Of a stretch of 64,000 nt of DNA, positions 1 through 64,000 are shown piece after piece (position 1 is the first letter of the stretch; each line of letters starts with the position of its first letter). Position numbers and translations under genes: made by a program. The notes under the pieces were generated by a model that was given only the letters and a program-made list of their open reading frames with translations, was not told where the DNA came from and made no database searches. This DNA is from Halichondria panicea (taxonomy: Eukaryota; Porifera; Demospongiae; Suberitida; Halichondriidae): the NCBI RefSeq assembly GCF_963675165.1, contig NC_087382.1:2271567-2335566 (forward strand), written 5' to 3'.

Positions 1-1290
1 ATTGTGTGTTGGACATATGCATGGCGACAACGATCTGTTGTTCATCAATCATGGAACAGTGCAAAGCTAAAACCTGCCGCAGTGTTTAAAATAATCGCTG
101 CCGTTGTATTTATACTCGGTGGATTAGAACTTCTGGTGCTGAGTTTCTTCTATAGAGCTGTGTTGTCACTACTCCTCCTTGTCATCGCCCTGTGGCCATA
201 CTGTACGCATTTGAATTCAAAACATTTCAAACTTTGTCTGTTGTGGAGTTGTGCTTGTGTCTCAGTTGCCGTGTTTCCACTTTTGCCCGTTGTTGGCAGA
301 AATGCTAATTATTATCTCGTAGCTTTCGCCGGAAGTATTGCCACAATATTCGTTTTCATTTTATTCCGTTTCCCCGAGATCAAGTTCAATCTCTGTTCAC
401 CAATCAACAGAATGCCTAAGGCACATCATCTGTTCAGTTTGCAAACTGTTTTACTGGCTGTTGCATCGTTCATGCCTCTCATCACTAACTGGTATTTCTC
501 ACAGAAAGAGTCTATCCCAACAATTATAAATATGTTCAGCTGGTTTAATTTACTGTTTGCGATAGTAGCTCCAAACTTTGGCCCTAAGAGTTTAGTCGGT
601 CGACTACTACACATTGCTCTGACATTCTTCACTGTATTTATTTTGCTAAGCACGACATTTGAAGCAATTTTCCTTCTATTGCTCTCGTGTTTGTTGTACT
701 TGTGGTTGTTAATGGAAGATTTACTTGCCTCAAAGGAATGTAAAAGTTCAATTTGGAATTGTCTCGTTTCCCACACTTTTACAAAAGTAGTAACTCTTGT
801 ACCAGCCGAGAGAGAGCCTGTTATAGAAGTGCTATCTATTGACGATCTGCGGAGAGTGTATTTTGCAATATTTTTCGGTATACTATCGTTTTTCGGACTT
901 GGGAATGTTGCAAGTATAAACACGTTTGACCCGTCTACTGTGTATTGTTTTCTAACTGTGTTTTCACCCTTCGTGATGGGGGCTCTGATCCTCTGGAAGA
1001 TGGTGATACCATTCATCTTCGTTAGTTGTGTGTTCAACTCTGTACTGAGTGTTTTGAATCGTTCTCTCCTCACCTGTCTGCTGATCATCTTAGTCATGTC
1101 CGATGTGATGGGATTGAATTTTTTCTTTCTCGTCAAAGATTTTGGGAGTTGGTTGGACATTGGAGTCAGTATTAGTCATTATGTGATTATTATGGTCATG
1201 AGTATTGGTATCGTTGTCCTGGTCGGCGTTGCTAGGTTACTAACAGGCGTGACTGTACTGCCTAGAAAGAACGAAGATCATCTTTGTTAG
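1..1290 (+). CDS. multi-pass membrane protein, 3' part (5' end outside window)
   Basis: The frame is open from the first base to the TAG at 1288-1290, with no in-frame ATG before about 411, so the start lies upstream of the window or in an earlier exon. About 428 residues are visible. The product is very hydrophobic: I count roughly nine to eleven stretches of about 20 apolar residues, separated by short loops rich in Lys, Arg and Asn. One longer polar loop lies near residues 240-280 (nt 720-840). I recognise no catalytic motif, repeat or transporter signature. No introns interrupt it, unlike most genes further along. It is probably an integral plasma- or organelle-membrane protein of unknown function. 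The antisense frame at 426-1160 is a shadow of this hydrophobic sequence. Confidence 0.6.
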   Translation: MVCWTYAWRQRSVVHQSWNSAKLKPAAVFKIIAAVVFILGGLELLVLSFFYRAVLSLLLLVIALWPYCTHLNSKHFKLCLLWSCACVSVAVFPLLPVVGRNANYYLVAFAGSIATIFVFILFRFPEIKFNLCSPINRMPKAHHLFSLQTVLLAVASFMPLITNWYFSQKESIPTIINMFSWFNLLFAIVAPNFGPKSLVGRLLHIALTFFTVFILLSTTFEAIFLLLLSCLLYLWLLMEDLLASKECKSSIWNCLVSHTFTKVVTLVPAEREPVIEVLSIDDLRRVYFAIFFGILSFFGLGNVASINTFDPSTVYCFLTVFSPFVMGALILWKMVIPFIFVSCVFNSVLSVLNRSLLTCLLIILVMSDVMGLNFFFLVKDFGSWLDIGVSISHYVIIMVMSIGIVVLVGVARLLTGVTVLPRKNEDHLC

Positions 1291-1496
1291 TACTTTATTG
1301 CTATTATTGACTGCATTTAGGCCCAATGTCTCATATACTCATTACCTGTTTCTCAGTAAAATGCAATTGTTTAATTAATTTGATCATGTGTGATCTGAAT
1401 TGAATTTATATATAGGTATAAATATACAGCTAGCTATAAACTGTATACATTGCATGACTTATATACGTTATGGAATTATTATGGAAAAGGGAAGGA

Positions 1497-1700
1497 TGTA
1501 GATTGTGGATTCTCAGAATTGTGTGACCATCCTGTTTACCCTACTGAAACCTTTCTATGACCACTAATTAAATACCCCCAACCACATCATTTCATGAGCT
1601 AATAGGCTCAGTTTTACATGAAGCATGGACCTCCTTTTACTATATCTATAGACATTTCGCTGCAAGACCAGCCCCGCCCCTCTTTCTTAGAAGGGTATCC
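1497..1700. repeat. dispersed repeat, copy 1 of 3
   Basis: The segment contains 'tgtgaccatcctgtt', 'ctttctatgaccac' and 'gctgcaagaccagccccg'. All recur in the same order at 20990-21240. A shorter version is present at 26455-26535. The two downstream copies lie just 3' of transmembrane exons of the minus-strand three-finger genes. Confidence 0.6.
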
Positions 1701-1956
1701 ACCTCTGATTCATAAGAATCATCCACACAAGACACTGGTACCGGTATATCGTCTTTCTTCTAATTACAGCGCCATTGATTTTCCAGTGGCGCACAAATAG
1801 AAAAACTAAAATTCCTGTTTGGCGCTTATCTTAGACTGAGTGGCGCTTAGCAATAGAACGTATATATAGCAGCTGCTTCCACGAGGCTATCATAGATCAG
1901 TTGTACATAATGCAAGCATCACCTACGTACATAAATTATATCCTTGATAAGTGAGG

Positions 1957-2208
1957 TGATATTCTTTGATGAAGGGTTGTCTTGCATCGGCCATAATTAT
2001 GCCTTCAGGTGTAAAGTCAATCTCAGCACCTCGGAGATCGTAAAAGTACTGCTCGTGATCATGCAAGATTCGTAGGTGATGCTTGCATGCATGCATTTCA
2101 AATTTAAAGAAATGAGCAAGATCGGAACTCTTTAGGTCTTTTTGTTCAGTTCCCTCCCCCCTCGATTATTAGGTCAATCTCTTCCTCAATCTCTTCTTCA
2201 ATACTCCT
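1957..2208 (-). pseudogene. inverted partial copy of the VioB-like gene
   Basis: Read on the minus strand, this segment matches the 3' part of the VioB-like exon (about 7897-8157). It covers the end of the ferritin-like domain, including the tracts 'cgagcagtacttttacgatc' and 'gccgatgcaagacaaccc'. It carries a 4-bp insertion where the parent has GGCATATGGCC, plus substitutions, so the frame is broken. A short piece at 1910-1928 repeats part of it in the opposite direction, making a small foldback. It lies about 170 bp upstream of the parent gene's predicted first exon. Confidence 0.8.
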
Positions 2209-2380
2209 CAATCATCAATTTTATTTTTATTTTTTTGCCTGCCACTCTCAGCTCTGGTCTGTCTGTATTGCATATTGGGGATTGAAAGTCCATGAAACAG
2301 GTGTGGCCTTACGTGAGGAATTGCACATGCGCACACATTCACTGTAGCTAGGCCGGCCACAGCTAGGTACTCCGACCATC

Positions 2381-5300
2381 ATGAAGACCAGCACTCACTG
2401 GCTCTGTTTATTCTTTTTCTGGTAAGTTATTATATCAATACCTAGACTAGATACTAGATCTACTACTGAGTGTTCTCTCAGTCGTAATTCTCCTATAATT
2501 ATAGATCTACACCTCCATGCAATAGATTTAGCAAGTTGCTCACCATCATCTATTTTGCTTATGTGAGTTTTTTAGTACAAGGGAAGGGGTACATTGTATA
2601 TAATCATAGGCAGTATCTCTCTGAGTTCAATAATTGGCTCAGGGACTGTACCGTATAGCAGGTAATTTTCGGGGGACAAAATATTCGTGGTTCAGCAATA
2701 TTGAGACATTTCGTGGGTAATATTTTCGTGATTGGAGCTTCAACCACGAAAACCACGAATATTTTGCCCCACGAAAATTACCTGCTATACGGTATATAGA
2801 TTATGCTAGTTTTTAGCGTAATAAGGTGCCACATTATAATAATTACACTGGTAAGGTGGCCGTATTAGGAGGTTGGAAAAGCTGTTTTTTTTATCTCCAA
2901 TTAGAAGGCGACCCTCTAAAGACAAGCCATCCAGCCTCAAAACTAATTTTCCAACCTCCTAATACAGCCACCTTTACCAGCGTAATTATTTTAATGTGGC
3001 GCCTTAAAAAAGCTTATACGGTAGGCACTTTCTTGGGGTGAGAATTATGCTGGCGTAATGAAAACCTTTATATAGAGAAAAATAGACAGGCGTTGGAAAC
3101 ACACGTCTGTCAGTAGTATCATATATGGGTAATTTCATCTCCTTGACATATACCGTATAGCGGGTTATTTTCGTATTGGTGATATATTTCGTATTGTAGA
3201 GCATCATAGAACTACGAAATTATTCTACTGCAATAGGTTCAACGTCACTATCCTGAGCTGTACGACTCTATGAAATATTTAAATGGGTAGTTCATACGAA
3301 ATTTCCACCACCGAAAATTACCCGCTATATGATACCATAATTATTAACTATAGTGCAAACATGCATGTGCATATTTTTGTAATTTTCACATCACATGTGC
3401 ATGCACGTGGCCAATATTGTTATACTTGTGTGACATCATATGCAAAGATGGTATGTTGTGCTCGTGGAATACACACTGCATGCATGAGGAATAATGGGGC
3501 AATTTGAAAATAATAATAATAAGTTATTGACACTTTATTGAGTAATCTACCCAAGGCCTATAACTCAGGAATCTGGAAGCTTACCTAATTGCTGTGAAGT
3601 AGACACTAATTACAATGACATTCCGTTTGAAATCGATATGCCACGGCTGACTATAACCGGTAATTAGATACTGTTTTGGTGCAGCAATTCTAGGTATTAC
3701 AGTGCTTTTATGCATCTTTGCAACAAGCCGTATCACATAGTAAACCACAAATAGTAAACATGCAAACCACAGGCTGCTACAGGCCACACTGGTGTATCAT
3801 CCTCCACCTCATGTCCTTACTGTAAGCCTTAGATCTTAAATTTATTGAACACATCCTTTAAGCAGCTCATCAACAAGACAACATCACTATTTCTCAAATT
3901 CCAAATTTCCCTCCTTTAATAATAAGGTCAAGTACAGCCTGTACCCTGTGGTTTGTATTTGTGGTTTACAATGCGATACCAGCTTGTTGCAAAGGTGCAT
4001 AAAAGCACTGTATTTGGAAGTGTTGTTCATTTCACATTAGTCTCTACAGTGGCGTAGCCAGGGGGTGGCAAAGGAGGCAATTGCCCCCCCCCTTTTTTCT
4101 GGATCTCTACTACCAGTCTCAGCTCTAGATAGCTACATTCTTTGTGTCTCTATTAGTAATTATTGAATTAACAGTTACACGCATGTGCAAACAAAATAAT
4201 ACAGGTGGGGGGCATTGCAGAATGCTTCTCTGTGTGGGTGTGATTGCATGCTCCTCTGTGTGGGTGTGATTGCATGCTCACATTTGGCCACAAGTGTGCA
4301 ATATTGGGTCCATGTGGCATAACCAAGAATCACATTCACAATGTCTCAAACTCTGGATAAATTCTTTAAGCCACAGAAGCTAACTCTCAATCAAGGTATA
4401 TCCAACTTTCTTATAGTGACAATAACTATATCTATGCTAGCCTCCACTGAAATTATTTTGCTGATGACAGGAAGTGAAATTTAACCACAACTAATTAAAA
4501 AAGGGTGTGGCTTCCGTCCAAAAATTTTCTGGCCTAGCGGCTTTGCCCAGCTAGGTGTTTGCCCCCTCTTTCTGGCTATGCTTCTGCTCTACACAAGGGT
4601 ATCGAAACTATCCGCTTTACAGTGGAACCTCCCATAACGGACCCCTCCCACCAGAGGAGAACCTTCTATACAAGACGTTAGCTATGGCACGGATTGAAAT
4701 CACTATAATAATTATAAGTACACAAAAGCAGCCTCCCACGAGCGCACCTTCTTGATTCAGGACAGCTCCCAACTGACCAACTGTGCAAAACTGCCTCTTA
4801 TTACGGAAAACCATAAAACCACACCCACATTTATATCTTAATGTATTGCTAATCATACTGGCATACTATTGGCCAGAGTACTTCTCAGAAGATTTCTTTG
4901 AGCATCAGCTTGTAAGCCTCAATTGAAACGCGGATGTATATTATTCGAGGGTATAATTATATACAATCGCTCTCTTTCCTGGGTAGACTATGTAGTATGC
5001 ATGTAGTGCGCCATGCATGTGTAATAGTCACTGTATAATAAACTTGAGGGAGTGTATAATTATATATAGTGTTGGGACTGGCAGCGAAGGCAAGTCCCTC
5101 ATCATTGTTGTGCTTAAATTGTACAGGTTTGAACTTGCAAGTGCATCCTTCTTAGAAAAACCAAGGATTAACTTTTCTGGTCGATTTAGAGCAGATGTGT
5201 CCACACTGAACAATGGACCAACAAACTATGAGAAAGTCATGGAAGGAGAAGAAATTGTGGTGAAAAAATTTAACCCAGGAGGAACAAATACTTTCACAAT

Positions 5301-8300
5301 GATAGACTGCAGAGTCACTTCTGTAGTACTAGAAAATGGCTTGGCTATTGAAGACGAAATCATTGGTGAATTAATTGTGATTAATCCCGAGTCCTCTCTT
5401 CCAAAATTAATTACCCTTGATCCAGATCAACAAGATACTTCCAGTATTTACGGGATGAAGTTGGGTGTGAATTGGAGTATGCTAAGCAATAATGCTTTTA
5501 TTGGAGATTTTGTTCTTGCCATGCTCGAACGTGATTCCTGGTTTCGTCAAGCCAACTCCACAGATCCAGATAAGTACTGTGTTGACAAAAAAATCCAATG
5601 CTTAGCAGCCCACAGTGTTTCAAAACTTGTCAATGTTCAATGGTCGAAACAGTTGACTTCCAATGCTCTCAGATCTTTGAAAGAACACACACACAAGGAC
5701 AAGGAAGATGGATACACTCTTTCAATTATGTTAACGCTGTATAACTACAATAGGATGCCAGAAGAGCCTTGGTTTCTATATGGCAGCATAGTTGGCAGTA
5801 TCGGCATTTCGTCAGCTGGTGAGTCATTATCATTTCCCGAGAACAGAGTTATGAAGGCCATTAATAATATCCCTGTACCTGTTCCATCTTGGAGCCCGCT
5901 GTGTGCACTCATTAGTAATTTCACTACTACCACCTACTTTGATGTGTTTGGGTCAACCTTGGCAATTGATTTTAGCAACTCCATACCGATCGATACCAAC
6001 GGAGAACTTTGTCACCTCTACCGACTATTTGTATGTATTCTTGTGGATGATCAAGTTACTGTTGAACTTGTTGGTGAGCTTCCTTACATGGAAAAAGATT
6101 GGTACAAAATGACATCGGGCATTCAAGATTTTGAACTTACTGATCAGCAATTGAAATTTGTTCAAAAACGGAAAGTTATTGCAGTGTTTTTCAAGGCAAA
6201 GCCTGTTGAAAATACTTTGAAGCAAGGTGATCGATACCCAGTCTGTGACAATAACACTTTGTCCACTTCAAACTGTGTTTATATTATTCTCAGCGAGGAT
6301 CCGTACTTAGTAGCCCCAATGGACCATACGAATTACAGGCTCGAAAAAGGAGACTCTGCTGAAGCTAGACTAAAAGTGAGACACTACGGCGTTCAGCCGA
6401 GTGAGAAGCTCTCCCTATCCCTCTGTGACGTTAGCCCCAATGGCGATGCTACAAACTCGGACCTTAAATATACCCGCACACAGACAACCGGTAAAGATGG
6501 TATTGCCATATTTTATTTCGTAGCAGGTGATGTTGGAACTCCAAGAAAATATATTGACGGCCAGGTCTTTATATTCAACTACTGTGTTTGTGAGCAATGT
6601 GAGAAGATGAATTGTCAGCAGTGTTCAGTAAATGTAGGAAACACATTGTCATTCCTTGTGTGGAGTCATATGAAATACAAGAGACCGTATTTCTGGGACA
6701 CGCATGTAAAGCCAATCTTTTTTCAGTACCAGAAATTGTACCCAGTAATGAATAGTATTCTGAAACTCGGCGATTATGAAGCTGTAACAAAACCACGAAA
6801 TATCGATATGATTCTTTTCACAATGTCTATGGATATCAACCACCCAAGCTACATGCCAGCGTCTAGAGATCTCTCACCTACAAAAAAAGAAATGATCATA
6901 GAATGGTTGAGAACTGAAGACCACCCTCTAAATTGGGATACTCTGATTGAGAAGGAATATGAAATACCAAGTTTCTGCAATAGATCCTATTTATTTTATC
7001 GCGAGAAGCTGAGAAAGGAACTGGTGACAGAGAAATCACTCTCTTGGATCAAGAATTTCCCTAAAAATGAGTATGTAGCCATACTTTTGGATGGTTTAGG
7101 AGAAGATTCACTGCCAACGCTTGCAGAATCAGAGATAGCGCAATCCTTTTCTAAAGTTTCCACGGTCATAGAACAATCACATACCCAAACTCTCAAAGAA
7201 TGGAAAAATGATTTGTTCATTAGACGTACTATTGATGTGTTAAAAAATCGAGATCACTTAACAGATTCGTATATTGAAGCTCTGCTTTCTATGGTTCTAA
7301 AACTATCTAATGACGATAGCAATTCTCTTCCTAGTTGGTACACAAGCTCCCACTGCTCAAAAAGACAGCTAAAAGAAAATTTACAAATAGCTCTACAATT
7401 AGAATTTTCCACCATTCCTCCATACTTAACTGCTCTCTACTCTATCAAGGACGGGTACAATCAAGAGGCATACGAAATCATACGCTCAGTTGTAATGCAA
7501 GAAATGCTTCACATGGCACAAGCGGCCAATCTGCTCATTGCTATCGGTGGACGGCCAATAATAGACAGTGCACAGGTTGCCCCATCTTACCCCGGGAAGA
7601 TACCGGGAGGAGTGTTACCTGGTCTCAATGTAACACTACAGAAAGCATCTCCCAAGTATATTGCTGACGTGTTCATGATGATAGAATTCCCAAATGAATT
7701 GGTTTACGAAGACTCTTTTTCTAACAAAGAGAAAGAAATTAAGTCTCATGTGCTTACAATTGGAAAGTTTTATAAGAACATTCAACAGTGTATGATTGAA
7801 CTGTATGAAAAAGAAGGAGAAAATTTCTTTGACAAAGAAGCCAAGCAAATGACCTGGCCTTGGACAGCGCATGAAGATGGTATTAAGCTCGTAACTGTGA
7901 GCAGTATTGAAGAAGCCATTGACGCCATTAACGTGATAATTGAGGAGGGAGAGGGAACTGAACAAAAAGACCCTACTTATTTAAAGAGTTCCGATCTTGC
8001 TCATTTCTTTAAATTTGAAATGCTTGCATGCAAGCATCACCTACGAATCTTGCATGATCACGAGCAGTACTTTTACGATCTCCGAGGTGCTGAGATTGAG
8101 TTTACACCTGAAGGCATATGGCCGATGCAAGACAACCCGTCATCAAAGAATATCCCAAAAAATTCTCATTTATACCATGAAGCAAAAATATTTCACGACG
8201 TGTATCGATCTCTATTAAGGTCACTTCAAGCAGCCTTCAATGGACAACCAGATGCTATTAAAGAATCCGTTCCTCTTATGTCAAGCATGCAAATCCAAGC

Positions 8301-8394
8301 TAAGAAGCTGATGGCCATGGAAATGCCTTCTTCCCTACCTGGGCAGCCTAAGCAAACTTGTGGACCTATTTTTGACTATGATTGGCAGATATAA
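2381..8394 (+). CDS. secreted VioB/chromopyrrolate-synthase-like protein with ferritin-like domain
   Basis: Model: exon 1 at 2381-2421, exon 2 at 5127-8394, total 1102 aa. Exon 1 is a 41-nt signal-peptide start (MKTSTHWLCLFFF) ending in a GTAAGT donor in phase 2. Exon 2 begins after 'ttgtacag' and joins in frame, giving a hydrophobic core followed by a plausible cleavage site near ASA-S. The text after it, LEKPRINFSGRFRADVS, resembles the N-terminus of bacterial VioB/RebD/StaD-type iminophenyl-pyruvate dimer synthases. At nt 7375-7540 there is a ferritin-like helix pair with QLEFSTIPPYLTALYSI and QEMLHMAQAANLLIAIGG, and a later LAHFFKFEML (nt about 7996), which are candidate metal-binding helices. 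In bacteria these enzymes couple oxidised tryptophan (imine) units on the way to violacein or indolocarbazoles. The length is close to VioB (about 1000 aa). The exon 2 frame is also open upstream to 5017, but that part reads like intron. The substrate here is unknown; the family call is strong, the secretion call moderate. Confidence 0.75.
2649..2795. mobile_element. palindromic MITE in VioB-like intron
   Basis: Inverted termini CCGTATAGCAGGTAATTTTCG, flanked by TA on both sides, give a near-perfect 145-bp hairpin with inner 'aatattcgtggtt' arms. Relatives lie at 3151-3336, 11668-11845, 22083-22290, 25259-25466 and 32916-33070. The TA flanks suggest a Tc1/mariner-type non-autonomous element; the family is inferred. 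Confidence 0.8.
2820..3010. mobile_element. palindromic MITE with about 60-bp inverted arms
   Basis: The left arm 'ggtgccacattataataatt' through 'aggaggttggaaaa' is repeated inverted as 'ttttccaacctcct' through 'ttttaatgtggcgcc'. The loop is about 60 bp. No coding capacity. It lies in the intron of the VioB-like gene. Confidence 0.8.
3151..3336. mobile_element. MITE of the CCGTATAGCGGGT family
   Basis: It has inverted ends 'accgtatagcgggttatttt' and 'aaaattacccgctatat', with an inner block 'ttctactgcaataggttcaa' also found in the copy at 11668-11845. Confidence 0.7.
4047..4582. mobile_element. hAT-like element remnant with transposase N-terminal exon
   Basis: The left end CAGTGGCGTAGCCAGG is typical of hAT-type termini, and the right end 'ctggctatgcttctg' is a degenerate inverse. 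Inside, at about 4340-4396, a short open exon reads MSQTLDKFFKPQKLTLNQ and ends in a possible GTATAT donor. That opening is common in hAT/TTF-finger transposase-derived proteins. The rest of the transposase is absent, so this is an internally deleted copy in the intron of the VioB-like gene. Confidence 0.5.
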
Positions 8395-10189
8395 AACTAG
8401 CATCGATTCCAAGCCGCCCTCGAAACTCAGATATATTCCAGTTAAGACGATGTCATAATACGTGTGATTGTAGTATCAAGAAAATTACATATCACATTAT
8501 ACTGTATACAGGCAGATCGACATGACATTTATTTAAAATCTATGCTATTCGATTTGATATAATGATGGTAAATGTCATGGAGTTTAATGATTGTTACACA
8601 GTACACAGCATGTAATTTATTAGCCTCCTTCACAAGGCCTCAAAAAGTCTTGGAGGAAGAGCGGCCTGGGATCGAGGCTAGTAATTTATGTCAACCATAC
8701 CTAATACACACAGGGATTATGTCAGCTCACTATGCATGGTTAACCGATCATGCAAAAATAATTTTTTCCTCACTTTCACAGGGAACGTTGCTGCCATGGC
8801 ACCGCACAATATAATTATATACAACCGCGCTCAGGGCTGCACAGAGAAAAAGACGTGCTGATTTAGCACAGAAAACCGTGCTAAACAAATGTCTTCAGTT
8901 TTAGCACGTTTGCACATGTGCTAAACAACCTGATGTGCTAAACCGGCACATGTGCTAAATTCTAATGTGCTGAAACATCTGTGCTGATTGTATTGTGCTA
9001 AATTAATTTCAAACATTAAAAACAACAATACATCAATTCAGTATTAAAATTGTATCTAAACAAACGATAAGGATATACAAAAGTGAAAGGTTTCTTTTAA
9101 CATGCAAGTCTGCACTCAGATCACTGCAATTGCAAGATATACTGCCTTTGACTTCTCAGCATCACCTGCATGCGTGAAGTAGAAAAATATGTCACATAAA
9201 AGCCAGTAGAATTATAACCAAGTATAAGAATAATTAAGTGCGTACAGATTAGGTACATAACATCAGTCATAGCATGAACAAAGTATGCATTGCGATGAAA
9301 CTTATAATTATTATGGGGCGAAATAAGAAAAGTATTTGCTGTGATCCATGACAAATGCCAGTGCATGAAAAAGTACATGAGCCAAAAGCAAAGAATTCTA
9401 GCTACAGAAAGAGTCATATAACACAGGTAAGACCAAGAAGAAGAGTACGCAACACCAATAGTCTGTACACAGGAGGCAAACTCAATATTTGAATGTAACC
9501 ACAGTCACTTGAGATACAACAATAACAATAACAATGCTGATAAGGAAAAGCAATGAATAAAATTAGTGGTAATCATCACTAACGTTTATTCATCCATGAT
9601 TTTACAGTTTATACAACAGCATGTGGTTGTGACGTAGGTTAGACAGACTGCTTACTACGGTTAGTGGAGTTGCGTACTCTTCCTAAGAACTCTTAGTAAG
9701 ACATTATAGTCGTTTTTACGCACAATTAAGTTTGCGAGACTATGATAATGCAAATGAGTTCTTGTTGTGCTATTATAGAGCAGCATCAATATTCGGGCCC
9801 ATCAATTATCTCGTATAGAGAGCAGATTGAGAAGTTGTCTTCCACTGACAATACTCGTTGTAAGGGCTAAACAACAAATATAATCCACTACAAGCCTTCC
9901 CTTAATTAATTGTCAGAAAAGAGCTGCATATAAAGCTTAATCCGAAACGATATAAAAGTTTAATTAAACTGCGTTGTCCTATAAATTATTATATTAATAG
10001 AACTGTTAGCTTAAGAGGAACAGCTACAGCTGCAAGGCCGGGCAGACAATGTGCCACCAGGTGGCAGTATAGATTTGCATTAATTAGGAGGGTGTGTGGC
10101 AATCAAAAATCGTTTTGCGCACAAGGAAATTTGGGATTTCCGTAGCAGCAATTTTTATCAATTATGAACTTGCAAAGTGGTAAATATAA
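8395..10189. other. intergenic, no gene recognised
   Basis: AT-rich sequence with only short chance frames, one of them hydrophobic on the minus strand at 9121-9417 with no start context or splice signals. The only structured feature is the cluster of GTGCTAAA words at 8850-9003. No poly-A signal could be assigned with confidence to the VioB-like gene. Confidence 0.5.
8850..9003. repeat. cluster of GTGCTAAA/TTTAGCAC words
   Basis: Within about 150 bp the heptamer GTGCTAA or its complement TTAGCAC, or a one-base variant, occurs about ten times on both strands at irregular spacing, with CACATGTGC palindromes between copies. It is not a simple tandem repeat. Confidence 0.6.
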
Positions 10190-10660
10190 AGTCCCCATTC
10201 CGTTTACGTAGTACGTGCATAATACACTGATACAGCGCAAATTAAACGCTAAAAAGGACGCTCAAGATAAGAACTTTTTTCTGTTGTTAAAATTACTTTG
10301 GTCACCCATGCAGCTATAGTTATCATGAAATTTTGCAGCTTGCTAGCTTTGTATTATAGCTACATGTAAGATAGCTATAGCAATTATGCTAAGATTAAAA
10401 TAGTGCGGTGAATGGTGCGTTATATTTCTTTGTTAGATCTATGTAGAACTATAGGCTTATAGCTAAGCAAAATTTAGCTGGATATTATGTTACTAGAGGA
10501 TTGTCGCTTTGTATTCAAAAACACAGCACACCGCATTTGTAAAGTGCAATGGTATATAGCAACGGTACAGTAAAATACGCTTTTAATACAGTACTTATCA
10601 AAATGGAAACACTTTAAACGTACTACGCAAACGGAATGGGATATTGACCGCTGTATACTA
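10190..10660. mobile_element. non-autonomous element with 'CCCATTCCGTTT' inverted ends
   Basis: 'ccccattccgtttacgtagtacgt' at the left is matched inverted by 'acgtactacgcaaacggaatggg' at the right. The interior has no coding frame. A degenerate relative of the terminal motif is visible near 19955-20000. Confidence 0.5.
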
Positions 10661-10899
10661 ACAGGTTCCCTTTATGAAATAGGTTCTAAGATGCTAACAT
10701 TTGTGTAATATTTGCTGTATAATTGCACGTTGTCAGAATACATCGATAAATGTCCCATTTTAGGACAGCGGGATAATAATAGTTTTACAGATGTTAAATA
10801 TCGTTCTTTTTTCACTAGTATAGTTAGTCAGAGTAAAATTTTTCATCTTTTTCATCTTCAAAACATTGAACCTGGAAAATTATTGAGAAAAGAATAATT

Positions 10900-11030
10900 T
10901 ACAATTGTACAAATTTGCACAATCTTTAAATTGGGAAATTGTACAAATTTGTACTACATTTAAACAATTTTTAGTACATAATCATCAGATCTGTACAAAT
11001 TTGTATACATTAATTAAACAACGAGTCTCT
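10900..11030. repeat. scattered TGTACAAATTTGTAC palindromes
   Basis: Three to four copies of the palindrome GTACAAATTTGTAC or close variants lie within 130 bp. The same word is the core of the 25-bp tandem repeat at 18281-18412. Confidence 0.6.
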
Positions 11031-11049
11031 CATAATTATATTTTCACCT

Positions 11050-11630
11050 ATACGATGGCCGCGAAGGGTCACTCACCTACGCCTATGTCGCGCGTGGCTT
11101 TGTTATGCACCTATCAATGCAAAGTCCCACTACCCCCCTCCCGGGACAAGGGGGGATTTCTGGGAGCTTTGTTGTAAAACCTAGCCCTGGAGGTGGGAAC
11201 TTTGTACGTTAGTACTATCATAGCCGTTTGTCTCTATATTGTATTGCAATTATTATTGTGTCAAACTGTCATGCCCTGGGGTATTTGCCAAGGGTTTGTC
11301 AAATAAAATTGCCCAGGGGGAGAGTCTTTTGCACCTCCAAATTGACAAAGCCCCCCATTGTCCTGGGAGGGGGGTAGTGGGGCTTTGCATTGATAGGTGC
11401 ATTAGCCACGCGCGTTAAAAATTAAGCGCTTGTGGTAAGCACATTAAACGTAATTAAATTATTTCTAATGCCCGCGCGGTTAAACAAATAACCGCCAACA
11501 ATTTTTCAGGTAAGTCTGCACAGAGTCAAAGACATAATCGGTCACGCCACCGCGAGCGCAGCTAGCAAAGCTTCTGCGAGCGATTAATTGTGGCAATAGG
11601 CGGACGTGGGTGACCCTTCTTGGCCACCGT
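11050..11630. mobile_element. nested foldback element
   Basis: The outer arms contain 'gggtcactcacctacgcc' (about 11065) and its inverted match 'ggcggacgtgggtgaccc' (about 11600). Inner arms of about 65 bp carry 'atgcacctatcaatgcaaag' (11104-) and the inverse 'ctttgcattgataggtgcat' (-11402), next to C-rich 'ctacccccctcccggg'. The interior is non-coding. A single-ended relative of the inner arm lies at 25036-25141. Confidence 0.7.
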
Positions 11631-11667
11631 ACACTCCTGATATGTAAATGCTTGTATAATTATAATC

Positions 11668-11845
11668 ATACGTATAGCGGGTTATTTTTGTATGGTGGAA
11701 ATTTTTGTTAATTTCATATTGAAGAGCATTATACGAAAATTAAAACTACGAAATTATTCTACCGCAATAGATTCAACATCACTATCCTGAGCTGTATACA
11801 AAAATTTCCCTCAACAAAAATTATCTGCTAGATATACGGTATCAT
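11668..11845. mobile_element. MITE of the CCGTATAGCGGGT family
   Basis: Ends 'cgtatagcgggttattttt' and 'aaaaattatctgctagatat', inner block 'ttctaccgcaatagattcaa' as in the 3151-3336 copy. Confidence 0.7.
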
Positions 11846-13550
11846 GCTTGTATAAAAATTAATTAGCTGTATACACAACTTACCTCTGCGGACTTTTTGT
11901 CCACTGTACAATTATGTCATCTATTTATGTCATTGTCTTCATTGACAAATTGCTTGTCCACCTTCTTTAGCAAATGATGTGTTTAGGTGGCTCGCCACAG
12001 TTTTGAATAAGGATGTCCTTTAAACCTGCAATTTAAAACGGAGAGACATTCATATAAATGTCATCTGTCATTATTGTATACATGTAAGTGGGTTAGATTG
12101 AATTAGAGGGATTTGCAACAGAGTGGTGCACGTTATGCTTTTAGCATTCGTGTTATGCCCTATAAACGAGGCTATTAAACTTTTTGATGGGTAGCTATAA
12201 CTCTTTTAAAATAAGAAAGTTGTGTTTCTTCGAGACATCTCTTTCAGGGCTGTATAACATGCCTATGTATACTTGCTACTGACTGATCAGACCCAGTAAA
12301 AAAAGATATTTCCAAGGTAAGCGTACTGGTGGGCTGAGCACATGCAGTTATATACTTGTAGTTTATATATTTGTAGTTTATTGAGGTGGTAACACTGATT
12401 ATGAATACTTTTGCACATGATGTTTACTGCCTTTGTTGCCAAGCCACACGTTGAGCTTTTATTTGCTTGGCTTTTATCCCTCCAGTTAGACATTGTCCGT
12501 GTACGTCTACTGAGTGGAGAGGTTTTAGTGACGAAATACGCTCCAATTATTGATATTGTATATATCATTTTTATCTCAGAGATCAAAGGAAACAAGTACA
12601 TCTATACAAGGACAACAAGTATAATGTAATTGCACACTCAGATACAGATGGGGGGGGGGGGGGGGTACCAAATTGCACACAACAATCGTTCTTCCTTTCG
12701 GAGTAGGTAAATCAGTTTTCCCTGGTTTCAAGAAACCATGGTCTCACTTGTTGTTGGAGATGTGACGTGACTCGACTAGGGTGCCACCTTCTGCTTGGAT
12801 GAAGGAGTTGATGACCCATTTCTCACTTGTGGGTAGAGTATATAGCTGCAACAAAAGCTTCACTGTATATTTTCAGCTTGCTTAATTGAGCTGAACTAGC
12901 TATATTCTTGCCAGCTGCACATGGTGTTGCTATAGCTTTATGATGTTGCAAACTTGTCCAGCTACATGCAGCTGTCTGTTATCTAGATAGATATAATTAT
13001 AGCTAGTATAGCTACTCTTTTAGGACAACCACTTATCAACTTGCTGTTCTGTCAGCACTGACCGTACCATTTATAGAAGGTATGTTAAGATCTATAATAT
13101 GCACTCAAAAATAATTATAATGAGGGGGTATGATTTATTCTAGACTTATTATTAGACTGCAATGGCTAATTTTCTCCTTTGTTTACCTCGCAGTGTCCCA
13201 AGCTAACAAGTAAATTGTTCCATAGCTACCTCTGCACAAGAGTCACCTACCAGCAGTCATGTTTGTCGAATGTAAATGTCTGCCCTAGATTCTAGAACAT
13301 AATTATTTGGTTGTCCGATGATTCTTATTTCAAATGGGAACAGTTTTTGGACACTGGAATTGGGATACAGTACCAACCTTACCTCTTCAATTTGCTCTGA
13401 CAACGCTCAGCAGGTACGTACTAATTGTGAAAATGATGTACGATGTGACAGCTATGAATGTACATGTCACTTGCTTATGCTTTAATAAATGTGGAGCATC
13501 TTTGAGAGTGCTCTGGCTATATAAATAATCCCTTTTATTTTTTATTTAAC
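11846..13550. other. intergenic, no gene recognised
   Basis: Only short chance frames on both strands. A run of about 18 G lies at 12649-12666. I see no paired splice sites, kinase, Ig or cysteine-rich exon here. Confidence 0.4.
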
Positions 13551-16350
13551 TAGCCATAACTCGAGAAAGAAGCTTTAATGCTAAATCCACAAATCAAAAT
13601 CCAAAAGAACGTGGCTAAAAGCCTATAGAAGCTTTTAGTTTTCGTCGCATTGCAACTGTTGAGCATGCAGTTACAGCTGGAACAGACACACAGACACACA
13701 CACACACAGTCAGCTTTACCGTATCCCTTGTGCGGCTACGCTTCGAGGCATAATTATACAAGTTATTGTCCACATCAGCATTTCAATACACAGCCAAAAA
13801 TCCACGGGCCGTTTCATGCCTGTTACGGGCCCGTTACAGGTATAAATCCACGCGGTGTATTCAACTGTTTGGTTAGATACTGTTTAGCAGCCTGTGGATT
13901 TCAGCATGTAATCAGCCGTGGAACGGGCTGTAAGCAGCCTGAGCACGGCCTGTAAGCAGCGCTATGTTCTCAGTTAGTTCCGGTTTGCTTTTATACAGTT
14001 AAAAGCTGAGTTTGGCATGAATAATTCAACGAAGTGTTAAAATTTTTAAGAAACAAACATAGCCAGACAGTTCGACAGTTTACAACACTAATAGGAATGT
14101 TTCTTCTAGTGCTTGTGCTGCTCGAGTGTGTCACTGTGTGTATAAAGAAGACACGTGAATAATGGTTGGAAAGAAAATAATGTTTCTTACATTTATAAAT
14201 TTTCTGTTTGACTGTTTGTACTACCAGCCATGTCCTCTGTCACAATGTGTGTATAAAGAAGACATGTGAATATCGTTGCAAAGAAAATAATGTTTCTTAC
14301 CAATATAATGTGTTGTTCGACTGTTCGTACTGTCCACAGACCAGCCATGTCCTCTGTCACTGTGTATATAGTGAATATCGTTGCAAAGAAAATAATGTTT
14401 CTTACCAATATAATGTGTTGTTCGACTGTTCGTACTGTCCACAGACCAGCCATGTCCTCTGTCACTGTGTATATAGTGAATATCGTTGCAAAGAAAATAA
14501 TGTTTCTTACCAATATAATGTGTTGTTCGACTGTTCGTACTGTCCACAGACCAGCCATGTCCTCTGTCACTGTGTATATAGTGAATATCGTTGCAAAGAA
14601 AATAATGTTTCTTACCAATATAATGTGTTGTTTGACTGTTCGTACTGTCCACAGACCAGCCATGTCCTCTGTCACTGTGTATATAGTGAATATGGTTGCA
14701 AAGAAAATAATGTTTCTTACCATTATACATTTTTTGTTTGACTGTTTGTACTGTCACAGACCAGCCATGTCCACAGCCAGTAACTTAACTAAAGCAAAAC
14801 ACAAACAAAGTTTTTATAATTATTATGAATGATTGCTTACCTGCCAAATTCTGATAGTTCCTAAAGTATAGGTGTGTCCACGATGCTGTAATTAGACCAA
14901 CCAATGTAAACGACAATAATTATTATTGTAAAATACCTTCTGGTCATGATGGGTTGAAATCATTGATGGCATGAGCATTCCAATTTATATATGTACATCT
15001 GTATGTGTGCATCAGTACACGAGTTTAAAGTGAGTTAAATAATTATTAATTGGCTCACATTCTCAAGTAGTGTGACAAGGAACCTCAATCTCGAGCTCAA
15101 TCAGTACAGTAATGATGACATAGACACAGGTACATCTGTGTGTGCATACATACGTAAACGAGTTCGAGTAAGTGAGTCAATAATAGAACCTGAATCTCGA
15201 GCTCGTAAAGTAATGATGACACAATATCATAGGTATACATTTTATATACCTCGTACTCACTTATATAGTAGTCGTTGTAGAGGTCCTTTTTAGATGTGTA
15301 TTCCTATACATAAGCAGCATATTGACCAACATTTTAAAAACCAGCTGAGCACTCACTTATATTAAACGTTGTAGAAGAAGTCAACAACCTGCGTCAGAGG
15401 CAACCAGATCTGCAATACGAAATAACTCCGTCAACATAATTATTTATACATTACCACATAAGCACACCTTGTAGCCTATAGAGCTAGACTCCTAGAGACA
15501 GTGAAAGAAGAATTGCAGAGACATCTAGCAGCTGACAAATGGACAGAAGTGAGTATTAATTAGACCTACTATACTAGCTCCTTATTTAGACTCTACTTAC
15601 TTCCTCTCTCTCTCTTTTCTTGCTAGCTGGCCTTGGCAGTCAGCTCCATAAATAATATAATTACTCCATCCATCCTTTAAAGCTGCAACTGAACGAGAAC
15701 ATCAAACTGAAGCACCTTTTCAGTCTCTTGGTGGATTTTGTAGCTAAGCAACTTTCTCTCTGCGCATGCGCATACACTGGCTGCACAGGCTGTAAGCAGG
15801 ACGTGGGTGGTACAGGCTGAAACAGGCCCGTTATTTACGGTCCGTATTCAGGACAGGATGTACGTGCTGTAACAGGCCTGTGGTTCCAGGATGTAAGCGG
15901 GCCGTGGGCGATTACATCCGCATACAGGCCCGTATTCCGGCCTGTATTCAACTGATTTTCCCCACGGGCCTGAAACAGGCCTGTGGATTTTTGGCTGTGT
16001 ATGCCAGGGAGATAATGATAAATGCGCTAACCACATTTTTCTAGTTGCTATATATGATACAGATGGCACTTACTGCCTTGACAACCACACGTTCGAATAA
16101 CGGCCGCGGATAATTTTTTTACTAAAACTGCTGCTAAAAATGTTATTATGCCTCGAGGCGTAGCCGCACGAGGGATACGGTAAAGCTGACTGTGTGTGTG
16201 TTTGTGTGTCTGTGTGTCTGTTCCAGCTGTAACTGCTCAACGGTTGCAATGCGACGAAAACTAACAGCTTCTATAGGCTTCTAGCCACGTTCTCTTGGAT
16301 TTTGATTCGTGGATTAGCAAACTAAAGCTTCTTTCTCGAGTTATGGCTAG
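13551..16350. mobile_element. 2.8-kb composite element with long inverted repeats
   Basis: The terminal arms (13551-13752 and 16141-16350) are about 200-bp inverted copies. They contain 'gccataactcgagaaagaag', a short CA/GT tract and 'cttgtgcggctacgcttcgaggca'. An inner pair of arms (13777-13965 and about 15787-16000) is rich in 'acaggcctgt/acgggccc' palindromes. Between them sit the 105-bp tandem array and A/T-rich sequence. A short coding-like piece at about 15490-15545 (LETVKEELQRHLAADKWTE, followed by GTGAGT) may be a captured exon, but I cannot support it as a gene. Confidence 0.65.
14225..14770. repeat. tandem repeat, 105-bp unit, about five copies
   Basis: 'ccagccatgtcctctgtcac' recurs at 14342, 14447, 14552, 14657 and 14762, an exact 105-bp period, with more diverged copies at the left edge. 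As 105 is divisible by three and the unit lacks stops in several frames, open frames of about 180 codons run through it on both strands. These are artefacts of the period, not genes. Confidence 0.9.
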
Positions 16351-16975
16351 TTTGACTCACATTGAAGGCTGTTGCAGTCTCTTCAGAATCTTTCATAGCA
16401 TCATCTGTCCGCACATACTTTCTATTCAACATATGAGTTAGCCTTGCACTAAAGCGCTAGCTTTTTGTTAGCTACAAGACTCAGAAAATATCTGTTAAAA
16501 CAGCTAGCTAGCAGTAGCCATTGATTTGTTTGGACACACCCTTTATTATTCCTGTGGATGTAATGCGCATGCGCGCTCATTCCCCACGTGTGAGAAACCA
16601 AGATCCAGATCCAGATCCTCCTGGCAGAATCATCTTTGTCTTGAGGGCCTGGTAAGCCACAAAACACTACCATATAACAATATAGATAACAATATGCATG
16701 TACACAGGTCTGATATTATATACACTGAACTACAGATCCTGGAAGAATCAATTTTCTTCTTTCTTGAGGTCCTGGTAAGCCACATAATACAATAAATAAC
16801 AACAATAGATGCATGTAAATAAGTCTTTTCTTCTCAGTGACTTTATATAGGTAAGCTAACTTTAATATAAAATTCATTATAGAAACTAATATAACACTCT
16901 AATACTTTTGAGCGAAAGCAAAAACATGGCGAGAGGCATTAGCACAGCGCCAGCTTGAACACTAGTTAAAACTGC
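16141..16975 (+). mobile_element. dispersed element family ('CTCGAGGCGTAGCC'), copy A
   Basis: It starts with 'cctcgaggcgtagccgcac', followed by a GT microsatellite, 'ccacgttctcttggattttgattc', 'tatgagttagcc' and an end block 'gagaggcattagcacagcgcc'. A second copy in the same order interrupts an RTK2 intron at 42988-43705. The right half appears inverted at 23690-24000. Its left 210 bp also form the right arm of the composite element ending at 16350. Non-coding. Confidence 0.65.
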
Positions 16976-17143
16976 ATCACAAACGGTTAATAATCAATAG
17001 TATGGCTACTCGTGCAATAAGGGATTTATAACAAGCACTGGCAAGGTTAATAGTTAGTATCCTTGCCATTGCTTGTTACTTGTGCTATTAATCCTATATT
17101 GCACTCTTAGCCATACGTACCATACTAGCTGTATAATTATGTA

Positions 17144-18095
17144 TTAAGGCCACCATAGACCAGGCAACTTTCAGGCAATTTGTTGCCTCAACAACTGCCT
17201 CGTGTATGTTACAAATTGCTTACAATCTGTTGTATGCAAGTTGTTGCCTGACCATGGTCAATAGATTTCCTGAAAGATCAAAGGATTTACTTTATCATTT
17301 ATTTGTTACACTAAGTCCGACACTACCTATATGCTGTCATAATGAAAGCACGCGGGTGCTGATGCCTCAGTGGAGGTGCCAAAGCTACATAACATAAATC
17401 TATACTAACAGCTTTATACACACAATAAACATTTTTGCATCAGGCAGCATCACAGGGAAACTTGGGTAATGATTGACCATGATTGTATTAATGGCTGCAT
17501 GAGCTCTCTTATCACTCTTGCAGCTACCATGCAATAGCAAGCGTTCTAGTGCAGAGCGAATTACTAAGTAGAGTAGCAACACTCAGTGAATAACGAACTC
17601 TTCTGAAAAGGCTGCAATGGCATTCCAAGTAAGCAAAATTCGAGAACAAAGCATTCAAGTATTTTGCAAATCCACAAATGAAAACATGACTATAGAAACT
17701 CTTATACCTGCACTTCATGATCCTTGAGCAGCTGTATAACAGTCTACACACACAAACACACTACTGTATACGTCGCTTGCGCATGTGCACCGAAGCATGA
17801 TTATCTGAACTAGTATCAAAAGCCATTTGTGAGTGGTAGAGGTTACTAGTGAATTTGAGACCCTGGTTTTATAAAGCCCCAAAATTAAGTTCGTATCCAT
17901 TTTTCTGACCAAATGACTCTATTTCGATGATTTCCCCTCCTTTCCCTTAGTGTCGTAACCAAACTTTTAACCACTAGTTTGGATACAAGGTCATGGTACA
18001 AGTATTGCATTCAGCGAGTTGCTTGTTGGTTGCTTGCAAATTTGCGGCAATCTGTTGCTTACGAAATTGCCTGAAAGTTGCCTGGTGCCCTTAAT
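17144..18095. mobile_element. DNA-transposon-like element with about 35-bp inverted ends
   Basis: 'ccaggcaactttcaggcaat' at the left end is matched exactly inverted at the right end ('attgcctgaaagttgcctgg', 18065-18085). Subterminal blocks rich in 'gttgc' are also inverted. No transposase frame survives in the roughly 950-bp interior. Confidence 0.75.
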
Positions 18096-18280
18096 AGATA
18101 ATCATAACAATATATATCCTTTACCAAATCATGTATCGAGCGACCGTGTAACATGGAAGGGACTGTATGACTTTTATTACACACTTATTACCTTGACAAC
18201 ATAACCAAAGTTGCAGAACCTGAAGTATAATTATAGGTTTGTACACTCAATAACCAATTGCATAATGTTCACGGAAGTCG

Positions 18281-18412
18281 GTACAATATGTAAGTGTACA
18301 AATTTGTACAATATGAAAGTGTACAAATTTGTACAATATGAAAGTGTGCAAATTTGTACAATATGAAAGTGTACAAATTTGTACAATATGAAAGTGTACA
18401 AATTTGTACAAA
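18281..18412. repeat. 25-bp tandem repeat with palindromic core
   Basis: About five copies of a unit of GTACAAATTTGTAC plus 'aatatgaaagt'. The core is a perfect palindrome in each unit. Confidence 0.9.
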
Positions 18413-19121
18413 TAACCAATACAAATAACCAATAATTATGTTACTTTAGTCACATATTTACTCCCTCCAGATCTATTCCTCTACTGGAAAACCCTGGAAA
18501 ATCCGGGATCCTAAGAACAGAAGGAAAACTGCTGTTTTACTATTTGGATTTACGCTATTGCAAACAGGAATTTTTTTCGCAAATGCACTATTGAGCAGTG
18601 ATGAAACTGTATGCTAAGTTACAGTCATTTTTCCTCGAGTGAAGACCAGTGACACGTTATTCCACTAATCTGATAGTATTTATGTGTGTGTTTATGTGTT
18701 AGAAAGATAACATATTTATTTATTTATCTTCACAATGCAAATACTACACATACTAAAGGTTGCGAATTGGCAAGTTGTGTCAATTATTACTCTATATTTT
18801 GTTTTTATTCGCATATCATAAAGGGAAGGTTAACTTCATAAGGTGACTATATAGACAGATAACTAAGTCAGATAAGTATGGTATACTGTTGCAATTGTTT
18901 TTTTGGGCGAAGCCACTATACCTAAAACATTGTGGCAATACAGCAGCATAATAATACATACCTCCAATTATGTCGATACTTTACAGTGGTCTGGTCATAC
19001 AAGGGTGTCCAGTATAATGCTCTCTCCAACACGTGTCACTTTCAACATCATCCTGCAATAATTATGGTTTTTCACATCAATTCTTACAACAATAATTAAT
19101 TAAAAAAGTACGACCACCACA

Positions 19122-19665
19122 GGGGCGTTTCTAGAGATTGAAGCAGAGGGGTGCTCAAGAGCACAGAAAAAATGAGGTCGCGCGCATAGCGCGCGCGATT
19201 TTCCTCCTCCGCATTTATTGCGGTGCGTCTTTTACATGCATAGCGTGACAATTATGAGTCAGTCATCTTGTAGGATCTCCATGCACTATTCCCCTGGAGT
19301 ACATCCTAGCAAACTGGTCAATCACTGCAATGGGGATGTCCAGTCAGTCTAGTGTTAGTCATTGCTTCACACACTTCACAGTATCTCTCAGTGGAGCAAG
19401 AGGTGACTGCACTGGGAGAGTGCAGAGGTATTATGCATTACATAACAACATTGGAATGGCAATGCTGATTGCGCATGCTCAATTGGGCGTGGTCATGACT
19501 TGTCAAGATAGCTGCACACACGTACCTCTGGAGCTGCACTATACAGTTACTAATAATAGCTATAGCTAGCTACTGAGTGATAGGATTAGTTTCATGGTTG
19601 TCTGGGAGGACAGGGGGGTGCTCAAGCCCCCAAAGCCCCCCATTGTACACGCCACTGCACCATTT
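19122..19665. mobile_element. probable foldback/MITE ('ggggtgctcaag' arms)
   Basis: 'gcagaggggtgctcaagagc' near 19143 and 'ggggggtgctcaagccccc' near 19613, with flanking 'ggggcgtttctaga' and 'gtacacgccactgc', look like the two ends of one element. 'gcgcgcatagcgcgcgcg' lies near the left end. The arms are imperfect, so confidence is limited. Confidence 0.35.
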
Positions 19666-20080
19666 TGAAAGAACTTTAGACGTGAGAGGGAATTAGGCGT
19701 ATTTTTGGGAATGGCGTGGTTTCCCTCTGGGCAGTTGGCGTCTCACAACTATAATGTATATACACGTGAAAAGCAGTAGATCTAGTATGTACAATAATTA
19801 TAAATCAATATATTGAAACATAGCATAGTATGTACAGCATATAGCTAAGTAACTAGTCTAGCTACGATACTCGAGGTGACTAGGATTGTCTCTTTGTTTG
19901 TTTTTTTGCAAAATGTATACTTGCAACGTGCAACAACGCTTTTAGTACAGTGTAAACGTACTGGCGTACTACATAAACGGAACTTATATTGACCGCTTAC
20001 TGCATTATACAATAATAGTGCAACGTACGCTATGACAAGTACAGTCGAAAACGGCAGTGGTTCTTGGTCAGACATGCATG

Positions 20081-20732
20081 CAATGAAACTAAGCTTTATG
20101 TGTTAACGAATAGCTATAGCGCTCCGGACATTCACCGGGACCAGAGTAGTCTCACAGTAAAGAACTGTGAGTTTAAAATCCTGTATGACACCCAGGATTT
20201 TAAAGTAGAGGGGGGAAATATAAGGCATTCTTTTAAAAAAAGTCAACTGCATGTTATTTCAATACCCTGGTTAGTATACAGGCTATGGATACTCAGTCAT
20301 ACAACATTACTAATACCTGAATGCACATTTTAGGGGGGGGGGGTTGGAGCCAGAGGGGGATGCTCCCCCTGTGTACTGTATGACACCTTGGTACAATTGG
20401 CACAATAATTATTACAATGTATACAATATAGCTGTGCAATTACATTGTACAGATGCTCCCCTGTGTACTGTATGACACTGGTACAATACAATAGCTGTGC
20501 AATTACATTGTACAGATGCTCCCCTGTGTACTGTATGACACCTGGTACAATACAAAAGCTGTGCAATTACATTGTACAGAATGCTCCCCTGTGTACTGTA
20601 TGACACCTGGTACAATACAAAAGCTGTGCAATTACATTGTACAGATGCTCCCCTGTGTACTGTATGACACTGGTACAATACAATGAAACTAAGCTTTATG
20701 TGTTAACGAATAGCTATAGTGCTTCGGACATT
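20081..20732. repeat. 600-bp direct duplication flanking a tandem array
   Basis: A segment of about 50 bp beginning 'caatgaaactaagctttatg' at 20081 is repeated in the same orientation at 20681, exactly 600 bp away, with few changes. Between them lie unrelated sequence and the roughly 62-bp tandem array. Confidence 0.75.
20366..20680. repeat. tandem repeat, about 62-bp unit, about five copies
   Basis: The unit contains 'tgctcccctgtgtactgtat', 'gacacctggtacaata' and 'gctgtgcaattacattgtac'. Unit length varies by one to three bases between copies. Long minus-strand frames through it are artefacts. Confidence 0.9.
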
Positions 20733-20989
20733 CAATTATGGGTATTGAATTGGGTAATGAAAATTGAGCCATTTTGGGAACTACGGCATAATGATATTAT
20801 TATGGTTTGTCTCTAGAAACAGTGACCTTATAATTCTGGAGACCCTGGAAAGTGTAAACATTGCTAGTGTTAACAGAACACAATGGAATATCTATATAGA
20901 GTAGGCATAAGAAAATAAGAGTGTCAAACTACTGATAGCTCTACAAGGCCGTAATTGTGAACTAGAGAAGGGTTTCATATTAAAGAAAC

Positions 20990-21240
20990 TAGATCATGGA
21001 TTCCGCTCAGAATTGTGTGACCATCCTGTTAATTTGCCCTACTGCATGAAACCTTTCTATGACCACCAAAATACCCCCCACCATGGCATGCACGTAACTA
21101 GCTGGCTAGCTAGCTATTAGGCTTAGTTCTAAATGAAACATAGAGCTCCTAGCTTTTACAGTAGCTTTTACTATAGATAGAAGAAAAGACATTTTGCTGC
21201 AAGACCAACCCCGCGCCCCTCTTTCTTGGAAGCTCCCCCC
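20990..21240. repeat. dispersed repeat, copy 2 of 3
   Basis: Same order of blocks as 1497-1700: 'tgtgaccatcctgtt', 'ctttctatgaccacc', 'gctgcaagaccaaccccg', 'ccctctttcttgga'. It lies 3' of gene D on the minus strand. Confidence 0.6.
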
Positions 21241-21479
21241 CCCCGAAAAACATAAGCCAAATAACCTAATTTAACTCTAGTAACCCCCCTACACCTTTCT
21301 ACCATCCACACAAAATGGAGCATCATGGATATTTGATAGTAAACAAGCTAAACAATGCACCACAGTAACGAAATTAATGGTGACCTGTAAAAACAAAGTG
21401 TTGGCAGAACAAGGGGAGACATGAAACACAAAAAACAAAACATTGATTAAGAGCTATACCAAAGTCTCTTGAAGTTTAA

Positions 21480-22281
21480 TTACAGGCTGGTGTCCAGATC
21501 AACTTTACTAGAATCAGCCGATGATGTCATTACATCACTCGATGATTCTGGGTATGGGCCTGTGAAGCCTGTGATGATGACTTTGGTTTGAGTGTGCTTT
21601 CTCCATAAAATGTATACAAGGAATCCAGTTATGCTGATCAGTAACGCCACAGCGAGAACTACGATAATAGTCACTAATATGAATGTAAGAGAATTGTTCG
21701 GAATATTGCCTGCACTTGTGACACTGTCTGGTGACGTCTGCTGCGTTGTGGACCCATTAGTGGCAGTCCCCATAGTGGCAGTCCCCGCAGTGGCAGTCCC
21801 TATATATAGAAATAAGAATATACACGACAACTTATTGATGTGCTACAGTACTTTTATGTCCGGACACTGCCAAAATGGCTAACACACCAAATTACAATGA
21901 CTATAATTATAGGCTCGGATACCTCTCAAAACAAATTAATAATGCTTAACGAGCTTTCAACATTATATTTAAAAATTGCCTAATATAATTATACAGTGTA
22001 TACATTGTACACCCACCAAGTGATGTATGTTTCAGGTAGCTATACCATGATAAAATTAATAACGAGCTTTCAATTATCATATACCGTATAGCGGGTAAGT
22101 TTCGTGGGGTAAAAAATTCGTTCAACTCGAGAAATGGTGGTATTCGTGAGTAAAAATTTCGTTTAGTCTCGTGGCTGCACGGCATTCCTACGTTTCAATA
22201 AGCCACGCCTACGTTAAAATTTTGTGGAGGTCAGCCTGCCCACGAAAATAACGAATATTTTACCCCACGAAAATTACCCGC

Positions 22282-22370
<89 letters not shown>

Positions 22371-23540
22371 ATGCATAGGTGTGTGTGTGTGCATGTGTGT
22401 GTGTGTGTGTGTGCGTGATTCACTTACTTTCTGATGGCAACGTTGGGCTCAGGAAGTTGTTACAACGATCAACAGAGGAGCAACAAGAAACGATCTTTGA
22501 TTCACTATATGCAGAGCAGTTGATAAACCTTTCATCCACGCAGCCCCACACTCGCGAGTTACCCAATCGATTCAGTTCCACATAGCAACGCTTCCCGAGG
22601 CAATATCCAGGGTGTCCATTTAATGGAACTCCTTCAATTCTATTCTCACACTCTATCACTGTATATAATAATGGAGAGGAAGAAACCATATCACAACAAA
22701 CTCCAAAGAGATATACCCACTGTAAGACAGGAAACTGAGCATATGCCTAAGCATAATACGCATTGTACATCCACCAAGTGATACAAGTTTCAATTAAGTA
22801 AGCTACAAAACAAATATAAAATGCTTACTTAACGAGCTTTCAATTATTACATAAACACAAACATACAATTGCCATCTGTTGTGATGCTTGCAGTGGCAGC
22901 AATTACTTCATTGGTTGTGGACGAGACGTATTCTTCAGTGGTAGAGTCTTCATTAGTAGACTGTGAAATGATTGTCGGTGAAGTTGTTGCGGCAGTTTCA
23001 TTTGTTGTTGCAATGGTCGTTAGTTTATTTGTTGATGCCATGGCTGTTGGTTCATTTGTTGATGCAATGGTTGTTGGTACGTTTGTTGGTACTGTGGGTT
23101 CACTGGGTTCACTGGGTAGACGAGGGAATAGTTGAGTGTTGCAGTTTGCTTCACTAATGCAGCATTGTACAACATTCGTGCTCGTATCTCGCTGTCCACT
23201 GCAAGATTCTCTCCAGTGAGGGTTGGCGTTCTTGTTCAAACAGTAGTAATTTGTAATTGGTTCGTTTGATAGGTAATCTAATCCACGTTCTGCAACACAC
23301 AAGTCATCACAGCAAGTGGTGCTAAATATTGAAAAAGTCGACTTGCAGCACACTGCAGCAAAGAAAACACATTAGATATTTATTATTAACAACTCTACTG
23401 ATATGATAAAATACGTGAATCAAGGTAGCTAGTGTGCGTGTTACTTGTAGGATACTAGGCAATACCAACTCACCAGCTTGAGTAGCTGACGGTAGAGATG
23501 TGAGAAATATCAACAGCAACAAAAGACAGCCACTCCACAT
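21480..23540 (-). CDS. gene D: kinase-less transmembrane protein with two three-finger (activin-receptor/Ly6-like) domains
   Basis: Four exons: 23474-23540, 22867-23352, 22428-22658, 21480-21799 (367 aa). All three introns are phase 1. Exon 1 encodes the signal peptide (MWSGCLLLLLIFLTSLPSA). Exon 2 carries a Cys-rich domain with CCDDLC, YYCLN and QCCISEANCN, followed by a Ser/Thr-rich mucin-like stalk with repeated 'STNEP/L' blocks. Exon 3 carries a second Cys-rich domain with GYCLGKRCYVELN, WGCVDERFINC and SCCSSVDRCNN; the closing CC-x4-CN pattern is typical of TGF-beta/activin receptor ectodomains and Ly6 proteins. Exon 4 has a stalk, a single TM segment and a short tail with PESSSDVMTSS. 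There is no kinase or death domain. The architecture resembles BAMBI-like pseudoreceptors, but the ligand is unknown. Expected as a type I plasma-membrane protein. Confidence 0.75.
22083..22290. mobile_element. MITE of the CCGTATAGCGGGT family, within gene D intron 3
   Basis: Ends 'accgtatagcgggtaagttt' and 'acgaaaattacccgctatat'; inner arms 'ggtaaaaaattcg' and 'cgaatattttacc'. The right end runs directly into the GT microsatellite. Confidence 0.75.
22286..22414. repeat. (GT)n microsatellite next to gene D exon 3 donor
   Basis: About 60 GT units with a few interruptions ('gcatgcatag'). On the minus strand this is a CA repeat starting about 13 bases inside intron 3, directly after GTAAGTGAATCAC. 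The paralogous intron of gene B has a CA repeat in the same place. Confidence 0.9.
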
Positions 23541-23690
23541 GTTGACCTTCTCAGCTTTAGCTTCAGTTCTCTCGTAGATATTTATATAATCTGCACATTG
23601 ACTCAGGAACACGAAACTTATGAAACGGGGAAACATGATATCATTAGTTAGTGGTCAAGTGTGTGATAATTGCGCATGCGCAAAACATAA
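22420..23690. repeat. segmental duplication block 1 (partner 29390-30650)
   Basis: Exons 1-3 of genes D and B, their introns and about 100 bp of promoter sequence are nearly identical. Shared intron tracts include 'aacaactctactgatatgat' and 'ggatactaggcaataccaac'. The transmembrane exons and their flanks are much more diverged, so the duplication or conversion tract ends in intron 3. Confidence 0.85.
23671..23682. promoter_or_regulatory. NRF-1-like palindrome upstream of gene D
   Basis: TGCGCATGCGCA lies 131 bp upstream of the gene D start codon. It matches the NRF-1 consensus. The same 12-mer occurs upstream of gene B, gene E/RTK1 and RTK5. Confidence 0.55.
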
Positions 23691-24000
23691 TACACTAGTG
23701 TTTTAAGCTGGCGCTGTGCTAATGCCTCTCGCCATGTTTTTGCTTTCGCTCACAAGTATTAGAAAGGTTAATAATTTGAAATAATTATGATTTAAAATTG
23801 ACAAAATAGCAATTGAATGAACATTAAACACAGTAACGAATAATACAAATTGAAAATAATGTAATTATGAGAAAAGGTTGGTTTGTGGCTTACCTGGACC
23901 TCAACAAAGAGTGATTCTGCAAAAGGTATTGAGCGCGCATGCGCATTAGATCTACATCCAGGAATGGGGTGTGTCTGCAAGTTCACAAGTGCCATGAACT
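23690..24000 (-). mobile_element. dispersed element family, inverted partial copy
   Basis: On the minus strand it matches the right half of the element at 16141-16975: 'gcgcatgcgcgctca', 'aggtaagccacaaa' and the end block 'gagaggcattagcacagcgcc'. It abuts the gene D promoter. Confidence 0.6.
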
Positions 24001-24493
24001 TTGACCTTATAATTAATTTTTGTCTGTGATGTGGGGGCGGCTCCAGAGGATTATGCACATGAAACTTTAAATCTTCAATTAATACTAGATCTAGTGCAGA
24101 TCCATACAGGTAAAATTAATGTGCTCATGCATCCCAACATAATCATTGTAAGACTATTGAAATTAATACAGCAAACATTGTTTTATTGCACAAAAAACAA
24201 TTATTATTGTGAAAGAACAAAACCAGCCCTACCCCTTTTCAGGAATGGGGAATACCCCTTTCACAGCAGTAACTTAGCCTCGATTAAAATGCGGCCTAAA
24301 ATCGAGGCAAGAGTGGCAATACCCCAGGCGCTAGGCATAGCTAGCTACCTCATGCACAACTACAGCTAAGTACACATGCACAAGTTGTATAATATTGCAC
24401 AAGAGATAATAGAGATAATGATTATTGTACATTCATAAAAAAAACTGTTGACAGAACAACAAGGAACATAACATGTGAACACATTTTTAAGAG
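24000..24493. other. gap between genes C and D, nothing recognised
   Basis: AT-rich, with short chance frames only. It should hold the 3' UTR of gene C and distal promoter sequence of gene D. Confidence 0.4.
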
Positions 24494-25035
24494 CTATTCC
24501 AAAGTATTTATTTTAATGTCAGTGCTTGTGTCAAAATATGCTGCACTAGAACCCGATGATGATGACATATCACTTACTGACTCAGGGTAAGGGTTTTTGT
24601 AGCGAGTGATGATGATGGTATTCATTTTATTCCAACATTTCCACAAAATGAATACAACGAATCCAATTGTGCACACCAGTAACAACACAGTGAGAATTCC
24701 GAAAATCATCAATAGCACGAGCGTAAAGTTGAGAGGATTAGCCGAATTGTCTGGGCCTGCACTTGTGTCTGGTGAAGTCTGCTGCGTTATAGATCCAGTG
24801 CTAGTCGCTGTAGAAATAGAAATAGAAATATCACACGACAAATTATTTGATATAATTATAATATAAATTACCGTATATCTTATAATTTATCGGACAGCAA
24901 AAAATAATTATTTTCCGGATATAATTGAAACAGATTTTTATAGAGCATGCGAAGTGTCTGGAACAAGCAAGCAGCTGCATGCAGTTGCGCACATTAAAAC
25001 AGGTTATAAAAGCAGTCTTTACTACGCAAAGCCAG

Positions 25036-25141
25036 GTCAAATCCCCCAGTATGGGGCCAACATTTCAGATCAAATTAGAGTCAAATCCCCCCGTATGTCG
25101 CAGGGGGGGGGGGGTAGTGGCAACACATTGATAGGTGCATA
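25036..25141. repeat. single-ended relative of the 11-kb foldback arm
   Basis: 'ccccccgtatgtcgc', a G-run, 'ggtagtgg' and 'cattgataggtgcat' match the inner arm of the foldback element at 11050-11630. It lies in the intron of gene C. Confidence 0.5.
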
Positions 25142-25258
25142 ATCAATAAACGCAGGAAAGTGAACATAATTATTATAATTATTATGCCCACAGTAAACAC
25201 TGTACACCAAGCAGCATAAATAAATACAAAATGCTTAATAATGAGCATTCAATGATCA

Positions 25259-25466
25259 TACCGCATAGCAGGTAATTTTCGGGGGACAAAATATTCGTGG
25301 TTCAGCAATTGAGACATTTCGTGGGTAATATTTTCGTGGTTGCTGCTTGCACTGCAGGTAAAGGTAGGCAAGGTCACTTCATTCGTGGGTAAAATATTCG
25401 TGGTCAGACCTCCAACCACGAAAACCATGAATATTTTGCCCCACGAAAATTACATGCTACACGGTA
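25259..25466. mobile_element. MITE of the CCGTATAGCAGGT family, in gene C intron
   Basis: Ends 'accgcatagcaggtaatttt' and 'aaaattacatgctacacggt', closely related to the copy at 2649-2795 but with a 60-bp longer loop. Confidence 0.8.
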
Positions 25467-26454
25467 TAAACAAACATGTATATTTATAATTACCTGCTGT
25501 TGTTGGCGTGGAGACGGTAGGTGAACTCGTTGCTGTTGGTTCGTTTGTAGTGGCCTCAGTGATGGGTCTGTATGGAGGGTAGGTTGTTGGTACTGTGGGT
25601 TCACTGGGTAGGCGAGGGAATAGTTGAGTGTTGCAGTTAGCTTCACTACAGCATTGTATGACAGTCGTATTTGTATCATTTAGTCCACTGCAAGATTCTC
25701 TCCAGTGAGGGTTGAGGTTCTTGTTCAAACAGTAGTAATTTGTAACTAGTTCGTTTGATAGGTATAATCTAATCCACGTTCTGCAATACACAAGTCATCA
25801 CAGCAATCGTTGGTCCTCCATCCTGTATCATCACCAACTGTGCAGCATACTACTGCAAAGAAAATTCATTATATTAATATAAGTGTATGCAACCATGTAC
25901 CAAGGTAGCTACTCCTAGTTCCTAGTGAGCAATACCAACCCACCAGCTTGAGGAGTAGGTGTTGTTTGTGTTGAAAACACTGGTAGAGATTCAAGAAATA
26001 TTAACAGTAACGAAAGACAGTCACTTCCACACGACATGTTGTCCTTCTTAGCTTCTCTTGTTTACTTCACACATGGTTGGAGGGGTGTGGCTAAGCTAGA
26101 GGGGAGGGGCTGCTTGTGTTCACAGATTGCCGCAGTAACTAACTCGAGACAACCCGAGGGCTAGCCTCGAATGTCCACTGTGATCAAGATGTGCATGCAC
26201 AGAACAACTATTCGCTTTCTGGCATGGATCGTGATAGATTTTGGCGTGGTACGAATACTCTCTGGTGAATGATACTCATCAGTGATCATAACTCCAATTA
26301 TTATAATTACGAGCAAGACATTGGAAGTATAATACTGATACACTATAATTATTCTAAATTTCCCTGTTAACAAAGTGTGCATGTACAAATAACCGATGAC
26401 TTAGCTGGAGAGGATTACAGACAGAACAAAACCAAAGAAGACAACATGAGAATA

Positions 26455-26535
26455 AGCTACATCATGGATTCCGACCATCCTGTTTATCCTACTGCACGAA
26501 ATCTTCTATGACCACCAAAATACCCCCCACATTAC
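26455..26535. repeat. dispersed repeat, copy 3 of 3 (short)
   Basis: 'ccgaccatcctgtttatcct', 'tctatgaccaccaaaatacc' as in copies at 1497 and 20990. It lies 3' of gene B and 5' of gene C. Confidence 0.55.
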
Positions 26536-26788
26536 ACGTAGTGCTGATCACATGATCTCCAGCCAATCAGCTAGCAATATATACCCAACACTTTTCACGA
26601 GAAATTCCTTGGAATAAATGTATAGCATGTATGGGTAGACTTGTGATATGCTATAGCTAGTGACAAACTATGCATTAAAACAATGACCTGTAAAAAAAAA
26701 AAAAAAAAAAATTGCTGGCAGACCAAAGGGGAGACATAGAACACAACAAGATATTTAAACGGAAAAACAAAAAACATTAATTAAAGAG

Positions 26789-29323
26789 CTATACTGAAAT
26801 AATATCCTTTTTAACTTCAGTAGTGGTGTCCAAATCTGCTGCACTAGAACCCAATGATGACAATACATCACTCGGTGATTCTGGGCATGGGCTTGTGAAG
26901 TCACTGATGACAGTTTTCGTTTCATTGTACTTTCTCCATAAAATGTACGTAACAAACGTTGCTATGCCGATCAGTAACAACACAGCAACAATTACTAAAA
27001 CGATCAATAGAATGAACATAAAGTCGAGAGAATTGTCGGAAATATTGCCTGCACTGACCGGTGACGTCTGCTGCGTTGTAGATCCAGTCCCCATAGTGGT
27101 AGTACCTATAGAAATAGAAAAATTAAAAACAGCAGACATGACAAACTATGTGTTAGTACTTTTACGTGCATGCATGTACACTGCAAGTGTGGACCCCCCT
27201 GTGTAACTGTAAGTGTGGACCCCCCCTGTGTAACTGTAAGTGTGGACCCCCCCTGTGTAACTGTAAGTGTGGACCCCCCCTGTGTAACTGTAAGTGTGGA
27301 CCCCCCTGTGTGTGGACCCCCTGTGTAACAATGACACCTCTTACAATGTGTATTCCCACAACTTAGTATAAATTATAAGTCCACAGATCCTGCATTTTGA
27401 GGTTTCAATGGTATTTCCACTGAAATTTACCATCTATTCTATGTTAATCTGCCAACCACACCCCAACACCCATCCATTACCCATACACTGACCATGCAAT
27501 GCAAATAACACAGTTCATTATTACAAGGATACTAGACCACCCACTCGTGTTTTAGGGCCTGAAATACAATTTTGTATAACACTTGGTTATAGGCCAATTA
27601 CATTGAAACCATCTCAGCAGCACCCTTAGAGCTACATAGTTGGATAATCTCAGTGATGTGTTTGCACCTCTGTGAAGTTTGACCATAATAGAGAGTTTAC
27701 AAGGAAGTACCTCTGCTCTGTTGTGGGGAATGACCTTTATAGAGGCTTCCTTTGGCAAGGTAGCCCTGACCTAGAGCATCTGTTGCATCATGGTTACAGG
27801 CTAACAAGGTTTCTCCTAATACAATTAAAAGCATACCAATGCCATTACTCAAGCACTCATTGTGTAGCTCACAATAGATTTAGGAAGAAAAAAGGGTTTC
27901 AAATTTTCACCACAGGTATGGGTTTTAGCACAGAGGAACATCTGCAATAACAAAACAAAGGGCCTCTTGTTGTCAAGGTAGCTGTTAATTGTGTTATCTT
28001 ATAGAGTGGATCAATTAGGACCACCACTGGACCAACTTCTCAGGAGGCTAAGCCCACAGCATTGCTGACAGATAACACTAAGCCACACAAGGGATACACT
28101 TAAAGCAGGGCTACCACACCAATAAAATGAGCTACACAACTACACCAGTCTGGTTGCCCTGCCCTGTGGTGTTGAAGTACTGCACTACACACAACCACAT
28201 GCCCTGCTATGCAGCACTATACACAACCACACAACCTGCTATGCAGCACTGTGGCCCCAACTTGCTGACCTAATTACTACAATAGTGACATATCCCAGCA
28301 ACACTGTACATGCAACAGTACCCAGCAATATAGGATATAACTGTTTCTGTGGCCTAAACAGAGTTAGCTATAGTACACTATACACTAGGAAAGTAACCAC
28401 TGAAAACAAGTAGCCTTGACTACTCTAAAACATCAAAGATACCATTATAGGAACTAACTTGCCAACACCACCACAAATTAAAGTAGGAAGCTGCTTGCAC
28501 ATGTGAGCTGTTGTAGGTGGCAATAACACAGGATATGCAGTAAGGGAAGAAGAGGTACAACATCAGACACACTAACCCAACGCTACATTGCTAGGGCATG
28601 ACTTAGGTATGACTTATAGATGTTATCTTAATGCAGAGCCTCCGGAATTAAAGAACAGGTAGCTAGGTTATGTGGTCAATAGCAACAGCAAAAAAAACTG
28701 CACAGTCCACATTATAATGAATCTGTATGGTGTTAAATTTTACTGTAGATCTTCACGACAATTCTTGTACTACCTACTAACTTGGGATGTCCCTACAACG
28801 TTTGCCAATGCTCTAAGATTTCCTGCTATACAGGATGTTAGCACCATGCACACATGCATACATAATATTATAATAGGTATAATCATTATAGGTATAGCAA
28901 CGAGTGACTAAATCCACAGAACACTATAAAAGAGCAACATCATTATGAGCACACGCACACACAAACACACACACACACATAGTTTCACTCTACCACACAG
29001 CACACTAGCTATAGGACACACTCATAAAGCAATTACAAGGTGTAGGTCACCACACTATGTCATTGCATAACACTTGAGCATAATAGAGTCACTTCAAGTG
29101 AACCACAATGCCATAGAAAAGTACCTTATCTCAAAGCATCTGTTATGAACTCTTGGTAATACTGTATCTCTCTCAGGCTTATACAATGGTTTTATTCATC
29201 ATTACAATGGGCATATTTACTGTTAGTTCCGGACTTATGGAAAGTGTTTGTGTCTTGTTTATAAGTGTATCGCCATCAGGGCTTATAGTTTCAATTAAGG
29301 GTATGGGAATCCATGCATTGTAC

Positions 29324-29360
<37 letters not shown>

Positions 29361-30480
29361 TGTGTGTGTGTGTGTGTGTGCGATCATAATTCACTTACTT
29401 TCTGACGGAAACATTGGGCTCAGGAAGTTGTTACAACGATTAAAAGAGGAGCAACAAGAAACGACCTTCGATTCACTATAAGCAGAGCAGTTGATAAACC
29501 TTTCATCCACGCAGCCCCACACTCGTGAGTTACCCAATCGATTCAGTTCCACATAGCAACGCTTCCCGAGGCAATATCCAGGGTGTCCATTTAATGGAAC
29601 TCCTTCAAATCTCTTCTCACACTCTATCACTGTATGGAGAGAAAGAAACCATATCACAACAAATACAAAGAGATATACCCACTGTAAGACAGGAAACTGA
29701 GCATATGCCTAAGTATAATACGCATTGTACATCCACCAAGTGATACAAGTTTCAAGTAAGCTAGTATAAAATGCTTAACGAGCTTTCAATTATCACATAA
29801 ACACAAACATACAATTGCCCTCTGCTGTGGTGCTTGCAGTGGCAGCATCATTGGTTGTGGACGAGACGTATTCTTCAGTGGTAGAGTCTTCATTAGTAGA
29901 CTGTGAAATGACTGTCGGTGAAGTTGTTGCGGCAGTTTCATTTGTTGTTGCAATGGTCGTTAGTTCATTTGTTGATGCCATGGCTATTGGTTCATTTGTT
30001 GATGCAATGGTTGTTGGTACGTTTGTTGGTACTGTGGGTTCACTGGGTTCACTGGGTAGACGAGGGAATAGTTGAGTGTTGCAGTTTGCTTCACTAATAC
30101 AGCATTGTACAACATTCGTGCTCGTATCTCGCTGTCCACTGCAAGATTCTCTCCAGTGAGGGTTGGCGTTCTTGTTCAAACAGTAGTAATTTGTAATTGG
30201 TTCGTTTGATAGGTAATCTAATCCACGTTCTGCAACACACAAGTCATCACAGCAAGTGGTGCTAAATATTGAAAAAGTCGACTTGCAGCACACTGCAGCA
30301 AAGAAAACACATTAGATATTTATTATTAACAACTCTACTGATATGATAAAATACGTGAATCAAGGTAGCTAGTGTGTATGTTACTTGTAGGATACTAGGC
30401 AATACCAACTCACCAGCTTGAGTAGCTGACGGTAGAGATGTGAGAAATATCAACAGCAACGAAAGACAGCCACTCCACAT
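26789..30480 (-). CDS. gene B: kinase-less transmembrane protein with two three-finger (activin-receptor/Ly6-like) domains
   Basis: Four exons: 30414-30480, 29813-30292, 29399-29629, 26789-27105 (364 aa), all joined in phase 1. Signal peptide MWSGCLSLLLIFLTSLPSA. First Cys-rich domain with CCDDLCVAERGLDYL and QCCISEANCN, then a Thr/Ser-rich stalk with 'STNEP' repeats. Second Cys-rich domain with CLGKRCYVELN, WGCVDERFINC and SCCSSFNRCNN. The final exon has one TM segment (FILLIVLVIVAVLLLIGIA) and a tail with PESPSDVLSSLGSSAADLDT. It is the close paralogue of gene D; exons 1-3 are almost identical, while the TM/tail exon has diverged. Intron 3 is 2.3 kb and holds a minisatellite and unidentified repeat-like sequence. 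Probably a cell-surface receptor or decoy; ligand unknown. Confidence 0.72.
27180..27320. repeat. 27-bp minisatellite, about five copies
   Basis: Unit 'gtaagtgtggacccccc' plus 'ctgtgtaact'. As 27 is divisible by three, it gives open repeats in several frames. These are not genes. Confidence 0.9.
29325..29381. repeat. (GT)n microsatellite next to gene B exon 3 donor
   Basis: About 28 GT units with one G interruption. On the transcribed strand it is a CA repeat beginning about 18 bases after the exon 3 donor, as in gene D. Confidence 0.9.
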
Positions 30481-30650
30481 GTTGACCTTCTTAGCTTTAG
30501 CTCCAGTTCTCTCGTAGATATTTATATAATCTGCACATTGACTCAGGAACACGAAACTTATGAAACGGGGAAGACATGATATCATTAGTTAGTGGTCAAG
30601 TGTGTGGTAGTCCACATGCCAATGAGATTGCGCATGCGCAAAACACAATA
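29390..30650. repeat. segmental duplication block 2 (partner 22420-23690)
   Basis: Nearly identical to the gene D block in exons, introns and proximal promoter. In gene B a CCAAT (30619-30623) precedes the NRF-1-like palindrome. Confidence 0.85.
30619..30640. promoter_or_regulatory. CCAAT plus NRF-1-like palindrome upstream of gene B
   Basis: CCAAT at 30619 and TGCGCATGCGCA at 30629-30640, about 150 bp before the start codon. The same pair with similar spacing is upstream of RTK5 and in degenerate form upstream of RTK2. Confidence 0.6.
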
Positions 30651-30689
30651 CAAAATCAGCATCGCAACAGTATTTCAAGAGTAGTCTAT

Positions 30690-30933
30690 AGTACCAAGGG
30701 CGTATAAGAGAAGAGGGCATGCAACTCACTATTAGTCCAACGTGCGAGCAAAAACTGCATTCGATCTATTTATAGCTATCAGCTATACCTGTACTTTGCA
30801 CCAAACTCCATTTAACAGAAATCTATTTTTAGATATTACTGTACTTTCCAGTAACATTACTCCGCCCATTCAGTTTTTGCTCGTGGACTGTTGCATGCCC
30901 TCTCGAGTCTTCTCTTATACGCCCTTGATAGTA
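30690..30933. mobile_element. MITE with 'AGGGCGTATAAGAGAAGA' ends
   Basis: 'caagggcgtataagagaaga' at the left and 'tcttctcttatacgcccttg' at the right are inverted copies. 'gggcatgcaac' and 'gagcaaaaactg' are also mirrored. About 244 bp, non-coding, between genes B and E. Confidence 0.85.
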
Positions 30934-30990
30934 CTGATCAATGATACTCTTATAATCATTTAATGTTTGTTGACATGTACACACAGCAAA

Positions 30991-33917
30991 TCAAAATACT
31001 TTCAACATGGAAATACAAACTGCTATGTAGACAGTACTCAGTATCGGACGTGCATGAACGCTCGACACACTGTTAGCATCCGTGCCTGCAGATTAATAAG
31101 AGATAAGGTATTGTACTTGTAGTGGTTAATATATATATACCTGCTAATATTGTTGTACCTCCATTATCTGTGATGGTTGCCATAGTCGTCTCCACGGTAG
31201 ATAATTCTAAAGCAGACAGTGTATTCTATTCTGTTCATAATAATTATGTTTACTTATACCTGTGGTTACATCATCATCTGTACTGTACGCAGTGGTCGCC
31301 ATAGTAGTCTCCACAGTTGATAATTCTATGGTGAACAGTTGTTTAATATGGTCATCTCATGTATATGCAAGCATCCAGTATAATTATAGATTTACAGTAC
31401 AATAGACTCTCGTTAATCTGGCCACCCTCCGAGTGCAAATTGACTGGGATAGTGAGTTGGCCGCATTTCACCGCGGCTAAAAAACAACCTTACCTCGAAT
31501 CTAATGACTAATTTTGCGGTTCTGTCTCGAGAATCATTATGCTCTCTATTAAGTGCCAATTTTATCTGCTATAAACCACACCTAAAACGTCATATCCGGC
31601 CGTAATAAACGTACATCAAAAACCTAGTTTGGGGCAGCCAGCACTGGCCAGCATACGGAATAGCGAGTGGCCGTACTTCAGGGTGAGTTTTATGCGGTAA
31701 ATGCAATCCATGCCAAACCAACGACCGGTATATCGAGGTGGCCGCACTTCAGAGCGCAGGAATAGCGAGAGTCTACTTTACCTGTGGCAGTAGTGGATGT
31801 GGTAGTGGATGTGGTAGTAGGTGTGGCGATGGGCGTGGTAGTGGGTGTGGTAATAGGTGTGGTGATGGGTGTGGCGGTGGGCGTGGTGGTGGTTGATGTG
31901 GTAGTGGGTGTGGGCCGTAACTGCTCATACAGCTGGCGAGTGTTACAGTCACTGCCATTGACACAGCATATCTCAATATCTCCATTATCACCAAGATACT
32001 TTTAGCATAGGAAATAACATTAACAATATATAGCATTATAATAAATCACATCAGTAAAGTGTACACAATGGTAATAGTAGGCACTTTGTTGGTAACAGTT
32101 TGTACATGCATGTACAAAATACATACTGTATTACTAGAATATTTTGCGGGTGAAAAAACCTTTGCAAATGAGCCAAATAAGCAGAAAATTTGACCCTTTG
32201 CTATCTAACTATTGTGTTCTGGAAAGGATCGTGAGTATTTACTAGTTAGGTTTTGCGGATTTTATTGATCAACCCTCGCAAAATTCGCAAATGTTTGATG
32301 CTCACAAAACATTCTAGTAAGGTTCTTACTCTATAGAAGACATCACCAGAAGCCCCTCCTCCTCCGCAGTTTGTGAAATAATCAATATCACTCCTCACAC
32401 AGAAGTAGTACACGCGGTGAATATCCTCTAGTGGGTAATACTCGACTGATATACGACAGCCAAACATGTCCGTTTCCGTAGCATTGCATTGTCCGTTCAC
32501 ACAGTTGTGGAAAAAGTTGGGAGAACATGAGCAGGTCAGAGCATTGCCAGTAGCTTCACTGCTTGTTTCAGGAGGAGTAACACTTGCTGAAAATGGAAGA
32601 ATCAATTTTTAATTTTTATTATCATCAAATTGTTTACAGATTAGAAATACATGCATAATTATGTATGTAGTAAAAGGACTCAGTGCCAAGTGATTGAATA
32701 TTGAAACACTTATGCAATTAAGGCAGACTGAACTCGTAATAATCATTAAGGTGTTAAAATTGAAAAGCTTGTTGCAAAAATCTGCACGTGATTCGGACGA
32801 GGTAACAGAGGATTGATATTATATAGCGAACATCATTCAGCAGTTAAACAGACTTGCTTGTGCCCAGTGAGGGCAATCCAGTGCTCTGTAATTATATGGC
32901 ATGTTGCATCACTAGACCATAACGGGTTATTTTCATTGTTGCATATATTCGTATGAACTATATACCCATTTAGTATTCATACAGCTAGGATTGTGACGTT
33001 GAATCTTTTTGTATGTATGATGCTCTTCAATACAAAATGTCTACTATACAAAATAATAACCCGCTATAAGTTATACCAGAACATAGGGCATGTTGCACTG
33101 TGTGTAAATGCAGTGGGGAATGATCTGCTTTTTGAGGCTCATAATGTCCTTTTTATAGGCTCCATCACTTTAGACTATAGTAGTGGGAAACAAAGCATGG
33201 AATCCAGTAAAACTAATGAATCACACAACGTCTATTATTAAAACTTGACCAATCAGAAGAGTTTAACGTCACAGTGTTTGGGTAACAAGTTAGTTATTGC
33301 AGGCGCCCTCATGCAACATGGCAAACATTTCACTGGATGACGTAATACCACTCGTGCTGGGAAATAACTAATCCACGTGATTAATCTTGACTCCCGAGTC
33401 AGCTTTATTGGTGTGATGGTGCTCTCCCCCACAGCACAACAAATACATTGCACCATTGGGAGCTAGTGCCAAGCAAGCATAAAGTTGGCACTTGTAACTA
33501 TATAGGTGTTTCAAGGCAACCACACCTGGAGCTATCTATACATGAGAGCCTTGTATTACATCCTTTTGCTTAGTTACTGTATATCAATTAATACGATAAA
33601 CCGAAGGCCACAACATTTCAAAGTGCTATAGCTATATAATTATATACACTTGATTCTTGACAACAGTCATAGACTCCAGTAACTTGTAGTACACTCCTGC
33701 CACAGATTATAGCTTTAGTAGATGGACTATAGTTATATATGAGATCTATATATATGTATATCAGTTATAGCTAAATATTGAGTGAACTATAGCTATAGCT
33801 ATAAGTTTATATAAATTATACTGACTTGTTTTACATGTGCATCTCACCTGTACACAATAGTATCAGCACTGACAGGGCAAACATCGTTGCTACAGAGTAG
33901 AGGACTGTTGACTCCAT
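30991..33917 (-). CDS. gene E: GPI-anchored-like three-finger (Ly6-like) surface protein
   Basis: Six exons: 33848-33917, 32330-32586, 31782-31998, 31260-31325, 31141-31206, 30991-31085 (256 aa, all joins in frame). Exon 1 is a signal peptide (MESTVLYSVATMFALSVLIL). Exons 2 and 3 together form one Cys-rich domain: LTCSCSPNFFHNC, CVNGQC, MFGC, YYFCVRSD, then after a phase-0 intron ICCVNGSDCN. This is the closing pattern of Ly6/activin-receptor folds. A Thr/Pro-rich stalk follows, then two tandemly duplicated 66-bp stalk exons (ELSTVETTMAT). The last exon ends with SSVHARPILSTVYIAVCISM, six residues from the stop or fewer. That short hydrophobic tail suggests a GPI signal rather than a TM segment with cytoplasmic tail. 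Start codons of E and RTK1 are 174 bp apart and divergent, implying a shared promoter. Two MITEs touch its splice donors. Confidence 0.7.
31400..31778. mobile_element. pogo/Tigger-like MITE at gene E exon 3 donor
   Basis: Termini CAATAGACTCTCGTTAAT and inverted 'tagcgagagtctacttt' are flanked by TA duplications (31398-31399 and 31779-31780). Inner matching 'tggccgcac/tggccacc' blocks follow. The right TA is also bases 2-3 of the gene E intron 3 donor (GTAAAG on the minus strand). Confidence 0.75.
32131..32320. mobile_element. MITE with TTACTAGAATRTTTTGCG ends in gene E intron
   Basis: Left 'ttactagaatattttgcggg' and right 'caaaacattctagtaa' are inverted. It starts 9 bases inside the intron after gene E exon 2. 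A longer relative with an internal insertion lies at 50314-50800 in RTK3. Confidence 0.8.
32916..33070. mobile_element. MITE of the GTATAGCGGGTTATTTT family, in gene E intron 1
   Basis: Ends 'accataacgggttattttca' and 'aaaataataacccgctataa'; inner 'aggattgtgacgttgaatct' matches the inverted core of the 3151 copy. Confidence 0.7.
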
Positions 33918-34003
33918 TTTGTGAAAGACAAGCATGTCAGAGGACTGTTGACTCCTCTATCAATCTTCTAAAAGACATGCATGTCTCAAAACCTCTGTGC
34001 ACA

Positions 34004-34015
34004 TGCGCATGCGCA
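34004..34015. promoter_or_regulatory. central NRF-1-like palindrome of the E/RTK1 bidirectional promoter
   Basis: TGCGCATGCGCA lies at the midpoint between the divergent start codons of gene E (33917) and RTK1 (34092). A CCAAT follows at about 34026. The palindrome has no direction, as expected for a shared promoter. Function is inferred from the motif and position. Confidence 0.6.
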
Positions 34016-34091
34016 CTGCAAATCACCAATTTGATATGCGGATGTATGTGGTGAGGCTTATTAGCTTTGCTTGCTGATGAAGACACACACA

Positions 34092-37000
34092 ATGAAGCAG
34101 CCCTGGAGCAGCCTACACACAGTATACTCCTCTGCAGTTGTTGTTTTTTTCCTACTTTTTTATGGCAACAGTGATGGTATGTGTAGTTACAGAATATGAG
34201 CATTTAGCTGCACACTCAAAGTCTATATACAGTGCTAGATCTATGATTGAGCTAGTGCATGTATTAAAGCTAACACACCTTTTATCTATCTCCACAGCTA
34301 CTCTCATCGTCAACGCTACCGTGGTATGTCCTAACGATACGATTATCTTCACCTGTTCCCTGCCGGGTGACAATGTCACATGGGAAGTGTATACACCACC
34401 AGGGTTTAATATTGCATTGAGACTAGTCGTGTCAGAAGCTCAACCAACTACGACATCAGCTGACCTTAGATTAGAAGGAGCTGTCACTGATTTCAGTAGA
34501 GGAAGGATTACAGCCACTCTAACGGTGATATCTTTCGGACTCGGATATGGAACCACAGTAGCATGTATTGGACAAGACACACTGTCCAGTGCAGATATCC
34601 TGACTATTACCAGGCCTGGTAAGATATTCTTGTTTTATAACAAGTCATGAAACTTATTTGTAGATCCACCTTCTGCTCCTGGCAACCTAACGTGGACAGC
34701 CGACATTGTCCCAGCTCTCTACTCCACAATCACCCTGACTTGGGACCATACCCCTCAACAGGATGTTTCTGTCAGTTACATCATCACTATTTCCCCACCC
34801 CCTCCATTTGGGTTACCATCTACCGTGGAAACCACCTTCGTAGTCATCAATGTCTCATACAACACTCAATACAACGTGACAGTCAGAGCTGTGAATTGTG
34901 CTGGTTCCAGTGATGCACTGGCTGTGATATCAGTAGACATTGGTAAGTGTGTTTGATTTGTTAAATTGTCCCTTTTCTGGGTACCTGACCCCCTCAGTAT
35001 AGTATCTCCATACCATGCACACACCTTTGTTAAGTTTCTTAGCTTTCATGTTTTATGACCATCAATGTAGGATGTTTAACACTTGGTTTGAATAACAAGG
35101 TATTTAACGGTTTGTTTCAAACCAATTTCTAAATAATGGAGAATGGAATTTTGATTACTCATAATTATGTTTTGGTGGTGATTGAAATTCAATGTTTCAC
35201 AGGAAACTGCACTGTACCTATTGAACCTACTAATGGAACTATAATAGCTACCTTGGTTGATGGTACCACAGTGGACTATGATAGTTTGAGCAATACAGTG
35301 TTGGAGGGAACTGTGCTGACTTACCAGTGTGGCAATGGACTCGCACTGTTTGGGTCAGTGAATATCACATGCACGAGTGATGGAGAATGGAGCTCTGATC
35401 CTGACCTGGTAGAATGCTGTAAGTGTAATGCAGTTATATACTGTAACTATAGGTAGTGTACCTTAAGGTGACATATATTTTCACAGGTAGATTTGTTTGC
35501 GATTTCACTATTTAGGTCATTTTGCTGGTATTAAATTCTTGCTCAAGTTGTGAAATTATCATAAAATTTCTAATTACTCGCAAGTAGTTTTAATGTAATA
35601 TCCAATTGTCTGTGAGAGTACACATTTTTGCGATTTTACTCTCATTCGCAAAAATAGCAGAAATTAATACCCGCGAAAATAAATTATGTCATTAAGGTAT
35701 TTAGAACATCAATCCAATGTTTTTGAGCAGTGTAAGAACTCACAATAATTATAATTATTATGAGAGTGTTCTTGTTTTGATTCTCATTACATTATAGTTG
35801 GTGGCGGCACTATTGTTTCCAACGCTTTTGAAATCATTATTGGATGGAACTCATCATTATGTTTTGGTGGTGATTGAAATTAAGACATCATGTAAATATT
35901 TCAATGTTTCACAGCCAACTGTACTGTACCTGAATTTGATGTTGAGCTCACTGGTGCAACTATAACAGCTACCTTGGTTGATGGTACCACAGTGGACTAT
36001 GATAGTTTGAACAATGAAGTGTTGGAGGGAACTGTGCTGACTTACCAATGTGACAATGGACTCACACTGTTGTTTGGGTCAGTGAATATCACATGCACGA
36101 GTGGTGGAGAATGGAGCTCTGATCCTGACAGGAACCGATGCTATTATAGTAAGTGTAAATATCTGCAGTTATACTGTAGCTAGGTAGTGTATTTAGAACA
36201 TCAATCCGATGTTTTTGAGCAGTCTATATTTAGTAACAATATTATAATTTATTATCTATTTTTATGTGGCCTATTACGATTCACGAATAAAAACTCATAA
36301 TTATTATGAGTGTATTCCTTATTATGCGAAACTGCATATACCTTGCTTACTCATGCACACCGAGGCATAATTATGAGTGTGTTCTTGTTCTTGATTCTCA
36401 TTACATTTACAGTTTATGGTAGCGCTGGATTCTCTGTGGTTAGCATCATTGTTTTCATTATTTTGTTTGTTGTATTGAGTTGGATTATGGTTAGTTTTGG
36501 AATCTACAAACGAAGAAAACGGTTGAGAAAACAACGACTTGCAACTACTGTATTGAGGTATTTAAGCTGTTATATTGTGTGGTATGAGTACAGTAGAACC
36601 TCGCTAATCCGAATAGAGCCGGACCAGACCCCAAATTAAAATTAAATTTCCGAATTAACAGATGTCATTAAGTGATTAGGAATATCATTAACAAAGACAC
36701 TTTTGTACATGTATTATGATATTACTGTGGCCAGAAGAGAAGCTGCTAGCTAGAATAGTTTTTTATCTCATCTTTCTTTTTAATAATTATAGTGAGTGTT
36801 GTGAGCTCTTTTCGTTTTCTTTGCAGTGGCCATTGTATTGAGCGAGGTATTAAGCAATACAATTATTGCTGATTCAGCAAAACAAGTTAGAGTGCACATG
36901 TGCAGTAGTCTATATTCTACTGATAGCCTCTCCCCTTTTTCAGTTTGCTATTATTTTGTCCGGATTTGTGAGGTTTCGGATGAGGTTCTACTGTATATGC

Positions 37001-38899
37001 AAAACACTCGGTTAATGTGTATCCATGCATGACACATTGAAACTATGGTAACCTTCAATGGTCCTTACTATCTTTCTTTGTCTAGGCATGATCTTGCAGC
37101 ATTACCTGCCAACTCTTACGATCCCTTACGGTTCAATAGAGGCACAATGGAGTCTACCCTGAGTTCAGATCAGTGTCCATCAGAGTCAGAAACTACACCC
37201 CGATACTATAGAATTAGTCGTACATCTCAAGTGTCCTTTACCGATAATCGTCAGTCTTCTATATCAGAACCACCTATTGCTATCGATGATGCAAGAGAAG
37301 AACCTACCACTGTGAACAGCACAGAGTTGCCGCCGGAGACGGTACCCCAATTTCCAACAACTGGTCCTACAGCTCAAGTGTCTGCTACCGATGGACATTA
37401 CTCTTCCATATCAGAACCATCTATTGCTATCGATGATTCAAGAGAAGAATCCACCGCAAACAAAACTTCAACTGGCACAGGAACAGCTTCCACTGCTGGG
37501 ACAAGTGTTGAAGAGGTTTCAAGTGCTATAGCCAATGCTTGTACGTTACTAACAAGTTGGTACACACAGTTTTTACCAGTAGAAACGGCCCAAATGTTGC
37601 AATTGCTGGGGCTCTCAAGTCAGAGCATACTGTGCTATTGTATTTCCTAAACGAATATCGTACGATTGACGTCTGCATTATATAATACAAGTATTTGCTA
37701 ACCTGTACTTTGTAGTCTTTGTAGTCACATGATCACTCTGTGTTCATCCAGGGTCACTGATACTTGGTAATGTGATGAAACTGCCTGATCTATCAGAATC
37801 TCTAAAGATACCAGGATCTCAGCTAAAACTGAGCAGTGACCCCATTGGACAAGGTGAGAGACAATACTTATTTCTCTTCTATTGTACATAATTGTGCACA
37901 CTGTGTATTTCGTATTGTGCATGTACAGTGAGTCTTTTTTAATCTTTCAAACAATATTTTCCAGGGGAAACTGGAATGGTATACAAAGGTTTACTAATGA
38001 ACTGGAAAGATGAGCCATTGCAAGCTGTGGCCGTGAAGACATTAAAAGGTAGCAACATTCTCACACAACTATATAGCTATTTATACTATTTAGCATATGT
38101 GACAGGGCCTAGGAAAACAACCCTTATGGAGCAAACTAATTAATTGTATTTTATTGCTTAATTAAATAAAGCAATGCTTAAGCTTCAAATTGATTACAAT
38201 ATCACTCACTTTGCACCTTCCTACCCCAAAATATTTTCGGGTGAAAGGGGGACAGTATTGACCTACCGTTTTGAGAAAAATTAATAATGTTCCAAGTTCT
38301 ATCCGCATACAAGAACAGCATGAATAAAATTCAATGGCTGCCTTGTAACGGCTATACAAAAAAATTTTCGGATCAAAAATTTTTTTTTAAGTTAGAGGAG
38401 ATATTGAAGTTTCTTCTTATGAAAGAAAACCAAAATCCTAAAATAGCTCTAAATATTTTACTTTGTAGTGTACTGAACATTATTAGTTTGCTCCATAAGG
38501 GTTGTTTTCCTAGGCCCTATCACATATATCAAGAGCTGTACATAACTGTATAGTATAGAAAATCAAAATTGGTACAATTACTTTAAATGTCTTATTTTTA
38601 GGTTTGTTTTCTTCTTCGGATATTCAATTTCTGATGAGTGAGATTATCAAGATGAAGGATTTCAACCACCCTCACGTCATGCCCCTGATTGGAGTGTGTT
38701 TAGATGCTGGACCCGGTGTTTCCATGGTGATGCCACATATGACCAATGGGAGTGTACTGGATTATTTGAAAAAGGAGAGAAGTGGTTTAAAATTGACTGA
38801 TAACTGCAGCAAAGAAAAGGTCAGACACTTGACTATTTTTCTAAAGTACATTTCGTGCACAGTACATATAATCCATTCTCACACTACACGTACACGCAT

Positions 38900-38944
<45 letters not shown>

Positions 38945-40062
38945 GGCACAGAGTGTCAGGAAGCTGCTGTTGAGAATGTGTCATCAGATTGCCCTAGGAA
39001 TGGAATATCTCTCTCAGCAAAGATTCATTCATCGAGACTTGGCAGCACGGAACTGCATGTATGCCTTACATATACTAATTGCTGTACGTTTATACTTTAT
39101 TACTGCAACCGTCTGTTCAGGTTGGACTCTAGTGGTGATGTCAGAGTTGGTGACTTTGGACTGGCCGAGGACGTCTACAGCACTGGATATTTTAGACAGA
39201 ATGAACGAGCTGATATCAAGCTGCCCTACAAGTGGATGGCATTGGAAAGTCTAAACGATGCCATCTTCACAGAGAAAACAGATGTGGTACGTTTCAACTA
39301 GCTCTTAGTAAAATTATACAACATTTCAATACTTCAATACCCCCTACAGTGGTCGTATGGAGTGACTATGTGGGAGGTTTTCAGTGGCGGTCAGATTCCT
39401 TATCCTGGAGTAGACGTCAGGACTCTTGTCAAGTTCCTTCAGAGAGGAAACCGATTGGACGCTCCCGTTAACACTGCCTGTACTGCTGAAATGTGAGTCA
39501 GTTTGTGCATGCAAGCATTGAGGGCTTCTTTTTTTAGTATTGAGTGGGCCAATTTTTCAAAATTGAAAGATGCGTTTTGTAGGAGGTATATAATTATGTG
39601 TTTATATGGCTACTCATATCAGACCTAGAATGCTGATGTTAATGGTTGTTCCACATCACTCCAGCTCAGCGGTGATGCAGAGATGCTGGCTAGAGGATTA
39701 TGAAGAGAGGCCATCCTTCACTGACTTGTCTTCAATAATGGACGCCATGCTCTCCTCTGTGTCTGACTACGCTGAACTGAACATGGAGCTCCCTCATAAT
39801 AGCCAAGACCCCATAGGTGATCAATGGCTGTATCTGTAACTGCACTGTTGGTACAATGTGTATGTCTCAAGTAATGAGATTAGTATAGCCAAGACCCAAA
39901 TACCCTATAAAGTGTCTATAGCATGTGTTAGTAGGCCACCTCTTCATTATGGCCGTTGTTACCACCAACAAAATGTGACTGGTTTGGATTTTTGCAGATA
40001 TGAGTGGATATGACGATTTAAACGAGTCACTAAGGAACAGAGTGACAAGAACTGACCAATAG
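34092..40062 (+). CDS. RTK1: receptor tyrosine kinase (Ig, FN3, 2 sushi, TM, kinase)
   Basis: Fifteen exons give 925 aa: 34092-34176, 34298-34618, 34664-34942, 35203-35418, 35915-36148, 36413-36557, 37086-37540, 37752-37853, 37965-38048, 38602-38819, 38946-39058, 39121-39286, 39350-39492, 39665-39816, 39998-40062. Order: signal peptide; Ig-like domain (about 29-135); FN3 (136-228, LTWTADIVP...TLTWDH); two sushi/CCP domains (229-378, TYQCGNG and GEWSSDP); TM (about 384-406); a long Ser/Thr/Pro-rich juxtamembrane exon; kinase. Kinase motifs: GQGETGMVYKG loop, VAVK lysine, [12 protein letters not shown] helix [11 protein letters not shown] (742-), DFG (762-), [12 protein letters not shown] and [14 protein letters not shown]. 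All catalytic residues are present, so it should be an active kinase. The C-lobe is most like the MET and AXL/MER/TYRO3 group. The tail has SGYDDL, a possible SH2 docking site, and ends RTDQ. Ectodomain introns are all phase 1. Confidence 0.85.
35459..35700. mobile_element. MITE with 'TACCTTAAGGTGACATA' ends, RTK1 intron 4
   Basis: 'accttaaggtgacatatatt' is mirrored by 'aaattatgtcattaaggt'. Inner 'gcgattt' and 'cgcaaaa' blocks are mirrored too. About 242 bp. Confidence 0.65.
36591..36993. mobile_element. pogo/Tigger-like MITE in RTK1 intron 6
   Basis: Perfect 12-bp ends CAGTAGAACCTC and GAGGTTCTACTG with TA target duplication; 'aatccga/tcggat' blocks follow inside. About 400 bp, non-coding. 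It lies between the TM exon and the juxtamembrane exon. Confidence 0.85.
38094..38527. mobile_element. MITE with 45-bp perfect inverted ends in RTK1 kinase intron
   Basis: 'agggcctaggaaaacaaccc' through 'atggagcaaactaa' on the left is exactly inverted on the right ('ttagtttgctccat' to 'cctaggccct'). The near-perfect arms suggest a recent insertion between the ATP-loop exon and the helix-C exon. Confidence 0.85.
38894..38945. repeat. (CA)n/(GCAC)n microsatellite abutting RTK1 exon 11 acceptor
   Basis: 'gcatgcacgcacgcacgcac' followed by about 15 CA units, the last of which forms the CAG acceptor of the catalytic-loop exon. All five RTK loci have this arrangement. Confidence 0.9.
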
Positions 40063-40572
40063 CCAATAGATTGATAACTATAGTAGCAATTTTATTCTTA
40101 CTGTAGTGTTTTTACTTGAACTTTTTTCAAACTGTTCCAATAATAATTATAAATACGGCAATCATAATCAATAGTTTTTACTGACTATATATAAATGTTC
40201 TAATTACCTGCTACTTGTATAATTATGTTAAAAAGTTTCTTAAGGTAGTTCCTCTGGTATACACGATAGTAGTTACGTGAGGCTATTAATAATTGGCTCA
40301 AAAAGCAATACTTGACAGTGCATGTGCTTTTATACACAGGGTGACCATTCCTCTGTATAGGTATCAGCTGGAACCCTGGGTAGGTTGTTGGTATTGTGAT
40401 TCATTACACAGCAAAAACACTGAATGCATCATTAATTGTATTTTAGTGTCATTTTAACAATCAAAAGATGCGTTATATTTATACGAGTATCTTTTTACTG
40501 TGTGGGTAGTCAAGGTAACGGAATAGTTGAGTGTTTCAGTTTGCTTCAAAACAGTATTGTACCACATTAGAT

Positions 40573-41327
40573 GCTTTTATTTTTTATTTTTTTATTTTTT
40601 TATGAAACATGTAATGACAAAGTGAGTGAGGACAAAGTGGGGGCAGAATAAATTAAAAAGTAAGATAAAAATAAATTAAGATAAAAATAAATTAAAAGTG
40701 ACTAAGTGAGTCCATCTAGAGCAGGAGGCAGAGTGGGGGCTCTGTGAATCAGCATAAACGCATTGCCCTGCCACAAAACCAAGCTGACTCTGCCGAAGAG
40801 GTATTTAGTTGTGTCCGTATCTCGGTCGGCACCTGATCGGAGACGAATCGATCGGCCGATGACTTGAATCGTCGAGATGAAATCCTCCGCCAGACCTCCA
40901 AGATTTTCAGCGACAAGAGGGACACATGTCAGACCTGCATTGCGGCAGTTCTGAAGGTTAGAAGCCAACTTGCGCTGGACTCCCACTTGGAGAGCGTGGC
41001 CCTGGGTATGCGCAGCTACTGACAGTGTGAGGGGCTGGGGAGGAGAGATGACGTGGACATCGAGAGCGGCTGGACGGCCGTTGGACCAATTGGGGAGAAG
41101 GACGTCCGCAGGGCGAGCACTAGACTCTGCAATAAGGCCTGGAGTTTCAATGGAGGGGCCCAGAGCGGCAGATTGAGCGGCCTTGAAGACCACGTCTCTA
41201 ATGGCGTTGTGACGACTGATACGGTCGCTAATGCCCCCGCAGCTCACCTAGTGGTCACCGAAGGGGTCAGCAACACAGCGACACTCGGGGCAGGTAAACT
41301 GGTCGTTGTGCAATGGGACGACAATGA
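40573..41327 (-). mobile_element. 3' fragment of a non-LTR retrotransposon
   Basis: The minus-strand frame 40702-41247 encodes about 180 residues with SRHNAIRDVVFKAAQSA, RPADVLLPNWSNGRPAALDV and repeated hydrophobic blocks. Just upstream, in the same frame but after one stop codon, is CPECRCVADPFGDH followed by VSC. This is a C-x2-C...H-x3-C knuckle typical of the C-terminal region of reverse-transcriptase polyproteins. The 3' end carries an A-rich tail (T-rich on the plus strand, 40575-40608). It is GC-richer than its surroundings. The reverse-transcriptase core is absent, so it is a 5'-truncated dead copy. Confidence 0.7.
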
Positions 41328-41589
41328 TTTAGTTGAGTGTTGCAGTACGACATTTACGCATTTCTCAGTTAGTCCACTGCCTAGTGATGATTGAGATTCT
41401 TGTTTAACACAGTAGTAAATTGTAGTTGGAACATTCTGCAACACACAAGTCATCACAACAGTGATTATACAGACTCCCATCAGCACTATCCTTCAAGCAG
41501 TAGAGTAGATATTTCTTCACTCTTATTACTACCGGTATGTGTTCTTGTGTGCTGTCCCCCTGCACATTAGCCAGACCCTGGAGAGTAAG

Positions 41590-41611
41590 CCAATAATAGT
41601 GCGCATGGGCA
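41590..41611. promoter_or_regulatory. CCAAT plus degenerate NRF-1-like site upstream of RTK2
   Basis: CCAAT at 41590 and TGCGCATGGGCA at 41600-41611, with the same 'agccaataatagtgcgcat' context as upstream of RTK5 but one palindrome base changed. About 180 bp before the RTK2 start codon. Confidence 0.5.
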
Positions 41612-41789
41612 GCAAGACCACAGCATTGCCCACTACAAAACCCAGATCCTGTATATAAAGTATTAAATCTAGTCATACGGTATTACCCTCTCTCTATTGG
41701 CCTTGTGACTCACCTCACCATCGATGGTTCTGTGTTATCAAAGGCTCTTTGGTGTTATATTGCTGAGCTAGCTATATAGATCTAAAACT

Positions 41790-43034
41790 ATGAAACTGAA
41801 AACAAGTTCAGTCTCTACCTTGTTATTTTTAATATTTGTCAGAAAAAGTCTTGCTCAAGTCATCACTACTGGTCAGAGTAGACAGGGCAATGAGATTACG
41901 TTTACCTGTGAGTCCTTTGACCAAGAAGCGATTAAGATTCGTGTAGTCAGTGTCATTGCTGATGGTTCGAATGGCACTGCACCATTTGTTAATGTGTCTA
42001 GGACTAGTACCACAGCAATGGCTAGGTTCACCGTAACTCCATCAGATGAGAAGGCTGCTTATTGTGGAGCTGGTAATGTGTCTACAAATTTGGTATATTT
42101 TGGAGGTGAGTATAAAATTATTGTATGCACGTTTTGCTTGGCTACAGCTCAGTTCTTGAGCCTGCATGGTCAATTTTTGTATCCCAGTGAACTGTATGTG
42201 TTTCATAAATACAGCATCTCCTGTTCTGAAAACAACTTTAACAAGACTACTTGCAATTGTTGGAAGTGTACATACACTAGAATGTTCTTATGAACTAGGC
42301 ACAGCAAGTGATGATATTGACCCCTACCATCATATCTGGTTTAAAGATCAATCCAATGATATTATCACAGAAGAATTAAGTCGAACACTAAATATTTCTA
42401 TTACAAGGCAGTCACCTGATATTGCTAATTACACCTGTGCTCTGAGGATGAGGGAATGCAGTGCATGTGGACGACTGGTCGATTATCCTTCTTTGAATAC
42501 ACCACAATTTCAGCTTACTAAAGTTGGTAAGTTCATTAATATTATTTTGCTGGTGTGAATGAATCATCATAGTGTAGTGCCTCTTTCAATTGATGTCGCC
42601 CCTGTTTCCCAAAACGTGTCCGCTGGTACTCCTGTCACTTTTGTGTGTGCTGCCGAGGGAACAAGTATAGACATTATATGGCTGTATGATGGAAATACCT
42701 ACACTGCTAACAATGAAAATGTAAACATTTCCAGCGTGGATTCGGCTTATGTTCGGAGTGAATTAGAATTATCATCCCCTTCGAGTAGTGGAAGTGTTAT
42801 TTGCATTGTTCGTCAATTGTTTGATGGTACGAATTCGCTGGACAACAACAACTTTAACAACAATTTACCAGGTCAGAACAGAAGGTCCACTGCAGAGCTC
42901 ATAATAATACCAGAAACAACCTCTCCTACCACTACTATGCTTACTATCTCTACAACAACAGCTGCAACAGGTACTATGTATGTGCATGATGCCTCGAGGC
43001 GTAGCCCTACAAGGGATGTGTGTGTGTGTGCATG

Positions 43035-43103
<69 letters not shown>

Positions 43104-46100
43104 GTGAATTTCAACTGTAACTATTACAATGCAATGACAAATAACAGCTGCTTTGAGCCACGTTCTTTTGGATTTTGATTCATCTACATTTGTAAAGCTT
43201 CTTTTTCGAGATATGACTCACACGGTGGGTGAAGGCCTCTTAGCATCATTATTCTGATTGCACAGTTTTCTATTCAATTTATGAGTTAGCCATACAGCTG
43301 TTTGTTAGCCATATAGCTGTTTGTTAGCCATACAGCTGTTTGTTAGCTATAAGCTTCAGAAAAAACCTGTAAAGCTGAATGCATGTATAGCCAGACGCAG
43401 CCCTTGTGAACTCTGACCTCATTGCATGCAGATCCAACTTTTTTTTGTTATTATTCATTGACAGGAAATGCAAAATACCAAACTTACTAAGATTATCAAG
43501 CCATCAGATAGACTTCTGTTCCCATGCATTAAGCTCCTCTCCTATAATGACGGTGTGGAATTCAATTCTCTCATTGTCAACACTTGCAAACAACAATAAG
43601 AACATAACATTGTACAAAACAAATAAACTAATTACTTCTTCGATAACAATTTGAGCGAAGCAAAACATGCTGAGAGGCATTAGCACACGCAGCGACATTC
43701 ATTGTATAGAGAAGTATTCAATCTGCCACTGCATGCCTAGCTATAATATTTCTGTGCTGGCTTAACGATGAAAGTAAGTAGATCACCTTCATGAAAGTTG
43801 TTGTGGCACATACTGATACACTGTACGTGATAGTGGCAATGGTATTTTGTGTGGGGACGTGACGTGGTTGATACGGATATTTATTACATTGCTAAGAACT
43901 CACAAACATGCTTACTCTTGACTCCCATTTCAGGTACCGTCACTGTGACAGCTATCATCATCCTTTCTCTTGCTGCAGTAGGGACAAGCTTTTTCATTGT
44001 CTCAGTGACTTGTTTCATAGTTTGTTTTGGGCTCCACAAACGAAGACAGTTGCTGAAAGCAAACCAAATAATTGCAACAACTGGTTTAAGGTACATGCAT
44101 TACTGTACTTAAAGTTTGCCATGAAAATGACTATAAAACCAGCACTGGGCTAAATATACTTATGCATAATGTTTACAATTGAGACCTTCAGTGACTACAT
44201 ATAATCCCCATGATTTGCAGTACCTGATAAAACCATCTCACCATTTTATCCTCTGTCAACTCCTTTCAGTGACATACAAGAAACTACACTGAGTACTAAC
44301 GAGATGCAAAGTACCGAGTTGCCGCCGGAGACGGCACCATCACCCCGATTTCCAACAAGTTTTAACACAGCTCGAGTGCCTACTACTGATAGACATTACT
44401 CTTCCACAACAAAACAATCTACTGGTATTGATGATTCAAGAGAAATATAGTTTTTATTGTTAGGAATGGCCCAAGGCTGTATATGCGTATATAGTGCAAC
44501 AGCTGCTAAATCTCTCAAGTCAGAGTATAGACCGTAACCATGTAGCGGATGTATTTCGAGGGTGTAACTGTTGATGATGGTTTTCGATGTACCGTGAACA
44601 TACCAATATCGCGTGCATGCATCATGGCTGGTATTTAGCGAAAATTAAATCCTTGCATGTATATAAGCATGTAGTCACATGATCACTCTGCGTCCAGGGT
44701 CGCTGATACTTGGTAATGCGGTGAAGCTGCCTGATCTACCAGAATCTCTAAAGATACCAGGATCTTGGCTGAAACTGAGCAGTGATCCCATTGGACAAGG
44801 TGAGCGCCCCATTGGACAAGGTGAGCGGATTACATGTGCAATGTAATATATCCTTCTAATGGGTGGCCTTGTAGGGGAAACGGGTGTGGTGTACAAAGGT
44901 ATACTGATGAACTGGAAAGATGAGCCATTACAAGCTGTGGCTGTGAAGACATTGAAAGGTAACTTAATTAATTTAATATGGCTGCCTTATGTGGCTAGAC
45001 AGTAACTGCACCTGGAGCTGTGCACATGAAGGGAAGGCATCCCACTATAACTATACATGGAAATGTGGTCATAGCTTTATCCCCGTAGTCAGCCGCTCCT
45101 TCTCTTTATTAATTATAGTTACAGGCTCTTGTTAATAGTCTGTACATATTATTTTTAGGTTTGTTTTCTTCTTCGGATATTCAATTTCTGATGAGTGAGA
45201 TTATCAAGATGAAGGATTTCAACCACCCTCACGTCATGCCCCTGATTGGAGTGTGTCTAGATGCCGGACCCGGTGTTTCCATGGTGATGCCACATATGAC
45301 CAATGGGAGTGTACTGGATTATTTGAAACAGGAGAGAAATAGTTTAAAATTGACTGATAATTGCAGCAAAGAAAAGGTCAGACGCTAGCACAGTTGTTTA
45401 ATTAAAAACTAAAATGCTTTTCTCTTGGGCAGGCCAACAGCTAGTAGGTTAGAGAGGTGGAGGCCTGCTAGCACAGAACCTAATTAATGGGCACATTCTT
45501 ATTAACCTGGCTACATTATAAAAGGTGATATCAGAGTGACCACTATGTAGACATGCTCACTCACTGTCTATACCACGTGTACAAACATGGTCACCACATA
45601 CGCTTGGAAAACAGGACGTGGTACAGTGACATTTTAACCCTTGGGCAGTCTACAGTGGTGAGGGTGACCCAGCTGCTATATCATGATAACACAGGTCCAA
45701 ACACATGCTATATATGGAGAATTTGAGGCCCATTACCCTGTCTGTATTATAGACTAGAGGGTGGTCTGCTAACACAGATCCAAACACATGCTCTATATAT
45801 ATGGAGAATTTGAGGCCCATTAATCTGGCTGTATTATAGAGGGTGGCCTACTAACACAGATCCAAACACATGCTATGGAGAGGAGAGTCTGAGACTTTTG
45901 GGCCCCATTAATCATATAGCTGACTAAATAAAAGCTGCATATACTACCATAGTTTAATCTGGTATAGATACACGTATAGCTTGATTAAATTGTGTGCTTA
46001 AATCAACGATTGCTCACGGATCGACCTACATCTTCATTATGAAGAGTGTAATCCATTCTCACACTACACACACACACAGGCACAGAGTGTCAGGAAGCTG

Positions 46101-47667
46101 TTGTTGAGAATGTGTCATCAGATTGCACTAGGAATGGAATATCTCTCTCAGCAAAGATTCATTCATCGAGACTTGGCAGCACGGAACTGCATGTACATTT
46201 ACAAAGCATCTTGCATTACATATTAGGCCACTCCAAGTGATATACTCTGGTTTCTGGTCCAGCGCCGGCATAATTCTTGGATTTCTATCTCATTATTCAG
46301 TCTACTACGCGTGTGCACAATGATGGTCCATGTGGCACAAAATAGTGTAATAATGGTATTCATTTGCAAAATAATGTAGCAAATAAAATTAATAATGACA
46401 TAATTATTGACAAAAGCCTCCCATGCACCCACAAGCAGTTAGACCAGAAACCAGAGTATCACTTGGAGTGGTCTTATAAGTCTATTTGCATTGACAAATC
46501 AGAAATCAGGAGTCTGTAAACAATGAACTCTCACTATACTAGCCATTATTGCATGTTATATAATGTCTGTCTAGCTAGCTATAGCTGAGTTGAGTGTTGA
46601 GACATATTATAATCTATCAGTACAGTAGTTAGGAACAGTTCACTTGATCAGACTACAACCCTCTGTTCAGGTTGGACTCTAGTGGTGATGTCAGAGTTGG
46701 TGACTTTGGACTGGCCGAGGACGTCCACAGGACTGGATATTTCAGACAGAATGAACGAGCTGATATCAAGCTGCCCTACAAGTGGATGGCATTGGAAAGT
46801 CTAAACAATGCCATCTTCACTGAGAAAACAGATGTGGTACATTTAACTAACTCCCAATAAAATAATATATACAATTAATATTTCAATACCCCCTGCAGTG
46901 GTCGTATGGAGTGACTATGTGGGAGGTCTTCAGTGGCGGTCAGATTCCCTATCCTGGAGTAGACGTCAGGACTCTTGTCAACTTCCTACAGAGAGGAAAC
47001 CGATTGGACGCTCCTGTTAACACTGCCTGTACTGCTGAAATGTGAGGGATACTTGTGCATGCAAGCATTGAGTGATTGTAACTTGATATGAATGGCCAAT
47101 TTCAAAACTGAAAGATGCGTTTATAGTTTTAAGAGAGGTCCTATAATTATGTGTGCTATAGGTATATTAACTTTATACCAGAGCCATTCTTGTTTCACAT
47201 CACTCCAGCTCAGCAGTGATGCAGAGATGCTGGCTGGAGGATTCTGAAGAGAGACCATCCTTCACTGACCTGTCTTCAAAAATGGACGCCATGCTCTCCT
47301 CTGTGTCTGACACCACTGAACTGAACATGGAGCTCCGTCATAATAGCCAAGACCCCATAGGTGATCAATGGGTGTATCTGTAACTGTATACTGTTGGTAC
47401 AATATATCTCTAACAAGTAATGAGATCATAACAACCAATACCTCATAGTCTCGATAGCATGAATGTGTTGGACCCCTGCATTTGTTAGTGGGCCACCCTC
47501 TATAATGCAGCCACTGTGACAGTAACTGCATGGTGTCACTTGTATGAAAATCACTAAACGATCAATATGTATTTTTTGCAGACATGAGTGGATACGACGA
47601 TTTAAACGAGTCGCTCAGGAACAGAGCAACTAGGACCAACCCTTACAAGCTCTCAACAATAGTTTAA
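41790..47667 (+). CDS. RTK2: three-Ig receptor tyrosine kinase, interrupted in the juxtamembrane exon
   Basis: Receptor exons: 41790-42105 (signal peptide plus Ig-like 1), 42215-42526 (Ig 2), 42578-42970 (Ig 3 plus Thr-rich stalk), 43934-44090 (TM), 44270-44450 (juxtamembrane, ending in TAG after DDSREI). This reading gives 452 aa without a kinase. Compared with RTK1 and RTK3, the juxtamembrane exon lost one base near its original start, and the in-frame acceptor has moved downstream to 'ctcctttcag'. Its 3' part with the donor is missing. The kinase exons are all present: about 44699-44799, 44874-44957, 45159-45376, 46078-46190, 46671-46836, 46899-47041, 47209-47360, 47582-47667. They keep [18 protein letters not shown] and [11 protein letters not shown], and end in the PDZ-type tail STIV. 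Either the gene makes a kinase-less receptor, or it is a young pseudogene. Exon 1 of the kinase cannot join the TM exon directly (phase 2 to phase 1). Confidence 0.65.
42988..43705 (+). mobile_element. dispersed element family ('CTCGAGGCGTAGCC'), copy in RTK2 intron 3
   Basis: Same order as the copy at 16141-16975: 'cctcgaggcgtagccctac', a GT/GC microsatellite (43016-43107), 'ccacgttcttttggattttg', 'tatgagttagcc' (here with triplicated 'atagctgtttgttagcc'), end block 'gagaggcattagcac'. It starts about 18 bases after the exon 3 donor. Confidence 0.7.
45437..45920. repeat. diverged tandem repeats in RTK2 intron
   Basis: Repeated 'gtggcctactaacacagatc', 'caaacacatgctatat' and 'gaggcccattaa' blocks at roughly 100-bp spacing. 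Related arrays occupy the same intron in RTK3 (52740-53100), RTK4 (55490-55800) and RTK5 (63260-63660). Confidence 0.6.
46225..46476. mobile_element. MITE with 'GGCCACTCCAAGTGATAYTCTGG' ends, RTK2 intron
   Basis: The left 'ggccactccaagtgatatac' and 'tctggtttctggtcc' are inverted at the right end. Another copy lies at 57250-57515 in a different RTK4 intron, so the two insertions are independent. Confidence 0.85.
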
Positions 47668-47864
47668 TCTTGTGTTTCTATCGTAGCAGTTGTTATTGAC
47701 ATACATAACTTTACTTGAATTTGCAAATGAACTTTATTATGTTCACAGCAATATGGCAATCACTGTGTATACAGATTAAAATGTTATCTGGTCAGTATAT
47801 AACTCCTATATAATGAACTCTTGCTTCTACTTTATTATTTATAAATTCAAACCTAAGGTATAGC

Positions 47865-48000
47865 TGCATGGTACACAAGATAGTATACGTAAAGCTATTC
47901 CAATCAACCAAGCAAATATTGCTGAGTATACTTGCTTCAGATATACGTAGATTCACAACTACATCATCATCAGCTCCCTTACGAAGTTGCTCAGGCTGAT
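47865..48000 (-). pseudogene. antisense fragment 'GADDDVVVNLRISE', copy 1
   Basis: On the minus strand this reads QLRKGADDDVVVNLRISEASI. The same peptide with extensions is found at 58205-58385 and 59140-59285. All three lie between RTK loci and on the opposite strand. I do not recognise the domain. Confidence 0.45.
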
Positions 48001-48318
48001 AGAATAAGGTATCTATATTCAGACACAATGCATGTTCAGACACTCATTCTAAGGAAACAAGCAGTGATAAAAATTTTCTTTTGCACCATCTGATCAAGCA
48101 TGTGTTCTTATGAATGTATGCAAAAAAGAATTCAACTACTAAGTCTTCAAGAGCTGAAAACGTGCTAGTGTCTGATGAACGGTAAGAACAGACAAAAAAA
48201 TCGATCATCAGACACAACCTTCCCTCCGCTGCTAATTGTTGTGTATGTACAAGTTCACTTCTTTGACTTTTGCAGTTGCTCAATCTCACAATAATCACAT
48301 GACATCAACATGACTTGT

Positions 48319-48640
48319 GCTTTTAATAATAAGAAACAGGCAAGAGAATAATTATGCTGGCTATATAGCTATAGCTGTGTCTAATTCTAATATCTCTGCT
48401 GTGTCTGTCTGTGTTTTATCATGGCACATTTGCTACAATTCAACGGTATACAGTAATTAGGATATATGCAGACATTGAATACCCTATTTCAACATATCTA
48501 TTGATGAAATACTTTTACTCGTGGAGACCAATCGTTCAAACACAGACAGACACAGCAGAGATATTAAACACAGCTAGCTAGTCAGCTGCATAATCATGGC
48601 TTGCCTGCTTCTTATTAAGAAATATATGTTGTTGCAACAT
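48319..48640. mobile_element. palindromic element between RTK2 and RTK3
   Basis: 'atatctctgctgtgtctgtc' at 48391 is inverted as 'gacagacacagcagagatat' at 48545. Further out, 'agaaacaggcaagagaataa' pairs with 'catggcttgcctgcttctta'. Arms of about 110 bp, loop of about 100 bp. Confidence 0.8.
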
Positions 48641-48778
48641 CTAATTATTATTGTTGTTTATTATATAATTATGGTAACCTGTTTCTACTTGCTATCAGCA
48701 TTTCTAGGTCCTGCTATACAGTACTTCTATATATGTCCTTAATGCTGTAAGAATTGTGATGTCACATTCATTGTGATT

Positions 48779-48895
48779 GAGCAACTGCAAAAGCCAACTG
48801 CAAAAGCCAACTGCAAGCCAACTGCAAAAGTCAACTGCGAACTGCAGAAGCCAACTGCAAAAGTCAACTGCGAACTGCAAAAGCCAACTTCAGAA
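48779..48895. repeat. minisatellite 'GCAAAAGCCAACT'
   Basis: About eight imperfect copies of 'aactgcaaaagccaactgc'. It lies about 80 bp before the RTK3 start codon, where RTK5 has its promoter module. Confidence 0.85.
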
Positions 48896-48969
48896 GTGCA
48901 TGTAGTTGAACTGCAAAATGAACCGCAAATGCAATTAGTTTTTGCTGAGCTGTATAGATCTATAGAGCT

Positions 48970-51900
48970 ATGAAACTAAAAACAAGTTTCTCTACCTTGT
49001 TATTTTTTATGTTTGTCAATGCTCAAGGTGACATCACTCAGAGTCAGAATATAGAGATGGCAATGAGATTGTGTTCAACTGTGAGTTCTTTGGAAACGTG
49101 ATTACGATTGGAGTGGTCAGTCTCCGTGCTGACAGTTCGAATGATACTGAAACATCTATTGGTACAAGCACACACACAAAGACATTCACCGTAACTCCAT
49201 CAGATGAGAAGGCTGCTTATTGTGAAGCTGGTGGTGTGTCCACAGATTTGGTATATTTTGGAGGTGAGCAGATAATTACTTAGGCAATATTATAATAGTT
49301 GCAATGTAATATTTGTAGTTTACTCGGCTACAGACCAGATTGATACAGTTATGTAATGTCTATAATTATAGTCAATTACGTAGATTTATGTATGACCTGT
49401 ATATTAATTATTTATACAGCAATACCTGTTCTGGAACCAACTGTAACAAGACTACTTGCGATTGTCGGAAGTGAACTTATACTAGTATGTCCTTATGAAC
49501 TAGGCACAGCAAGTGATCATATAAGCCCCTACCATCATATCTGGTTTAATACAGACAATTCCAACGTTGCAATCCCAGAAGAGTTTAATCGAATACTGAA
49601 TGCTTCTGTTTCAAAGCAGTCACCTAATTTTTCTACTTATACCTGTGCTCTGAGGATGCAAGAATGCAGTGCATGTGAATCAGTGGTTGAGTATCCTTCT
49701 TTTAATAGACCACAATTTCAATTGACTAAAGTTGGTAAGTTCATATGCTTATTATATATAATGATGAATGAATCATTATGTACAATATCACTGCAGTGCC
49801 ACTTTCAATTGATGTTGCCCCTGTTACCCGAAATGTGTCCGCTGGTTCTCCTGCCACCTTTGAGTGTGCTGCCAATGGAACGAGTATAGAGATTATATGG
49901 ATGTATAATGGAGATAGCTACACTGCTGACGATGGAAATGTAACCACCTCCCGCATAGACTCGCCTTATATTCGGAGCATATTAAAATTATCATCCCCTT
50001 CCAGCAATGGAAGTGTTATTTGCATTGTTCGTCAATTGTTTGATGGTACCGTTTCATCACTGAATAACAACGACTTTAGCAACAGTTTACCAGAACAGAT
50101 CATGAACTCTACTGCAGAGCTCATAGTAATACCAGGAACAACCTCTCCTACCACTATGCGTACTACCTCTGCCACTACTCTCCCTACTACCTCAACAGCT
50201 GGTATGTGATTGTGCATGGAGGTATTTAATAAGTGTATCCATGCACTGCTGATCATGAGCTATTATTATACTGTGCCGGTATATGATTCCCATGATTATT
50301 GTATACCATAATTATTACTAGAATGTTTTGCGGGTGAAAACCTTTGCTAATGAGCCAAATCAGCAAAAATTGACCTTTTGCGATCTATATCTATTGTGTT
50401 CTGGCAAGGATCATGTGTATTTATATAGGCTGTTTTGCAGGGATCTAGAAGCCCAAAGGCACTGATTTAGTATCCCGAGTGTAGTGAGGGTACTACAAGT
50501 GGCTGAGGGCTTCTAAATCACATGGACACAGACAAAACAGTGTCTAACTCATTTAGATACTAGTGCGCATGCGTGAAACCGCTTGACTACAATACAATTA
50601 CTTGACAACGGGATACTATAGGTATATACTAAGTAAATTTGCAGGTACACTAAGTCCCATAGTATACCTGCTCTGAGGCACTATTCCCATGTACTTTCCA
50701 TGTAGATCTTATCAAAATAATAGTGTCTAATTTAGGTTTTACGATTTTATTTTGGCGAATTGATTAAACCTTGCAAAGTTTGCTATTATACTCACAATAA
50801 TTATTTCTTGACCGTTAAGCGTTGTACTCGTAGCATGCATGTATAATGGATAGTCTTTATAGGGCCTTATAATTATACATTGCTAAAAACTCACAAACAT
50901 GCATGCTTACTCTTGACTTCCATTCCAGATACTAGTGCTGCAATAGCTGTCATCATCCTTACACTTGCTGCAACGGGGGCAGGCTTTTGCATAATATGTA
51001 TAGTTTGTTTTGGGCTCTACAAACGAAGACAGCTGTTGAAAGCAAACCAACTTGCAAGAACTGGTTTAAGGTACTTAAAGTTTACATTTAGACCAGTATT
51101 TAAAACTATAAAACAAGCACTATAGGCTAAAATGAATGCATAACTTTTACAATTGAGACTCTGCATGGTTACCTTCAATGACTATATTAAGTTCATCTCT
51201 CTCCAGGCATGATCTTGCATTACCTGATAATACTATCCGACAACTGTCAACGTTAACTCCAATCAATGGCACACAAGAATCTACCCCGAGTACCAATGAG
51301 GTGAACAGCTCAGAGTTGCCGCCGGAGACGGTACCCCGATTTCCAACAACTGACCCTACAGCTCAAGTGTCTATTACCGATGGACATCACTCTTCCATAT
51401 TGGAACCATCTATTGCTATCAACGATTCAAGAGGAGAATCCATTGCAAATGAAACTTCTACTGGCACAGAAAAAGCTTCCACTGCTGGGAAAAGTGTTGA
51501 AGAGGTTTCAAGTGCTATAGCCAATGCTTGTACGTTACATGAACTAATTGTGATTACTAAGAACTTTTGGTAGAAATGGCTAAAATTTAGTGCAATTGCT
51601 GGGCGTCTCAAGTGCGTAAGCTAGTCGGGTGCCGCCACTCTCTATATTTAATTTCTGAGCGAATATGTGTACAAGTTCAAGATTTAGGTTTGCGTGCATG
51701 CGCGCGCGCACTGTTAAAATGGTGGGTTAAATAACACACGTAGTGTGCTTGTTGCACTGCTTATATTTGTTTATAAACAAACTGAACAACAATCCCATAA
51801 ATAATGTATTACTTCTTCGCTGACCTATATACACGGTACGGCTTTGTAGTCACATGATCACTCTGTGTCCATCCAGGGTCCCTGATACTTGGTAATGTGA

Positions 51901-53299
51901 TGAAGCTGCCTGATCTACCAGAATCTCTAAAGATACCAGGATCTCAACTGAAACTGAGCAGTGATCCCATTGGACAAGGTGAGAGAATGTATCTTATTGT
52001 ACTTGTACAGTGTGTATTTTATATTTCAAACACTGACAAATGAACTGGCTTGAATTGTTTCCAGGGGAAACTGGAATGGTGTACAAAGGTTTACTAATGA
52101 ACTGGAAAGATGAGCCATTGCAAGCTGTGGCCGTGAAGACATTAAAAGGTAATTTTATATGTCTGCCTTATGTGCTGCTGGGAGCTGAAGGGAACCTCAC
52201 TACATGTGTAGAAGAGCTGTTGTCTCCTATTAATTTTAGTAGTGTATTTGAAACAATTGGTGCATGTGTTCCAGTGACTAAAACGAACAATTAGGTTTGT
52301 TTTCCTCGTCGGATATTCAATTTCTGATGAGTGAGATTATCAAGATGAAGGATTTCAACCACCCTCACGTCATGCCCCTGATTGGAGTGTGTCTAGATGC
52401 CGGACCCGGTGTTTCCATGGTGATGCCACATATGACCAATGGGAGTGTACTAGATTATTTGAAAAAGGAGAGAAGTGGTTTAAAATTGACTGGAAACTGC
52501 AGCAAAGAAAAGGTCAGACACTAGCACTGTTAATGACTAAAATAGTGCTTCCCTTGGGCAGACCAACAGTGGTCGTAAAATAGGTGGCCTGCTAACATAG
52601 GCTAAATACATGCTATATATGGAGACTGCATGTGGAGGGTGTGTGCATGACCTGTTTATTGAGTGACCGCAATAATTATAGACATAACTAATCCGCTAAA
52701 TATGAGCTCATATCCCGATCACCCACATGCATGCCTCTTTTTAATGAGCAAGCTGGAATTCCTGGGAACACAGCTGGTATAGAGTGAAACCTTATATTGT
52801 GGTCAGACTCACCCTTGAGCATGTAGACTAGTGGCCAGCTAACACAGGTCCTGGGAACAGAGTGAAACCTTATATTGTGGTCAGACTCACCCTTGAGCAT
52901 GCAGACTAGTGGCCAGCTAACACAGGTCCTGAAAACACAGCTGGTATAGAGTGAAACCTTATATTGTGGTCAGACTCGCCCTTGAGCATGTAGACTAGTG
53001 GCCAACTAACACAGGTCCTGGGAACACAGCTAGTATAGACTTATATTGTGGTCAGACTCACCCTTGAGCATGCAGACTAGTGGCCAGCTAACGCAGGTAC
53101 AAACATATGGAGAGACATTCCATACCTGGCTAGCGGACTCATACAGATACATGTACATGTGAATTGTGTTTTCTAAATCTACCATTGCTTTCGGGCCCAA
53201 ATCTTCCATTTAAAGAGCATAATCCCATTAATTCTCACACTACACACACACGCACGCACGCACGCACACACACACACACACACACCACACGCACGCACG

Positions 53300-53347
<48 letters not shown>

Positions 53348-54543
53348 CACACACACACACAGGCACAGAGTGTCAGGAAGCTGTTGTTGAGAATGTGTCA
53401 TCAGATTGCCCTAGGAATGGAATATCTCTCTCAGCAAAGATTCATTCATCGAGACTTGGCAGCACGGAACTGCATGTATGCCTTAAATATAATAATTGCA
53501 TTGAGGTATCTGTACGTTTATACGTTATTACTACACCGTCTGTTCAGGTTGGACTCGAGTGGTGATGTCAAAGTTGGTGACTTTGGACTGGCCGAAGACG
53601 TCTACAGCACTGGATATTTTAGACAGAATGAACGAGCTGATATCAAGCTGCCCTACAAGTGGATGGCATTGGAAAGTCTAAACGATGCCATCTTCACTGA
53701 GAAAACAGATGTGGTACGTTTCAACTAGCTCTTAGTAATATTTCAATACCCCCTGCAGTGGTCGTACGGAGTGACTATGTGGGAGGTCTTCAGTGGCGGT
53801 CAGATTCCCTATCCTGGAGTAGACGTCAGGACTCTTGTCAAGTTCCTACAGAGAGGAAGCCGATTGGACGCTCCCGTTAACACTGCTTGTACTGCTGAAA
53901 TGTGAGGGATACTTGTGCATGCAAGCATTGAGTGATCGTAACTTGATATGAATGGCCAATTTCAAAACTGAAAGATGCGTTTGTAGTTTTTAGGAAGAGA
54001 GGTCCTATAATTATGTGCTTAGCTATATTAACTTTATACCAGAGCTATTCTTGTTCCATATCACTCCAGCTCAGCGGTGATGCAGAGATGCTGGCTGGAG
54101 GATTATAAAGAGAGGCCATCCTTCACTGACCTGTCTTCAATAATGGACGCCATGCTCTCCTCTGTGTCTGACTATGTTGAACTGAACATGAAGCTCCCTC
54201 ATAATAGCCAAGACTACATAGGTGATCAATGGCTGTAATTGTAACTGTACTGTTGGTACAATGTATATATATATGTACCTCTGACAAGATGAGATCATAA
54301 TGTTCAAAACGCAATATTCCTAAGTCTCCGAAGCATTTGTTTTGATCTGTGTTAGCAAGGCTACCTCTTTTCACAGCCACTGTACATGGGGTGACAGTAA
54401 CTGCATGGTGTCACTCGAAGATCACTGAACGGTCAGTATGTATTTTTTTAATTGCAGACATGAGTGGATACGACGATTTAAACGAGTCGCTCAGGAACAG
54501 AGCAATTAGGACCAACCCTTACAAGCTCTCAACAATAGTTTAA
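48970..54543 (+). CDS. RTK3: three-Ig receptor tyrosine kinase with a frameshift in exon 1
   Basis: Thirteen exons: 48970-49263, 49420-49734, 49797-50201, 50929-51070, 51207-51529, 51877-51978, 52065-52148, 52295-52512, 53363-53475, 53548-53713, 53759-53901, 54070-54221, 54458-54543. Exon 1 starts MKLKTSFSTLLFFMFVNAQG, then has 2 extra bases near 49045-49055 relative to RTK5, giving a TGA about 24 codons later. The exon total is 2 mod 3, so this is the only length lesion. Downstream are two intact Ig-like domains ([11 protein letters not shown]...YTCALRMQEC; FECAANGTSIEIIW), a TM exon, the Ser/Thr-rich juxtamembrane exon (ELPPETVPRFPTT) and a complete kinase ([44 protein letters not shown]). 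The tail has [13 protein letters not shown] and ends STIV. The frameshift could be an assembly error or a recent null allele; the kinase shows no decay. Confidence 0.7.
50314..50800. mobile_element. TTACTAGAAT MITE with a nested repeat, RTK3 intron 3
   Basis: The outer sequence matches 32131-32320 ('ttactagaatgttttgcggg', 'tgagccaaatcagcaaaaat', 'tgtgttctggcaaggatcat'). It is interrupted at about 50455-50735 by another repeat ('ggcactgatttagtatcccg' to 'gatcttatcaaaataatagt'), which also occurs alone at 56312-56555 in RTK4. Confidence 0.65.
52740..53100. repeat. tandem repeat in RTK3 intron, about four copies
   Basis: 'gtggtcagactcacccttga', 'gcatgtagactagtggcca' and 'gctaacacaggtcctgggaa' recur at roughly 75-110-bp spacing. 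Confidence 0.8.
53246..53362. repeat. (CA)n/(GCAC)n microsatellite abutting RTK3 exon 9 acceptor
   Basis: About 115 bp of CA units with GCAC interruptions; the last CA belongs to the CAG acceptor of the catalytic-loop exon. Confidence 0.9.
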
Positions 54544-54776
54544 TCATGTGTTTCTATCGTAGCAGTTGTTACTGACATAACTTCACTTGAATTGGTGCAA
54601 ATGAATTTTGAAATATTCACAGGAATATGGCAATTATTAGCAATATATATATACAGGTTAAAAAGTGACTAGCTATCCGGTAACTTCTATACTTATACAG
54701 CACATCTATAGTTAGCAGTTAGTGTTTCAAACTATAATTATTTAATTTATGTACACAGCTAAATAACACCACAGTG

Positions 54777-54880
54777 TTATTCTAATCTGGTCACGCCCAC
54801 CTGGTTGAGCTCGTGATGGACCTTGTTGAAGATCAGTGCCTTGTCGTAGTCGGCCGTGTACCTCTTCACAATATCATGTA
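54777..54880 (-). other. orphan 3' exon of an unidentified protein
   Basis: On the minus strand, 'ctcctccatgcag' is followed by an open 104-nt stretch ending in TAA. It encodes (V)[18 protein letters not shown] and continues [15 protein letters not shown]. The third positions are unusually GC-rich (GCC GAC TAC GAC AAG; AAC AAG GTC CAT CAC GAG CTC AAC CAG), unlike the AT-rich surroundings, so it looks like genuine coding sequence. I found no other exon of such a gene in the window. It may be a duplicated terminal exon or the end of a gene whose other exons lie beyond RTK4. Confidence 0.45.
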
Positions 54881-55300
54881 CTGCATGGAGGAGCAAACAA
54901 TTGGTAATTAATTGAGAACTCAATAGGAATCATTAATTAATGTACTGCTGTGTATACTCTAAGAACTGGATTTTGTTTTCACATTTCGTGATTACTCTAT
55001 ATGTAGATCACCCTCTATAATACAGACAGGATATAATGAGCCCCAAATTCTCCATAGCTTGTGTTTCAACCTTTGTTAGCAGGCTACCTCTTTATTATAG
55101 CCACTGTTGGTCTGCTTGAAACAAATTTCACTGTACGTTAGCATGTTAATTAACAGGATATAGCTAGGCATTATTTATAACTACTGTGAGTACTATAATC
55201 GTTTGTAGTCTTTTAGCTAGCTAGGAGAGCAAGTTTTGGTGTTGTGCTTCCGTATATTCTCTTCTTTCTCCGTACACTCACAATTCCTCCGTGAAACTTC
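54881..55300. other. RTK3-RTK4 spacer, nothing recognised
   Basis: AT-rich. 'tacctctttattatagccact' resembles the diverged repeats in the RTK kinase introns. No exon is supported. Confidence 0.4.
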
Positions 55301-55887
55301 ATGGATAGTCTTTATAGGGCCTTATAATTATACATTGCTAAAAACTCACAAACATGACATGCTTACTCTTGACTCCCATTTCAGATACTGGTGCAAAGAA
55401 AAGGTCAGATAATAGCAAAGGGTTTAATTTCTAATGACTAAATACTGAGGAGACTTCTTTTAGAGTATATAGTGCTTCTTTAGCTTGGGCAGACCAGAAG
55501 TGGTCGTAAAAGAGGTGGCCTGCTAAACACACAGGTTCAAATACATGCAATAGACATGACTTATCGGCCATAGCTCACAAACCATTGTTCCTTATGAGCT
55601 CATATCCCGATCACCCACATGCATGCCTCTTTTTGATGAGCCAGCTGGAATTCCTGGGAACACAGTTGGTATAGAGTGAAACCTTATTATTATTGTGGTC
55701 AGACTCACCCTTGAGCATGTAGACTAAATAAAGAAGTGGCCAGCTAACACAGGTCCATTATGCTATGGAGACGTTGCATGGGGCCCATTAACCTGGCTAG
55801 CGGAAAGGGCTCATACTGAATTGTGTTCTAAATCTACGATTGCCCAAATTTTCCATTTTAAAGAGCATAATATTACTCATTCTTACA

Positions 55888-56180
<293 letters not shown>

Positions 56181-56311
56181 CACAGAGTGTCAGGAAGCTG
56201 TTGTTGAGAATGTGTCATCAGATTGCACTAGGAATGGAATATCTCTCTCAGCAAAGATTCATTCATCGAGACTTGGCAGCACGGAACTGCATGTACGCTT
56301 ATAAAGTATAT

Positions 56312-56555
56312 AGTGTAGGCACTGATTTAGTATCCCGAGCGTAGCAAGTGGCTGAGGGCTTCTAAATCACACAGGCACCTCCAAAACAGTGTCTAACTCA
56401 TTTAGATACTAGTACACATGTGCAAACCTTGCCATTGAGGCTTGACTACAATACAATTACTTAACAATGGAAGACTAAGTAAATTACAGGTATACAAGTC
56501 CCATAGTGAGGCACTTTTCCTATATGTACTAGATCTTATCAACTATAGTGTCTAT
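56312..56555. repeat. dispersed repeat shared with the nested insert in RTK3
   Basis: 'ggcactgatttagtatcccg', 'gtggctgagggcttctaaat', 'cagtgtctaactcatttaga' and 'gactacaatacaattactt' match 50455-50735 in order. Confidence 0.75.
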
Positions 56556-57249
56556 AATCCCCATTGAATAAGAGTAATTGCAATAATATATGCATTGAGA
56601 CGATAGGATATACGATAATCGATAGTCTATACCTAGTTACTGAATATCAAGGACCTTTCAATTGAAATGCCAAATGTGCAATAGAAATCACTGCACAATT
56701 GATCAGTACAATGTATACCGATAAGCAGTTCATTGAGACTGCAACTGTCTGTTCAGGTTGGACTCTAGTGGTGATGTCAGAGTTGGTGACTTTGGACTGG
56801 CCGAGGACGTCTACAGCACTGGATATTTTAAACAGAATGAACGAGCCGATATCAAGCTGCCCTACAAGTGGATGGCATTGGAGAGTCTAAACGATGCCAT
56901 CTTCACTGAGAAAACAGATGTGGTACGTTTCAACTATAGCTTTTGCAAACTACACATTTTTCAATATTTCAATACCCCCTGCAGTGGTCGTACGGAGTGA
57001 CTATGTGGGAGGTCTTCAGTGGTGGTCAGATTCCCTATCCTGGAGTAGATGTCGGGACTCTTGTCAAGTTCCTTCAGAGAGGAAGCCGATTGGACGCTCC
57101 CGTTAACACTGCCTGTACTACTGAAATGTGAGTCAGTTGGTGCATGCAACCATTGAGGGCTCGTTACTTGTCATTGAGTGGCCATTTTCAAGATTGAAAG
57201 ATGCGTCTTTTAGTTTTTAGGAAAGTCAATAATTTTGTGTGTTCAACTA

Positions 57250-57515
57250 AGGCCACTCCAAGTGACACTCTGGTTTCTGGTCCTGAAGTTTTTCTAATTG
57301 CATGCGGGCGGGCGGCTTTTCTCATTATGTCATATCAATTTCACCTTATGAATCTCATTATTTTGCAAATGAATATCATTATCACACTATTTTTTGCCAC
57401 ATGGGACTATTCTGCGCATGCGTAGTAATAGAAATCCAATAATGAGATAGAAATCCAAGAATAAAATTTGATGCGGGTGGTGGACCAGAAACCAGAGTAT
57501 CACTTGGAGTGGCCT
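57250..57515. mobile_element. MITE with 'GGCCACTCCAAGTGACACTCTGG' ends, RTK4 intron
   Basis: Same family as 46225-46476; inverted right end 'gagtatcacttggagtggcc'. It sits in the intron before the penultimate kinase exon. Confidence 0.85.
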
Positions 57516-58204
57516 AACCTAGAACGCTGCTTTTAAATTATCTCACTCCAGCTCAGCGGTGATGCAGAGATGCTGGCTGGAGGATTCTAAAGAGAGGCCA
57601 TCCTTCACTGACCTGTCTTCAATAATGGACGCCATGCTCTCCTCTGTGTCTGACACCACTGAACTGAACATGGAGCTCCCTCATAATAGCCAAGACCCCA
57701 TAGGTGATCAATAGCTGTATCTTTAACTGCACTGTTGGTACAATGTATCTCTAACAAGTAATGAGATCATAATCATATACAGTTTAGATCCAATACCCCA
57801 AACTCTCCACAGCAGCATGTGTTAGTAGACCACCTCTTCATAATATTGTTACCAAGGCGACTGCAAAATATATGCTTCGCTTCGAAAATTGTTTATTTTT
57901 GCAGACATGAGTGGATACGATGATTTAAATGAGGCACTAAGGAATAGAGCGACAAGAACTGACTAATAGCCAGCAATTATTTTTACTCATCTAAACGTGT
58001 TTCTATAGTAGGAATTATTTTTACTGTATTGATTTCACTTGATAATGTTCACAGCAATATACGGCATTATTATACGTACTAAAAAGTTATCTGCTAACTC
58101 TCCTCTGGTACACGATAGTATGTAAGACTATTGGCTTCAATATTCCAATCAGCCAAGCAAATAATTTTTATCGCTGAGTCTTGACAGCAGAGTGCCTTTA
58201 TACG

Positions 58205-58385
58205 CAGAGTGGCCATTCCCCTGTAGGTATCAGCTACACTGTGGTCGGAGATAACTTCAGATATACGTAGATTCACAACTACATCATCGTCAGCTCCCTT
58301 ACGAAGTTGCTCGTGCTGATAGTTGCCATAGGTGATTAGGATCGTGACGGTCATTTTGATTCTAATGGTGGTGCCTTCGTGACTA
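58205..58385 (-). pseudogene. antisense fragment 'YGNYQ...DDDVVVNLRISEVISDH', copy 2
   Basis: The longest copy. On the minus strand a possible acceptor is followed by TIRIKMTVTILITYGNYQ, then QLRKGADDDVVVNLRISEV, ISDHSVADTY and MATLRIKAL. The frame is open for 127 codons (58094-58477). The pattern of alternating hydrophobic residues suggests a beta-rich extracellular domain, but I do not recognise it. Confidence 0.45.
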
Positions 58386-58508
58386 TAATTATATACTATT
58401 ATAAAGCTTAGGTACATTTGTTGACATGGCAGTATAGAGCTATATATACGGTATTTAAGCTTGTTGCATACCACCACACATCTTAAAGTTTCTTAGCTTT
58501 CATTTATG

Positions 58509-58893
58509 ACCATCATAACCATCCTTCACTGACTTGTCTTCAATAATGGACGCCATGCTCTCCTCTGTGTCTGACTATGCTGAACTGAACATGGAGCTCC
58601 CTCATAATAGCCAAGACCCCATAGGTGCATGATCAATGGCTGCATGTGTCTGTAACTGTAGACAATGTATTATTTTAAGTAACAAGAATAGTATAGCCAA
58701 CCCCACTTCAAAGTGCATGTGTTAGTGACCACCTCTTCATTATGACCATTGTATACCACAATTAATTAATTAAGCTAGCAAAAAAATGTTACTGCAACAA
58801 ATTTATGCTTGATATTTTTGCAGACATAAGTGCATGGATACGATGATTTAAACGAGTCGCTAAGGAACAGAGTGACAAAAACTGACCAATTGC
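58509..58893 (+). pseudogene. orphan duplicate of the RTK 3' end
   Basis: 58509-58625 repeats the second half of the penultimate RTK exon ([33 protein letters not shown]) with its donor region. 58824-58893 repeats the last exon, in which ATGAGTGGATAC has become 'ataagtgcatggatac'. The 5' half of the first piece is replaced by unrelated sequence ('tttcatttatgaccatcataa'), so it is a truncated copy just downstream of RTK4. Confidence 0.8.
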
Positions 58894-59139
58894 CAACATT
58901 ATCTCGTTACTAGATTGATCACATGTTTCTACTGTATAGCAATTCTATATTGCATTTTACTTAAACAAAAATGTTCAGAGCGATATACGGCAATAATTAT
59001 TATACAGACTAAGGAGTTCTGCAAACTTTTACTTGTTACATGTGTTCAAAAGTCATGGCTTCAATATTCAATCAGCCATGCATGCAAATATAATTTTGCT
59101 CATCAGTACTTGACAGAGTTAATTCCCGGCTATATATAT

Positions 59140-59285
59140 AGGTATCAGCTGCACCATGGTCGGAGATAACTTCAGATATATGTAGATTCACAACTACATC
59201 ATCGCCAGCTCCCTTACGAAGTTGCTTGGGCTGATAGTTGCCATAGGTGATTGGGATTGTGATGGTCATGTTAATTACAATGTTG
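59140..59285 (-). pseudogene. antisense fragment 'YGNYQ...DDVVVNLHISEVISDH', copy 3
   Basis: Minus strand: SHEGTNIVINMTITIPITYG, NYQPKQLRKGAGDDVVVNL, HISEVISDHGAADTY. Amino-acid differences from copy 2 are mostly conservative. Confidence 0.45.
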
Positions 59286-59379
59286 GTGCCTTCATGACTA
59301 TACCATCACATCAAGTTTCATCCGTGGGTATGACAGCAATAGGCATTTATTAATGCAATGCTTGTTAATGTTGTCATGT

Positions 59380-59888
59380 AGTGGCCAGAGTGATGGGTCT
59401 GTGTGGAGGGTAGGTTGTTGGTACGGTGGGTTCACTGGTTATAGTCGAGGGAATAGTTGAGTGTTGCAGTCTGCTTCACTACAGATCAACTTTCGCCAAT
59501 AATAGTGCGCATGCGCAATAACTAAATAAAGCTTGATTACTACATGTATAAAGTTTCATCATGACAGCAGTAGGTATTTGTTGATGCAATGCTTGTTAAT
59601 GTTTCCATAGTGGCCTCAGTGATGGGTCTGTATGGAGGGTAGGTTGTTGGTACTGTAGGTTCACTGCATGGGTTCACTAGGTAGGCGAGGGAATAGTTGA
59701 GTCTTGCAGTCTGCTTCAATAGCATTGTACACACTCACCGTGCTTTTATCAGCTAGCCCACTGCAAGATTTCCCCCAGTTATCAAAGGATTGGTCACTTT
59801 TTGTCAAGTTCAAGTTATATATACTCCAATCTTCAATACCCATAATTTGCAGCTCACCCTGAGAATGTAAGCCAATAATAGTGCGCAT
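59380..59888 (-). pseudogene. decayed antisense three-finger exons upstream of RTK5
   Basis: Two minus-strand fragments (59560-59888 and 59380-59480) match exon 2 and stalk of the B/C/D genes: KSCSGLADKST, DCKTQLFPRLPSEP, and the nucleotide tracts 'ttgttggtac', 'gagggaatagttgagt'. The first still has an open frame (59661-59888), but the QCC...NCN cysteines are partly lost. The right fragment ends exactly at the CCAAT/NRF-1-like module of RTK5, consistent with a former head-to-head partner gene. Confidence 0.65.
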
Positions 59889-59893
59889 GCGCA
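59872..59893. promoter_or_regulatory. CCAAT plus NRF-1-like palindrome upstream of RTK5
   Basis: CCAAT at 59872 and TGCGCATGCGCA at 59882-59893, 108 bp before the start codon. A second identical palindrome with CCAAT lies at 59497-59517 beside the other antisense fragment. Confidence 0.6.
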
Positions 59894-60000
59894 GTAACTG
59901 TAGATCATCTAATGATTATGGAGCTGGAGGTGTCTTCCCTCCGCTAATTGTTGTGTACAACATAATTATAGTTTTTGCTGAGCTGTAGATCTATAGAGCT

Positions 60001-63000
60001 ATGAAACTAAAAACAAGTTTCTCCACCTTGTTATTTTTTATGTTTGTCAATGCTCAAGGCGACATCACTCAGAGTCAGAGTAGAGACGACAATGAGATTA
60101 CGGTCAACTGTGTGTCCTTTGGAAATAGAGAGATTGAGATTAGAGTAGTCAGTCTCCATGTTGATGGTTCGAATGATACTGAAATATTTGTCGATGAGTC
60201 TACTAGTATCACAGAGGCTACATTCACCGTAATTCCATCAGTTGAGAAGGCTGCTTATTGTGAAGTTGGTGGTATGTCCACAGATTTGGTATATTTTGGA
60301 GGTGAGCAGATAATTACTTAGTCAATAGCTAATAGTTACAATGTAATATTTGTAGTTTACTCGGCTACAGACCAGATTGATACAATTATGTAATGTCTAT
60401 AGTCAATTACGTAGATTTATGTATGACCTGTATGTATATTTATACAGTAATACCTGTTCTGGAACCAACTGTAACAAGACTTCTTGCGATTGTCGAAAGT
60501 GTACATACACTAGTATGTCCTTATGAACTAGGCACAGCAAGTGATCATATTCGCCCCTACCATCACATCTGGTTTAATACATATGTGTCAAACAATGTAA
60601 TCCCAGGAGAGTTTAGTCAAACACTGACTATTTCTATTACAAGGCAGTCACCTGATGTCACTACCTATACCTGTGCTCTGAGGATGCAGGAATGCAGTGC
60701 ATGTGAACAAGTGGTCGATTATCCTGCTTTGAATAGACCACAATTTCAATTGACTAAAGTTGGTAAGTTCATATGCTTATGTATAATGATGAATGAATCA
60801 TTATGTACAATATCACTGCAGTGCCACTTTCAATTGATGTTGCCCTTGTTACTCAAACTGTGTCTGCTGGTTCTCCTGTCACCTTTGAGTGTGCTGCCGA
60901 GGGAACGAGTGTAGAGATCCAATGGCTATATAATGGAGATACCTACACTGCTGACGATACAAATGTAACCACCTCCTGCATAGACTCGGCTTATGTTCGG
61001 AGCATATTAGAATTATCGTCCCCTTCCAGCAGTGGATTTGTTATTTGCATTTTTCATCAATCGTTTGATGGTACCATTTCATCACTGAACAACAACAACA
61101 ACTTTGACAACAGTTTACCAGAACAGATCACAAGCTCTACTGCACAGCTTATAGTAACAACCTCTAATGCCATTACTATGCCTACTAATTCTACTGCAAC
61201 AGGTATTATATAAATGGTTTGTGTGGGCCCTGTAAGGATTTTGTCCCAAGGGTGATTGAGCTGTCTAATAACCACAGGGTCTGTAGAGACTAGCTTGACA
61301 ATAGTGTATTATATCACTGTATGCATGTACCATACCCTCGCGAAAATAGGACCATCCCCTCTTTTGCTTCAAAGTTCTTGCACAAGGGTATTTTGACTTG
61401 ATTATACGCCCACCCAGAATGAACAGTTAGTTGCAGAGAAAGGTAACAACTAACACAAATCTCAGAACAAAGTCATCACCTGCAAACTTTGTCCATCTTT
61501 TGGGAAGTTCCTGCTGCTACTTCTGACGAGCAATGAATAGAGTCAGAGTCCACTTCTTCATGTTCATTCTTATCATGCTTCAATCGTACTCATGCATTAG
61601 TTTATAACATTGTTATTGTCAATGAAAATACAGACATAGCCACAAGTGTAAGCCTCGATTTGAGGGTGGGCATATATTCGAGTGAAAACTCGCTGTTTGC
61701 GATTATAAGTCTGAGTGGGCGTATTCTCGCGAGGGTACAGTACAATTATTATTGTAAGAAATAAGGATTATAACAGTCTTGCTCTTGAACTTCAGGTACA
61801 CCTCTAAGTGTGAGCGTTGTAATTGGAACCACTGCGGCCATTATTATCATTATTTTGTTTGTTTCATTGAGCTGGGTTATAGTTTGTGTTCGGATCTACA
61901 AGCGAAGAAAACTGTCGAGAACACAACAACCTGCAACTGACAATGTGCTGACTCAGAGGTAATCCGTAATACAATTTTATAGACACATTTCTCATTGTGC
62001 AAAAGCTATAGAAATAATTATTAGAGATGCACAACTTTTCATGAGACACATACCTCTTTATGATCTCGCATCCTTATCTGCTATTATCATCAGACCAATT
62101 TATCCACTGTCAACTCCTTTTGATGAGACCTCTACAACTGGTCGTACATCTCAAGTATCTCTCACCGATAGACATCACTCTTTTAAACCATCTACTGATA
62201 TTGATGAAGAAGAGTCCACTGCAAACGAAACTCTTAATGTCACAGGAAAAGCCTCTGAGGGAAGTGTTGAAGAGGTTTCAAGTGCTATAGCCAATGCTTG
62301 TACGTTACATGAACTAATTATAATAATGTGTGCATGCAAGATTACTAAAACCTTTTGGCTAAAATTTAGTTCAATTGCTGGGCCTCTCAAGCACGTAAGT
62401 TAGTCGGACGCTGCCGCCCTCTAATTTCGAGCAATTAATTATGTGTAAACTATTGTACAAGTTCACAATTTGGGCTTGCGTGCATACAATACCAATATGT
62501 ACTTCTTCACTGACCTATGTATACGGTATGGTATACGTACAGCTTTGTAGTCACATGATCACTCCGTCCAGGGTCACTGATACTTGGTAATGTGATGAAG
62601 CTGCCTGATCTATCAGAATCTCTAAAGATACCAGGATCTCAGCTGAAACTGAGCAGTGATCCCATTGGACAAGGTGAGAGATATTACGTACGTATCTTCT
62701 ATTGTACATGTACAGTACGTGTATTTCTTATTTTGCATGATCAGCACCGTATAAAAATTGTTGCAAAACCTTGTTTCCAGGGGAAACTGGAATGGTGTAC
62801 AAAGGTTTACTAATGAATTGGAAAGATGAGCCATTGCAAGCTGTGGCTGTGAAGACATTGAAAGGTAACTTACACAACCAGCTAGCTACATGTTATATAA
62901 ATGTAGCTATTGAAATACCAAATCAAATGTACAATCACCTTTTATATATATAATTATGTATCGTCTTATTTTTAGGTTTATTTTCTTCTTCGGATATTCA

Positions 63001-63193
63001 AATTCTGATGAGTGAGATTATCAAGATGAAGGATTTCAACCACCCTCACGTCATGCCCCTGATTGGAGTGTGTCTAGATGCCGGACCCGGTGTTTCCATG
63101 GTGATGCCACATATGACCAATGGGAGTGTACTGGATTATTTGAAAAAGGAGAGAAATGGTTTAAAATTGACTGATAATTGCAGCAAAGAAAAG
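60001..63193 (+). CDS. RTK5: three-Ig receptor tyrosine kinase, 3' end outside window
   Basis: Eight exons visible: 60001-60301 (signal peptide MKLKTSFSTLLFFMFVNAQG plus Ig-like 1), 60448-60762 (Ig 2, [11 protein letters not shown]...YTCALRMQEC), 60822-61202 (Ig 3 plus Thr-rich stalk), 61796-61958 (TM, IIIIILFVSLSWVIVCV), 62046-62299 (juxtamembrane, shorter than in RTK1), 62572-62673, 62781-62864 (GQGETGMVYKG, VAVK), 62976-63193 (helix [13 protein letters not shown]). All phases agree and there is no stop. It is thus the intact reference for RTK3 exon 1. The juxtamembrane acceptor 'cttttcatgag' is weak but keeps the frame (RHIPLYDLA). The catalytic-loop exon would follow the CA repeat that runs off the window. 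Promoter module at 59872-59893. Confidence 0.8.
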
Positions 63194-63756
63194 GTCAGAC
63201 ACGTACTAGCAAATGGCTTGATTTCTAACTGCATGGAGACTTCTTAGAGTAGTGCTTCCCTTGGGCAGACCAGAAGTGGTCGTAAAAGAGGCAGCCTGCT
63301 AACACACAAGTTCAAACACATGCCATATATGGAGACTTGTTATTAACCTGGCATGACTTGCATGCTTCACACTTTATGACATGACTCACCCGGCCATACC
63401 ACTAGGTTCCTATATTATGAGCTCACACCCAGATCACACACCATATATGCCTCTAATACAATTATCACACCCACACCACATATGCTTCTTTTGGATGAGC
63501 CAGCTGGGGTTCCTAGAAACACAGCTCTTGGTACAGTGAAACCTTATACTGTGGTAGACCAACAGTCCAACAGTGGTTGTAATAAAGGAAGTGGCTGCTA
63601 ACACAGACAGGCCAAATACATGCTGTGGAAACATTGTATGGTGCCCATTAACCTGGCTAGCAGAAAGTATATAGACTCTATAGGCTCATGCATATAATTA
63701 TATGCAGATACATCAACGATTCCCAAATATTCCATTGATAAGTGTAATCCATTCTC

Positions 63757-64000
<244 letters not shown>

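Follow-up and report, generated by a model that had tools for sequence, protein, structure and literature searches.

The window analysed here is a 64-kb stretch of the genome of the sponge Halichondria panicea (C6:2271567-2335566), near the start of which lies a gene for a protein with a VioB-like N-terminal domain and a ferritin-like domain. Listing the open reading frames of the window gives one of 1132 open codons at 4996-8394 on the forward strand; joining 2381-2421 to 5127-8394, in phase 2, produces instead a single frame of 1102 residues that starts MKTSTHWLCLFFFWFELASASFLEKPRINFSGRF. The donor of this predicted junction is CTG|GTAAGT and the acceptor TTGTACAG|G. Residues are numbered from codon 5128, precursor numbers being 14 higher. 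The features of the locus are as follows:

1..1290, + strand: C-terminal portion of the neighbouring gene, PIG-N, which is an ordinary eukaryotic one (PF04987, E=6.1e-81)
1958..2210, - strand: reversed and frame-disrupted piece of this gene's 3' part, corresponding to 7898-8154 (264 aligned columns at 88% identity, with indels)
2381..2421, + strand: predicted exon 1 (41 nt), encoding signal peptide MKTSTHWLCLFFFW, whose final codon is divided by the intron in phase 2; sole strict candidate upstream, with a same-donor homologous exon in four other copies and a candidate in the copy on C1
2422..5126, + strand: predicted intron of 2705 nt, GTAAGT...TTGTACAG, its acceptor position common to all eight copies
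2645..2800, unstranded: inverted-repeat element within the intron, abundant in the genome (by its sequence and at least 155 genomic matches)
5127..8394, + strand: exon 2, the enzyme body, 1088 codons and a stop (open reading frame, joined frame and eight full-length genomic copies)
5128..6876, + strand: VioB-like N-terminal domain, residues 1-583, aligning to a separate bacterial 'hypothetical protein' gene
6877..7380, + strand: expanded interdomain linker, from length comparison with single-chain bacterial rows
7381..8025, + strand: ferritin-like domain PF12902, residues 752-966 (Pfam profile), containing six invariant residues (E759, E792, H795, E853, E942 and H959)

When candidates for the first exon were required to have a GTAAGT or GTGAGT donor in phase 2, an early K or R and a hydrophobic stretch, the exon at 2381 was the only one in the 3126 nt upstream of the body (2001-5126), and at least one candidate appeared in just four of 113 segments of equal length elsewhere in the window. 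Allowing any GT as donor yields eight candidates upstream against a mean of 5.1, at which point the test is powerless. Comparison of the paralogues described below is better evidence for the intron than this chance test confined to the window. It also disposes of the possibility that translation starts, without splicing, at the ATG at 5017, which is in frame; this was rejected because in four copies (C11a, C11b, C3a and C3b) the stretch from the preceding stop to the body has no ATG. In-frame GC3 is 0.391, 0.256 and 0.389 in three sub-stretches; the GC3 of PIG-N is 0.419.

Searching the whole genome (131,455,214 bases in 39 contigs) revealed eight full-length copies on five contigs, namely that in the window on C6, pairs on C14, C11 and C3, and one on C1; a PF12902 profile search recovered the same eight, all above the cut-off. 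Every copy has both domains within a single open frame, and the corresponding position of each has an AG|G acceptor, upstream of which the frame closes after 1-57 codons. Five copies have a first exon with the donor CTG|GTAAGT, encoding MKTSTHWLCLFFFW in the window and MKTSTPWLYLFIIW, MKTSTHWWLCLFICW, MKVFYLSCCLCLW and MKVLYLSCCLYFW elsewhere. The candidate on C1, MHKFQWVQLLVLLW, has the donor ATG|GTAGGT; C3b has one with the donor ATG|GTGAGC, but the homologous stretch of C3a contains a stop at the junction, so that a first exon in the C3 pair is at most tentative. The introns are 122 nt in C11a, 145 nt in C11b, 626 nt in C14a, 686 nt in C14b and 748 nt in C1. Nei-Gojobori dN/dS ratios were between 0.16 and 0.33 in the six of 28 pairs of copies for which they were computed, so that the proteins are maintained by purifying selection. 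A spliced family of eight genes is thus almost certainly real. The sequence-only reading had described a body of about 1090 codons in one exon and, spliced to it in phase 2, an exon of 41 nt for a signal peptide, and both the joined frame and the splice sites of the paralogues agree with it; it took the gene, rightly predicted as such, to be a single one, when it is one member of the family. The 2.7-kb intron, in which it reported MITEs, contains the inverted-repeat element listed above, the count of at least 155 matches having been obtained by scoring 40 of 1608 first-look candidates.

The reversed fragment at 1958-2210 lies just upstream of exon 1, and its middle is nearly identical to the gene; of the copies, the one in the window is its nearest match, at 88% as against 84% for C14a and C14b. 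Further fragments of the family are found at C6:4427061-4427198 and C6:4465929-4466322, one of them with an internal stop.

The head of the precursor is charged and then hydrophobic, ending ASA|SFLEKPR. Cleavage at ASA|S, a site judged by eye, would leave SFLEKPR, the counterpart of the (M)S-[YF]-L-x-x-x-R at the start of the bacterial proteins. As judged from the sequences, a spliced exon with a signal peptide at the N terminus is clear in five of the eight copies, a candidate in C1 and tentative in the C3 pair. The animal copies have 15-21 cysteines each, compared with 1-12 in 11 bacterial relatives in which both domains also form one chain. Nine of these cysteines (259, 295, 373, 383, 491, 499, 617, 888 and 968) are found in 8/8 animal copies and 0/11 of the single-chain bacterial rows, these two groups being the ones compared; such additions would fit disulfide bonds in a secreted protein. 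That the protein is secreted, as had been proposed from its separate signal-peptide exon, is probable, given that this exon is joined across an intron shared by the paralogues and that the cysteines have been added. The presence of an added export signal on most of the eight copies suggests that an enzyme of bacteria was adopted by the animal and became a secreted one.

The match of the window protein to PF12902 (E=1.8e-55; 188.6 bits against a gathering score of 22.3) upholds the earlier assignment of the ferritin-like domain. The closest solved structure by sequence, 3hl1 ('Ferritin like protein'), matches residues 748-842 (E=3.5e-8), which cover only part of that domain. The six invariant residues of the domain are identical in all eight animal copies, 11 single-chain rows, 24 two-gene rows and four VioB rows, and may be metal ligands, as the ferritin-like fold would imply. 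The animal protein retains 63 of 73 conserved columns in the C-terminal part and 74 of 105 in the N-terminal part. The residue following E759 is histidine in 77 of 89 bacterial rows, phenylalanine in all animal copies and leucine in the four VioB rows.

Amongst plasmids, six records match 80% or more of the query with an identity of 27-30%; in each of them the match spans two annotated genes, a 'hypothetical protein' and a 'ferritin-like protein'. A scan of bacterial genomes, which favours proteins having the N-terminal domain since its search patterns were derived from that domain, gave 125 relatives, of which 80 were kept; these and five plasmid loci make up a set of 85. Both parts lie in one frame at 11 of them (L006, L008, L010, L011, L012, L014, L018, L019, L020, L021 and L023), whilst most of the others have two genes and a few have one part alone. 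The single-chain proteins share with the animal copies the two domains in one chain, the six candidate ligands and a common grouping in the trees; they differ in the nine cysteines already mentioned and in a linker of 43-66 residues, as opposed to 118-174 in the animal. The two-gene pairs of the six plasmid records align with both parts along the length of the animal protein; two-gene members are separate genes, stand apart in the tree and in some cases adjoin ebo genes. No relatives were found in viral contigs or phages.

At least two ebo gene families, defined by our own clustering and named from the annotation of locus L003, are found at 21 of the 85 loci, two of which (L008 and L018) are of the single-chain kind. 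No partner gene common to the single-chain loci emerged when Pfam was run on 19 of their 79 listed neighbours and one neighbour from a two-gene locus; three further PF12902 genes were found in the same scan. At L008:5135-7680 and L014:2334-4800, in two different phyla, a second PF12902 gene (encoding 521 and 523 aa) lies near the single-chain gene and is followed by a related gene with no Pfam match. The protein families and literature searched assign no function to the bacterial relatives, and hence the animal copies could help to define that of the family. Transport of metabolites across membranes is the role proposed for the ebo cluster (PMC6282210), and a prenyltransferase of the EboC type is described in another study as farnesylating quinolines (PMC9235831); together these may point, loosely, to aromatic small molecules.

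Trees were built for the two parts of the protein, excluding hits that covered fewer than 250 (C-terminal) or 450 (N-terminal) query residues, and for both parts together. In the C-terminal tree the animal protein groups with 10 of the 11 single-chain rows (SH-aLRT 87), L021 falling outside, and in the N-terminal tree it belongs to a set of 14 rows comprising all 11 and two others (SH-aLRT 99). With both parts, in 82 rows, the grouping of animal and single-chain proteins has a support of 98 once rows lacking either part are left out. In 47 of these rows, for which every second of the 70 two-gene rows was kept and bootstraps were run, the support is 100/98 for the animal protein with all 11, and 91/93 for L021 as its nearest relative. 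A further tree contains the eight animal copies, four VioB sequences, 11 single-chain rows and 24 of the 70 two-gene rows. Here the animal copies form a clade (100/99) on a long stem of 1.32, two-gene rows stand apart at 84/95, and VioB is set apart at 100/100, the inner branch that leads to it measuring 5.7 changes per column (drawn as 3.87 and 1.85). A single fork, in which the tree gives no firm order, joins L021, the ten remaining single-chain rows, the two-gene rows and the animal clade; the single-chain rows can group without the animal (70/78), placing it beside them rather than nested amongst them as in the preceding tree. Where the sequence-only reading looked to a tree with bacterial homologues, the animal copies do group with bacterial proteins, but with the single-chain ones and away from VioB. 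These results are therefore best fitted by one acquisition of a single-chain gene before the duplications. A fusion of two adjacent genes within the animal lineage was also considered and dropped, because the bacterial single chains already exist and the animal protein groups with them. The protein belongs to an uncharacterised bacterial VioB-like family, grouping with its rarer single-chain members.

Horizontal acquisition, as originally suggested, is still the best reading because the family was otherwise found here solely in bacteria, in collections that hold no eukaryotes. An origin in bacteria by this route is likely; the trees single out neither a donor nor one exact place for the animal clade, and a eukaryotic intermediate may have been involved. 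The gene might instead be an old eukaryotic one inherited vertically, or have come from a fungus or protist and not directly from bacteria. Fungal genes with PF12902 are reported beside lodA/lodB-like genes (PMC4417212), a described parallel to the domain's presence in the sponge. The animal branch is also long, and the host genome is the only eukaryote sampled; hence transfer within eukaryotes or older descent keeps a minor but appreciable share of the probability. That all relatives found are bacterial argues weakly against it, the collections being what they are. No host-encoded VioB-like gene of a sponge was found in the literature among the matches listed. A term search showed no mention of ferritin, VioB or PF12902 in the main text of a 2016 study that deals with genes of prokaryotic type in Amphimedon (PMC4784904), and the 'VioB' passages seen in PMC9131926 concern viobactin.

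As to function, a metal-dependent oxidase is the moderately favoured candidate, from the retained ligands and domain. A secreted protein devoid of catalysis, serving in binding, iron handling or structure, is unlikely by comparison. It would account for the phenylalanine replacing the common histidine beside E759 in every copy and for the expanded linker, but not readily for the retention of all six candidate ligands and of most conserved columns of the C-terminal part, and the four VioB rows themselves have leucine at the position in question.

VioB, the iminophenyl-pyruvate dimer synthase of TIGR04492, couples two tryptophan-derived imines, and is not known to have an added secretion exon. 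It has the same domain layout and candidate ligands as the animal protein, to which it shows a weak local similarity of 40 bits, and these resemblances would be expected were the gene a true bisindole synthase of the VioB/RebD/StaD type within a pathway of the host. However, the window protein scores 16.4 bits on the VioB model, for which the curated cut-off is 1250, whilst the genuine VioB genes that turned up in four of five bacterial genomes reach 1702-1856; for ten of the bacterial single-chain proteins the range is 9-54. Together with the depth of the split in the tree, this led us to reject VioB proper, and a host bisindole synthase of this kind is very improbable. The label given to the protein at the outset therefore needs amending, to a VioB-like protein with PF12902 that is not VioB. 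RebD and StaD were sought in four genomes and not found. When 298 genomes of one order were searched with the VioB profile, a single sequence, L118, gave a weak match (114 bits over the C-terminal part); it may be RebD-like. Queries for a presumed VioA, the absence of which also speaks against a bisindole pathway, and for a partial LodA/GoxA gave no match in the host genome, neither search having a positive control; the query for EboE, the one ebo gene sought, gave none either, though it works in all three control genomes. The host has 40 matches to amino-oxidase domains, none within 1 Mb of any copy. PF01593 amino-oxidase genes form clusters at C7:3694772-3722328, C10:1525360-1529549 and C16:5192884-5200007, several being full length in one open frame, and are possibly another intron-poor acquired family.

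Bacterial contamination or misassembly, which the long intronless body of bacterial type might bring to mind, can be dismissed, the sequence-only reading having already argued against contamination, in view of eight copies on five contigs (the largest of 18 Mb), their common acceptor, the adjoining PIG-N gene and the host repeat in the intron.

The explanation that we favour as a whole, with reasonable though far from complete confidence, is a family of secreted, probably disulfide-bonded, single-chain VioB-like/PF12902 paralogues of bacterial origin. An ancestor would have acquired, once, a bacterial gene that was already single-chain, and a short signal-peptide exon would have been added before the old start through a phase-2 intron, with cleavage of the signal restoring a start like that of the bacterial proteins. 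Duplication would then have dispersed the gene across the genome. The product is probably active extracellularly or within the secretory path. There it would be a metal-dependent oxidase of small molecules, possibly aromatic ones derived from amino acids, like VioB in bacteria; that it couples tryptophan-type substrates oxidatively is speculative and rather unlikely. A bolder proposal, which we consider slightly more doubtful again, is that the animal built eight secreted oxidative-coupling enzymes from one captured VioB-like gene for defensive aromatic or indole compounds of its own outside the cell, a chemistry usually credited to symbionts.

The named relatives of these eight conserved and apparently secreted animal proteins are enzymes of bacterial natural-product synthesis, and the host origin of some of the aromatic or indole chemistry of sponges thus becomes directly testable. 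The family would also illustrate one way in which an enzyme from bacteria is refitted for secretion, with a signal-peptide exon placed where the protein once began and conserved cysteines added.

Elsewhere in the window, eight further open reading frames were scanned with Pfam: one is tyrosine-kinase-like (5.2e-23), one has an Ig match below the cut-off and six have no match. Kinase and Ig-type genes of this sort agree with an animal host, as PIG-N does with a eukaryotic one. On the reverse strand, two nearly identical frames about 7 kb apart (22847-23371 and 29793-30311), the first of which has no Pfam match, suggest a recent duplication. The repeated stretch at 14193-14832, where several frames are open on both strands, is probably a minisatellite and not a gene.
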